From: Acidobacteriaceae bacterium
GTDB taxonomy: Bacteria; Acidobacteriota; Terriglobia; Terriglobales; Acidobacteriaceae
Assembly: GCA_003140075.1 (NCBI GenBank)
Contig: PLIO01000077.1
Location: forward strand, 1 to 42,024
Direction of reading: 5' to 3'
Length of the DNA: 42,024 nt
Both the position numbers and the translations under genes were made by a program. Shown here one piece after another: positions 1-42,024 of this stretch (positions within the stretch are counted from its first letter, which is position 1; the number at the start of each line of letters is the position of its first letter). The notes beneath the pieces are model-generated. The model did not search any database. It was given only the letters and a program-made list of their open reading frames with translations, and was not told the DNA's origin.

Positions 1-1650
1 AAGCAGTTTTATTGGCCTTCCACCAACGTCTTAGTGACGCGCTTCTTGCTCAAGGACGGAATCGTCGAGCTAGAAGACTTCATGCCGGTGGGGCTACCTT
101 CCGACTTGCCTGAGTACCATCATTTGTACCGGCGCATTCGCTGCGCCAGGGGAGCAGTACGCATTTCGGTTGCGTGCCGTCCAGCTTTCGACTACGGACG
201 ACAGATCCACGAGACGCTGATTGAGGCTAACGGTGCGATATTCAAAGCAGGTAGCTTGAACTTGGCTCTCTCAACTACCGTGCCACTTCGGGATGATGGG
301 CAAGGTGGGGTGTCCGCCGAGTTCGTGCTCGCTGAAGGAAAGTCGCAGGTCTTCGTTCTTAGAGACGACTGCGACGAGGCACGCGTGCCCCGTCCCCCGT
401 CCGAAAAAGAGGCTGAGGTATTGCTGCAGCACACCGTGAAATTCTGGCAGGACTGGGTCTCCACATGCACTTACCACGGGCGTTGGCGGGATCAGGTGCA
501 GAGATCAGCCTTAGCATTAAAGCTTCTTACCTTTGAACCCACGGGAGCGATTATTGCCGCCCCAACCACGAGTTTGCCTGAGGTCATCGGAGGCGCTCGC
601 AACTGGGATTACCGCTATACCTGGATGCGCGATGCCGCCTTCACGGTCTATGCCTTTCTGCGCATCGGCTTCACAGACGAGGCGGCTGCCTTCATGCGCT
701 GGATCGAGGATTACGCGTCCACGCACGTCCGTCCGAAAGCGCCTGGCGCGGTGGTCTTCACGATCGCGGGTGACAACCAGCTTCCCGAGCGGACCTTGGA
801 TCACTGGGAAGGGTATCGAGGATCTCGGCCCGTCCGCATCGGCAATGCCGCTGTTTCGCAATTTCAGGAAGACATCTACGGCGAGCTCATGGACTCGTTT
901 TACCTTTCCAACAAGTACGTGAGCCCCACGTCATACGACGTTTGGCTAAAGATCCGTAAGCGTCTAGATTGGATCTGTGAGAACTGGCAGCTTCCAGATG
1001 CCGGTATTTGGGAGATGCGCAACCGCAAGGAGCATTTCGTCTACTCAAAAGTAATGAACTGGGTAGCTCTGGATCGCGGTCTCCGGCTGGCCGACAAGCG
1101 TGCGCTGCCGGCCGACCGAACAAAGTGGATGCGCGAACGGGACCGTATCTACGAAGAAGTGATGACCCAAGGCTGGAACGAGAAACGCCACGCGTTTACC
1201 CAGTATTATGGCAGCGAGGACCTGGACGCGTCGCTCCTTATCATGCCGCTCGTGTTCTTCATGGCTCCGACCGATCCGAGGATGCTCAGCACCATAGACG
1301 CCATCCTCAAGAATCCGCGGGACGGAGGTCTCGTTAGCGACAGCCTTGTATATCGTTATCCGCCGCAATCCCGCATTGACGGACTCCCAGGCGAGGAAGG
1401 CACTTTCAACATGTGCTCTTTTTGGCTCGTAGAGGCGCTCACACGCGCGAGTCTGGCGGTTCCCGAAAAGCTGGATCAGGCAAGGTTGCTCTTTGAACGG
1501 GTACTGGGTTATGCCAATCATCTCGGGCTTTATTCAGAACAGACAGGGCCACAAGGCGAGGCGCTGGGTAATTTCCCCCAGGCCTTTACACATCTCGCGT
1601 TGATCAGCGCCGCATTCAATCTGGACCGAATGTTGGGGAGCCAGATTTGA
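1..1650 (+). CDS. GH15 glucoamylase/trehalase-like glycoside hydrolase, 5'-partial
   Basis: Glycoside hydrolase family 15 enzyme that would release glucose from alpha-glucans or trehalose with inversion. The frame is open from the first base: the codons before the GTG at 34 encode QFYWPSTNVL, which runs on naturally into TRFLLKDGIVELEDFMP, so the true start lies outside the window and about 50 N-terminal residues are missing (550 codons present, family about 600). The N-terminal part is the beta-sandwich domain and the rest the (alpha/alpha)6 barrel. Barrel signatures are RNWDYRYTWMRDAAF, GIWEMRNRKEHF with the likely catalytic acid Glu, and PGEEGTFNMCSFWL with the likely catalytic base Glu. 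Both acids are present, so the enzyme looks active. The substrate (trehalose, maltodextrin or another glucan) cannot be read from the sequence. The downstream PEGA gene converges on it. Confidence 0.93.
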   Translation, partial: KQFYWPSTNVLVTRFLLKDGIVELEDFMPVGLPSDLPEYHHLYRRIRCARGAVRISVACRPAFDYGRQIHETLIEANGAIFKAGSLNLALSTTVPLRDDGQGGVSAEFVLAEGKSQVFVLRDDCDEARVPRPPSEKEAEVLLQHTVKFWQDWVSTCTYHGRWRDQVQRSALALKLLTFEPTGAIIAAPTTSLPEVIGGARNWDYRYTWMRDAAFTVYAFLRIGFTDEAAAFMRWIEDYASTHVRPKAPGAVVFTIAGDNQLPERTLDHWEGYRGSRPVRIGNAAVSQFQEDIYGELMDSFYLSNKYVSPTSYDVWLKIRKRLDWICENWQLPDAGIWEMRNRKEHFVYSKVMNWVALDRGLRLADKRALPADRTKWMRERDRIYEEVMTQGWNEKRHAFTQYYGSEDLDASLLIMPLVFFMAPTDPRMLSTIDAILKNPRDGGLVSDSLVYRYPPQSRIDGLPGEEGTFNMCSFWLVEALTRASLAVPEKLDQARLLFERVLGYANHLGLYSEQTGPQGEALGNFPQAFTHLALISAAFNLDRMLGSQI

Positions 1651-1867
1651 AAGACCTGACTTGCACTCCTGAAATCGTGTCTTACCACGGAAGAGCTGTC
1701 CGATAACTGCCGTCCCGTCATAATAGCGATGAATTGCAAGTACAATGCCCGGTGCCACACGTTATATCAACGAAGATATACAGGAAAAATCCTTCCCGTT
1801 TACGATCTTGACAGTCTCCACTCGGTCCTCTAGAACATCGCCGATCTGCCTTGCCTCCGGTTGCATT

Positions 1868-2542
1868 TCAACGCTGAGGAGGCACAGCTGCCTCACGAGC
1901 GACAGACGGCGGTGCTGCGGTACTCGTGTCGGTCTTGACTAGAGGCTCCGCTAGAGGAGCGCCGTTCTTGACCAAATCGGTCTTGATTTCAACCTTCTGA
2001 CTAGCAAGCGGGTTGATGTCCGTCTCAAAAGTTTCGTAGCCCGGAAGAGCGATTCTGATCTGATGTGTTCCCGGCGCCACTAGCATCCCTCGACCCATGC
2101 CCTCAAACTCCCCGACGTGTCCGACGAAAAGGCCGTCCAAAAAGACTGCGGCCCTCGAAGGGTTGACCGCGATCTTCACTGTAGCCGTCACCTCGGGAAG
2201 CGGTCCAGTAGGAGCCTTCTCCATGGCCACGCGAACAACCTCCTTCTGTCCGGGCTGCACAAGAATTCGTTCTGTGAAGTCTTGGTAACCGTCCTGGCGC
2301 ACGGTAATCACGTGCTCGCCTGGTAGAAGAAGAACCTTCTTCGATCCCTTCAGTTCTTTCAGATAGCCTACGTACGCTCCGTCAACCCAGACTCCAGAAG
2401 TCTTTTCGACATGGGATCTTCCTTCAAATTGAATCTCTCCCATCACATCGTTTTCAGCATACATCGGGGCGGGTAGAAGCAAAGCAGAAACCAAGAGCAA
2501 TACCCACAGGAATGGACCTACTCTTCGGATCGTTTTTTTCAT
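1868..2542 (-). CDS. Exported protein with two PEGA domains
   Basis: A 224-residue secreted or surface protein of unknown function. Residues 1-29 form a signal peptide (basic KKTIRR, hydrophobic core, PAPMYA). Two PEGA repeats follow, about residues 35-107 and 119-190, with the diagnostic turns PGEH (74-77) and PGTH (157-160) and the usual V(W/F)(V/L)DG strand in each. The C-terminal 30 residues are low-complexity Pro/Ala/Thr. PEGA domains are beta-sandwich modules of surface proteins. The start is set at ATG 2542 because GGAGG lies 5 nt upstream; the open frame continues to 2656 without a better start. A -24/-12 promoter match lies about 30 bp upstream, so expression may depend on sigma-54. 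It converges with the GH15 gene. Confidence 0.85.
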   Translation of the reverse strand: MKKTIRRVGPFLWVLLLVSALLLPAPMYAENDVMGEIQFEGRSHVEKTSGVWVDGAYVGYLKELKGSKKVLLLPGEHVITVRQDGYQDFTERILVQPGQKEVVRVAMEKAPTGPLPEVTATVKIAVNPSRAAVFLDGLFVGHVGEFEGMGRGMLVAPGTHQIRIALPGYETFETDINPLASQKVEIKTDLVKNGAPLAEPLVKTDTSTAAPPSVAREAAVPPQR

Positions 2543-2571
2543 AGTGGCCTCCATACTCGTGAAAAGGGTGG

Positions 2572-2588
2572 AGCAGTGCAGTTGCCAA
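2572..2588 (-). promoter_or_regulatory. Putative sigma-54 promoter of the PEGA gene
   Basis: Minus-strand TTGGCAACTGCACTGCT. The GG and GC dinucleotides are separated by exactly 10 nt, as required at -24/-12, and it resembles the consensus TTGGCACG-N4-TTGCW. The predicted transcript start is about 20 nt before the ATG at 2542. It lies at the 3' end of the YtxH-like gene. Pattern match only. Confidence 0.5.
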
Positions 2589-2601
2589 CACCCGCAGTCC
2601 G

Positions 2602-2793
2602 TCACGCTACTGGCTCCTCTGCTTCCCTTCGTGGTCGCAATCCTGACATGCGCCAACTTTTGATTTCCTCTGGCGCGCCTCTTTCTTTCGGATTGAAGAG
2701 AATAGACAAAACTGACCCGATACCCAGGCCAACCAAGAGGAACGTGATCGCAGAATTCAAGTCGTATTCGCTTTTATTCATTGCACCTTCCAT
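2602..2793 (-). CDS. Small YtxH-like membrane protein
   Basis: A 63-residue protein with one hydrophobic segment (about 12-30, ITFLLVGLGIGSVLSILFNP) followed by a charged tail. The glycine-rich membrane segment ending in a LxxLFNPK-like turn resembles the YtxH/gas-vesicle-like small stress protein group, whose role is unclear. The start is ambiguous: ATG 2793 has GAGAGG 5 nt upstream and ATG 2781 has GGAAGG 4 nt upstream; a GTG at 2799 is less likely. It is upstream of and co-directional with the PEGA gene, and has its own very strong sigma-54 promoter match. Confidence 0.65.
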   Translation of the reverse strand: MEGAMNKSEYDLNSAITFLLVGLGIGSVLSILFNPKERGAPEEIKSWRMSGLRPRREAEEPVA

Positions 2794-2852
2794 AAGCACC
2801 TCTCTTTCATGCGCTCTTGCAAAATGCGAAGCAGCGAATCACTTTTTATGAC

Positions 2853-2868
2853 TGCAAGAATCGTGCCA
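2853..2868 (-). promoter_or_regulatory. Putative sigma-54 promoter of the YtxH-like gene
   Basis: Minus-strand TGGCACGATTCTTGCA is a perfect match to the -24/-12 consensus TGGCACG-N4-TTGCW. It lies 60 bp before the ATG at 2793, with no gene between. This is the best promoter call in the window. Confidence 0.75.
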
Positions 2869-3076
2869 CTTTATCAATACCCTTTGTTTTCAGGCTGATG
2901 CACGACTCCCAGGGATCCCGAGCACGAAATTTCGACCCCTTCAAACGACAAAACTCCTCGCGCGCCGAATCTAGCAAACACCGGAAATGTTCGATGCTGA
3001 ATTCACACTGCGACGATGGGCGTTTTCGATTGCAGGTGGGAACTCGACACAGTCCTGCATCGCTCTCTTAATTGTC

Positions 3077-3494
3077 TTATGCTGCGCGTCTTCCTCGGCC
3101 GACAGTTAAATGATCGAGAGGCATAAATAGAAAACGCAGATCCAGCAAATGCTCGACAACCTGTAACAGGTTTGCAGGCGACTCGCTCTTGGACACAAAC
3201 GCATCTACCCATTTCAGAGCGCTCTCTGGCAGCCCCTCATCTGCGGACAGCAGAGCGATTGGAACATCGGGTTGGCTAGCTTTCATGTGCTCTGCGACCA
3301 CATCTCCGTTCATTCCAGGCGTGTGATAGTCGAGTAGCACCAAATCGACAGGATGGGAGGCAAACAGTTGCAAAGCCTCTGCTCCGCTGGTGGCGACCAG
3401 GACTTTTACACGCAGCTTCCTCCAACAGCATCTTGCGACCTTCAAGTCCGTTCCATTCGTCATCGACACACAGGATTAGAGATTTTCTTGGCAT
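3077..3494 (-). pseudogene. Single-domain response regulator with a one-base frameshift
   Basis: CheY-like receiver of about 138 residues that is complete only if one base is removed. The 5' part (ATG 3494, GGAGG 6 nt upstream) reads MPRKSLILCVDDEWNGLEGR and so carries the acidic DD pocket. The 3' part, in another frame, reads VLVATSGAEALQLFA, then VDLVLLDYHTPGMNG with the phospho-acceptor Asp, and FVSKSES with the conserved Lys. The two parts join at the run of four T (plus strand 3404-3407): reading AAA instead of AAAA restores ...EEAACKVLVATSG. It is either a genuine recent mutation, a sequencing error in a short homopolymer, or slippage. No output domain follows. Its promoter block is duplicated upstream of the next regulator gene. 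Confidence 0.75.
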
Positions 3495-3561
3495 GGCACT
3501 CCTCCGATTTTTCGCCGGACAAGCATATGGAGAACTTGCCTTGGCGTCGTTTTCCGGAGCA

Positions 3562-3598
3562 GCGCCTCCATGTTCCGAGCACGATCTGTACCAAACTC
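3562..3598 (-). repeat. 37-bp direct repeat, copy 1 (promoter block of receiver gene 1)
   Basis: An exact 37-bp match to 4382-4418 in the same orientation. Each copy lies upstream of a minus-strand response-regulator gene and contains a -24/-12 promoter match. Similarity continues at lower identity for about 60 bp further upstream, up to a conserved ACACTACC box. The stretch 3495-3859 otherwise holds no gene. Confidence 0.9.
3578..3594 (-). promoter_or_regulatory. Putative sigma-54 promoter of receiver gene 1
   Basis: Minus-strand TTGGTACAGATCGTGCT, with GG and GC separated by 10 nt, close to TTGGCACG-N4-TTGCW. The predicted transcript start is about 70 nt before ATG 3494. It lies inside the 37-bp duplicated block. 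Confidence 0.65.
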
Positions 3599-3643
3599 CC
3601 AACGCACAGCAGGGGCGAAGCTTGGGTCTGAAAGGAACTTGGG

Positions 3644-3655
3644 AGTGTAAACACT
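3644..3655. promoter_or_regulatory. Palindrome AGTGTAAACACT, candidate activator site
   Basis: A perfect 5-bp inverted repeat (AGTGT-AA-ACACT) about 50 bp upstream of the -24 element. The second regulator gene has the related AATGTTGACACT at 4460-4471, 46 bp upstream of its own -24 element. Conserved spacing to both promoters suggests a binding site for a sigma-54 activator, though such sites are usually further away. Confidence 0.35.
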
Positions 3656-3859
3656 ACCTTGTCCATGCCAAGAAGTCCATCCAGTCTCCCGGATAAAAAA
3701 GCAATGCGCATAGCCCCGCTTCGCGTGGCGTGCGGAGCTAACAGTTGCTGTCGCAGGGCGATGTTTTCGCGGATTTGCTGCCCGGCTATGAGACTGATTC
3801 GCGATTCGATACGAAGAGATTGAGGTAAAGGACGTGCATGGCCCGATGGAAAGAGAAGT

Positions 3860-4297
3860 TCAGTTACTGTCCGAATCTGAGGCCAACATACTGTTTTTCT
3901 CGTAGACCTGTCGAATCGCAATCGCCAACTCTTGCGGAGCATCTGACTTGAGCAAGTAGCCGTGTGCGCCCGCACGTAAACCTTCCCTAACCATCGGCAA
4001 AAGGTCGTGTTCGCTCAACAGAAGTATTTCTGCGGAAGGCGCAGCACTCTTTATCTGCCGGGTCACTTCTAGTCCATTCATGTCAGGCAGGTTGATGTCT
4101 AAAAGAATCACATCCGGTTGCAGTTCTCCAGCTTTGGTGATTGCTTCCACTCCGTTCACGGATTGGTGGACGATCGCAAATTCAGTGTACGAGCTCAGCA
4201 AAGAGGCCAGAGTCTGCCTGATTGCCGCACTGTCGTCTGCGAGAAGAATACGAATTGCTGGGAAGGTCACCTTTCCTTTAGCTCCTGCTCTCTCCAT
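3860..4297 (-). CDS. NarL/FixJ-type receiver protein without output domain
   Basis: A 145-residue receiver. It has the acidic pocket ILLADDSAAIRQTL (18-31), the phospho-acceptor Asp in VILLDINLPDMNG (about residue 67), and a conserved Lys in HGYLLKSDAPQE. The signature is of the NarL/FixJ class, whose members normally carry a LuxR-type helix-turn-helix, but here the protein stops right after the last receiver helix (YEKNSMLASDSDSN). It would therefore act by protein contact or as a phosphate sink. The start is uncertain: ATG 4297 has no clear ribosome-binding site, while a GTG at 4270 follows AAAGGAAAG. The frame remains open upstream to 4795, but that part overlaps the divergent regulator gene and holds the promoter repeat, so it is not coding. 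A sigma-54 match lies about 100 bp upstream. Confidence 0.85.
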   Translation of the reverse strand: MERAGAKGKVTFPAIRILLADDSAAIRQTLASLLSSYTEFAIVHQSVNGVEAITKAGELQPDVILLDINLPDMNGLEVTRQIKSAAPSAEILLLSEHDLLPMVREGLRAGAHGYLLKSDAPQELAIAIRQVYEKNSMLASDSDSN

Positions 4298-4381
4298 GGG
4301 GCGGGATCGAACAGAACAAGCTATGCACATTCGATCCATCCTGAATGATTCGGTACCATTGGCAAACTTCACGATATGTGC

Positions 4382-4418
4382 GCGCCTCCATGTTCCGAGC
4401 ACGATCTGTACCAAACTC
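4382..4418 (-). repeat. 37-bp direct repeat, copy 2 (promoter block of receiver gene 2)
   Basis: Identical to 3562-3598. It is followed upstream by weaker similarity (GGGAAAGAACGTGGGAATG against a matching stretch in copy 1) and the shared ACACTACC box. The 360-bp stretch 4298-4657 between the two divergent regulator genes holds this block and no gene. Confidence 0.9.
4398..4414 (-). promoter_or_regulatory. Putative sigma-54 promoter of receiver gene 2
   Basis: Same minus-strand TTGGTACAGATCGTGCT as at 3578-3594, inside the second copy of the 37-bp block. The predicted transcript start is about 90 nt before ATG 4297. Confidence 0.65.
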
Positions 4419-4657
4419 GCAAAAGCACGGCAGAGCCTTAGAGCGGGAAAGAACGTGGGAATGTTGACACTACCTGGTAACGACGGACAACGAAACGCTA
4501 AGAACAGCGCCTTAGCGAGTGACAGAAGCGTCTTCCTGGGCTGGAAATTTGGGATGCCACCATTCTGTACCAACACTAGCGGGTCATTGCGCATCTGAAT
4601 GTCAGCATAAAACCTACCCGTTGCTCGTAGAGACGCGTTTTTGAGCGGGGATTTCGT

Positions 4658-5038
4658 ATGCCTGTCAGGTCGGTGCTGGTCGTTGATGACAACCCGCTCG
4701 TTCGTCAGGCGGTTTGCGAACTCTTCACCCGCGAGGGAGACTTTGACGTATGCGGAGAAGCTGAAAACGGGAGGGAGGCAATTGAAAAAGCTCAACTGCT
4801 CCGCCCCAACTTAATTGTCACGGACCTTTCAATGCCGGTCATGAACGGATTGGAAGAAACCCGCGTGCTAAAGAAGCTCATGCCCGCTGTACCGGTGATT
4901 ATTTTCACTGCTCACAACGATCCTTTTGTTGAGCAAGAGGCTCGCGTGGCTGGGGTATCCGCCGTCGTCTCCAAATCTGAAGCTGTTTCTGTTCTAATCA
5001 CAACGGCTCGGGGCTTGCTCGACCAGATCGCCGCCTGA
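4658..5038 (+). CDS. Single-domain response regulator (CheY-like)
   Basis: A 126-residue receiver domain. It has the acidic pocket VLVVDDNPLVRQAV (6-19), the phospho-acceptor Asp in LIVTDLSMPVMNG (about residue 56), the conserved Thr in VIIFTAHND, and Lys in AVVSKSEAV. There is no output domain. The start ATG 4658 has a weak GCGGGG upstream. It is transcribed divergently from the receiver gene at 3860-4297. No -24/-12 match was found on its own upstream strand, so it may be under a different sigma factor from its two neighbours. No histidine kinase lies in the window. Confidence 0.9.
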   Translation: MPVRSVLVVDDNPLVRQAVCELFTREGDFDVCGEAENGREAIEKAQLLRPNLIVTDLSMPVMNGLEETRVLKKLMPAVPVIIFTAHNDPFVEQEARVAGVSAVVSKSEAVSVLITTARGLLDQIAA

Positions 5039-5346
5039 TCACTTCGTCTCCTAGTCCGGAAACTGCAACTTATCCCGTTTCAAAACGCGTAGAGTTCTGA
5101 GCGCTTCCGCAATAGCCTGCTCTTCAGCTTTATGATCTGTGCTCTCGGAAGTCTGCGCCAACTCCTGGAGATTTCCCAGTTCTCGTGGGAATTATGCGCG
5201 CATATGAAGGATATGCGTGAGAAAGTCAGGCCTTAGCGTACACGGTTGAAATCTATGTCTCTTCTAGGTTGAGGCTATATTGGAATGGGTTTACTCGGAA
5301 TGAGTCAGGACTTGAGCGGAGCCAAGCCTCAGGGTTGTCCAGGTCT
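5039..5346. other. 308-bp gap with a possible gene remnant
   Basis: No intact gene. On the minus strand 5051-5191 is open for 46 codons and reads like a real protein tail (LQELAQTSESTDHKAEEQA, ending KRDKLQFPD-stop). It is preceded in frame by a TAA and has no convincing start. It may be the 3' end of a decayed gene. The remainder shows no clear promoter or terminator. Confidence 0.35.
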
Positions 5347-5991
5347 TCAACGCGTCATCAATTCGGCGGGTAGATGCTCGACGAGATTGTAGTCGGCCAG
5401 CCGTGTTTCCCTGGGCGATATCACGATTCTGCTGACCGATGTGTGCCAGGGACACTCCAAAGGCTCGTCATGAAATTGCTCGAGGAATACCACTTCGATG
5501 TCGGCGTGTGTGACGTAGGCGACCCGCTCGCTTGACTGCCCAAACTCGTCTCGCGTACGTCTCAGCAACCGCGCAGCGCGACGTCGCGCCACCGGATAAG
5601 CCTCGTAGGGCTTGCACCTCCACCAACCTTGCTCGTCGATATCGGTCGCGACCTTGATACCGGGATACCGGTCTTCGATTTGGGATCGTGTCATGCCCGG
5701 ACGTCCCTTCAACGCTCGAATACGGGGACCGGCGACGCAGCCGCCCAACTCGTGCAGGTCCACTCGCACCTCGGGGATGAGGTCGAGCCGCTGGCACAAA
5801 TGCGCCGTCGTTTCCAGAGTCCGCAAGAACGGGCTGGTGATGAGCCGAGTTAGCCTGAGATGGTAAATCCACTCAGCCAGATGGTCCGCTTGTCTTCGCC
5901 CATCTTCGGTCAGCGAGGGATCCTCTTCGCGTAGTTTCTCAGGTCGAGCATTGTTCTGCGATTGGCCGTGGCGGATTAGGTAGAGTTCCAT
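5347..5991 (-). CDS. Histidine phosphatase superfamily (phosphoglycerate-mutase-like) protein
   Basis: A 214-residue branch-1 histidine phosphatase. The catalytic motif LIRHGQS (His8) sits at the N-terminus, followed by LTEDGRRQADHLAEW, the phosphate-binding Arg region TSPFLRTLETT, and the second catalytic His in VAYVTHADIE. Such enzymes remove phosphate from small metabolites or phosphohistidine. The start is set at ATG 5991 because family members begin right before LYLIRHG. However, an in-frame ATG at 6060 overlaps the stop of the upstream ATP-grasp gene, so a 23-residue longer form made by translational coupling is possible. It is the last gene of the minus-strand carrier/ATP-grasp cluster, where it may dephosphorylate an intermediate (inference). 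Confidence 0.87.
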   Translation of the reverse strand: MELYLIRHGQSQNNARPEKLREEDPSLTEDGRRQADHLAEWIYHLRLTRLITSPFLRTLETTAHLCQRLDLIPEVRVDLHELGGCVAGPRIRALKGRPGMTRSQIEDRYPGIKVATDIDEQGWWRCKPYEAYPVARRRAARLLRRTRDEFGQSSERVAYVTHADIEVVFLEQFHDEPLECPWHTSVSRIVISPRETRLADYNLVEHLPAELMTR

Positions 5992-6053
5992 TCGCAGAAG
6001 GTCTGTGAACGTTCGACTCAGAACATCACCATGGTTGAAGTGCCACAATACTA

Positions 6054-7352
6054 CTAACATGAATCTGTAATGACTGTGATGTTCTGGAGTACTTCCGCCT
6101 CGAGTTTGTCCAACGCGGCTACATTGGCCCCGTCCATCAAGAAATACCCGCACCGATCTCTCGACTGTCGAATGCTTCCTAACAGCGCGCCTCTTTGTTT
6201 TTCAACCGTCACCTCCCTCAAAGTCGCCGGTTCATGCCGGGCGGAGCAGTCCAGTTCGGCACGCATGCCCGTGTCGAACAAAAACGTCGGCTTAATAGGG
6301 AAGCCCTGCAATTGCACGTCCTTCAATCTTCCATTAGGGTGTTCAAAGTAGACCTGTCTGGCCATTCGGGTCGGTTCGGGGTAGGCAGCTGGTTCTTTCA
6401 GGGCAATCCGTATCAACGCTTCTTCAAGAGGCCGTCCCGTCGCCAGCTGATACAAGGGCATGATGCCGTCTCCAGGGTTTCTGGCGGCGACTTCCATCAA
6501 AAATACTCGACCTTCCGGAGTGATTTTGAACTCGGCGTGCGATACTCCATCTTGAAATCCAAGGCGTTGCACTACGTCTTGATTTGCTTCGTAAAGCCGA
6601 GTCAAGCGGCTTTCGTGCACGTCTGGAGCAGGCAAGGTATGCGCCAGTTCCACAAACTGCTTCGAATGCAAATGATTTGTCCGCTTCAACGTCGCGTTTC
6701 TAAAGACGATCTCTCCGTCTTGAACAAGACTCTCCACTGAGAATTCATCGCCAGCAACAAGGGCTTCCAACAAGACGTGCTCGTTGGATCCGTAATTAGG
6801 CAGCTCTCTTAGCGCCTCGTCGAAAGAATCGACTGAAACAACTCCCGAACTGGCCTGGCGACCGGTCGGCTTCAATACCGCCGGAAACGTTTCGAAACCG
6901 CTGCGTGTGGCGGCTTGATTCACGGTTATGAAAGGTGGGCTCCAATCTTCTAGATATGTCCGTTGCAAAAATTTATTGCGGCACACATGGCCGGCTCTCA
7001 AACCGGGACCTGGCAGATTCAAGAAATCCGCAACAATTGCAGCCTGTGTGACGAAATACTCGCGGATGGTATAGACGCCCCCTATAATGTATTCCTTCCG
7101 CCATGCGTTCACCTGCCGGATAATCGCATGCAGATCCGTCGGATCGACTAGTACGATCTCCCTGGCCCTGTGGAGTACGTGCCCTTCATTACTGTTTCTG
7201 CACGCCAGTCTGAGCCTGCTTCGTTCCGTATCTTCATCAATGATGCAGACGAGGAACTCTCTTTCGCGGAGATAGTGTATGAAACGCGGATACTGGGCGG
7301 CGTATACTCCGCCGAAAAGGATGAAAGCCTTTTGTTTCGTCCCTGCGATCAT
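6054..7352 (-). CDS. ATP-grasp ligase (carboxylate-amine ligase, carnosine-synthase-like)
   Basis: A 432-residue ATP-grasp protein. The N-terminal pre-grasp part starts AFILFGGVYAAQYPRF and holds a Rossmann-like fold. The ATP-binding core spans about 120-320: PAVLKPTGRQASSGVV with the ATP-contacting Lys, VLLEALVAGDEFSVESLV, and HAEFKITPEGRVFLMEVAAR with the metal-binding Glu/Asn-type residues (EVAARNPGD). A C-terminal lid of about 100 residues follows, as in BL00235/carnosine-synthase-type ligases that join an acid to an amine through an acyl phosphate. Its ATG overlaps the stop of the preceding ATP-grasp gene by 4 nt (ATGA), and its own end touches the phosphatase gene, so all three are probably co-translated. 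The substrate is unknown. Confidence 0.88.
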   Translation of the reverse strand: MIAGTKQKAFILFGGVYAAQYPRFIHYLREREFLVCIIDEDTERSRLRLACRNSNEGHVLHRAREIVLVDPTDLHAIIRQVNAWRKEYIIGGVYTIREYFVTQAAIVADFLNLPGPGLRAGHVCRNKFLQRTYLEDWSPPFITVNQAATRSGFETFPAVLKPTGRQASSGVVSVDSFDEALRELPNYGSNEHVLLEALVAGDEFSVESLVQDGEIVFRNATLKRTNHLHSKQFVELAHTLPAPDVHESRLTRLYEANQDVVQRLGFQDGVSHAEFKITPEGRVFLMEVAARNPGDGIMPLYQLATGRPLEEALIRIALKEPAAYPEPTRMARQVYFEHPNGRLKDVQLQGFPIKPTFLFDTGMRAELDCSARHEPATLREVTVEKQRGALLGSIRQSRDRCGYFLMDGANVAALDKLEAEVLQNITVITDSC

Positions 7353-8332
7353 TCTCGCGCCCTTCGCAGCGCCGCATTGATTATGCGCCGGAGATTGATT
7401 TCGAAACCCGGCGTGCCCCAGATCTTGTTTGTCGAGAGAAGTCCCGGATTCGAATTCGCTTCGATGATGATGATGTTCTCTTCATCGTCCATGCGGAGAT
7501 CGATCTTCGCATAGCCCCGAAGGTCCAGAACGTTCGCGGTCTTGCGCGCTATTTCCGCCATTCTGGTCTTCAGCCGACGAGGAAGCAAGGCCCGCCGCGC
7601 ATGAGTCTCGTAGAGACGGCACGGTTTCCCCCACTTCATGAGGAGCTCGGTCTTGAATCCCCGCCCCGGCCTGGCCGAGTCAAAGTGCAGTTCAACAATC
7701 TCTGTAATGTAGAAGGCCCAACGTCGTGCCTCGACGAGCCCAACCTGGAACTCCCGCCCGACGATGAACTCGTCGCATACCGCGTGCATTTCCAACTCTC
7801 GCCACAGCCGATCGGCGCGTTTCAGCGCCTGGGCGTATGAGTCGACGACGCTGTCGCCGCGGATGCCCTCAGAGTCCCCGCTAGATACGGGCTTTACGAT
7901 GAACGGCGGGTCGAAATCAAGCGTTTTCGGCCGGCGGCGTGGTGCAAGCTCCGCGAACCTGGGAACCCTGATGCCGGCGGTCCGTAGAAGATGGCGAGAT
8001 CGAATCTTGTCATTCGCGAGAGCAATGCTCGAAGAGCCTGATCCGGTATAAGGAAGTCCCAAGACCTCCAGAGCGCCCGCGAACGACGGTTCGAGCGGGC
8101 AAGCGGAGAACGCCAAGTTGAAGACAACCTCGGGTTGCAGCCGGGCCAACTCTTCGATGGTGCCCTTGCCCTCCACGCCGGGCACGAGGTGTACCACATC
8201 CGCCAGACGGCGAAGCCTGCGAACGACGGAGATGTCGAATGCCATGCGCTTGTCCGATTCCGACGTTTCCCCCCGGCTGACGCAGTCAATGATGTCGTCA
8301 TCGATAACGCACGCAATCGCACGCAGTTTCAT
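7349..8332 (-). CDS. D-Ala-D-Ala-ligase-like ATP-grasp protein
   Basis: A 327-residue Ddl-related ATP-grasp enzyme. Order: N-terminal domain ending VFNLAFSACPLEPSF, substrate loop GLPYTGSGSSSIALANDK, ATP-binding PPFIVKPVSSGDSEGI, CDEFIVGREFQVGLV, and the metal site AKIDLRMDDEENIIIIEANSNPGL. The Asp, Glu and Asn ligands are all present, so it should be active. Ddl relatives outside peptidoglycan synthesis often make dipeptides or amino-acid amides in specialised pathways. The start is ATG 8332 with GAGG 6 nt upstream, rather than the longer GTG at 8392. It lies 96 bp after the PLP synthase gene and overlaps the next ATP-grasp gene by 4 nt. A housekeeping cell-wall role is unlikely given these neighbours (inference). 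Confidence 0.88.
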   Translation of the reverse strand: MKLRAIACVIDDDIIDCVSRGETSESDKRMAFDISVVRRLRRLADVVHLVPGVEGKGTIEELARLQPEVVFNLAFSACPLEPSFAGALEVLGLPYTGSGSSSIALANDKIRSRHLLRTAGIRVPRFAELAPRRRPKTLDFDPPFIVKPVSSGDSEGIRGDSVVDSYAQALKRADRLWRELEMHAVCDEFIVGREFQVGLVEARRWAFYITEIVELHFDSARPGRGFKTELLMKWGKPCRLYETHARRALLPRRLKTRMAEIARKTANVLDLRGYAKIDLRMDDEENIIIIEANSNPGLLSTNKIWGTPGFEINLRRIINAALRRARE

Positions 8333-8428
8333 TCGAAGCCTCGACACACGACGGCCATCGCGATAAGCCGAGACATCCTCGACTCGGGGCACGGGGTGTG
8401 GCGCGCGTCGCGTTGCTCCGCCTCAGGA

Positions 8429-9433
8429 TCATCGATCCACACTGCCAGTGTCTGCATCCAGAAACCCATTCTTCCGCATCCAGTCATCATCGTATACCTT
8501 GGAGATATACCGATAGCCGCTGTCCACGAAGATAACCAGCACTTTCTTGCCATCAAGACGGTCGCCTTGGTCAGCGATCCAACGCAATGCGCCGACCACC
8601 GCGCTGCCCGATGAAGCCCCCGCAAAGATGCCCTCATCCGTCAATATTTTGCGGGTCATCAGGAACGACTCTTTGTCGTTTATTTGGACGACGTCATCAA
8701 TCAGCTTGAAATCGAAAATCCCTGGCAACCATTGCTTACCAATCCCTTCAACCAAATAGCTCTTCGACGGCGATCTGGACTCACCATACTTGAACGTGTC
8801 GTGGATGACGGAGCCAATAGGGTCGACGGCGATTATGTCAACGCCGGGTTTGTGCTCCTTCAGGAACTTTCCCACGCCCATTACCGTTCCTCCGGTACCG
8901 ATACCAGCAACAAAGGCATCGATATCCGGCATTTGCCTCAGTATCTCTGGCCCCGTATAGCGGTAGTGGTGGTCCAGATTAGCCGGATTGTTGTACTGGT
9001 CAATGTAAATCGCATTTGGCGTTTCGTCGGCGAGCCGTCGGGCCACCGCGTAGTTGCTTCGTGGATCATCAGGAAGCAATCCAGTCGGTGTGACGATCAC
9101 CCGAGCGCCAAAGGCCCGAAGTGTCTTTTGTTTCTCGGCAGACACTTTTTCTGGGACGACGAAGATACATTGATACCCTTTGACGGCCGCCGCCATCGCC
9201 AAGCCCACTCCCGTATTGCCACCCGTTGCCTCTATGACGACTCCGCCCGGCTTGAGAACCCCTCGATGCTCTGCGTCTGCGATCAGCCACCAGCCGACAC
9301 GATCCTTCAGTGAGCCACCCGGATTGGCAAATTCCAACTTCGCGTAGACGTGGGCTTTAACTCCTGCTGCGACCTTATTCAGTCGCACAATAGGAGTGTT
9401 CCCGATGACTTCCAGTACCGAGTTATGAATCAT
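8429..9433 (-). CDS. PLP-dependent cysteine synthase/cystathionine beta-synthase-like enzyme
   Basis: A 334-residue beta-replacement enzyme of fold type II. Lys43 in NPGGSLKDRVG forms the PLP Schiff base, the carboxylate loop is EATGGNTGVGLA (68-79), GTGGT (179-183) binds the PLP phosphate, and AGASSG (271-276) holds the PLP-ring Ser. The end SGYRYISKVYDDDWMRKNGF matches the catalytic core of CBS/CysM rather than plain CysK. The carboxylate loop has TGGNTG where CysK/CBS usually have TSGNTG, so substrate preference may differ. The family replaces an O-acetyl, O-phospho or hydroxyl group of serine derivatives with a thiol or amine. A weak GAGAA precedes ATG 9433. It lies between the JAMM gene and the ATP-grasp genes, which suggests it uses a carrier-bound thiocarboxylate as CysM does (inference). 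Confidence 0.92.
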   Translation of the reverse strand: MIHNSVLEVIGNTPIVRLNKVAAGVKAHVYAKLEFANPGGSLKDRVGWWLIADAEHRGVLKPGGVVIEATGGNTGVGLAMAAAVKGYQCIFVVPEKVSAEKQKTLRAFGARVIVTPTGLLPDDPRSNYAVARRLADETPNAIYIDQYNNPANLDHHYRYTGPEILRQMPDIDAFVAGIGTGGTVMGVGKFLKEHKPGVDIIAVDPIGSVIHDTFKYGESRSPSKSYLVEGIGKQWLPGIFDFKLIDDVVQINDKESFLMTRKILTDEGIFAGASSGSAVVGALRWIADQGDRLDGKKVLVIFVDSGYRYISKVYDDDWMRKNGFLDADTGSVDR

Positions 9434-9889
9434 TGCTTCTCATTCAATACAGGCGCGCGTCGAGGCCTTCACGGACGTTCGCGCGGTAGTCGGATACGGG
9501 TCTAGAATCGGCGCGCAGATCCTGCAAGGAGACGGGCGCGGGGAAAACCGCGACCTGCTTGTGGCGCGCGCGACAACGGCCCGGAGCCAGGGCCGCAGTC
9601 CTTCCGGGAGATGCTCCAGGATGTTGTAAGCTTGTGGACCTTGACAGCGTCGGATCGGAGCCGCGGATCCAATCGCCTGCGTCACCGCTTGGTGCAGCGC
9701 CTTCGCGCCATCGAGAGCTACCAAGTGGCTGCGGTCGGTGCGGAGTCCGCAGCGCCGCAAGTCGGCAAGGAGGCTCTGACACACCGCCGCATTCTCCGTC
9801 GAGCCGTCCAAGATGCCGAGCGCCTGTCTGCCCAACTACCAGCCCAATCCCTTTCTCAAGAACCACTCGCCAGCGCCCGGTTCGTTGTC
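9434..9889 (-). mobile_element. 456-bp gap holding a degraded IS256-family transposase remnant
   Basis: The segment 9563-9835 in one minus-strand frame encodes LGILDGSTENAAVCQSLLAD, LVALDGAKALHQAV (the second Asp of the DDE triad) and YNILEHLPEGLRPWLRAVVA, the central core of IS256-family transposases. Both ends are missing: a stop codon directly precedes the matching part, and reading changes right after AVVARA. No terminal inverted repeats were recognised. The remnant separates the JAMM-FGE gene from the PLP synthase gene. The rest of the gap (9444-9533) carries a short open piece of no certain origin. Confidence 0.8.
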
Positions 9890-11284
9890 TCATCGGCACA
9901 ACCTAAAGCCTAAGTCACGTGCGCTGAAACTGGGAGGTTCGTGAAATCGATACCGGGAGCGGCACATTTCTGCGTGGGAGTGCATACATCCGCCACGAGT
10001 GACCCGATTCGTTTCCTGAGCCCCATCCTTGTTCCTGAAGCCAGGCCCCTTGTTGACGGGTGCGACACCAGCCGGCCGTGAATAGAAACTGTCGTCGTAG
10101 TTGTCCTCACACCACTCCCATACGTTGCCGTGCATATCGAATACGCCGCATGAATTGGGCTTCTTCAGGCCAACAGGATGAATGCGGCCGCCGGAGTTTT
10201 CGCTATACCAGGCATGTTCAACCAAATCGCTTTCTGATTTACAGCACCACTGCCACTCTTCCCCCCGGCTGCAAGCGAACTCCCACTCCGCTTCGGTCAG
10301 CAGCCGACAACCCATCCACAGTGCGAAGAGTTTGGCCTCATACCATGTAACATTGACCTTGGGTTGCGTCCTGTCTTTCACGTGGATATTGGATTGCAAG
10401 GACCACTTGCTGAAGAGAGCATCAGTTATGACAAACCGACCAATGCTAAAATCACGAACTGTCACGTGATGCTTTGGCGTCTCGCCGCAATAAGGCCGGG
10501 ACTTCCCGCGGTCAGTGCCCATCAAGAAGTCCCCTCCTTTCAACGGTATCATGTCCTCGGCCACGAATTCATCATACCGACGTTCGCGGTCTCGAAAGAT
10601 CCCTGTACTTAGCAACTCCGCAATCAATGATTGATCGTCAGTTGACAGAACGTCTTCAATGGCCGCAATAGTGGTTTGTGGGTCCACATGAAGAGGAAGA
10701 CCATTCTCGTCGGACCTGAGAAGCTCACGGGCATCGGCTAGGAGTGTGCTCTTGTCCCTCAACGGGATTCCCTTCGGCCTCGCTAGTCGTTCCTCAGTCG
10801 TCGGCTTCTCCGAATCTAACAAACGGATTTCACTGACGCCCGAATCGTAAATCTCAAACGCCCGGGCCTGTGGGTAATCAGAGGTCCTCATGGAGAAGAT
10901 GACATGCCAGAGCTGCTTCCCGACGCTCTTCATGTGCATCTCGTAGTCAACTCTCGAGAAATTGGCTGGGTGTCTTTGATGGCTATGGAAGACGCCGACC
11001 TCGAACATGCCACGGGCGCGAGTCTCTTTCTTGAACTTCCAGATTTCCTCCGGTGTTGCGACGAACCCCGCATCGCTATGGTCTACAAAATACTGCCCAA
11101 AGCTTTCAAATTCTTCCTTCCAGCCTCTCGCGTTCCGATTATTCCCTTCGAAGATGATGAAATCGGTCGGTATGCCGGCCTTCGTGTCAGAAATGAAATA
11201 GCCGAACGACTTAACTGGGTGACGCTTCCGGATGCTTGCCGTGACGCGATCCATCAATCCTGGAGGAAAGACGAGAGTTTTCAT
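9890..11284 (-). CDS. JAMM/MPN metalloprotease domain fused to FGE/sulfatase-modifying domain
   Basis: A 464-residue fusion. Residues 1-130 are a JAB/MPN domain: zinc motif H100-S-H102...S110..D113 (FHSHQRHPANFSRVD) matches HxH-x7-S-x2-D. The Glu normally found at HPxE near the N-terminus is Lys25 here (HPVK), so catalysis may be altered. Residues 245-464 are an FGE-sulfatase domain: MIPLKGGDFLMGTDRG, RLLTEAEWEFACSRG, GVFDMHGNVWEW, RGGCMHSHAEMCRSRYR and ending DLGFRL. Of the two copper-binding cysteines of true FGEs only the second (Cys441) is kept; the first aligns with Ser436, so it is probably not a classical formylglycine maker. The gene starts 36 bp after the GG-ending carrier protein, its likely substrate: Mec-type JAMM enzymes free an amino acid from a CysO-like carrier. 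The ribosome-binding site is weak. Confidence 0.88.
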   Translation of the reverse strand: MKTLVFPPGLMDRVTASIRKRHPVKSFGYFISDTKAGIPTDFIIFEGNNRNARGWKEEFESFGQYFVDHSDAGFVATPEEIWKFKKETRARGMFEVGVFHSHQRHPANFSRVDYEMHMKSVGKQLWHVIFSMRTSDYPQARAFEIYDSGVSEIRLLDSEKPTTEERLARPKGIPLRDKSTLLADARELLRSDENGLPLHVDPQTTIAAIEDVLSTDDQSLIAELLSTGIFRDRERRYDEFVAEDMIPLKGGDFLMGTDRGKSRPYCGETPKHHVTVRDFSIGRFVITDALFSKWSLQSNIHVKDRTQPKVNVTWYEAKLFALWMGCRLLTEAEWEFACSRGEEWQWCCKSESDLVEHAWYSENSGGRIHPVGLKKPNSCGVFDMHGNVWEWCEDNYDDSFYSRPAGVAPVNKGPGFRNKDGAQETNRVTRGGCMHSHAEMCRSRYRFHEPPSFSARDLGFRLCR

Positions 11285-11320
11285 GGAGAGAAATCGCCTT
11301 TATTCCTGAACCGCGATGTT

Positions 11321-11620
11321 CTAGCCACCCGAGAAGGGGATGATGACGGATACGACGTCCCCGTGCTCAAAGGGTCTGACTTTGGGGACTCCGCTTGATC
11401 CAAACATTTCTTCATTGACAGCGATGGCAATTCCAGGAGCGAGCCCTCCGGAATCGGAGAGAAGACGTTTAGCCAAGTCTGGATGGTTCTCTGTCAGCTC
11501 CTTTACGAATCCGTCCCAGTCCAATGCACCTAGCCCAAGCGGAATCTGTTGCCCCGTTTCACCGGCCGCAGATAGCATATCTTCCCATTGTAGAGGTATT
11601 TCTAACGTAATGGTTGTCAT
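11321..11620 (-). CDS. MoaD/ThiS/CysO-like sulfur-carrier protein ending in Gly-Gly
   Basis: A 99-residue beta-grasp (ubiquitin-like) protein. The second half is typical of the family: ENHPDLAKRLL, GIAIAVNEEMF, then EHGDVVSVIIPFSGG with the terminal Gly-Gly that is adenylated and turned into a thiocarboxylate. In Mycobacterium the equivalent CysO donates sulfur to CysM and the product is cut off by a JAMM protease. Here the next gene is a JAMM protein and a CysM/CBS-like gene follows. No E1-like activating enzyme (MoeZ/ThiF) is in the window, so it would have to come from elsewhere. ATG 11620 has GAGGTGAG upstream. A perfect inverted repeat lies 39 bp before the start. It is the first gene of the cluster. 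Confidence 0.88.
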   Translation of the reverse strand: MTTITLEIPLQWEDMLSAAGETGQQIPLGLGALDWDGFVKELTENHPDLAKRLLSDSGGLAPGIAIAVNEEMFGSSGVPKVRPFEHGDVVSVIIPFSGG

Positions 11621-11658
11621 GGGCTACTCACCTCATTCAATCAAGGATTCCCATTTTG

Positions 11659-11673
11659 GCTCACTAAGTGAGC
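11659..11673. promoter_or_regulatory. Inverted repeat GCTCACT-A-AGTGAGC upstream of the carrier gene
   Basis: A perfect 7-bp inverted repeat with one central base, 39 bp upstream of the ATG at 11620. Its position fits an operator or a leader hairpin for the carrier/JAMM/synthase cluster. No poly-T tract follows on the minus strand within the leader, so a terminator is less likely. Confidence 0.4.
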
Positions 11674-11702
11674 TAAGTGTATCACACCCCCTTGAAAAGG
11701 TT

Positions 11703-11745
11703 GATGAGCGCGAGAGGAATCGAACCTCCAACCTACTGATAGTAA
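11703..11745 (-). pseudogene. tRNA 3'-end remnant
   Basis: The minus strand reads GGAGG-TTCGATT-CCTCT, a complete T-arm with the TTCRANN loop, preceded by AGGTT (variable-loop-like) and followed by CGCGCTC-A as the 3' acceptor strand. The final CCA is TCA. The matching 5' acceptor strand GAGCGCG is absent from the following 150 bp, and the expected anticodon arm is replaced by other hairpins. It is therefore a 3' fragment only, of the type left at the edge of elements that integrate into tRNA genes. Confidence 0.5.
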
Positions 11746-11768
11746 GTTGAGGGCTTCGTCAACTTACT
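11729..11768. repeat. Nested hairpins beside the tRNA remnant
   Basis: CAACCTACT (11729-11737) can pair with AGTAAGTTG (11741-11749, one G-U), and AGTAAGTTGA (11741-11750) can instead pair perfectly over 10 bp with TCAACTTACT (11759-11768), loop GGGCTTCG. The middle arm is shared, so the two hairpins exclude each other. The remainder of 11621-11910 holds no gene. Confidence 0.6.
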
Positions 11769-11910
11769 CACGATCACTCGAAACCCAATGTTTATCAACA
11801 TTCTAGAGGGTTCAGCGGCAGTTGTTCAGCAAGCAGTAAACGGTCGCGGAGAGGCAATCTTAGTCGCGGTTGGTAACGGAGTTGGTACCTTGAGCCAACG
11901 AGGTTTTATT

Positions 11911-12540
11911 TCATCTCTCTGTAAAATCGGGAAGTGAGACCTTATTGCTCAAAGCTCCGAGCAGCAGACCGGCAACATAGGCGTTTGGTCCGAGCCTGTC
12001 GACCAGTGGCGTGATATCCCGATACTCCCAGAATCCGACTGGAATCTTTCCGCCGGAAAGAATGAACTGCCCAATCCAAAGCATTTCGTTCCTTGATTCT
12101 TCTTGCCTGTTTTGCAATGCCAGTGCAATGGCAAGCATAATCCTTCCTAGAATTTGGTAAACGGGTTCTGGGCGTTCTCGGAGTTTTCGCGCCCTGCCCT
12201 CGGCCTCGGTTGCATGGCCCTCCAGAAGGGATATTTCAGCCCTAGAAGCAATAGCCGAAATATCATTAGGCACTAGCTCAAGCAGTTCGTCTAAGACCGC
12301 TCTCGCAGACCTGAAATCCCGGCTTTTCTGACAGCACAGGACGAGCCAAATCGGATTCAGCAATTGCTTTTCCTGCGGCATCAACTGCGTGACCCGTTTG
12401 AAAACCTCAATTTCGCGCTCGTACTGCCCAAGACTGTTGTAACACTGCGCTTCCAGAGCTAAAGCGAAAGGCCTGCCGGAAGATCCTGCGGCACGGACGC
12501 AGCAGATCATGGCGGGAGCCGCGAAGCACTTCGATTGCAT
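11911..12540 (-). CDS. TPR-like helical repeat protein, probably 5'-truncated
   Basis: About 209 residues of paired helices typical of tetratricopeptide repeats: LALEAQCYNSLGQYEREIEV, QKSRDFRSARAVLDELLELV, ASRAEISLLEGHATEAEGRA and RIMLAIALALQNRQEESRNE. There is no signal peptide or catalytic motif. No ribosome-binding site precedes the ATG at 12540 or the next Met, and the first 25 residues look unlike a TPR helix, so the 5' end has probably been lost where the efflux operon begins. It may be a pseudogene. It points away from the tolC-like gene, 83 bp distant. Confidence 0.55.
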   Translation of the reverse strand: MQSKCFAAPAMICCVRAAGSSGRPFALALEAQCYNSLGQYEREIEVFKRVTQLMPQEKQLLNPIWLVLCCQKSRDFRSARAVLDELLELVPNDISAIASRAEISLLEGHATEAEGRARKLRERPEPVYQILGRIMLAIALALQNRQEESRNEMLWIGQFILSGGKIPVGFWEYRDITPLVDRLGPNAYVAGLLLGALSNKVSLPDFTER

Positions 12541-12623
12541 TGGTTTGCTAGAAATAGCCGGCCAGACTTAGGATATTGCCTCGCGGTACCACCGCGCAAA
12601 GATTCGAGGCTAAGGAGTCTCCC

Positions 12624-14072
12624 TTGAGAATTCACGAGTGCCACCGCGTTTTTCTGTTCTCGGGAGTCTTGATTTGTGGAGCGGCAATATCTGTTGCACA
12701 AACTGAGACAACACCCGGTTCGAGCAATCCAGGACAAGCCATTCCCGGGACGAGTGGAGTGAGCCCGTTCGCGGGCAGCGTGCCGGCCAAGCTCGTTCCC
12801 GGTGTTATCCCGCTCTCGTTGCAGGACGCCATCAACCGCGGAGTGAAGCAAAATCTCGGACTGCTGCTTTCGCATGCGGATATCCGCTCGGCCCGCGGAG
12901 AGCGATGGGAGCAATTGAGCGCTCTCTTACCGCACGTGACGGCAACTCCTTACGTGGCAGAGTCGAAGGTCAACGTCGATGAGATTGGCTTTGCCGGTCT
13001 CGCTAACCTCCTCCATATCCCGCCATCCGTGGGCCCTTTTTCCTACTTTGACGCGCGTGCCGCTGTGACCCAAACCTTGTTCGATTGGAAGTCAATCAAC
13101 GCCACCCGCGCGGCCAGCCAGAGTCTGAAATCCGCCGCTTATACTTTCAAGGACGCTCGGGACCTCGTTGTGCTCGCCGTGGGCTATGTTTATCTACAGG
13201 CCATCGCCGACGAAGCCCGCATCGAAACGGCGGAAGCGCAGGTGAAGACAGCGCAGGCGCTCTACGATCAGGCAGCGGACCAGATCGATGCCGGCACTTC
13301 GCCGGACATCGACGGCCTGCGCACCAAGGTCGAACTCCAGACCCGGCAACAGCAGTTGATCCAGGCGAAGAACAACTTCGCCATCCAGAAGCTGACTGTG
13401 GCTCGCGTCATCGGCCTGGCTCCCGGCCAGGAATTTGAATTCACCGACAAGGCGCCTTACCAGGCGATCGATGCTATCACGGTGGATGAGGCTCTGGGAC
13501 GCGCTTGCGCTTCGCGTTCCGATTACCAGGCGGCCATGACCGACGTGCGCGCAGCGGAATTTGCCCGAAAGGCAGCCGTGGCCGGCTATCTTCCATCGCT
13601 TTCCTTTAACGCGGACTATGGCCTGGGAGGATCGCATCCCTCCACGGCAACGCCGGTAGCAGACGTGCGCGGAACGCTGACGATTCCGATCTTTCAGGGC
13701 GGTAGCGTTCATGGTGATGTCTCGCAGGCTGATGCGAGACTCGAACAGAGCCGCGAACGCCTGGAGAATTTGCGCGCGCAGATCGATTCCGACGTGCGTG
13801 CCGCGCTGCTGAACCTGCAGTCTTCAGCGGATCAGGTGAAGGTAGCGCGCAGCAACATTGATTTGGCGGAAGAGACGCTGACCCAGTCACGCGATCGTTT
13901 CAGCGCGGGCGTCACCGATACCGTGGAAGTGGTGCAATCGCAAGAGGCGGCCGCAAGCGCGCACGAACAGTACATATCGAGCCTCTATCGCTATAATTAT
14001 GCGAAAATTTCTCTGGTTCGAGCTCTAGGTATCGCGGAACAGGGCGTCAAAGAATTTTTCAAAGGAAAATGA
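12624..14072 (+). CDS. TolC-family outer-membrane efflux channel
   Basis: A 482-residue TolC/OprM-type channel. A signal peptide (RVFLFSGVLICGAAISVAQ) is followed by a Pro/Ser/Thr-rich linker, then the two tandem halves of the family, each with long helices and a beta-barrel strand pair: IPLSLQDAINRGVKQNLGLL opens the first half, YLPSLSFNADYGLGG is a second-half strand, and the end is NYAKISLVRALGIAEQGVKE. It spans the outer membrane and periplasm and serves the inner-membrane pump encoded two genes downstream. The start is TTG 12624, which has AAGGAG 6 nt upstream; the open frame extends back to a TTG at 12576 without a ribosome-binding site. The stop overlaps the start region of the next gene (AAATGAACATGG), so the operon is translationally coupled. 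Confidence 0.92.
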   Translation: MRIHECHRVFLFSGVLICGAAISVAQTETTPGSSNPGQAIPGTSGVSPFAGSVPAKLVPGVIPLSLQDAINRGVKQNLGLLLSHADIRSARGERWEQLSALLPHVTATPYVAESKVNVDEIGFAGLANLLHIPPSVGPFSYFDARAAVTQTLFDWKSINATRAASQSLKSAAYTFKDARDLVVLAVGYVYLQAIADEARIETAEAQVKTAQALYDQAADQIDAGTSPDIDGLRTKVELQTRQQQLIQAKNNFAIQKLTVARVIGLAPGQEFEFTDKAPYQAIDAITVDEALGRACASRSDYQAAMTDVRAAEFARKAAVAGYLPSLSFNADYGLGGSHPSTATPVADVRGTLTIPIFQGGSVHGDVSQADARLEQSRERLENLRAQIDSDVRAALLNLQSSADQVKVARSNIDLAEETLTQSRDRFSAGVTDTVEVVQSQEAAASAHEQYISSLYRYNYAKISLVRALGIAEQGVKEFFKGK

Positions 14073-14074
14073 AC

Positions 14075-15337
14075 ATGGCGGAAAACCCTCCCCAATTGGC
14101 GCCCGAGACGGGCAAGGACCATCCGGTTGAGCCATCGATATTGGCCGACAGAGACAACAAGCCGCCGGTGCGTCGGGGTGCCAAGCGTCGCAGAAACATA
14201 TTGATTCTGGCGGTCGCTCTGGTGGTGGTTATCGGCGGCGTGTTCTTGTGGCGTTACCTGAGCAGCTATGAATCCACTGACGATGCCCAGGTTGATGTTC
14301 ACCTCTATCCCGTCAGCGCACGTGTTTCCGGCTACGTGGTGCGGGTCAACGTAGACGACAACCAATGGGTGGAGAAAGGCACGGTGCTGGTGGAGATCGA
14401 CCCGAAAGACTACGAAGTTGCGGTCGCGCAGGCGCAAGCCAATCTCGCCAATGCCGAAGCGACGGCCCAATCGCTGAATATCACGGTTCCCATTACTTCG
14501 GTGAATTCTTCGAGCCAATTGAGGTTCACTGCATCTGGCATCGACGACGCTAACGCCGGAGTCGCCGCTGCTGAGAAGCAACTCACCGCCGCTCACGCCC
14601 AACTGGAGGCCGCCGAGGCGAACGATGTGAGAGCGCAAGACGATCTCCACCGCTACAAGTTATTGGTCGACAAGCGCGAGGTATCGGCGCAAATCTATGA
14701 TCAAGCGTTGGCGGCCGCCAAATCGAGCACGGCGACCGTATCGGCAGCCCGCGCTAGTGAGTCGGCAGCACAGCAATTCGTCCAACAGGCGCGGAGCCAC
14801 TTGGCGCAAGCTAACGCGAACCACCAGTATGCGGAGACTGGGCCGCAGCAGGTGTCTTCGACCCGAGAGCACGTGCAAGCTTTGATTGCAGATGTCGAAC
14901 AAAAGCGCGCTCTGCTGGAGCAGGCCCAACTGAATCTCGGATACACGAAGATCGTCGCTCCGGTCAGCGGGGAAGTGAACAAGACGGTGGTGGTTGGGAT
15001 GAATGTCCAGGACGGGCAGCAACTCCTCACCGTGGTGCCGCTTGACGAAGTGTGGGTCACCGCCAACTTTAAAGAGACGCAGCTTAAGCATATGCAAGTT
15101 GGACAAAGAGCGGAAATCCATGTGGATTCGAGCGGACAGACGTTCAAAGGCCATGTAGACAGCATTGCGGGAGCAACCGGCCCGCTGTTCAGTTTGCTTC
15201 CGCCGGAAAATGCCACCGGAAACTACGTGAAAATTGTCCAGAGGATTCCGGTAAAGATCGTTCTCGAACCCGGGGAGAACCGGGGTCGCCGGCTTCGACC
15301 CGGCATGAACGTAGTGCCGGACGTTTACCTCAAATGA
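14075..15337 (+). CDS. HlyD/EmrA-family membrane fusion protein
   Basis: A 420-residue periplasmic adaptor. It has a basic cytoplasmic tail (RRGAKRRRN), one membrane helix (ILILAVALVVVIGGVFLWRY, about 41-60), and the EmrA signature ESTDDAQVDVHLYPVSARVSG with half-lipoyl halves VEKGTVLVEIDP and YTKIVAPVSGEVNK. Between them lies a long coiled coil (about 115-270) rich in Ala, Gln and Glu, then a beta-barrel domain VWVTANFKETQLKHMQVGQ. It links the DHA2 pump to the TolC channel. ATG 14075 has AAGGA 8 nt upstream; ATG 14069, overlapping the tolC stop as ATGA, has the same motif only 2 nt away. Its own stop overlaps the next start by 4 nt. Confidence 0.93.
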   Translation: MAENPPQLAPETGKDHPVEPSILADRDNKPPVRRGAKRRRNILILAVALVVVIGGVFLWRYLSSYESTDDAQVDVHLYPVSARVSGYVVRVNVDDNQWVEKGTVLVEIDPKDYEVAVAQAQANLANAEATAQSLNITVPITSVNSSSQLRFTASGIDDANAGVAAAEKQLTAAHAQLEAAEANDVRAQDDLHRYKLLVDKREVSAQIYDQALAAAKSSTATVSAARASESAAQQFVQQARSHLAQANANHQYAETGPQQVSSTREHVQALIADVEQKRALLEQAQLNLGYTKIVAPVSGEVNKTVVVGMNVQDGQQLLTVVPLDEVWVTANFKETQLKHMQVGQRAEIHVDSSGQTFKGHVDSIAGATGPLFSLLPPENATGNYVKIVQRIPVKIVLEPGENRGRRLRPGMNVVPDVYLK

Positions 15338-16929
15338 GTTCCGCTGCCCTCACGCTCGATCAGGCAGTTTGGCGGCCCAAGTACAATCCCTGGCTGATTG
15401 CGGTTGTCGTGGCGCTGGCGGCCTTCATGGAGGTCCTCGACACCAGCATCGCCAACGTGGCGCTGCCGTACATGGCCGGGAATCTGGGAGCGAGCAACGA
15501 CCAAAGCACCTGGGTGTTGACTTCTTATCTGGTCTCGAATGCCATCATCCTGCCCATCAGCGGCTGGCTCGCAGGCGCACTGGGCCGGAAGCGTTTTTTC
15601 ATGTCCTGCCTGGCTGTGTTTACTGTAAGTTCGTTGCTCTGTGGCATCGCACCGAGTCTCGGCTTTCTTCTTCTCTTTCGCGTGTTGCAGGGTGCGGGCG
15701 GCGGCGGGCTGCAGCCGATGGCGCAGGCCATCCTGGCAGACACCTTCCCACCGCAGCAGCGAGGCTTGGCATTTGCCCTGTATGGCATTACTGCCATCAT
15801 GGCGCCCACGATCGGGCCGACCCTGGGCGGGTGGATCACCTTCAATTATTCCTGGCGGTGGATTTTTTTCATCAACCTCCCGGTCGGCTTAGCCACATGG
15901 TTTCTCGTGCGACGATTTGTCGAAGACCCTCCCTATTTAGCCAAACTCAAGGCGGCTGGGGTCAAGTTGGACTACATCGGCATCGCACTGCTAACTCTCG
16001 GCATCGGGGCGTTGCAGGTACTGCTCGACAAGGGCCAGGAAGATGATTGGTTCGGATCACGCTTCATCACAACTTTAATCGTCGTCGCGACAGTTTGCCT
16101 GATCTCGCTGGTGATTTGGGAGTGGTATCAAAAGGCGCCGATCATCGACGTCCGCATGTTCAAGAGCTTTAACTTCGCGAGCTCCAGCCTGATGATGTTC
16201 ACTCTGGGCATCTTGTTGTTCAGCAGCCTGGTCCTGATGCCGCAGTTCCTGCAGACGCTCGTGGGGTACACCTCCCAACTGGCGGGGCTTGCTCTTTCGG
16301 CAGGAGGCCTGGTCTTGCTCTTTGAGATGCCTATCATGGGCCAACTGACAACGAAGATCCAGGCGCGCTACCTGATTGCCTTCGGCTGGCTGGCACTATC
16401 CATCGCCATGTTCTATTCCACGAAACGGATTGACTTGCAGATTAGCTTCAGTGCCGCCACCTGGCTGCGCATCACCCAGGTGATTGGTTTGGGGTTCCTG
16501 TTCGTACCGATTACGCTGGTGGCTTACATCGGAATTGCGCCGGAGAAGAACAACGCGGTCGCCGGAATCGTAAATTTCATGCGGAATATGGGAAGCAGCG
16601 TGGGCACGTCATTAGTCACTACATTGATTGCCCGGCGCTCGCAATTCCATCAGGCCAGGCTGGTGCAGAACGCCAGAGTCGACAACCCTAATTTTGTGAA
16701 TGCCGCGAAGGGTTTGGCCCAGCACCTGACGAACTCCCGTGTGGGCAAGCACGAAGCGCAAATGACTGCTTACGCCCAGATTTATCAATCCTTGCAAGCA
16801 CAGGCTGCAAGCCTGGCATACATTGATACGTTTATGGTTCTTTGCGTGGGAGCGGCGATCATGTTCGGCCTGGCTTTTGTTTTGAAGAAGAATGATCCCG
16901 GTGGTGGCGGACCGAGGGTAATGGAATAA
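15334..16929 (+). CDS. EmrB/QacA-type DHA2 multidrug efflux transporter (MFS)
   Basis: A 531-residue, 14-helix proton-driven drug exporter. Signatures: the DHA2 first-helix motif EVLDTSIANVALPYMAGNLG, loop motif GRKRFF after helix 2, helix-4 motif RVLQGAGGGGLQPMAQAIL, and helix-5 motif C with Gly/Pro (ITAIMAPTIGPTLGGWIT). The C-terminus is short and cytoplasmic (KKNDPGGGG). It overlaps the adaptor gene by 4 nt, so channel, adaptor and pump form one tripartite operon. The exported compound cannot be read from the sequence, and no TetR- or MarR-type regulator lies beside it. Confidence 0.95.
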   Translation: MSSAALTLDQAVWRPKYNPWLIAVVVALAAFMEVLDTSIANVALPYMAGNLGASNDQSTWVLTSYLVSNAIILPISGWLAGALGRKRFFMSCLAVFTVSSLLCGIAPSLGFLLLFRVLQGAGGGGLQPMAQAILADTFPPQQRGLAFALYGITAIMAPTIGPTLGGWITFNYSWRWIFFINLPVGLATWFLVRRFVEDPPYLAKLKAAGVKLDYIGIALLTLGIGALQVLLDKGQEDDWFGSRFITTLIVVATVCLISLVIWEWYQKAPIIDVRMFKSFNFASSSLMMFTLGILLFSSLVLMPQFLQTLVGYTSQLAGLALSAGGLVLLFEMPIMGQLTTKIQARYLIAFGWLALSIAMFYSTKRIDLQISFSAATWLRITQVIGLGFLFVPITLVAYIGIAPEKNNAVAGIVNFMRNMGSSVGTSLVTTLIARRSQFHQARLVQNARVDNPNFVNAAKGLAQHLTNSRVGKHEAQMTAYAQIYQSLQAQAASLAYIDTFMVLCVGAAIMFGLAFVLKKNDPGGGGPRVME

Positions 16930-16978
16930 AGTAATCAATCAACTGTGATGCAGAAGTTCACGGGAGTCCGAGACGCAG

Positions 16979-17617
16979 ATGATCAAAATCATCACCATTG
17001 AACGCGAGTATGGAAGTGGCGGCGGCGAAATCGCCCAACTGCTTGCCCAGCAGCTGGGCTGGAAGCTTTGGGATCAGTTGCTGACGGAGGAGATCGCCCG
17101 GCTTGCCGACTGTCCTAAATCAGTCGTCGAAGGCCGGGAGGAACGAACGGACCCTCTGTACTACCGGCTCTTCAAGTCGTTCTTGCGCGGAAGTTATGAA
17201 GGAAGTATCAACGCGCACAAACTCAAGCTGGTCGACAGCGAATGTATTTTGAAGTTTACGGAGCAGGTCGTTCAGCATGCGGCGAAAACCGGCAACTCGG
17301 TCATCGTCGGAAGAGGCTCGCAGCAGTTTCTCAAGAACCGCCAGGACACGTTGCGTGTGTTTCTTTATGCTCCCAGAGAAGATAAAGTGCGGCGCCTGTT
17401 AGCTCGAGGCAAGAGCGAGGGGGAAGCCGAACAGCTCGTGGACACCGTTGATCGGGAACGCGTCGATTTCATCCAAAAGTATTTCCACGTCGAATGGCCT
17501 GACCGCCCGATTTACCACACCATGATCAATACTGCGATCGGCGATGAGGCGGTCGTTCACATGGTTCTGGATCTTATGAAAACGCTTGAAGCAAGAGTCA
17601 CCGCCAGCGGTAGCTAA
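16979..17617 (+). CDS. Cytidylate-kinase-like family protein
   Basis: A 212-residue P-loop protein of the cytidylate-kinase-like family. The N-terminus IITIEREYGSGGGEIAQLLA replaces the classical GxxGxGK Walker A with the family's REYGSGG loop. NSVIVGRGSQQFLKN follows at about 105, and the lid-like region APREDKVRRLLARGKSEGEA is at about 124-143. True CMP kinases are of similar length but have GPAGSGKST at the start. The substrate is unknown. ATG 16979 has CGGGAG 12 nt and GAGACG 4 nt upstream. It lies 49 bp after the efflux operon on the same strand and may be read through from it. It converges with a receiver gene 26 bp away. Confidence 0.85.
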   Translation: MIKIITIEREYGSGGGEIAQLLAQQLGWKLWDQLLTEEIARLADCPKSVVEGREERTDPLYYRLFKSFLRGSYEGSINAHKLKLVDSECILKFTEQVVQHAAKTGNSVIVGRGSQQFLKNRQDTLRVFLYAPREDKVRRLLARGKSEGEAEQLVDTVDRERVDFIQKYFHVEWPDRPIYHTMINTAIGDEAVVHMVLDLMKTLEARVTASGS

Positions 17618-17643
17618 CCCCGACCTCAGTTTCAAACTCGATA

Positions 17644-18045
17644 TTAGGCCGTCCCTTTACCCTCAGGAAACGGGTGCTTCACAAGCCTGGCCGAATTGCA
17701 GAGTGCCGCAGTTTGCTGAATGGCGCGGCAGATGGCGGGACCATCGTCGTCAAAACAACAATCGATCGCGCCCGCCTCCATCGCCTCGGTCCACATGACG
17801 TCGTCCGGCGTGCGGTGCGTGCAAACGATTTCCATGCCCAGTTGACGGCGCAGGCGAAGAACTTCCTGCACCGTTACCAACCCCAGGTCCAGGACTCCGA
17901 TTGGGATGGCGAACTGCGACACCAGCGTGTGAAGTTCAGGCAGAGACTGCACAATGAACACAGCCTCAGAGACCGACTTGAACCTGGACGACAAATTCTC
18001 CGCGCAAGTGGAGTCATTTTGCAGAATTACGATCGCGTTATTCAT
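17644..18045 (-). CDS. Degenerate receiver-like protein
   Basis: A 133-residue protein with the shape of a response-regulator receiver but poor active-site conservation. The first strand reads AIVILQNDSTCAENL, with no paired acidic residues as in DD-type receivers. IPIGVLDLGLVTVQEVLRL keeps an Asp at the phospho-acceptor position, EIVCTHRTPDDV keeps a Thr, and no clear conserved Lys follows (GAIDCCFDDD). It may be a pseudo-receiver that works without phosphorylation. ATG 18045 has a strong GGAAGGAG 7 nt upstream. It follows the GAF-phosphorylase gene by 63 bp on the same strand, so it is probably co-transcribed and may take part in its control (inference). Confidence 0.7.
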   Translation of the reverse strand: MNNAIVILQNDSTCAENLSSRFKSVSEAVFIVQSLPELHTLVSQFAIPIGVLDLGLVTVQEVLRLRRQLGMEIVCTHRTPDDVMWTEAMEAGAIDCCFDDDGPAICRAIQQTAALCNSARLVKHPFPEGKGTA

Positions 18046-18108
18046 GTGGCAACTCCTTCCGCCCCAAAACTAAACCGCTCCACCGTGAGTACACTCCGCA
18101 CAGCGGCG

Positions 18109-20850
18109 TTACCAAGCGGATCTCAAGTCGCTGGATGTGCCCCCGGCCGCGGGAACGTAGCATTTCAGCGTGTAATCCATCACCATGCGATCGGCATTGA
18201 AGCGCCAGCCCAGAGTGCGGATGGTCCGCTTCATGCGCTTGATCCAACCCCGCGGCAGACCATCGCGATCACGCTGGTAGAACAACGGAATCACTTCTTC
18301 CCGAAGAGTGTGGTGCAAATCCTCTCCGTCGCGCTTGTCGTGGACGCTCATGTTGGAGTGCGTTCTGCCCGTCCCAATGGAAAATCCGTTCATGCCGTCG
18401 TACGCCTCAGCCCACCAGCCGTCAGGAACGGATAGGTTCAGCCCGCCATTCAGGACCACTTTCTGACCGCTTGTACCGGATGCCTCCAAAGGACGCCGCG
18501 GATTGTTCAGCCAGACATCCACTCCCTGCACGAAGTGGCGTCCGACATTAATGTCATAGTCTTCGACAAAGACAAATTTGTCGCCGAAGCGTGTGTTGCG
18601 CATCAATTCCGCAATCTGCTGCAGAACCTTCTTGCCCGGCTCATCATGGGGATGCGCTTTGCCGGCAAATACGAACTGCACCGGGCGTTTAGGATCGTTC
18701 ACCATGGAAGCCAGATTCTCGATGTCGGAGAGAATCAGGTTGGCTCGCTTGTAGGTGGCGAAGCGGCGGGCAAATCCGATGGTCAAAGCGTCAGGGCTGA
18801 GCACCTTGCCGAGCCTCTGCAAAATCTCACGGGATTCGAAACGGCGCTCAGCTTGTTCCACCGCGCGGCGGCGCACAAACTCGAGCAGTTGCGATTTCAG
18901 GCTCAGGTGCGTCTCCCAGAGCTCGCCGTCATCCACATTCTCAATCCCTTCCCAGGTGCGCGCATCGCTGCTGCGCTGATACCAATTCGTGCCCAGATGA
19001 CGGTCGTACAGGCGGAACATCTGCGGAGCGAGCCAGGACGGAACATGAACTCCGTTCGTGATGTGTCCGATAGGAACTTCGTCTTCCGGCTTGCCGGGGC
19101 AGAGTCCAGTCCACATCGCCCGCGACACTTCGCCGTGCAGGGCGGAAACCGCGTTGGCGCGGCGCGAAAGCCTCAGGCCCAGGACCGTCATGCAAAACGT
19201 TTCCTGCTGATTGCTTGGTTTCTCCCGTCCCAGCCCCATCAGGCTTTCCGGAGAGAGACCCATCTCTTCGCGCAGGGGCCCGAGATGCTGTTCGATCAGA
19301 TCCGCATCGAAGCGATCGTGACCGGCGGGAACGGGAGTATGAGTAGTGAAGACCACCTCACGCGACACGCGGGGTACGGCGACATCGAAGCCGATCCCTT
19401 CTTCCTGCATCCGGTCGCGGAGCGCTTCCAGCACGGCGAATCCGCTATGCCCCTCATTCAAGTGGAGCACGCCCGGCGTGATGCCCATGGCTTTGAGGGC
19501 GCGGAAACCTCCCACGCCGAGTACCAACTCCTGCCGGATTCGAGTGCGCGCATCTCCGCCGTAGAGGCGGGATGTCAGCTTCCTGTCGTCCGGAGTATTG
19601 CCTTCCACGTCGGAATCGAGCAGAAACAAATCGCAGCGTCCAACCTTCACCCTCCAGACTCTGGCATGAATGGCGCCTTCGCGGATTTTAATTTGCACCG
19701 TGACCGGCTGGCCAGTCATGCTGATCGCGAGTTCCAGAGGCAATTGATTGGCGTCCGTCTCCAGATATTCTTCCTGCTGCCAACCGTCACGATCCAGGCG
19801 CTGGCGAAAATATCCCTGCCCGTAAAACAATCCGATGCCGACGAGCGGAATGGCGAGATCGGACGCGCTTTTGATATGGTCACCGGCAAGCACTCCGAGA
19901 CCGCCGGAATAGACCGGAAGCGATTCGTGGATTCCGAATTCGGCGGAGAAATAGGCTACCGGACACGGCCGCAAGACTCCGGCATGTCTCGTCCCCCAGG
20001 TGCGGTCCGCCTGCAAATATTCCTGCAACCGGCGATAGGCGTAGTTGATGCGGCTGTGCAGCACCAGTTCCGCGCAGCGGCTCTCCAGCTTCGCCAGCGG
20101 AAGTTCCGCCAGCAGCGAGACCGGATTCTGGTTTAGCTGCCTCCAGCGTACCGGGTCCAGATCGCGAAACAAGCTTACGGCGTCAGGGTCCCAACTCCAC
20201 CACAGGTTGCGAGCCAGCACCCAAAGACGCTCTTGTGCAGGAGCGATGAAGCGATCCAGCGTCCGCGCCTCGCTCACTACCGGCGCGACCTGAGCCGCCG
20301 CCTGAGCCAGCATGTGAATCTCATCTTCGCGGAAAACCCGAGGCTCTATCGTTTGCACCACCAGAACGCCCTGCAGAACCCCGCGATCAATCAGTGGAAC
20401 TCCTAGGAACGACTGGTAGGCATCTTCGCCGGCTTCCCGGAAATATTTGAAACGCGGATGGCGGTGCGCCTGCTCCACGGCTACGGGGAGCACCTGTTCC
20501 GCCACCAGGCCAGCCAACCCTTCGTGCACTGCCATGCGCAGATTGCCGATGCACTCCCTCTGCAGGCCGACGGTTGCGGCCAGCACCAGATTGGCCCGGT
20601 CGGGCTCGAGCAAATATGCCGAACAAACGTCGGTCTGAAATCGCTTGGCAATCAATGCGACAACGTTCATCAGGGTCTCGGCGGGTTGGCCCTCCTCCGC
20701 CGCTAGGTTGGCTATTTCCTCCAGTGTCAGGACGTGCGTGACCTCGCGCCCGTGACCGGTCAGATCTTTGCTGCTCAGGTCATGGCCGTGCAGATGCGAA
20801 GCTTGAACTTCGGCGCGATTCTGTTCCAATTCCAGGCTCTCTGGTTCCAT
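18109..20850 (-). CDS. glgP: GAF domain fused to alpha-glucan (glycogen) phosphorylase
   Basis: A 913-residue fusion. Residues about 40-195 form a GAF domain closely resembling that of PtsP (EI-Ntr): TLEEIANLAAEEGQPAETL, HPRFKYFREAGEDAYQSFLG and VPLIDRGVLQGVLVVQT. From about 205 comes the DUF3417 start (ERLWVLARNLWWSWDPDAV), then the GT35 phosphorylase body: YFSAEFGIHESLPVYSGGLG, FTTHTPVPAGHDRFD, IGFARRFATYKRANL, and the PLP-lysine motif EASGTSGQKVVLNGGLNLS. It releases glucose-1-phosphate from glycogen or maltodextrin. PtsP GAF domains respond to nitrogen signals such as glutamine or 2-oxoglutarate, so the fusion may tie glycogen use to nitrogen status (inference). ATG 20850 opens the frame. 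A degenerate receiver gene follows 63 bp downstream. Confidence 0.93.
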   Translation of the reverse strand: MEPESLELEQNRAEVQASHLHGHDLSSKDLTGHGREVTHVLTLEEIANLAAEEGQPAETLMNVVALIAKRFQTDVCSAYLLEPDRANLVLAATVGLQRECIGNLRMAVHEGLAGLVAEQVLPVAVEQAHRHPRFKYFREAGEDAYQSFLGVPLIDRGVLQGVLVVQTIEPRVFREDEIHMLAQAAAQVAPVVSEARTLDRFIAPAQERLWVLARNLWWSWDPDAVSLFRDLDPVRWRQLNQNPVSLLAELPLAKLESRCAELVLHSRINYAYRRLQEYLQADRTWGTRHAGVLRPCPVAYFSAEFGIHESLPVYSGGLGVLAGDHIKSASDLAIPLVGIGLFYGQGYFRQRLDRDGWQQEEYLETDANQLPLELAISMTGQPVTVQIKIREGAIHARVWRVKVGRCDLFLLDSDVEGNTPDDRKLTSRLYGGDARTRIRQELVLGVGGFRALKAMGITPGVLHLNEGHSGFAVLEALRDRMQEEGIGFDVAVPRVSREVVFTTHTPVPAGHDRFDADLIEQHLGPLREEMGLSPESLMGLGREKPSNQQETFCMTVLGLRLSRRANAVSALHGEVSRAMWTGLCPGKPEDEVPIGHITNGVHVPSWLAPQMFRLYDRHLGTNWYQRSSDARTWEGIENVDDGELWETHLSLKSQLLEFVRRRAVEQAERRFESREILQRLGKVLSPDALTIGFARRFATYKRANLILSDIENLASMVNDPKRPVQFVFAGKAHPHDEPGKKVLQQIAELMRNTRFGDKFVFVEDYDINVGRHFVQGVDVWLNNPRRPLEASGTSGQKVVLNGGLNLSVPDGWWAEAYDGMNGFSIGTGRTHSNMSVHDKRDGEDLHHTLREEVIPLFYQRDRDGLPRGWIKRMKRTIRTLGWRFNADRMVMDYTLKCYVPAAGGTSSDLRSAW

Positions 20851-21145
20851 CCCTAATCTTATTCTGACCTTTCTGCTTTTAGACAGTACCCTTGGTCACG
20901 TCCGGTTGGGGCATCTAGTTAGACATCCCACAGCATGAAACAAGCTCCGCAATCCACGATGAGAGATGCCGATTCCGCGCGTGCGACGATCTCGACCAAG
21001 ACACAACTGAGAATCGCTTAATCTTCACCCACCCTCGCGATCTAACTCTAAGTGCGCACGCACACCCAGTCCAATCGAAATTACTGATGGTGATCAGATG
21101 CTTGGCGAGAGGATTCGCCGCGGAAAGCTATCGGGCTTTGCCCCG
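20851..21145. other. 295-bp gap between phosphorylase and AsmA-like genes
   Basis: It should contain the phosphorylase promoter, being upstream of ATG 20850 on the minus strand. No convincing -35/-10 or -24/-12 pair, terminator hairpin or small gene was recognised. Confidence 0.4.
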
Positions 21146-22789
21146 TTACTCGCGTTTCGATCCGGCGGCTGGCTTCTTTCCCACATTCTGCCGCTTGTCT
21201 TTGTGGCCAAGGTCCAGGCCGAAGCGCGGTTCCGACTCCGTGCCTGAAATTCTGATCGGGATCTCCGTTCCCGCTCCATTCTTTGTAAAGAACGGATCAA
21301 TGGGCCTCAGAAGAATCGATTTCCAGCCGGTAGTCATCTGCGACAGCTTCGCATCCAACCGCACCTTCCCACGAAAATCGAACGTTCGTCCGTCTAAACT
21401 GTAGTCGCCTGTCATATCGACATGCGTCCCCGGAATCAGAAAATGAAGAGACGAAAAGCTCAGCAATCCCTCCTTCAGAGTGAACACGCCGCGCAGATCA
21501 ACCGGCACATTTTCCCCGGTGTGCTCCTGCACCTCCTTGGGTTTCCCCTGGCTGCGCAAACTCAGCGAGTCGAGCCGGCTCTGCACTTTTTCGTTCGTAA
21601 AGTGCGCACTCAGCACGTGAAAATTGCCCGCTAACTGCAGTTTGTCAGCCACGCTCGCATCGCCGGGAGCCAGACTCAACCGCGTCTTCATCTCCACCGG
21701 ACCAGTCATAACCGGAGGGTTGGTTCGCACTCCCAGCGTGAGCAAATCTTCAATCCGCGCATGATCCATCACCACATTGAGATGGATGTCGTGACCATTC
21801 GGCACGCGCACCACCGAACCCTCTGCGGTAAAGGAAGAATGAAGCAATGTCGCATTCACCGGCCGTAGATACGTGTCGCCGCTGGCGCCGTCAACAACGG
21901 CATGAAATTCCGTGTGCAGCGGCACCGGATGCCCGCTGGTCGCAATCTGGAAGTCCGGCGTATCGGTTTTCCCACGCACGGCGATATTGCCGAGAGTTCC
22001 CGAATATCGGCCAGTCGACGAGAGCGTCCCTCCAATGCCCTTGATGGTGCTCAGATCTGCGTCGCTGAAGGAATAGTCTCCTTGCACCGGAGTGTCCCGA
22101 GGGCTGTCGGGCTGCCATGGGCCGAACAAACCGCTTGACTGAATATTCCCCACCGGCCTCGGATTAACCAAGGTTGCATCAAAATGCATGGGCAGGCCGG
22201 GCCCAACATCCTTCATCCTGAGGTCTCCAATAGCAAATTCCAGCGGCGGCTTACCCGGTCTTGAAGTGTTGATCAGCAGCTTCGTATCTTCGCAAACGAA
22301 CTTGTCGACAATGATCGCCATCTTGCCGGTTCTTGAACCCATCTTCGTTATTTCCCGGCGATCTCCCTTCGGCGGGATATTCAGCTCCAGACCCTTCACG
22401 TACACCGTGTCTACGTGCATCGGCGAACGAAACAAACTGCGCAATGCCGTTTGGAACCGGAACTCCCGAACATCGATCAGCGCTTGCACACCCGGCTCAT
22501 AAGGATTGGGATCCGTTGCGCCAAAAATTTTCAGCCCTTCCCCGGAGACTTCCAGTCCATTGACCACCGAAACATGAAGACTCGCCAGCTCCACTTTGCT
22601 CTCGAAGCGATTCGATAAAGTCTCAATGACCCGGGTTCGCAGGATCGGTTCGGCGCGATCGATCACCAGTCGCACCGCTACCACCGCGCCAACCAACAGA
22701 ATGAGAGCGGCTACGCCGATCCATTTCCAGGGCAGCGCATGGCCCGCCTTCTGCGAAGTTCTTTTGGGTGGAGTTTGCACAACCGCCAT
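21146..22789 (-). CDS. AsmA-like membrane-anchored protein
   Basis: A 547-residue protein with one N-terminal membrane helix (WIGVAALILLVGAVVAVRLV, about 23-42) and a long periplasmic beta-rich part. It starts with the AsmA-type segment RVIETLSNRFESKVELASLH and later has repeats of the kind LRGVFTLKEGLLSFSSLHFL and VDMTGDYSLDGRTFDFRG, ending KSILLRPIDPFFTKNGAGTE, all typical of AsmA/DUF748-type bridge proteins. These are thought to help lipid or envelope homeostasis between the membranes. The tail is basic (KKPAAGSKRE). No ribosome-binding site is evident before ATG 22789. It lies 93 bp downstream of the exopolysaccharide-type operon on the same strand and may be its last gene. Confidence 0.8.
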   Translation of the reverse strand: MAVVQTPPKRTSQKAGHALPWKWIGVAALILLVGAVVAVRLVIDRAEPILRTRVIETLSNRFESKVELASLHVSVVNGLEVSGEGLKIFGATDPNPYEPGVQALIDVREFRFQTALRSLFRSPMHVDTVYVKGLELNIPPKGDRREITKMGSRTGKMAIIVDKFVCEDTKLLINTSRPGKPPLEFAIGDLRMKDVGPGLPMHFDATLVNPRPVGNIQSSGLFGPWQPDSPRDTPVQGDYSFSDADLSTIKGIGGTLSSTGRYSGTLGNIAVRGKTDTPDFQIATSGHPVPLHTEFHAVVDGASGDTYLRPVNATLLHSSFTAEGSVVRVPNGHDIHLNVVMDHARIEDLLTLGVRTNPPVMTGPVEMKTRLSLAPGDASVADKLQLAGNFHVLSAHFTNEKVQSRLDSLSLRSQGKPKEVQEHTGENVPVDLRGVFTLKEGLLSFSSLHFLIPGTHVDMTGDYSLDGRTFDFRGKVRLDAKLSQMTTGWKSILLRPIDPFFTKNGAGTEIPIRISGTESEPRFGLDLGHKDKRQNVGKKPAAGSKRE

Positions 22790-22882
22790 TTCAACATTAG
22801 ATGGGGCATTCGGGATAGGGGATATACGCTAGCTTCTCAAAATTTTGAGTGGATCCCAACAAACTCCCGGATTGCAGCGCTC

Positions 22883-23995
22883 TTAGAAGTTCTTCTCCAG
22901 AAATTCCTTCAGCCGGTCGAGCCGAAAACTGGCATCGCCGATCTCGATTTTCAGCAGCAATTGCGCGGTAGTCAGCTGGTTGCGGAAGTCCAGGGCAGCG
23001 GTGGTCTCGGCAGCGGCCACGAGTTGAAGGTTGCTTTCAATTTGTTTTTGCTCTTCCCGGAGAGCCTTAAGCCTGCCGTCTTGAACCGCGATTCCGTCCG
23101 TAACCTGCTGCTTAAGAATGTCGGCGTTGCCGATGACATCGCCTTCCTGCACCTTCTTCCACTCGTCGTAGGCGTCCGCGGCTCGGTCCAGATGTTTGTT
23201 GATGGCATGGCTGGCCAGGTTGTAACTGATCGACACTTCGCCGTATGCTCCTCTGCTGTCGACCCACGGACTGATCTGCTGGTGTCCACCCACTGAAAGC
23301 GCCACGTCCCAGTCATTCTGGCGGCTCAGTTTGTCCAGCGCCTTTTGCTCGTTCACTTCCCGGCCCTGCTTCTCGGTGACCAGTTCTTTCAGCGGCCGGT
23401 CACTCCGCGGCGGCGCATAGAGGGACGCGACCTTCGTCTGCGTATCCGCTCGATCCGCATCCAGCTTGATCTTTGTTGTTTGCAAGGCGAAGGCCATGGG
23501 CCGGGTCATGTTCTCCGCATCCACCATCTTTGTGGTTGTCGCGAGCAGCGTGTCTAGGTTCGCAGACGCTTCCTGTATCAACCCCAACCTGTGTTGCAGC
23601 GCCTGCTTCTCCAGATTCGGCAGCGCGTATTGAATGTCCTGCTGCGTTGAAGTGCTGGCGCCATAGAGTTCGCAGTTCTTGCGCGCCACATCCATCGTCA
23701 GTACGCCCTTCCTCACGTTGGCTAAACTGCCGGAAACTCCCCACACCGCCTGCATGGGCAAGCCGGTGTTGGGCTGGGTCACGCCCACAACCGCATTTGG
23801 CGTAATCAGAAGCTCGCGCTGCGCCGCAGCCTGCTCTGTCAGGTATTTGCAATAGGTCTGTTGATCCTTGTTCTGCTCCTTGCCGTCAACCGCAAAGGCA
23901 GCTGGGATCAGCAGCAGCGCAATCGTGAAGCCTGTACAGAATTTTCCTTTGAATGTCTTGGGGTTCACTTGTGGCTTTAGCTTGCTCGAAGGCAT
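22883..23995 (-). CDS. Exported coiled-coil protein, distant TolC-like/secretion component
   Basis: A 370-residue protein with a basic N-terminus and signal peptide (FTIALLLIPAAFAVDG, cleaved about residue 37). Long amphipathic helices follow (LPNLEKQALQHRLGLIQEAS and AVQDGRLKALREEQKQIESN), with short strand-like parts (WDVALSVGGHQQISPWVDSR and GEVSISYNLAS) as seen in outer-membrane channel halves. The alternation resembles one TolC half but no family was firmly recognised. ATG 23995 has GAGGAG 7 nt upstream and starts 22 bp after the membrane coiled-coil gene, third in an operon behind the GT2. It may form the periplasmic or outer-membrane exit for the polymer (inference). Confidence 0.65.
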   Translation of the reverse strand: MPSSKLKPQVNPKTFKGKFCTGFTIALLLIPAAFAVDGKEQNKDQQTYCKYLTEQAAAQRELLITPNAVVGVTQPNTGLPMQAVWGVSGSLANVRKGVLTMDVARKNCELYGASTSTQQDIQYALPNLEKQALQHRLGLIQEASANLDTLLATTTKMVDAENMTRPMAFALQTTKIKLDADRADTQTKVASLYAPPRSDRPLKELVTEKQGREVNEQKALDKLSRQNDWDVALSVGGHQQISPWVDSRGAYGEVSISYNLASHAINKHLDRAADAYDEWKKVQEGDVIGNADILKQQVTDGIAVQDGRLKALREEQKQIESNLQLVAAAETTAALDFRNQLTTAQLLLKIEIGDASFRLDRLKEFLEKNF

Positions 23996-24017
23996 CTAGA
24001 GTCTCCTCAGAAGAAGA

Positions 24018-25109
24018 TCAGAAGAAAAGCGGTTTGCGGTTCAGGAATACGGTTTTCGACTTCGCGGATTCTGGATGATCGAGTTGCATTTGGATCAGGA
24101 ATCCGCGGATGTCCGTCCTGAAGATGGGATGGATCGCATGTTCTTCGCCGGCAAAAATCTGCTTCACCGTGCCCACCTTCCGGCACAGCACCATGTTCAA
24201 ATAACAGTCATACACCGCGGAGCCAGGGGACGCGCTGCTCTGGTTGTCATAAGGCACAAAGGCGAAGTTGACGACGTTATTTCCCGATACGCTGAGGTAA
24301 TAGGGAGTCTGCTTAGCCGTAGCCAGCGCCGCTCTCAGCCGCTCGATTTGTTTGTTCTCTTCGTAGATCTGCTTCTGCGCCACAGCAATGGCAATGTCGA
24401 GCTGCGCTATCTCCGATATCAACTCGGCCTGCTTGTCGAGCACGTCCAAGGTCTTGGTATCGGTTGTAGTCTTTTCGAGAATATTGTCCGTGAGTAGCAC
24501 TGCGCCGATCTTGCTGTCGGTATATGAACTCTGCACCTGATTCAGCGCCGCCCGCTGCGTAGCCGCATCCCCTTTCGTGATCAGCCCAGCCGCCAGATCT
24601 TTATCGATGGCTGCTTCCACCTCTTTCACCGCCGCCATCACGGCTTGCGTTTTCACGTTGTCGGCCTCTTTCTGCTTATCGAGCTCCAGCAACTGCGGGC
24701 CGGTAGCCAGGTTGTGCTGCTTTTCCCGGGCGATGGCAACCTGAAGCTCCGGCTCAAGCGCCTCCAGCGCACTCCGGTGCTTGGTCATTTCAGTGACGCC
24801 ATCCTGCAGCTTCTTTTCGTCGACGTTCAGATCTTCCAGCGTCTGCCGGCTCGTCACCAGCTTCTCGGTAAAATCGAGACTCTTATCGTCGGCCGGAGAA
24901 AGAATCACAGGCGCAGCCCACGATGTGTTCAGCGCGTAGAAGCCCATGACAAAGCCGTACGCCAGTACTCCGAGGAGCACCACGTAAAGCGTCACTATGG
25001 CAAAGATGCGGTAGACCGTGACCACCGACTTGTACAGCATCGGCTGGATCACGGAAGGTTTTGCATCAGCCAACACCTTCTTGACTACTGGCGTCGCGGG
25101 CGTTGACAT
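24018..25109 (-). CDS. Membrane-anchored coiled-coil protein (adaptor-like)
   Basis: A 363-residue protein: short cytoplasmic N-terminus, membrane helix (IFAIVTLYVVLLGVLAYGFV, about 33-52), then a long periplasmic coiled coil (about 80-265, e.g. ELISEIAQLDIAIAVAQKQI). A C-terminal part of adaptor-like beta-barrel character follows (VGTVKQIFAGEEHAIHPIFR and IQMQLDHPESAKSKTVFLN). The layout is that of HlyD-type membrane fusion proteins, including those paired with polysaccharide synthases such as BgsB. Two Cys (CYLNMVLC) could form a disulfide. ATG 25109 has a perfect AGGAGGT 5 nt upstream and lies inside the end of the GT2 gene (44-bp overlap), so the two are tightly coupled. Confidence 0.75.
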   Translation of the reverse strand: MSTPATPVVKKVLADAKPSVIQPMLYKSVVTVYRIFAIVTLYVVLLGVLAYGFVMGFYALNTSWAAPVILSPADDKSLDFTEKLVTSRQTLEDLNVDEKKLQDGVTEMTKHRSALEALEPELQVAIAREKQHNLATGPQLLELDKQKEADNVKTQAVMAAVKEVEAAIDKDLAAGLITKGDAATQRAALNQVQSSYTDSKIGAVLLTDNILEKTTTDTKTLDVLDKQAELISEIAQLDIAIAVAQKQIYEENKQIERLRAALATAKQTPYYLSVSGNNVVNFAFVPYDNQSSASPGSAVYDCYLNMVLCRKVGTVKQIFAGEEHAIHPIFRTDIRGFLIQMQLDHPESAKSKTVFLNRKPLFF

Positions 25110-26322
25110 CCCTGACCTCCTGTTCCTTCGTCCGTGTGCCCCAGTCTCTGGAGTCCAGCGTGCACAGAGCCAGGGTGGTAAGAAACAAACTGCTGACAAC
25201 CGTCCAGGCTAAATAAGCCCCGAAGGCGAGCGGGTTATTCACCGCCTCCCGCGCGCTGTATTTCCGGATCACCCAACCGAGAATCGCGGCAATCGCCAGG
25301 TACCCAACCAGCGGCCCCGGCCCGGCCAACTCCATCGGATTGCCCGACATCATGGTAAGAACCACCAGCAACCCAAGCAGCGCCCCCAGTGGCGTCAGCA
25401 CCAGCGTAAACACGGTATTGGGGTGCAGCGTCCAAACGTGTTTGGGCAGAGTCCGCAGCGTATAAAAAAGATCGCGTATGATGCTGCGCTTCCAGCGCAA
25501 CTGCTGCTTGAATAATTCCGGCAGCGTCGCGGGCACGGTGGTCCAGCACAAGGCGTCGTTATTAATGTAAGTCCCGTAACCTCGCAGCAGCGTCTGGTGA
25601 GTCAGAAACCGATCTTCGCCCTGGTTGACCGGAATGCCGAACCAGTGCCGGCTGCGAATCTTGGGCTCTATCTCAAGCAGCAACTCGCGCCGGATCGCGA
25701 ACAGGCATCCGCTGATGCAGCCCACGCTGCGCGTCCAGTTCTCCGGAACCTTATAAAGCTGGAACGCGGCGTAGTAGATAAATGTCTGGATCGCGGTGAT
25801 GGCATTCTCGTTGGGATTTCTTACTCCCACTCTGCCGCCCACAGACCCGATCTTCGGCTCCGAGAAGCAAGCCGCCAGTTCCCGGATCGCATCCGGATGA
25901 AAAATGCAATCGGAGTCGATCGAAATCATCAGCTCCGCCGTGGAGTGTTGCAAAGCGTTGCAGACGGTACGAGCCTTCCCGCTGTTCACCGCGTTCCGCC
26001 CCACCCTCACCCGAATGTTCGAAAAGTCGCGTTGCGCCTTGAGCATCCACTCGTAGCTGTCGTCCACCGAGCAATCGTCCTGCGCGATCACTTCAAACTT
26101 CTCTCTCGGATAATTACTGTTACTGATGCTCTCAATCGTCTCGTAGACCGTTTTGCCTTCATTGAAGCAAGGCATCAGAACACTAACAGTGGGCTGGTAG
26201 CTGTAATCTTTCTGGACTGTCGCCTTGGGAACCGACCACTTCAGAATGAGCGCAAGTGTGTATTTGAAAACGGAGATCAGCAAGCAGAGGAACAGAATGA
26301 GCCAGACTAGGACTGGAGCCAT
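25066..26322 (-). CDS. Family 2 membrane glycosyltransferase (polysaccharide synthase type)
   Basis: A 418-residue processive GT2 of the NodC/hyaluronan/beta-glucan synthase kind. It has one N-terminal membrane helix (about 5-27), then the GT-A domain: PTVSVLMPCFNEGKTVYETI, VIAQDDCSVDDSYEW, the DxD-like ISIDSDCIFH, the acceptor-site VNQGEDRFLTH, and QQLRWKRS (Q-x-x-R-W, the mark of processive synthases). Several C-terminal helices form the export channel. It uses a UDP sugar to extend a beta-linked chain; the sugar is not readable. The start codon lies in one of two tandem CATGTGTGCCCT copies. It is the first gene of a three-gene operon with two coiled-coil export candidates. No PilZ domain is seen. 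Confidence 0.9.
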   Translation of the reverse strand: MAPVLVWLILFLCLLISVFKYTLALILKWSVPKATVQKDYSYQPTVSVLMPCFNEGKTVYETIESISNSNYPREKFEVIAQDDCSVDDSYEWMLKAQRDFSNIRVRVGRNAVNSGKARTVCNALQHSTAELMISIDSDCIFHPDAIRELAACFSEPKIGSVGGRVGVRNPNENAITAIQTFIYYAAFQLYKVPENWTRSVGCISGCLFAIRRELLLEIEPKIRSRHWFGIPVNQGEDRFLTHQTLLRGYGTYINNDALCWTTVPATLPELFKQQLRWKRSIIRDLFYTLRTLPKHVWTLHPNTVFTLVLTPLGALLGLLVVLTMMSGNPMELAGPGPLVGYLAIAAILGWVIRKYSAREAVNNPLAFGAYLAWTVVSSLFLTTLALCTLDSRDWGTRTKEQEVRDVNARDASSQEGVG

Positions 26323-26344
26323 GTGTGCCCTAACATGTGTGCCC
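26319..26344. repeat. Tandem CATGTGTGCCCT pair over the GT2 start codon
   Basis: CATGTGTGCCCT occurs twice, 14 bp apart. The first copy contains the GT2 start codon (minus strand); the second gives an upstream ATG in another frame that opens a 9-codon reading frame overlapping the GT2 start. It may affect GT2 translation or be a simple duplication. Confidence 0.6.
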
Positions 26345-26653
26345 TGCTAACGAGTACCGAACCGAGCGCCGCGCAACCTTCGTCTGCGCCATCGATTACC
26401 GCGAATGGAAACGCTCGCGCGGACCATGAGGTCCTTGTCTATCGTAGCGCCGCCGTCCCGGCGGCTACCCTCATTAATACACGGGAGAATATCACAACCC
26501 TCGCCGGACGCCGCTCTTGGTCAAGCCAGTGAATTCTTGGGTAGTGGCTCAGCTTGAACAGCATCACATTTTGTCATTCCGAACCGGCGTTCTTTGCCGG
26601 TGAGAGCTTGCCCTGAGCGAAGCCGAAGGGAATCTGCTGTTGGCCGGCCTCAA
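26323..26653. other. 331-bp gap with a dispersed repeat
   Basis: Upstream region of the GT2 operon. The half nearer the DUF4230 gene (26571-26639) holds a repeat-like segment running from TTGTCATTCCGAAC to GAAGGGAATCTGCTG; a relative is found at the window end. No gene or convincing promoter was seen in the remainder. Confidence 0.5.
26571..26639 (+). repeat. Dispersed intergenic repeat, copy A
   Basis: Begins TTGTCATTCCGAAC, then a GCGTTCTTTGCCGGTGAG core and an end CCGAAGGGAATCTGCTG. It matches the last 47 bp of the window (TTGTCATCCGAAC, GCGTTCTTCGCGCCGTGAG, GAATCTG). Non-coding and between genes in both places. Confidence 0.6.
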
Positions 26654-27334
26654 CTACTCGAAGTCGATCTTTTCGAACCCCAAACCCTGCAGCAGACTGC
26701 CGATAGTCGAAGCCGCATTCTGTTGGGCGGTTCGCAAAATGCCGTCGGCCAGGGCGGACTCTCGCAGCTGACGTTCCGCCTGCTGGCGCACTTGCGTTTC
26801 CAGATTCGGGTCAGTCGAGACCAGCAATCCAGTTTGCCTCGAATACACCCGCGTCTTCGCGCTGTCGATTCGGGCACTGAAGACTTCCGCCGCGGGAAGA
26901 TGCAACTGAACCTGCTTGCCCTCCACTCGAACGTCGCCCGGCTTCAGATTCGAGAAATCGATCCCGGCAACCACTTCGCCGTGCACCATCATCAACAGGC
27001 GATCTCCCTCCAGAAAATCCGGAAGGACAGGGTTTTCTTTCGCGCCGGTCACGAGCTTGTCCATCGTGTAAACCACGGTCTCCAGCCGTTGTAACCTTTG
27101 AATGCGATCGACCACGGTGGGCTGGCTGACATCGATACTTAGGGTTCTGCCGGTCGCCGCCGACCATACATGGCTCAACAGAGCTCGCCCGGAACTTCGC
27201 GACAGCATCAGCCACCCCATCGCGCCGAAACACAGCACTCCGGCGAACAATCCGATGATCAGGGCAAACACCACGCCCGCGGAGAATCGAGAAGCTTTAG
27301 GGGAGCGAGGGCTAACTTCAGAATCGTGCAGCAT
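26654..27334 (-). CDS. DUF4230 family membrane-anchored protein
   Basis: A 226-residue protein with one membrane helix (VVFALIIGLFAGVLCFGAMG, about 21-40) and a periplasmic domain of DUF4230 type: LQRLETVVYTMDKLVTGAKE, FLEGDRLLMMVHGEVVAGID, FSNLKPGDVRVEGKQVQLHL and LPAAEVFSARIDSAKTRVYS. The C-terminal helix (QQAERQLRESALADGILRTA) is followed by GLGFEKIDFE. The molecular function of the family is not known. TTG or ATG starts further upstream are not needed: ATG-type Met at 27334 leaves a short charged N-tail before the helix. A strong hairpin lies between it and the transporter gene upstream. Confidence 0.82.
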   Translation of the reverse strand: MLHDSEVSPRSPKASRFSAGVVFALIIGLFAGVLCFGAMGWLMLSRSSGRALLSHVWSAATGRTLSIDVSQPTVVDRIQRLQRLETVVYTMDKLVTGAKENPVLPDFLEGDRLLMMVHGEVVAGIDFSNLKPGDVRVEGKQVQLHLPAAEVFSARIDSAKTRVYSRQTGLLVSTDPNLETQVRQQAERQLRESALADGILRTAQQNAASTIGSLLQGLGFEKIDFE

Positions 27335-27341
27335 CTTGCAA

Positions 27342-27368
27342 GGTTATCACCACGCGAGTGGTATAACC
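27342..27368. promoter_or_regulatory. Inverted repeat between transporter and DUF4230 genes
   Basis: GGTTATCACCAC and GTGGTATAACC pair over 11 bp with one bulged C and a 4-nt loop (GCGA). It sits 8 bp upstream of the DUF4230 start and 38 bp past the transporter stop. No T-run follows on the minus strand, so an operator or RNA hairpin is at least as likely as a terminator. Confidence 0.4.
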
Positions 27369-27405
27369 CTTCCGGCTCGCGATGGCAGGAGTTGCTTGCC
27401 GCCCG

Positions 27406-28815
27406 CTATTTCATCGGTGGCAAGTACGGAATATAACGGGCAAACAGCCAGCACAGAAAAAACACCACCGGCACGTGAACCACCAACTGCAGCATTCCAT
27501 ATCCCACAATGTCTCTGGCCTTCAATTTCAATATGCCCAGCAGCGGCAGCATCCAGAACGGATTCACCAGATTCGGCAGCGCTTCCGACGCGTTGTAGAT
27601 CTGCACAACCCAGCCCAAATGCACCTGATGCAGGTTCGCGGCTTGCAGCACGTACGGCGCTTCAATGACCCACTTGCCGCCGCCGGAAGGAATGAAGACT
27701 CCGAGCACCGTCGAATACATCGCCACCAGCAGCGGGTAAGTGTTGTGCGTGCTAACGGAGGCGAATAGCTTCGCCAGCGAATCCACGATTCCCGTTCCCG
27801 CAATCATTCCATAGATCACGGCATAAAACGGAAACTGGATCAGTACGCCACCGGTCGCTGGAATGCACTCCGCCACCGCTCGCATAAAACGCTTCGGGCG
27901 CCAATGCAACAAGAGCCCAACTGTGATGAAGATGAGGTTGTAAGTACTAAGGTCAAGCTTTGCCAGCGCGCTTTGTGCAGATGGGCGGAATACGTCGATC
28001 AGATACCAGCACAGGAGCGCCGCCACTAGCACCGTCAGCAGCGGACTGTATTCCAGCCACTCCCCGGGCTTGCTCTTGGGCTCCAGGCTCGATCGAATCG
28101 GCTCGTACTGAATGCCGTAAGACTCCGCAGTTCTGGCGTTCTCCGCCGACGGCGTCGACAAGTAGGCAATCAGCACCGACAGCACGATCAGGACGACCGT
28201 CGTCACGATGCTGGGCCAAAGGAAGAGAGTTTGGGTGAGCGGGATCAGACCGCTGATGCTGAACAAGGACGGCGGTATGGAGGACTTGGTCGCCATCATC
28301 ATCGCAGCGGAGGAAGACAGCCCCAACGCCCAAACAGCTCCCAACCCTAGATACGCAGCGGCACCAGCAGCGCGGTAGTCCAGCCCTTTTACGCGATGAG
28401 CCAGTTCCCGGACAAAGAGTCCGCCGATAATGAGACTCAAGCCCCAATGGATCAGGGACGTCAGCATGGATAACAACGCAACCAATGCCACCGCTCCCCG
28501 CGGCGTCTTCGGAATCCCAGCCAGGGCGCGAATAGCTCGATACACGATCGGCGTCGACGCCACAACATATCCACCGATGATGATCATCACCATCTGCATG
28601 GTGAAAGGCACAAGGGTCCAGAAGTTCTTCCCGCCCTGGATGGCCAGTTTGCCCGGACCTTGATGAAGCACCAACCCAACCACAAAGACCACCACAATTC
28701 CCAGCAGCGCAAAAATCAGCGGATCCGGAAACCACCGTTCACTCCAGTTCGCAAGCCCCAGGCCAACGCGCACAAGGCCTTGCTCCTGAGTCGTCCCGTG
28801 CTTTTCTCGTGCCAT
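27406..28815 (-). CDS. atoE: Short-chain fatty acid transporter (AtoE family)
   Basis: A 469-residue multi-helix permease of the short-chain fatty acid (AtoE/TIGR00366) family, taking up acetoacetate, butyrate or similar acids across the inner membrane. It starts RVGLGLANWSERWFPDPLIF and shows the conserved stretches LTSLIHWGLSLIIGGLFVRE, GLSSSAAMMMATKSSIPP and FIPSGGGKWVIEAPYVLQAA, with about 12 hydrophobic helices. The length is typical. ATG 28815 has AAAGGA 7 nt upstream. No acyl-CoA transferase genes are beside it, so its partner pathway is not shown here. Two direct repeats upstream (28877-28903) may be a regulator site. Confidence 0.92.
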   Translation of the reverse strand: MAREKHGTTQEQGLVRVGLGLANWSERWFPDPLIFALLGIVVVFVVGLVLHQGPGKLAIQGGKNFWTLVPFTMQMVMIIIGGYVVASTPIVYRAIRALAGIPKTPRGAVALVALLSMLTSLIHWGLSLIIGGLFVRELAHRVKGLDYRAAGAAAYLGLGAVWALGLSSSAAMMMATKSSIPPSLFSISGLIPLTQTLFLWPSIVTTVVLIVLSVLIAYLSTPSAENARTAESYGIQYEPIRSSLEPKSKPGEWLEYSPLLTVLVAALLCWYLIDVFRPSAQSALAKLDLSTYNLIFITVGLLLHWRPKRFMRAVAECIPATGGVLIQFPFYAVIYGMIAGTGIVDSLAKLFASVSTHNTYPLLVAMYSTVLGVFIPSGGGKWVIEAPYVLQAANLHQVHLGWVVQIYNASEALPNLVNPFWMLPLLGILKLKARDIVGYGMLQLVVHVPVVFFLCWLFARYIPYLPPMK

Positions 28816-28876
28816 ACTCGATCCTTTCGGTCCGCCAGCACTCGCAAGAACGAAAAGTTCTCAACGCCGCGGCAGA

Positions 28877-28903
28877 CAACCTGGGTCCATACAACCTAGG
28901 TCC
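28877..28903. promoter_or_regulatory. Direct repeats CAACCTGGGTCC / CAACCTAGGTCC upstream of atoE
   Basis: Two 12-bp direct repeats with one mismatch, 15 bp centre to centre, about 65 bp upstream of the atoE start. The spacing is not a whole number of helical turns. Candidate operator only. The rest of the 287-bp gap 28816-29102 shows no gene. Confidence 0.3.
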
Positions 28904-29102
28904 GGCTTATGCCCGACATTGTAGCCTGTGTTTGAAGAAAGGGAAGTCGTTATGGCACGACGAGCGAAATAAGACTGAACTGGCAACCGCAATGCAGCAG
29001 CGGCGCATCCGGCGCACAGGCGCTGGAATTCACCCGTCGAACCGCACCGGGGAAGGACTGCAACGTTTCGTGGAGCGGAATGCTCGCCAGCTACCTACCG
29101 CC

Positions 29103-30797
29103 CTAATAAGGAGATGTAACCACCGCATCCTCGGGATAGCCCAGCATCCCAAACTCCGGAACGTCGAGCCCTTCTTCTTCGGCCTCCGGCGCCACGCGCA
29201 TGCTCTTCACTTTGTTTACCACCCAGAAAACGCCGTAGGTTGCCCCGAACGCCCACACCGCATACAAAGTTGCTCCCATGAGCTGGCACAAGAACTGCCT
29301 CGTATCCCCGTGGATCAATCCCGTCACCCCCTGGCCGGCACGTCCCAGATAAGAAGCTGCGCCCACTCCGTTCCATCCCGCGCCATAAGCTCCATCGGCA
29401 AAGATCCCCACGCTGACCGCCCCGAGCCAGCCGCAGTACCCGTGTACCGAAATCGCGCCACAGGGGTCATCTATCTTGAGAACGCGATCATTGAACAGCA
29501 CACCAAGGCAGACCAGAACTCCAGCCAGCACGCCGATGATCGTCGCCGAAGTCGGCGACACAAAAGCGCACGGCGCGGTAATGGCGACCAACCCCGCCAG
29601 CATTCCGTTACAAGCCATGGTGATGTCGGGCTTGCCGAACACCCAGTACCACAGCAACATCGCAGCCGCGGAACCCGCCACGGCGGCCAGGTTCGTATTC
29701 ACCGCGACTACGGAGATGCGAAGGTCCGTCGCTCCGAGCGTAGAACCAGGATTGAATCCCATCCATCCAAAGAGCAGGATGAACGTACCGGACACGACAT
29801 AAACAATGTTGTGCGCGGGAAACACTCGAATCTTTCCGCCCGGTCCATACTTACCCAGGCGCGGACCCAAAATAATGGCGAGAGCCATGGCGCAGAACCC
29901 GCCCACGGCGTGCACTACAGTCGATCCCGCAAAGTCGACATATCCGTGGCCCAGATTCAACGTGGATCCCACTTGCGACAGCCATCCTCCGCCCCACGTC
30001 CAGCAGCCGGAGATCGGATAAAGAATCGCGCCGATAAAGAGTTCACACAACAGGAATGCCCAGAAAGTAATCCTCTCGCACACCGCGCCAACAATAATGT
30101 ACCCAGCCGTCTCCATGAACACGACTTCAAACAACGTTAGACAATTGCTGGCGCTGTCGTATGCCGGGCCGACAAGAAAGAATCCCTTTCCACCCACGAA
30201 TCCCCACTGCCCGCTTCCAATCAGAAAATGGTTGAGCGTGGGAATGCCGCCTAGATTAGTGGGTGCGGCATTGATGGCAACCGCTCCAAACTGGAATGCA
30301 TATCCCACGGCGTAATAAGCCAGAAAGGCAAACACGTAAGCCGCGAAATTCAGCATCATCAAGTGAGCTGCGTTTTTCTTCCGCATCAGTCCGCACGTGA
30401 GCAGCGCGAAGCCCGCCTGCATGAACAGTACGAGATAGCCGGTATTCAGGGTCCAGGCAAAATTTGTCGCGACGCGAACGTGCCCCACGCTATCAGCCAG
30501 TTTTACCGCCAGCGGCTCCTTCGCCGCCTGCGCCTGATAGTCATCGAATGCCTTCTTGTTGGCCGCGTAGTCCGGTGAGGTCTTGTCAGTGGGCTCGGCG
30601 ACAACAAAAGAATTTCCGGCAGCGTCCACGGCCGTGGTCTTGTCTCCAGTGGCCGTGCCGGATGGATCCGGCTTCGGTCCATCGTCGGCAAAGCACCGCG
30701 TGGAAAGCCCGGTGAATAATCCGAAGGCGAGAACGATGGCGGCAGCGGTCGACACCAACCACAGGCGCAGAGAGAGCCTGTCGGCTCGTTTTGTCAT
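29103..30797 (-). CDS. amt: Ammonium transporter (Amt family) with long exported N-terminus
   Basis: A 564-residue Amt channel. Signal-like first helix (LWLVSTAAAIVLAFGLFTGL), then about 70 periplasmic residues rich in Asp, Thr and Ala, absent from E. coli AmtB, then 11 helices. Family marks: NFAWTLNTGYLVLFMQAGFA with the gate region, the twin pore histidines in GSTVVHAVGGFC and ISVHGYCGWLG, and FNPGSTLGATDLR. The C-tail (EEEGLDVPEFGMLGYPEDAV) is the usual cytoplasmic tail that contacts GlnK. No glnK is adjacent. The start ATG 30797 has AGGAG about 10 nt upstream and begins the signal peptide; the frame stays open to 30869 without support. It probably feeds the GOGAT genes further upstream on the same strand. 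Confidence 0.93.
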   Translation of the reverse strand: MTKRADRLSLRLWLVSTAAAIVLAFGLFTGLSTRCFADDGPKPDPSGTATGDKTTAVDAAGNSFVVAEPTDKTSPDYAANKKAFDDYQAQAAKEPLAVKLADSVGHVRVATNFAWTLNTGYLVLFMQAGFALLTCGLMRKKNAAHLMMLNFAAYVFAFLAYYAVGYAFQFGAVAINAAPTNLGGIPTLNHFLIGSGQWGFVGGKGFFLVGPAYDSASNCLTLFEVVFMETAGYIIVGAVCERITFWAFLLCELFIGAILYPISGCWTWGGGWLSQVGSTLNLGHGYVDFAGSTVVHAVGGFCAMALAIILGPRLGKYGPGGKIRVFPAHNIVYVVSGTFILLFGWMGFNPGSTLGATDLRISVVAVNTNLAAVAGSAAAMLLWYWVFGKPDITMACNGMLAGLVAITAPCAFVSPTSATIIGVLAGVLVCLGVLFNDRVLKIDDPCGAISVHGYCGWLGAVSVGIFADGAYGAGWNGVGAASYLGRAGQGVTGLIHGDTRQFLCQLMGATLYAVWAFGATYGVFWVVNKVKSMRVAPEAEEEGLDVPEFGMLGYPEDAVVTSPY

Positions 30798-31080
30798 GTT
30801 TGCTGGCTCCTGTTTTTGCAGCGTGGATAATTCTCGGTGATGGTACGCCTGCCGGAAAAATACGTGCAACTCCCGATACCACCCACTCGCGAATCTTGGA
30901 GGGAAGGGCTGACCCAGGAAAGAGCCGACCCCGATGAGCGCCGTTTGCGTTCAATCGCAGTCCTCTCCCTAATCTGCAGACGATAAAGGGGCGGATCGAG
31001 TGAGTCCAATTCAAATTTCTCATTGCGCCGATCAGCCGCTTAAATGGTCCCCCAACAAACGGCATGACTCCCAGGCACGC
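30798..31080. other. 283-bp gap upstream of amt
   Basis: Must carry the amt promoter. A scan for -24/-12 elements toward amt found no good match, and no terminator or small gene was recognised. Confidence 0.35.
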
Positions 31081-32289
31081 CTACAAAATTCTCTCGTGAG
31101 CGTAGCCCGAGGCCAGCAGCGCCGCGAGCAACTCAGCAATGTGAGCCGGTCCTCGAGTCTCCATGGTGATGTCAATCGCCGTATCGCCCAGATTTACTCC
31201 GTGATAAGCGCGGTCGTAGGCGGTCTCAACAATGTTGGCGCGATGCTCCGCCAGGATTCCCGTGAGCCGGTGCAAAGCGCCGGGATAATCCGGCAAATGG
31301 ACCCGCAGCCGCACCAGCCTGCCGTCTTTCACCAAGCCGCGCTCGATGATCCGGGAAAGCAGCGTAACATCGATATTCCCGCCGCACACCAGCACAGCAA
31401 CCTTCTTGCCCTCGAGCGGAAGCTTGTGATTCAGCACGGCGGCAATCGAAGCCGCGCCCGCGCCTTCCGCCAGAGTCTTCTCCCGCTCCAGCAGTAGCAG
31501 GATCGCATTGGCAATCTCTTCCTCTTCCACCGTGACAATGTCGTCCACATATTTTTGCACCAGGGGAAATGTCCGCTCACCCGCTCGTCGCACCGCAATT
31601 CCGTCGGCAATCGTAGATGCCGGTTTAAGGGTTACGGGTTCTCCTTGCGCAACCGCAGCCTTCATGGAAGGCAACCTGACCGGTTGCACTCCGAAGACCT
31701 GCACGCGCGGATTCATTTCCTTTACCGCACAAGCGATGCCGCCGATCAGTCCTCCTCCTCCAATCGGCGCAACAATCGCCTCGATGTCAGGTTGCTGTTG
31801 CAGAATTTCCAATCCCAGCGTGCCCTGCCCGGCAATCACGGCATCATCATCAAAGGCGTGAATCAGCGTGAGATGCCGTTCCCGGCTCTGCTCGACCGCC
31901 TTCTCATACGCCTCGTCATAATTCGTACCATGCAGAACCACCTCAGCCCCATACGCGCGCGTGGCCGAGACTTTTGTGAGCGGCGTGGGCAATGGCATGT
32001 AAATGCTTGCCCGGATTCCTTGCCGCCCCGCATGATAAGCCACGCCCTGCGCATGATTGCCGGCAGACGCCGCAATCACGCCCTGCGCCCGTTCTTCGGC
32101 AGTCAGCGTAAGTAATTTATTCAGCGCCCCGCGCTCTTTGAAAGCTCCGGTACGCTGTTGGTTATCGAGCTTGAGGAAGATTGCGTTGTTGGTGAGCGCC
32201 GAGAAAGTTTCTGAATGCGTGCACGGAGAGATGCGAATGGCGTCGCGAATCCGGCCCATCGCAGTCTGGATATCCTGGATCCCAATCAT
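31081..32289 (-). CDS. ilvA: Threonine dehydratase with ACT domain (TdcB-like)
   Basis: A 402-residue PLP enzyme that deaminates threonine (or serine) to 2-oxobutyrate and ammonia. The PLP Lys lies in QRTGAFKERGALNKL, followed by the ASAGNHAQGVAYHA loop, the phosphate-binding GGGGLIGG and the end GAGAASIAAVL. Residues about 325-402 form a single ACT domain (RLVRLRVHLPDYPGALHRLT). The length fits the TIGR01127/TdcB group rather than the two-ACT biosynthetic IlvA, so the role may be catabolic. No ribosome-binding site is seen at ATG 32289. It starts 51 bp after gltD on the same strand, so it is probably in the glutamate synthase operon. Confidence 0.9.
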   Translation of the reverse strand: MIGIQDIQTAMGRIRDAIRISPCTHSETFSALTNNAIFLKLDNQQRTGAFKERGALNKLLTLTAEERAQGVIAASAGNHAQGVAYHAGRQGIRASIYMPLPTPLTKVSATRAYGAEVVLHGTNYDEAYEKAVEQSRERHLTLIHAFDDDAVIAGQGTLGLEILQQQPDIEAIVAPIGGGGLIGGIACAVKEMNPRVQVFGVQPVRLPSMKAAVAQGEPVTLKPASTIADGIAVRRAGERTFPLVQKYVDDIVTVEEEEIANAILLLLEREKTLAEGAGAASIAAVLNHKLPLEGKKVAVLVCGGNIDVTLLSRIIERGLVKDGRLVRLRVHLPDYPGALHRLTGILAEHRANIVETAYDRAYHGVNLGDTAIDITMETRGPAHIAELLAALLASGYAHERIL

Positions 32290-32340
32290 GGCGTTCGCGA
32301 AGTCATCATACCTTGGGATCGTCGCCCACAGTCGGGAGTA

Positions 32341-33792
32341 TCAGGCGATTTGTTGTCCTGCGGAAACAAGCGGAGCAGTGCGCACAGTCTTCGCCTTAAG
32401 GTACACATCCACGGCAGCGGCAGCCTTTCGTCCTTCGGAAATGGCCCACACCACCAGCGACTGGCCTCGCCGCATGTCGCCCGCCGCGAACACGCCGGTC
32501 ACGGAAGACATGTAGTTCTGATCCGTCGCCACGTTTCCGCGCTGGTCGAGCACAACTCCCAATTGCTCGATCATTCCATTCCGCACCGGACCCAGGAAGC
32601 CCATCGCGATGAGCACCAAGTCTGCCTCGATCATGAACGCACTGCCAGGAATGGCCTCGAATTTCGGCGCAGGACCAACCCGCACGGCGTGCAGCTTCTT
32701 CACGCTTCCCGCCTCGCCACTGAATTTCGTTGTCGCAATGCTCCAGTCGCGAATGCCGCCTTCCTCGTGCGCCGCCTCTGTCCGCAGTTGCATCGGCCAC
32801 AGCGGCCACGGAGTCTGCGGCGATCGCTCGTCCGGCGGCTTGGGCATGATCTCGAACTGGTGCACCGAAAGCGGCTTCTGCCGATGGCAAGTTCCCAGGC
32901 AGTCCGCGCCAGTGTCACCACCGCCAATAATAACCACTCGCTTGCCGGCCGCTAGTATCTCCGCTTCAGGGTCGACCGTATCCCCGAGGCACCGCCGGTT
33001 CTGCTGCGGTAGATACTCCATCGCAAAATGAATTCCCTTCAGCTCACGCCCCGGAACCTTGAGGTCGCGCGGATGCTCCGCTCCGCCCGCCAGCATAATC
33101 GCATCGAAGTCGCGGCGCAGATCTTCCACCGAAACATTCTTCCCCACTTCCGCGCCGGTAAAAAACTTCACGCCTTCCGCCGACATCTGCTCCAGCCGGC
33201 GATCGATAATATGCTTCTCCAGCTTGAACTGCGGAATGCCGTAACGCAGCAATCCACCGATGCGGTCCGCTTTTTCGTACACCACCACCGCGTGCCCGGC
33301 GCGACATAGCTGCTGTGCGGCCGCCAGTCCAGCCGGCCCGGAGCCCACAACCGCAACCTTCTTCCCACTGCGAATCTTCGGCGGTTCCGGCCGGATCCAG
33401 CCTTCCTGGAATCCGCGCTCAATAATATTTTTTTCGTTTTGCTTGATCGTCACTGGCGGCTGATTGATTCCCAGCACGCACGACGCTTCACAAGGCGCGG
33501 GGCAAATGCGTCCCGTGAATTCCGGAAAGTTATTGGTCGCGTGCAACTGCCGCACCGCTTCTTTCCAGCGCCCGCGATACACCAGATCGTTCCAGTCGGG
33601 AATCAGGTTGTTCACCGGACAACCCGTCTGGCAGAAAGGAACGCCGCAATCCATGCAGCGCGCGCCCTGCTTCTTGAGAGTCTCTTCCGGAAGATCGAGA
33701 TAAATCTCGAACCAGTCATTCACCCGTTGGGTCACAGGACGGCGTGGAGCCAACTCGCGCGAGTATTCCAGGAAGCCGGTGGTCTTACCCAT
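32341..33792 (-). CDS. gltD: Glutamate synthase small subunit
   Basis: A 483-residue NADPH-dependent subunit of glutamate synthase (GOGAT). Cys clusters [16 protein letters not shown] and [13 protein letters not shown] bind [4Fe-4S]. [17 protein letters not shown] binds FAD, and [14 protein letters not shown] binds NADPH. It passes electrons to GltB to turn 2-oxoglutarate and glutamine into two glutamates. The start ATG 33792 overlaps the gltB stop by 8 bp. An extra in-frame ATG at 33807 exists only because a 15-bp unit is duplicated at the gltB end. It is upstream of a threonine dehydratase gene in the same direction. Confidence 0.95.
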
Positions 33793-36700
33793 GTTGAACC
33801 TGCCCATGCTGAACCTGCCCGCTCAGCACCCGCGCATGGTGCGCCTGCTCGGCATGCGTGAGCGCCGCCAGCGGCTGGTTCAATCCATAAGGTTGGCGCC
33901 TGCGGCCCATTCCCAGCACCCGCTTGAATTCGTGTGGGAAAACCTTGATGAAGCGGGGCAGCACCTCAGCCCAGTTCTCCAAAATCCATTTCGCACGGCG
34001 GCTCCCGGTTAACTCCAGATGCCGGGCTACCAGTTCTCTCACGATCTGCTCATCCAGCGTTTCGGCCACGGGCTCAAGATCGACGGAGCCAAGATTGCAG
34101 CGCTCTTCCGCAAAGTTGCGGCGCTCGTCAAATACATAAGCCACACCGCCGCTCATGCCGGCGGCAAAATTCCTCCCGCACGATCCCAATACCAGCACGA
34201 GCCCCTTCGTCATGTATTCGCAACCGTGGTCGCCGACTCCTTCCACCACGGCAGTCGCCCCGGAGTTGCGAACCGCGAATCTCTCTCCGGCCACTCCGTT
34301 GAAAAACGCTTCTCCGCTGGTTGCGCCGTAGAGCGCAACATTTCCGATCAGGATGTTTTCTTCGGGAGCGAATCCGGAAGCTCGTGGCGGATACACGACT
34401 ATGCGTCCACCGGACAAGCCTTTGCCGACGTAGTCGTTCGCTTCGCCTTCGAGCGTCAGCGTGACGCCGTTCGCCAGAAATGCACCCAGGCTTTGTCCCG
34501 CCGATCCCGTCAGTTGAATCCGAATCGTGTCGTCGGGCAGTCCCGTGGAGCCATACTTGCGCGCAATCTCCCCGCTCAGCATCGTCCCCACGGTGCGGTG
34601 CACATTGCGCACCGGCAAGTCGATCTCGACCGGAACCAGCGTATTGATCGCCACCCGCGCCGCATCCAGAATCTTGTGATCGAGCGCCTCCTCCAGCCCA
34701 TGATCCTGCGCCTGCATACATCGCCGCGCCACGCGCGACGGCATCGGCGGGCTATAGAGAATCGCCGAAAGATCCAGGCCTCGCGCCTTCCAGTGATCGA
34801 CCGCAGGCTCCACATCGAGCAGGTCGACCCGCCCCACCATCTCATCGAAACTCCGGAACCCTAGCTCGGCCATGTACTGGCGCACTTGCTCGGCCAGAAA
34901 GAAAAAGAAATTGATCACATGCTCCGGCTGCCCCTGGAACTGCTTTCGCAGCGCAGGATCTTGCGTCGCAATCCCCACCGAGCAGGTATTGAGATGGCAT
35001 TTGCGCATCATCACGCAGCCCATCGCAATTAACGGCGTTGTAGCAAAGCCAAACTCTTCCGCTCCCAGCAATGCCGCGATCACAACATCCCGGCCCGTCT
35101 GCAGCTTGCCGTCAGTTTGCACTCGAATGCGGCTGCGCAAATCGTTCAGCAACAACACTTGCTGCGTCTCCGCCAATCCCAATTCCCACGGAATGCCTGC
35201 ATGCTTGATCGAACTCAGCGGCGAAGCTCCGGTTCCACCGCTGTCTCCGCTGATCAAAACCACATCGGCATGCGCCTTCGCCACACCCGCAGCCACCGTA
35301 CCCACGCCCGACTCGGCCACCAGTTTCACCGCAATGCGAGCCTGCGGGTTGATGTTCTTCAGGTCGTAGATCAACTGCGCCAGGTCTTCAATCGAGTAAA
35401 TGTCATGATGCGGCGGCGGCGAAATCAGTCCTACCCCTGCGATCGAGTGCCGCAAGCGCGCGATCACCTCGTCTACTTTATGCCCCGGAAGCTGCCCACC
35501 CTCCCCGGGTTTCGCGCCCTGCGCCATCTTGATCTGCAATTCGTCCGCATTCACCAGATAATTTGCCGTCACCCCGAAACGCGCAGAGGCCACCTGCTTC
35601 ACAGCGCTGCGCCGCAGGTCTCCACTCGCATCCGGCGTGAACCGCTCTTCATCTTCTCCGCCCTCGCCGGTATTCGACTTTCCTCCAATACGATTCATCG
35701 CGACCGCGAGCGTCTCGTGCGCCTCTTTGCTGATCGACCCGAACGACATCGCGCCAGTGTTGAAGCGCTTCACGATCTCTTTCGCTGGCTCCACTTCTTC
35801 GATCGGAACCGGCGCTTCGCTCTTCTTAAACCTCATCAAACCGCGCAACGTACACAACTGGCTGCTCTTCTTATCGACAAGGTCGGCGTATTCCTGGAAA
35901 GTCTGAAAGCTCTCCTGCCGCACCGCCTGCTGCAGCTTGCTGATCGTCAACGGATTCAGCAGGTGATACTCGCCATTCGTCCGCTGGTGGTAGTTTCCTC
36001 CCACCGCCAACTCGGTCTCAAACTCCGTGACCGGCCGCAGAGAATGCTCGTGCTGAAGCTGCGCTTCGCGAGCCAGAACGTCGAGTCCCAGGCCTTCCAG
36101 CCGCGAAGTCGTGCCCGCGAAATAGGCCTCCACCAACTCTTTGTTTAATCCAATTGCTTCGAAAACCTGCGCTCCCTGATAGCTCTGCAAGGTCGAAATG
36201 CCCATCTTCGCGAAGGTCTTCAGCAAACCCTTCTTCACCGACTTCATGAAATTCTTGACTGCAAGCTCCGGCGTAACACCGTCCGCCAACTCGCCGCGCC
36301 AGGCAAGATTCTCCACCGTCTCCAGCGCCAGATACGGATTGATTGCACTCGCTCCGTATCCGCTGAGTAACGCGAAATGCATCACCTCGCGCGGCTCGCC
36401 GGATTCCGTAATGAGCGCCACCTGGGTCCGCGTCTCTTCCCTCACCAGCAGATTGTGCACGGCCGCCAGAGCCAACAAACACGGAATCGGCGCATAGTCC
36501 TTGTCCACGCCGCGATCGGAAAGAATGAGCAGAGAGTATCCCGCCCTCACCGATAACGACGCTCTTTGGCAGAGCTCATCGAGTGCCCGCTTCAATCCAG
36601 CTTCACCTTCGCTCGCCCGGAACAGCGCCGGCAGAGTGGTGGCCAGCAGATCCCGGTGCGACACCCGGCGTAGCTTCTCCAACTCGCGATTGCTCAGCAG

Positions 36701-38419
36701 CGGATGCTCCAGCTTCAACATGTGGCAGTTTTCCGGCGCTTCTTCCAGGATGTTGCGCTCGCTGCCGATGTAGCTGATCAGCGACATCACCATTTCTTCG
36801 CGAATGGGATCAATTGGCGGATTCGTCACCTGCGCGAACAACTGCTTGAAATAATTGAACAGCGGCTGCGGCCGGTCCGAGAGACAAGCCAGCGGCGTAT
36901 CCGTACCCATCGAACCAATCGGTTCTTCCCCCGCGGAAGCCATCGGCCCAAGAATCATCTTCAGATCTTCGTCCGTGTAACCGAACGCCCGTTGCCGGCG
37001 AAGAAGCGTTTCCGGGTCGGGCGGGTGCGTCCGCGTCGGCTCGGGCAGTTGGCTCATCGCAATCTGATTGTCCTTGAGCCATTGCGCGTACGGCTGCTGC
37101 GCGGCCAAACGCCCCTTGATCTCCCGATCCGAAACGATGCGGCCTTCCACCGTGTCCACCAGAAACATTTTTCCCGGTTGCAGCCGGCCTTTCGTCTTAA
37201 CTTGCTCCGGTGCCACATCCAGCACCCCAGCTTCCGAAGCCATGATCACCACATCATCGTGAGTGACCACATACCTTCCCGGCCGCAGACCATTGCGATC
37301 AAGCGTAGCTCCGATCACGCGGCCATCCGTGAACGCGACCGCGGCCGGCCCGTCCCACGGTTCCATCAGGCACGCGTGATATTCGTAAAAAGCCCGCTTC
37401 TCCGGCTTCATGTGCGGATTCCCCGCCCACGCTTCCGGAATCAGCATCGCCATGGCATGCGGCAGGCTGCGTCCGCCCTGCAGCAAAAGTTCCAGCGCGT
37501 TGTCAAAGTTCGCGGAGTCGCTGCCATCCGGCTCAATGATCGGGAACAGCTTTTTCAGGTCGTCGCCAAACAGCTGCGATGCCAGCAACGACTGCCGGGC
37601 ATGCATCCAGTTCACATTGCCGCGGAGCGTATTGATCTCTCCGTTATGCGCAATGTATCGATAAGGATGCGCACGCTGCCAACTGGGAAACGTATTCGTC
37701 GAAAAACGCTGGTGCACTAGACAGAGCGCACTCGTCACATCCGGATCGGAAAGCTCGCGGTAGAAACTCGTGAGCTGGGAGGCCAGCACCAACCCTTTGT
37801 AGACGACCGTTCGGCAAGAAAGTGAAGGACTATAAAACATCCCCGCATCCTCAATGCCAGACTCCCGGATTTCATTTTCCGCGCGCTTGCGTACCACGTA
37901 CAACTTGCGCTCGAAGGCATCTTCGTCAAGACCCGGTCTGCAGCCGATAAAAATCTGCTGGATGTAAGGCTGCGAAGCCCGCGCCACACGCCCAATCGCC
38001 GATGCATAGACGGGCATGTCTCTCCAGCCCAGCACCGACAATCCCTCTTCGCGCACGATTCGCTCAAGAATTCCTTCGCATTGCAGCCGCGGGTGCTTTT
38101 CCACCGGCAGAAATGTCATTCCCACGCCGTAAGATCCAGGCCGCGGCAATTCGAATCCCAGCTTCGCGCACTCGCGCGCGTAAAACTTGTGCGGAATCTG
38201 AATCAACACACCGGCGCCGTCGCCGGTCTCGGCATCGCAACCGCAAGCGCCGCGGTGCGCCAGATTCAGCAGTACCTGGATTCCCTTAAGCAGGATGTCG
38301 TGGCTCTTCTCGCCTCGGATGCTCGCCACAAACCCAATCCCGCAGGCATCGTGCTCCTGCGCAGGGTCGTACAGACCTTGCGCCAGCGGCATGCCATTCT
38401 TCAGGCCTACGCGGGACAT
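33785..38419 (-). CDS. gltB: Glutamate synthase large subunit
   Basis: A 1544-residue GOGAT alpha subunit. N-terminal class-II glutaminase with the catalytic Cys in [13 protein letters not shown] (Cys26 of the precursor, preceded by a propeptide), and then [19 protein letters not shown]. The middle holds the FMN-binding synthase domain ([20 protein letters not shown] and [20 protein letters not shown]), the [3Fe-4S] Cys motif [18 protein letters not shown], and the C-terminal beta-helix ([20 protein letters not shown]). ATG 38419 has AAAGGAG 8 nt upstream, and the frame extends to 38563 without support. The C-terminus ends in a tandem [10 protein letters not shown] from a 15-bp duplication. 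It heads the gltB-gltD-ilvA operon. Confidence 0.96.
33791..33821 (-). repeat. 15-bp tandem duplication at the gltB/gltD junction
   Basis: Minus strand reads CAGGTTCAGCATGGG then CAGGTTCAACATGGG. The two units differ at one base, encode QVQHG twice at the GltB C-terminus, and the second contains the gltD start codon. The first gives no in-frame ATG for gltB, but both supply an ATG in the gltD frame set. Confidence 0.75.
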
Positions 38420-38748
38420 TGCACCGTCTCCTTTGGGGGGGTGAATCCGTACTGCGAATCGGTTATTCCTGGGCTCAAGCCAAAGGCTGCGGGCGCAGCC
38501 CACACCGCCCTCCAAGCCTACTCCGTCGATTCTGTGATAATCCTTAGCTGACGCCAAGTACAACTCAGAATTTCGATGCGGGGGATGGGAATTTCAGAAT
38601 TGCCGCATTCCGCAGCCAACCGGCATATGGAAAAATTTCCGAATCCGGTATGATTTGTGGCAATCCAAACTTCCTAAGCGGGAACCTGGATGAATTTCCT
38701 TGCCTCTAAGACGCTAGCGGCGTTGAATGCGAGAGGAGGTGACTCAGA
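38420..38748. other. 329-bp divergent promoter region of gltB and the Mo-hydroxylase genes
   Basis: Contains the hairpin GGCTGCG-GG-CGCAGCC (38485-38500) 66 bp upstream of gltB, and a small palindrome GGAAA-AA-TTTCC (38629-38640) followed by TATGAT (38649-38654), a possible -10 toward the Mo-hydroxylase genes. Their GTG start is about 95 bp further. No gene was recognised in it. Confidence 0.4.
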
Positions 38749-39399
38749 GTGATCGACAAGGCAAATCCCCCGGCGATCGAAAGCGTTCCCAACTCTGTCT
38801 CAAGGCGCGACTTCATTAAGGGCGTCATCACCAGCGGCGTGGCCGTCTCCTCCGCCAGCTATCTATTCCGCGCCTCCACTCTTCTGCACGGCCAACAATT
38901 ATCCGCAGGCGTAAGCGAGCGGTTGATTACCGTCAACGTCAACGGCCAGCAGCGCCGTGTCGATGTCATGAAGCAGGAGACCTTGGCCTGGACGCTGCGC
39001 TATAAACTGGGCCTCACCGGAACCAAGCTGGGCTGCGACCGCGCTGAATGCGGATCTTGCACCGTCCTCATCGACGACATTCCGTATTATTCCTGTTCCG
39101 TGCTCACCCATACAGTCCGTAGCCGGAAGGTCCTGACGATCGAAGGCCTGGCTAGTGCCGACGGAACCCTGCATCCCGTACAGCAAGGCGTCATCGATGA
39201 ACAAGGATTTCAGTGCGCCTTCTGCATGCCCGGCTTCCTCATGACGGCGGTCGGATACCTGAAAACCAATCCCTCTCCCACCCGCCAGCAATTGGCGCAA
39301 GGCGTCTCCGGATGCCTCTGCCGCTGCCAGGATTACGACAAAATTCTCACCGCGTTGATGCGCGGCGCAGAAAATACGCGGAGGGCCCAGCTTGGATAA
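38749..39399 (+). CDS. Tat-exported [2Fe-2S] subunit of a xanthine-dehydrogenase-family Mo enzyme
   Basis: A 216-residue iron-sulfur subunit. Twin-arginine signal SRRDFIKGVITSGVAVSSAS (about 18-37) sends it to the periplasm. Cys groups: GCDRAECGSCTV plus a later Cys for the plant-type [2Fe-2S] cluster, and QCAFCMPG with SGCLCRCQDY for the second cluster. GTG start 38749 has AGGAGGTGA 6 nt upstream. It passes electrons from the molybdenum subunit encoded next, with which it overlaps by 8 bp. YagT is similar. A separate FAD subunit does not follow directly, so electrons may go to a cytochrome c rather than to NAD or oxygen (inference). Confidence 0.93.
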   Translation: MIDKANPPAIESVPNSVSRRDFIKGVITSGVAVSSASYLFRASTLLHGQQLSAGVSERLITVNVNGQQRRVDVMKQETLAWTLRYKLGLTGTKLGCDRAECGSCTVLIDDIPYYSCSVLTHTVRSRKVLTIEGLASADGTLHPVQQGVIDEQGFQCAFCMPGFLMTAVGYLKTNPSPTRQQLAQGVSGCLCRCQDYDKILTALMRGAENTRRAQLG

Positions 39400-41959
39400 C
39401 AAAGTTTCGGATAACAAAAACGTCGTCGAGACTAGCCCGGCTAAGCCTGCCGAACGCCAGTACGGCGCCAAGTACAAGCTGATCGGCAAGAACTACCAAA
39501 CCCCCGACCTCTACGCAAAAGTCACCGGCCAGGCAAAATATGCCGAAGACTTTCGCGCCGATGGCATGCTGTTCTGCAAGTTGCTGCTCAGCCCCATGCC
39601 GCACGCGCGCGTAAAGCGCATTCATACTGATGCGGCGCTCGCCATGCCCGGCGTTAAAGCCATTCTCACCGCCAACGATCTTCCCGCTCCAGCCGACACG
39701 CTTACCGATAACGGCACAGTAATCAAGGCCAGCAAGTGGGGCGAGCGCGGCCTCACCAACGAACCGCTCTATCAAGGCGAACCGATCCTCGCCGTGGCTG
39801 CCGTGGATGAACTCACAGCCGCCGAAGCCATCGAGAAAATTCAGCTCGATCTTGAACCGCTTCCCTTCGTCGTGGATCCCCTCGACACTCTCCGGCCCGG
39901 CGGCCCGAATCCGCGAACCGATGGCAATATCTGGGCCCGGCCTGCACCGCCGTCTTCGCCCCACTCCGCACCACCCGCACCGGGACCACCCGAGGTCACG
40001 GAACTCAAGTGGACCGCGTCTGACTTTGCCGAGCTAAAACACGGTCGTTTGCCCATGGGCAAGACTCCCGACGAATGGTCCTACGGCGATCTAGATGCAG
40101 GCTTCAAGAATGCGGCCCTCGTTCTCGATGAAACCTTCGTCACGCCCGACACCAGCCATCAGACACTCGAAACTCGCAGTGCGATGGCCTATTGGCAGAA
40201 TGGCAAGGTCTACATCCATACCGGCACGCAAAGCACCGCACAAACCCTGCCTGCAATCGCGCGCTGGCTGAACATTAGTCCAGACAACGTCGTCTTCATC
40301 AGCGAATACACCGGAGGCGGATTCGGCAGCAAGATCACCGGCGGCGTGACCATGATCATCCCCGCTCTTCTGGCGAAGAAAACGAACGCTCCCGTAATGA
40401 TGCGCATCAGCCGCGAGGAGGAAACTTTCATCGGACGCGCCCGCCCCAGCTTTCAAGGAAGGATGAAAGTCGGCTTCTCCAACGAAGGGCGCATCACCGC
40501 TCTCGACATGTTCGTGATTTGCGACAACGGCCCTTACGACGCCGTCGGTGACGCCCCGTCGTCCGGCCGCATTGTTTCTCTGCTCTACCAGCCGCAAGCC
40601 ATGCGCTGGCGCGGCGTCACGGTAATGACCAATACTCCGCCCCGCAGCGCTCAGAGTTCTCCCGGAGGCCTGCAGGGAATCGTCATCCTCGAACCGATCA
40701 TCGCGAAAGCCGCGCGCAAGCTCGCAGTCGACCAGGTGGCCATCCGCCGCATCAACTGCCCCGAAGGCAAGGCGCCGTTCGGTCCCGCCGTGCAAGGCAA
40801 ACGGCAGTATGCCACCAGCGCATTCATCAAAGAAGCCCTCGACAGCGGTGCGGAGCAATTCAAATGGAGCGAGCGCGTCGCGCGCACTGCAAAAAGAATC
40901 GGCACGAAAGTTCGCGGCGTCGGCGTATCGCTAAGCTGTTATGTCGGCGGCACCATCGGATTCGACGGCCTTCTGGTCGTCAAGCTGGATGGCCGCATCA
41001 CCTTTCAGTCGGGAATCGGCAATCTGGGCACAGAATCGGTGATCGATGTGCACCGCGCCGGCGCGGAGGTTCTCGGTGTGCCGTGGGAAAAATGCGACGT
41101 CGTCTGGGGTAACACCACCAAGAACCTTCCTTTCACCTGCGTCTCCGGCGGCAGCCAGACCACGCACGCGATGACGCGCGCCGCCTACGCCACGGCGATG
41201 GACGCGAAGAAAAAATTGCAGGAGATCGCCGCGAAAAAACTCGGCGGCAACCCGGAGCAATACGAGGTCGCGAACGAGCGCGTCTTCCGCAAGGGCGGCG
41301 GCTCCGGCATGACCCTGGCACAAGCCGCGACCCATGCGATTCAACTCGGTGGCATCTACGATGGCCACGAGCCTCCGGCCGATGTCCACAAGTTAACTAA
41401 GGCGTCAGTCGCGGCCCTGGCCGGCCAGGGCCTGGTGGCCGCAGCCACGGACAACTACCCGCGCGACGGCTCCACGTTTTCCTACGTCGCCAGCTTCGCC
41501 GAGATTGAAGTCGATATCGAAACCGGCAAGTACTACATCTTGGATTTCCTCGCCTCCGGCGATGTCGGCACGGTTATCCATCCCCGCGCGCTCGGCGGCC
41601 AAATGCTCGGCCGTTCAACATTGGGCATGGGCCATGCGCTCGGTCAGAAATGGGTGTTCGATCCCCACTACGGCCAGATGCTTTCAAAGCGTTTTCACCA
41701 CAGCAAGCCGCCGACGATTCTCGATGTGCCCGTCGACATGCAGTGGACAGCGCTCGATATTCCCGACCCGGAAACGCCAGTGGGCGCTCGCGGCGTCGGC
41801 GAGCCGCCGGTCGCAGGCGGGTGCGGCGCCGTCTTGAACGCACTCTCCGATGCGCTTGGAGACGAAATCTTCCAGCGCGCGCCAGTAAATGCCGACACAA
41901 TTCTGACTTCGCTGGAAGCGGGCCGCCCCATGCAACATCCGCTGATGGCTCACATTTAA
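39392..41959 (+). CDS. Molybdopterin-binding large subunit of xanthine-dehydrogenase-family enzyme
   Basis: An 855-residue catalytic subunit with a molybdenum-cytosine-dinucleotide-type site. Order: aldehyde-oxidase a/b hammerhead (YAEDFRADGMLFCKLLLSPM), Pro-rich linker (RPAPPSSPHSAPPAPGPP, about residues 187-204), then the Mo domain with TGGGFGSK, the CVSGGSQTTHAM region, and ARGVGEPPVAGGCG with the catalytic Glu. Substrate is an aldehyde or N-heterocycle; it is not readable. Start TTG 39392 has GGAGG 7 nt upstream and overlaps the preceding stop by 8 bp. There is no own signal peptide, so it probably rides on the Tat signal of the small subunit. The window ends 65 bp later, so further subunits may follow. 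Confidence 0.93.
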   Translation: MDNKVSDNKNVVETSPAKPAERQYGAKYKLIGKNYQTPDLYAKVTGQAKYAEDFRADGMLFCKLLLSPMPHARVKRIHTDAALAMPGVKAILTANDLPAPADTLTDNGTVIKASKWGERGLTNEPLYQGEPILAVAAVDELTAAEAIEKIQLDLEPLPFVVDPLDTLRPGGPNPRTDGNIWARPAPPSSPHSAPPAPGPPEVTELKWTASDFAELKHGRLPMGKTPDEWSYGDLDAGFKNAALVLDETFVTPDTSHQTLETRSAMAYWQNGKVYIHTGTQSTAQTLPAIARWLNISPDNVVFISEYTGGGFGSKITGGVTMIIPALLAKKTNAPVMMRISREEETFIGRARPSFQGRMKVGFSNEGRITALDMFVICDNGPYDAVGDAPSSGRIVSLLYQPQAMRWRGVTVMTNTPPRSAQSSPGGLQGIVILEPIIAKAARKLAVDQVAIRRINCPEGKAPFGPAVQGKRQYATSAFIKEALDSGAEQFKWSERVARTAKRIGTKVRGVGVSLSCYVGGTIGFDGLLVVKLDGRITFQSGIGNLGTESVIDVHRAGAEVLGVPWEKCDVVWGNTTKNLPFTCVSGGSQTTHAMTRAAYATAMDAKKKLQEIAAKKLGGNPEQYEVANERVFRKGGGSGMTLAQAATHAIQLGGIYDGHEPPADVHKLTKASVAALAGQGLVAAATDNYPRDGSTFSYVASFAEIEVDIETGKYYILDFLASGDVGTVIHPRALGGQMLGRSTLGMGHALGQKWVFDPHYGQMLSKRFHHSKPPTILDVPVDMQWTALDIPDPETPVGARGVGEPPVAGGCGAVLNALSDALGDEIFQRAPVNADTILTSLEAGRPMQHPLMAHI

Positions 41960-41977
41960 GGAGGCGGTGCAGTTTGA

Positions 41978-42024
41978 TTGTCATCCGAACAAGCGTTCTT
42001 CGCGCCGTGAGGAATCTGGGCGAG
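41978..42024 (+). repeat. Dispersed intergenic repeat, copy B (cut by window end)
   Basis: Starts TTGTCATCCGAAC, then GCGTTCTTCGCGCCGTGAG and GAATCTG. It resembles 26571-26639 closely but lacks one T and differs at several bases. It lies right after the molybdopterin subunit stop. Confidence 0.6.

Follow-up and report, generated by a model that had tools for sequence, protein, structure and literature searches.

Six genes on the minus strand of an Acidobacteriaceae contig (PLIO01000077.1; its 42,024 nucleotides are referred to here as the window) encode a beta-grasp carrier, a JAMM-FGE fusion, a pyridoxal phosphate (PLP) enzyme, two ATP-grasp ligases, and a histidine phosphatase. Do these genes form a working unit and, if so, what might they make? 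The original prediction, based on the DNA letters and their translations, had placed six genes here, with a 4-nt overlap between the two ligase genes. It had likened the carrier, JAMM protein, and PLP enzyme, but not the rest, to the CysO/Mec/CysM route, and had proposed a small sulfur-bearing peptide or amide as the product. All six genes were present at the predicted positions, and the two ligase genes do overlap (7349-7352).

Six genes are shared as one block between two genera

A blastn comparison (E 1e-3) of the window with L033, a MAG from a different genus of the host's family, returned three blocks, 5340-9864, 9856-11298, and 11304-11691 (96.3, 96.1, and 91.8% nucleotide identity, respectively), and no match outside them. 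The L033 contig carries all six genes at 92-96% nucleotide identity; their order is altered relative to the window, and the outer borders of the block are common to both copies. Since a contig from a different genus has these six genes in common with the window and no sequence beyond the block, the gene set is more than chance. The expectation that the genes belong to one unit was thus borne out by the co-occurrence search, which found one other locus with all six and nothing else in common. In the two copies known (n = 2, hosts from one family), the gene set behaves as a single mobile cassette of 6.35 kb, not as a chance adjacency. The genome searches covered one phylum, and one contig scan relied on exact-match peptide words taken from the JAMM portion, which detect close relatives only.

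Table 1. Features of the cassette and its border in the window. dN/dS values are for the window versus L033; cut-offs are in brackets.
Feature	Position	Strand	Length	Evidence	dN/dS
Whole cassette	5340..11691	minus	6.35 kb	sole stretch common to window and L033 (PLJN01000196.1)	
Histidine phosphatase	5347..5991	minus	214 aa	His_Phos_1 79 bits	0.22
L-amino-acid-ligase-like (LAL-like) ATP-grasp ligase	6054..7352	minus	432 aa	ATP-grasp_4 61.5 bits (27); LAL_C2 25.1 bits (29.4)	0.09
Ddl-like ATP-grasp ligase	7349..8332	minus	327 aa	Dala_Dala_lig_C 50 bits; PRK01372 101.3 bits (243)	0.27
CBS-like PLP enzyme without CBS domains	8429..9433	minus	334 aa	PALP 261.4 bits; TIGR01137 401.5 bits (510)	0.14
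IS256-family transposase remnant	9440..9835	minus		NF033543 43.5 bits (150); Transposase_mut 22.1 bits	
Lys-JAMM-FGE fusion	9890..11284	minus	464 aa	Prok-JAB 28.4 and FGE-sulfatase 144.9 bits, both above Pfam cut-offs	0.20
Beta-grasp carrier	11321..11620	minus	99 aa	ThiS 19.8 bits (22.5); SAMP1 E 1.3e-4	0.98
tRNA-Lys 3' remnant	11692..11740	minus		43/49 identical to 3' part of same-genome tRNA-Lys(ctt) region	

The flanking outer-membrane-efflux gene is 70-74% identical in the best 8 among 25 further genomes from the genus; set against the 92-96% identity of the cassette across genera, this argues for a recent transfer. At one border, the cassette is directly abutted by the tRNA-Lys remnant, and no complete tRNA is present in the window. 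No words of 8-11 nt were common to 5241-5345 and 11681-11800 in a search for terminal or target-site repeats, and no match spanning both flanks was found when the 25 other genomes of the genus were searched for an empty site. When five upstream stretches were compared with the flank, the efflux gene alone matched. GltB was also considered as a yardstick of host distance; it was 85% identical in one genus member and 45-46% identical both in G610 and in a second member. The GltB proteins compared are thus probably not all orthologues. Neither the tRNA-Lys remnant nor the IS256 remnant had featured in the original prediction.

The frames of all six genes are intact in both copies. Five are under purifying selection (binomial P between 4e-10 and 9e-4 when a 3:1 ratio is assumed; Table 1), the carrier being the exception. 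The IS256 remnant lies between the JAMM-FGE and PLP enzyme genes, and hence splits the six-gene set; it is also found in the L033 copy (93.3% identity, with six gap blocks between the copies) and drifts, unlike the five constrained genes. For the phosphatase, ATG 5991 was taken as the start, and the longest frame (from GTG 6153) would extend into the ligase gene. For the Ddl-like ligase, ATG 8332 gives the listed protein, the longest frame starting at GTG 8392. None of the six genes encodes a transporter or a regulator.

The carrier and the Lys-JAMM-FGE fusion

The carrier scores just under the ThiS cut-off and at 22.5 of 60 bits for SAMP1. It ends in IPFSGG in both copies, and the C-terminal GG is invariant in six of six aligned carriers. 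Between the copies, we counted 15 nonsynonymous and 5 synonymous differences; the identity of 93.3% equals that of the dead IS256 transposase, and the frame is free of indels. Since the carrier evolves at about a neutral rate, it may not be essential. Four acidobacterial relatives of the carrier (L043, L045, L048, and L051) occur together with a gene of Mec type and with E1-rhodanese, the latter as a gene or a fusion; at L043, L045, and L051, a PALP gene is present too. A plasmid search with the carrier gave no match. As predicted, the window holds no E1, that is, no ThiF-family gene. The host has two such genes elsewhere, on contigs C189 and C245; that on C189 encodes a ThiF-rhodanese fusion (E1-rhodanese) beside a ThiS gene. 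Away from the cassette, the host genome also encodes a ThiS-type carrier, a CysM-like enzyme, and a Mec-like protein (the last on contig C64).

In the fusion, the JAMM domain covers approximately residues 1-158 and the FGE-like domain approximately 243-464. The zinc-ligand motif HSHx7SxxD is kept (HSH, Ser110, and Asp113), and Lys25 occupies the column of the catalytic glutamate. This column holds lysine in seven of seven proteins of a group that we name Lys-JAMM, and glutamate at each of the 34 distinct Mec-type loci examined. Given this replacement, Lys-JAMM-FGE is not expected to release a carrier adduct in the ordinary way. In the available part of a report on BRCC36 (PMC4579573), the E30A substitution at the catalytic glutamate prevented cleavage while substrate was still bound. 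The JAMM part is predicted to adopt a JAMM fold (best Foldseek match 2kks, E 5.6e-9), and a single-sequence AlphaFold model of the full-length fusion had a pLDDT of 33.

Five other Lys-JAMM genes (G113, G258, G250, G101, and G120) adjoin molybdopterin oxidoreductase and CoA-transferase III genes. Their products share with the cassette protein the lysine, the zinc ligands, and an insert that separates the first strands from the HxH motif, but are standalone proteins of 156-176 aa without an FGE domain. The stretches around these five yielded no carrier, nor was a CBS-like or LAL/Ddl-like gene noticed in them. A plasmid search with a standalone Lys-JAMM protein gave no match, viral contigs held no relatives of JAMM-FGE, and no other locus among those examined pairs the JAMM part with such ATP-grasp ligases.

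The cysteine pair of FGE binds copper. In the FGE-like domain of the fusion, the first copper cysteine is replaced by serine and the second is kept, as judged against the LC...YC motif of the 6muj FGE chain and L056; a canonical FGE is therefore ruled out by the loss of one of the two cysteines. EgtB and OvoA, which like FGE share the FGE-sulfatase domain with the fusion, carry an N-terminal DinB-type iron domain. An EgtB/OvoA sulfoxide synthase was rejected since the N-terminus here is Prok-JAB, with no DinB match (Pfam, E 0.01) and 81 of the 360 bits needed for egtB. Three matches were discarded: an Ensifer FGE (L056) as a JAMM-FGE, since the alignment begins at query residue 122 and its C-terminus has the LC...YC motif; an FGE match in G275 (L004) as a relative of the fusion, since its N-terminus is a TIR domain; and a Clostridiaceae locus (L034) as a relative, with a match of 23 residues in a region that looks phage-like by eye.

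The PLP enzyme and the ATP-grasp ligases

By profile score, the cassette synthase is CBS-like rather than CysM-like (401.5 bits for CBS versus 253.9 for cysM). The host's own CysM-like enzyme shows the reverse order (335.2 bits for cysM versus 229.1 for CBS), all four scores being below cut-off. The cassette enzyme also matches SbnA, at 263.9 of 350 bits.

The Ddl-like ligase falls short of the NCBIfam cut-off for Ddl (Table 1). In the best nine plasmid records, relatives of the LAL-like ligase showed 34-40% identity across 86-100% of the query; none was found in viral contigs. Of the annotated plasmid loci, five were examined, and an MFS transporter lies within the stretch covered at all five, two of which are clusters of one kind. 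One of the five (L036) additionally encodes a PALP enzyme and another ATP-grasp protein. No carrier or JAMM gene is annotated at any of the five, L036 included, in gene tables that are incomplete. L-amino acid ligases (BL00235, BacD) and their Streptomyces, Embleya, and Sulfuriferula relatives have the ATP-grasp domain in common with the LAL-like ligase, which differs from them in gene neighborhood and reaches no NCBIfam cut-off.

What the cassette may make

The presence of two ATP-grasp ligases next to a PLP enzyme of the beta-replacement type suggests a small amide product, as was originally proposed, and the six genes probably make one. Our working model, plausible yet somewhat short of an even chance, is that of a horizontally moving biosynthetic cassette in which the PLP enzyme and the two ligases yield the amide and the carrier is handled non-hydrolytically by Lys-JAMM-FGE. 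Judging from its family, the CBS-like enzyme would turn an activated serine into a beta-substituted alanine, which the LAL-like and Ddl-like ligases would couple, at the expense of ATP, to one or two amino or carboxylic acids (the substrates are guesses). The phosphatase might take a phosphate off an intermediate or by-product, the weakest enzyme step of the scheme. The host E1-rhodanese could charge the GG-ended carrier in trans, and the carrier would bring sulfur, a role that we infer, or hold an intermediate. The zinc site of Lys-JAMM-FGE may bind the carrier or its adduct without hydrolysis, and the FGE-like lectin fold may bind a small partner. We consider unlikely a bolder version, in which the ubiquitin-like carrier holds sulfur or the growing amide, the JAMM domain is a former isopeptidase that its Glu-to-Lys change has made into a zinc-bound handler of carrier adducts and that, fused to a substrate-binding FGE-like domain, passes the cargo to the PLP enzyme and ligases, and Lys-JAMM proteins are a separate non-hydrolytic JAMM branch.

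It is possible, if somewhat doubtful, that the PLP enzyme, ligases, and phosphatase alone are the working unit and that their product is a peptide lacking sulfur, built for instance from an amino acid resembling 2,3-diaminopropionate, with the carrier and JAMM-FGE as passengers. The IS256 remnant that parts the two halves, the near-neutral drift of the carrier, the SbnA match, and the gene content of L036 all fit such a division; but JAMM-FGE is clearly constrained (20 nonsynonymous and 27 synonymous differences), and both halves travel together within common outer borders. A divergent CysO/Mec/CysM route strikes us as quite unlikely. Here, the carrier thiocarboxylate would react with a PLP-bound aminoacrylate, the host Mec-like protein rather than Lys-JAMM would free a cysteine-like product, and the ligases would couple that product. 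The gene logic, the neighborhoods of the four carrier relatives, and the E1-rhodanese and Mec-like genes of the host argue for this route, whereas the CBS-like synthase, the missing glutamate, and the fact that the host already owns such genes argue against it. The CysO/Mec/CysM analogy stands for the GG-ended carrier and for an E1-rhodanese available in the genome, and fails for the JAMM glutamate and the synthase.

That this is a decaying genomic island, its genes brought together by chance insertion, is improbable: the tRNA-Lys remnant, the transposase remnants in both copies, the drifting carrier, and the rarity of the cassette are consistent with decay, but six unbroken frames in both copies, five of them constrained, speak against it. 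Least probable is a protein-modification or anti-phage system with the ubiquitin-like carrier and the JAMM domain at its core. Ubiquitin-like proteins do occur with JAB domains in predicted conjugation systems (PMC1779556, in the portion available), and 8tyx, a bacterial Ubl-deubiquitinase complex, ranked tenth among Foldseek matches to the JAMM model. The six genes, however, include metabolic ligases instead of an E1, E2, or effector, and an anti-phage role was rejected as none of the six proteins matched any PADLOC model at E 0.001. Overall, the original interpretation is partly supported.

If our model of a non-hydrolytically handled carrier is correct, sulfur-carrier chemistry would be joined to ATP-grasp amide-bond formation, and a JAMM branch with zinc ligands and without the catalytic glutamate would provide a cheap test case for JAMM without hydrolysis. 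Being small, bounded, and portable, the cassette can be expressed whole.

Comparison with known systems

Thiocarboxylate natural-product pathways (thioplatensimycin; PDTC, quinolobactin) likewise combine a small GG carrier with a JAMM protein, which, in the accessible part of PMC6006322, is proposed to expose the GG of a capped carrier. In the cassette, by contrast, the GG is already exposed, the JAMM domain lacks the glutamate, and the six genes include no acyl-CoA ligase. Also among the closest known systems are operons that Iyer et al. (2006) class as types 4c and 4d, with ThiS/MoaD, JAB, and cysteine synthase genes. These follow the CysO/Mec/CysM logic and, like the cassette, have adjacent genes for a GG-ended beta-grasp carrier, a protein of JAMM fold, and an enzyme of the PALP family. 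The cassette lacks the E1 of type 4c and the ClpS of type 4d; its PLP enzyme is CBS-like by profile, its JAMM domain has lysine for glutamate and is fused to FGE, and it adds two ATP-grasp ligases, a phosphatase, and an IS256 remnant.

A bounded six-gene cassette and its one other known copy

All six minus-strand genes of the original prediction are present where they had been placed (table below). The genes of the two ATP-grasp ligases, one D-Ala-D-Ala-ligase-like (Ddl-like) and one L-amino-acid-ligase-like (LAL-like), overlap by 4 nt. Two elements had been overlooked, an IS256-family transposase remnant between the JAMM-FGE and PLP enzyme genes, and the 3′-end remnant of a tRNA-Lys. Scanning genome_contigs with the JAMM part yielded two loci: L034, rejected as a spurious match, and L033 (PLJN01000196.1, Acidobacteriaceae MAG palsa_191), which has the complete gene set together with the IS256 remnant. 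A blastn comparison of the 42-kb window with L033 returned three blocks (96.3, 96.1, and 91.8% identity) jointly spanning 5340–11691, and no match outside this span at E 1e-3. One border lies 7 nt past the phosphatase stop, the other directly at the tRNA-Lys remnant. In L033, the carrier and JAMM-FGE gene are swapped in place and separated by a fragment of a DDE transposase, and the full set is retained. The six-gene block is a bounded unit. Conservation of the ligase pair alone, or a carrier always apart from the rest, had been named as grounds for dismissing such a unit; the sole other neighbourhood retains all six genes, and the unit was not refuted. Relatives of single parts at other loci occur without the remaining parts.

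Features of the cassette, its surroundings and related loci
Feature	Locus	Position	Strand	Remarks
Six-gene set	window	5347–11620	−	99-aa GG-ended carrier, 464-aa JAMM-FGE fusion, CBS-like PLP enzyme, two ATP-grasp ligases, histidine phosphatase
tRNA-Lys 3′-end remnant	window	11692–11740		49 nt
Inverted repeat, carrier leader	window	11659–11673		perfect, 6-nt arms, 3-nt spacer (by eye); L033 version imperfect, not clearly conserved
Similar pair left of cassette	window	3562–3662, 4382–4478		78% identity, 101 columns; near response-regulator genes
Outer-membrane efflux, HlyD, MFS genes	window	12576–16929	opposite to cassette	adjoin cassette
Transposase-like frames	L033	4943–5809		upstream of cassette copy (by eye)
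Carrier–ThiF-rhodanese fusion	L043	1405–2844		GG internal
Carrier–ThiF-rhodanese fusion	L048	1174–2868		GG internal
Carrier–ThiF-rhodanese fusion	L051	301–1773		GG internal
Host ThiS-type carrier	L073 (own genome, C189)	7666–8022		frame extends 24 residues beyond GG pair
Standalone Lys-JAMM protein	L118	88–618		
Standalone Lys-JAMM protein	L119	7093–7572		
Standalone Lys-JAMM protein	L120	4544–5014		
Standalone Lys-JAMM protein	L121	7196–7726		
Standalone Lys-JAMM protein	L122	6749–7243		

The cassette is rare and probably moved recently

The LAL-like ligase was found in one of 297 genomes of the phylum at E 1e-30 (its own) and in two of 397 genomes of the order at E 1e-20 (its own and G610); these samples overlap to some extent. 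Judging by coordinates (an ATP-grasp gene at 22599 in both), we infer that L033 and G610 are the same contig; G610 belongs to the same family but a different genus. At E 1e-20, the JAMM-FGE fusion had a full-length match in its own genome only, among 297; 40 other genomes matched, and all matches listed start at query residue 197 at least, that is, in the FGE part.

The cassette is 92–96% identical across genera. Within the window's own genus, where 25 other genomes were searched, a flanking outer-membrane-efflux gene (Pfam OEP) shows 70–72% identity in seven and 74%, over a shorter alignment, in one more. In codon usage, too, each of the six cassette genes lies further from 15 genes of the flanks than any of those 15 does, by a yardstick built from, and hence biased towards, the same 15. 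This difference in identity and poor codon-usage fit suggest that the block probably moved recently. The adjoining efflux, HlyD, and MFS genes are probably native, since the efflux gene has relatives in members of the genus that lack the cassette.

Compared with L033, dN/dS was 0.20 for JAMM-FGE, 0.14 for the PLP enzyme, 0.27 for the Ddl-like ligase, 0.09 for the LAL-like ligase, and 0.22 for the phosphatase, but 0.98 for the carrier (15 nonsynonymous, 5 synonymous changes). In a binomial test with an assumed 3:1 expectation, the five constrained genes gave P values between 4e-10 and 9e-4, and the carrier 0.59. Nucleotide identity was 96.8% for JAMM-FGE, 97.7% for the PLP enzyme, and 97.2% for the LAL-like and phosphatase stretch. 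The carrier (93.3%) is no more similar to its L033 copy than is the IS256 remnant, a built-in control (93.3%, six gap blocks), yet has no gap blocks; it thus retains its frame and GG end, not its sequence. Such drift counts against tight constraint on the carrier.

The JAMM domain has lost its catalytic glutamate

Aligned with five Mec-type proteins (JAMM proteins with the catalytic Glu), the cassette JAMM domain retains HSH, Ser110, and Asp113 but has Lys25 at their Glu. In JAMM enzymes this Glu delivers water, and BRCC36 E30A was used to block cleavage with substrate binding still seen (PMC4579573). Given the Glu-to-Lys change and this precedent, the domain would be expected to bind without cutting. 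Its predicted fold (pLDDT 69.7) matches JAMM structures (best 2kks, E 5.6e-9), from an alignment whose Mec rows favour that fold.

A search of the phylum with this domain at E 0.001 matched 67 of 396 genomes, the window's own included. Five closer relatives (in G113, G258, G250, G101, and G120) share Lys25 and an insert with the window and L033 (7/7), and we call this group Lys-JAMM. A motif script was run over 48 loci, a subset of the matching genomes (30 from the phylum search, six of 12 from a profile search, and 12 fetched otherwise). HxH...SxxD was found in 42: 36 rows carry Glu (34 distinct loci, as two had been fetched twice) and six carry Lys (four distinct). The motif is missing from six loci, which represent three Lys-JAMM proteins fetched two times each; these have Thr in place of Ser, and Lys as well. 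Searching 277 genomes with a seven-row Lys-JAMM profile added no full-length member: at E 1e-8, 24 matched, six of them over the full length, and all six had gone into building the profile. All five stretches with a standalone Lys-JAMM gene also contain a molybdopterin oxidoreductase and a CoA-transferase III gene; Fe-S and NrfD-type genes were seen there too, with Pfam confirming NrfD in each of the three stretches tested and the remainder assigned by eye. The oxidoreductase that was scored resembles PhsA at most (206.5 of 694 bits). A carrier search of these stretches found none; the L033 control was detected.

By the copper-cysteine test, the C-terminal domain of the fusion is best described as FGE-like: true FGE has two copper cysteines, and in alignment with 6muj the C-terminal motif of this domain has Ser in place of one; formylglycine-generating enzyme was rejected as its identity on this ground. 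Locus L056 has the motif in full.

Known parts in a proposed mobile, amide-making cassette

Of 240 plasmid records with a match to the LAL-like ligase, 18 cover 80% or more of the query, and the best nine are 34–40% identical. An MFS transporter lies within the fetched stretch at all five annotated loci (L035 and L037 being the same kind of cluster, and a sixth, Embleya L040, lacking annotation in the collection and lying outside this count); no carrier or JAMM gene is annotated at the five. In Sulfuriferula nivalis L036, one of the five, there is also a second ATP-grasp gene and an enzyme of the PLP enzyme's Pfam family (PALP), only 29% identical to that of the cassette. For the Ddl-like ligase, two Rhizobium-type plasmid loci lacked a similar neighbourhood. 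The PLP enzyme scored 401.5 bits as cystathionine beta-synthase (CBS) against 253.9 as cysM, both under cut-off; its nearest solved chain, 4ofx, is named a CBS. Among the plasmid relatives examined, L082 and L083 are annotated CBS, and a cystathionine gamma-synthase gene adjoins the relative in L082 and L087.

The individual parts are of known kinds; the six-part combination and the Lys-JAMM-FGE fusion were not found in searches of the open-licence PMC literature, and the archaeal fusions in the relevant part of PMC11237513 include MoaD fusions but none of the Lys-JAMM-FGE kind. A mobile cassette making a small amide is the best-supported account, within which the carrier and Lys-JAMM-FGE step is least certain.

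The analogy originally drawn was with the mycobacterial route, in which, as outlined in PMC3227635, CysO is charged by MoeZR, O-phosphoserine is added by CysM, and Mec performs the release. The host has its own adjacent CysM-like and Mec-like genes (contig C64), and an E1-rhodanese gene with a ThiS-type carrier (C189); judged by its reading frame, that carrier might be made in capped form and require trimming, or else its frame end may be an assembly effect. Relatives of the cassette carrier occur at E 0.01 in 12 of 297 genomes, its own included, and frames were examined for seven of the 11 others. Four loci (L043, L045, L048, and L051) combine the relative with a Mec-type and a ThiF-rhodanese gene; in all but L045 the carrier and ThiF-rhodanese protein form an in-frame fusion and, the GG being internal, cutting would therefore be needed. 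A PALP gene is also present in L043, L045, and L051, adjoins the relative in L046 and L049, and does so together with a Mec-type gene in L044. These acidobacterial loci fit the type 4c operons described by Iyer et al., 2006 (PMC1779556).
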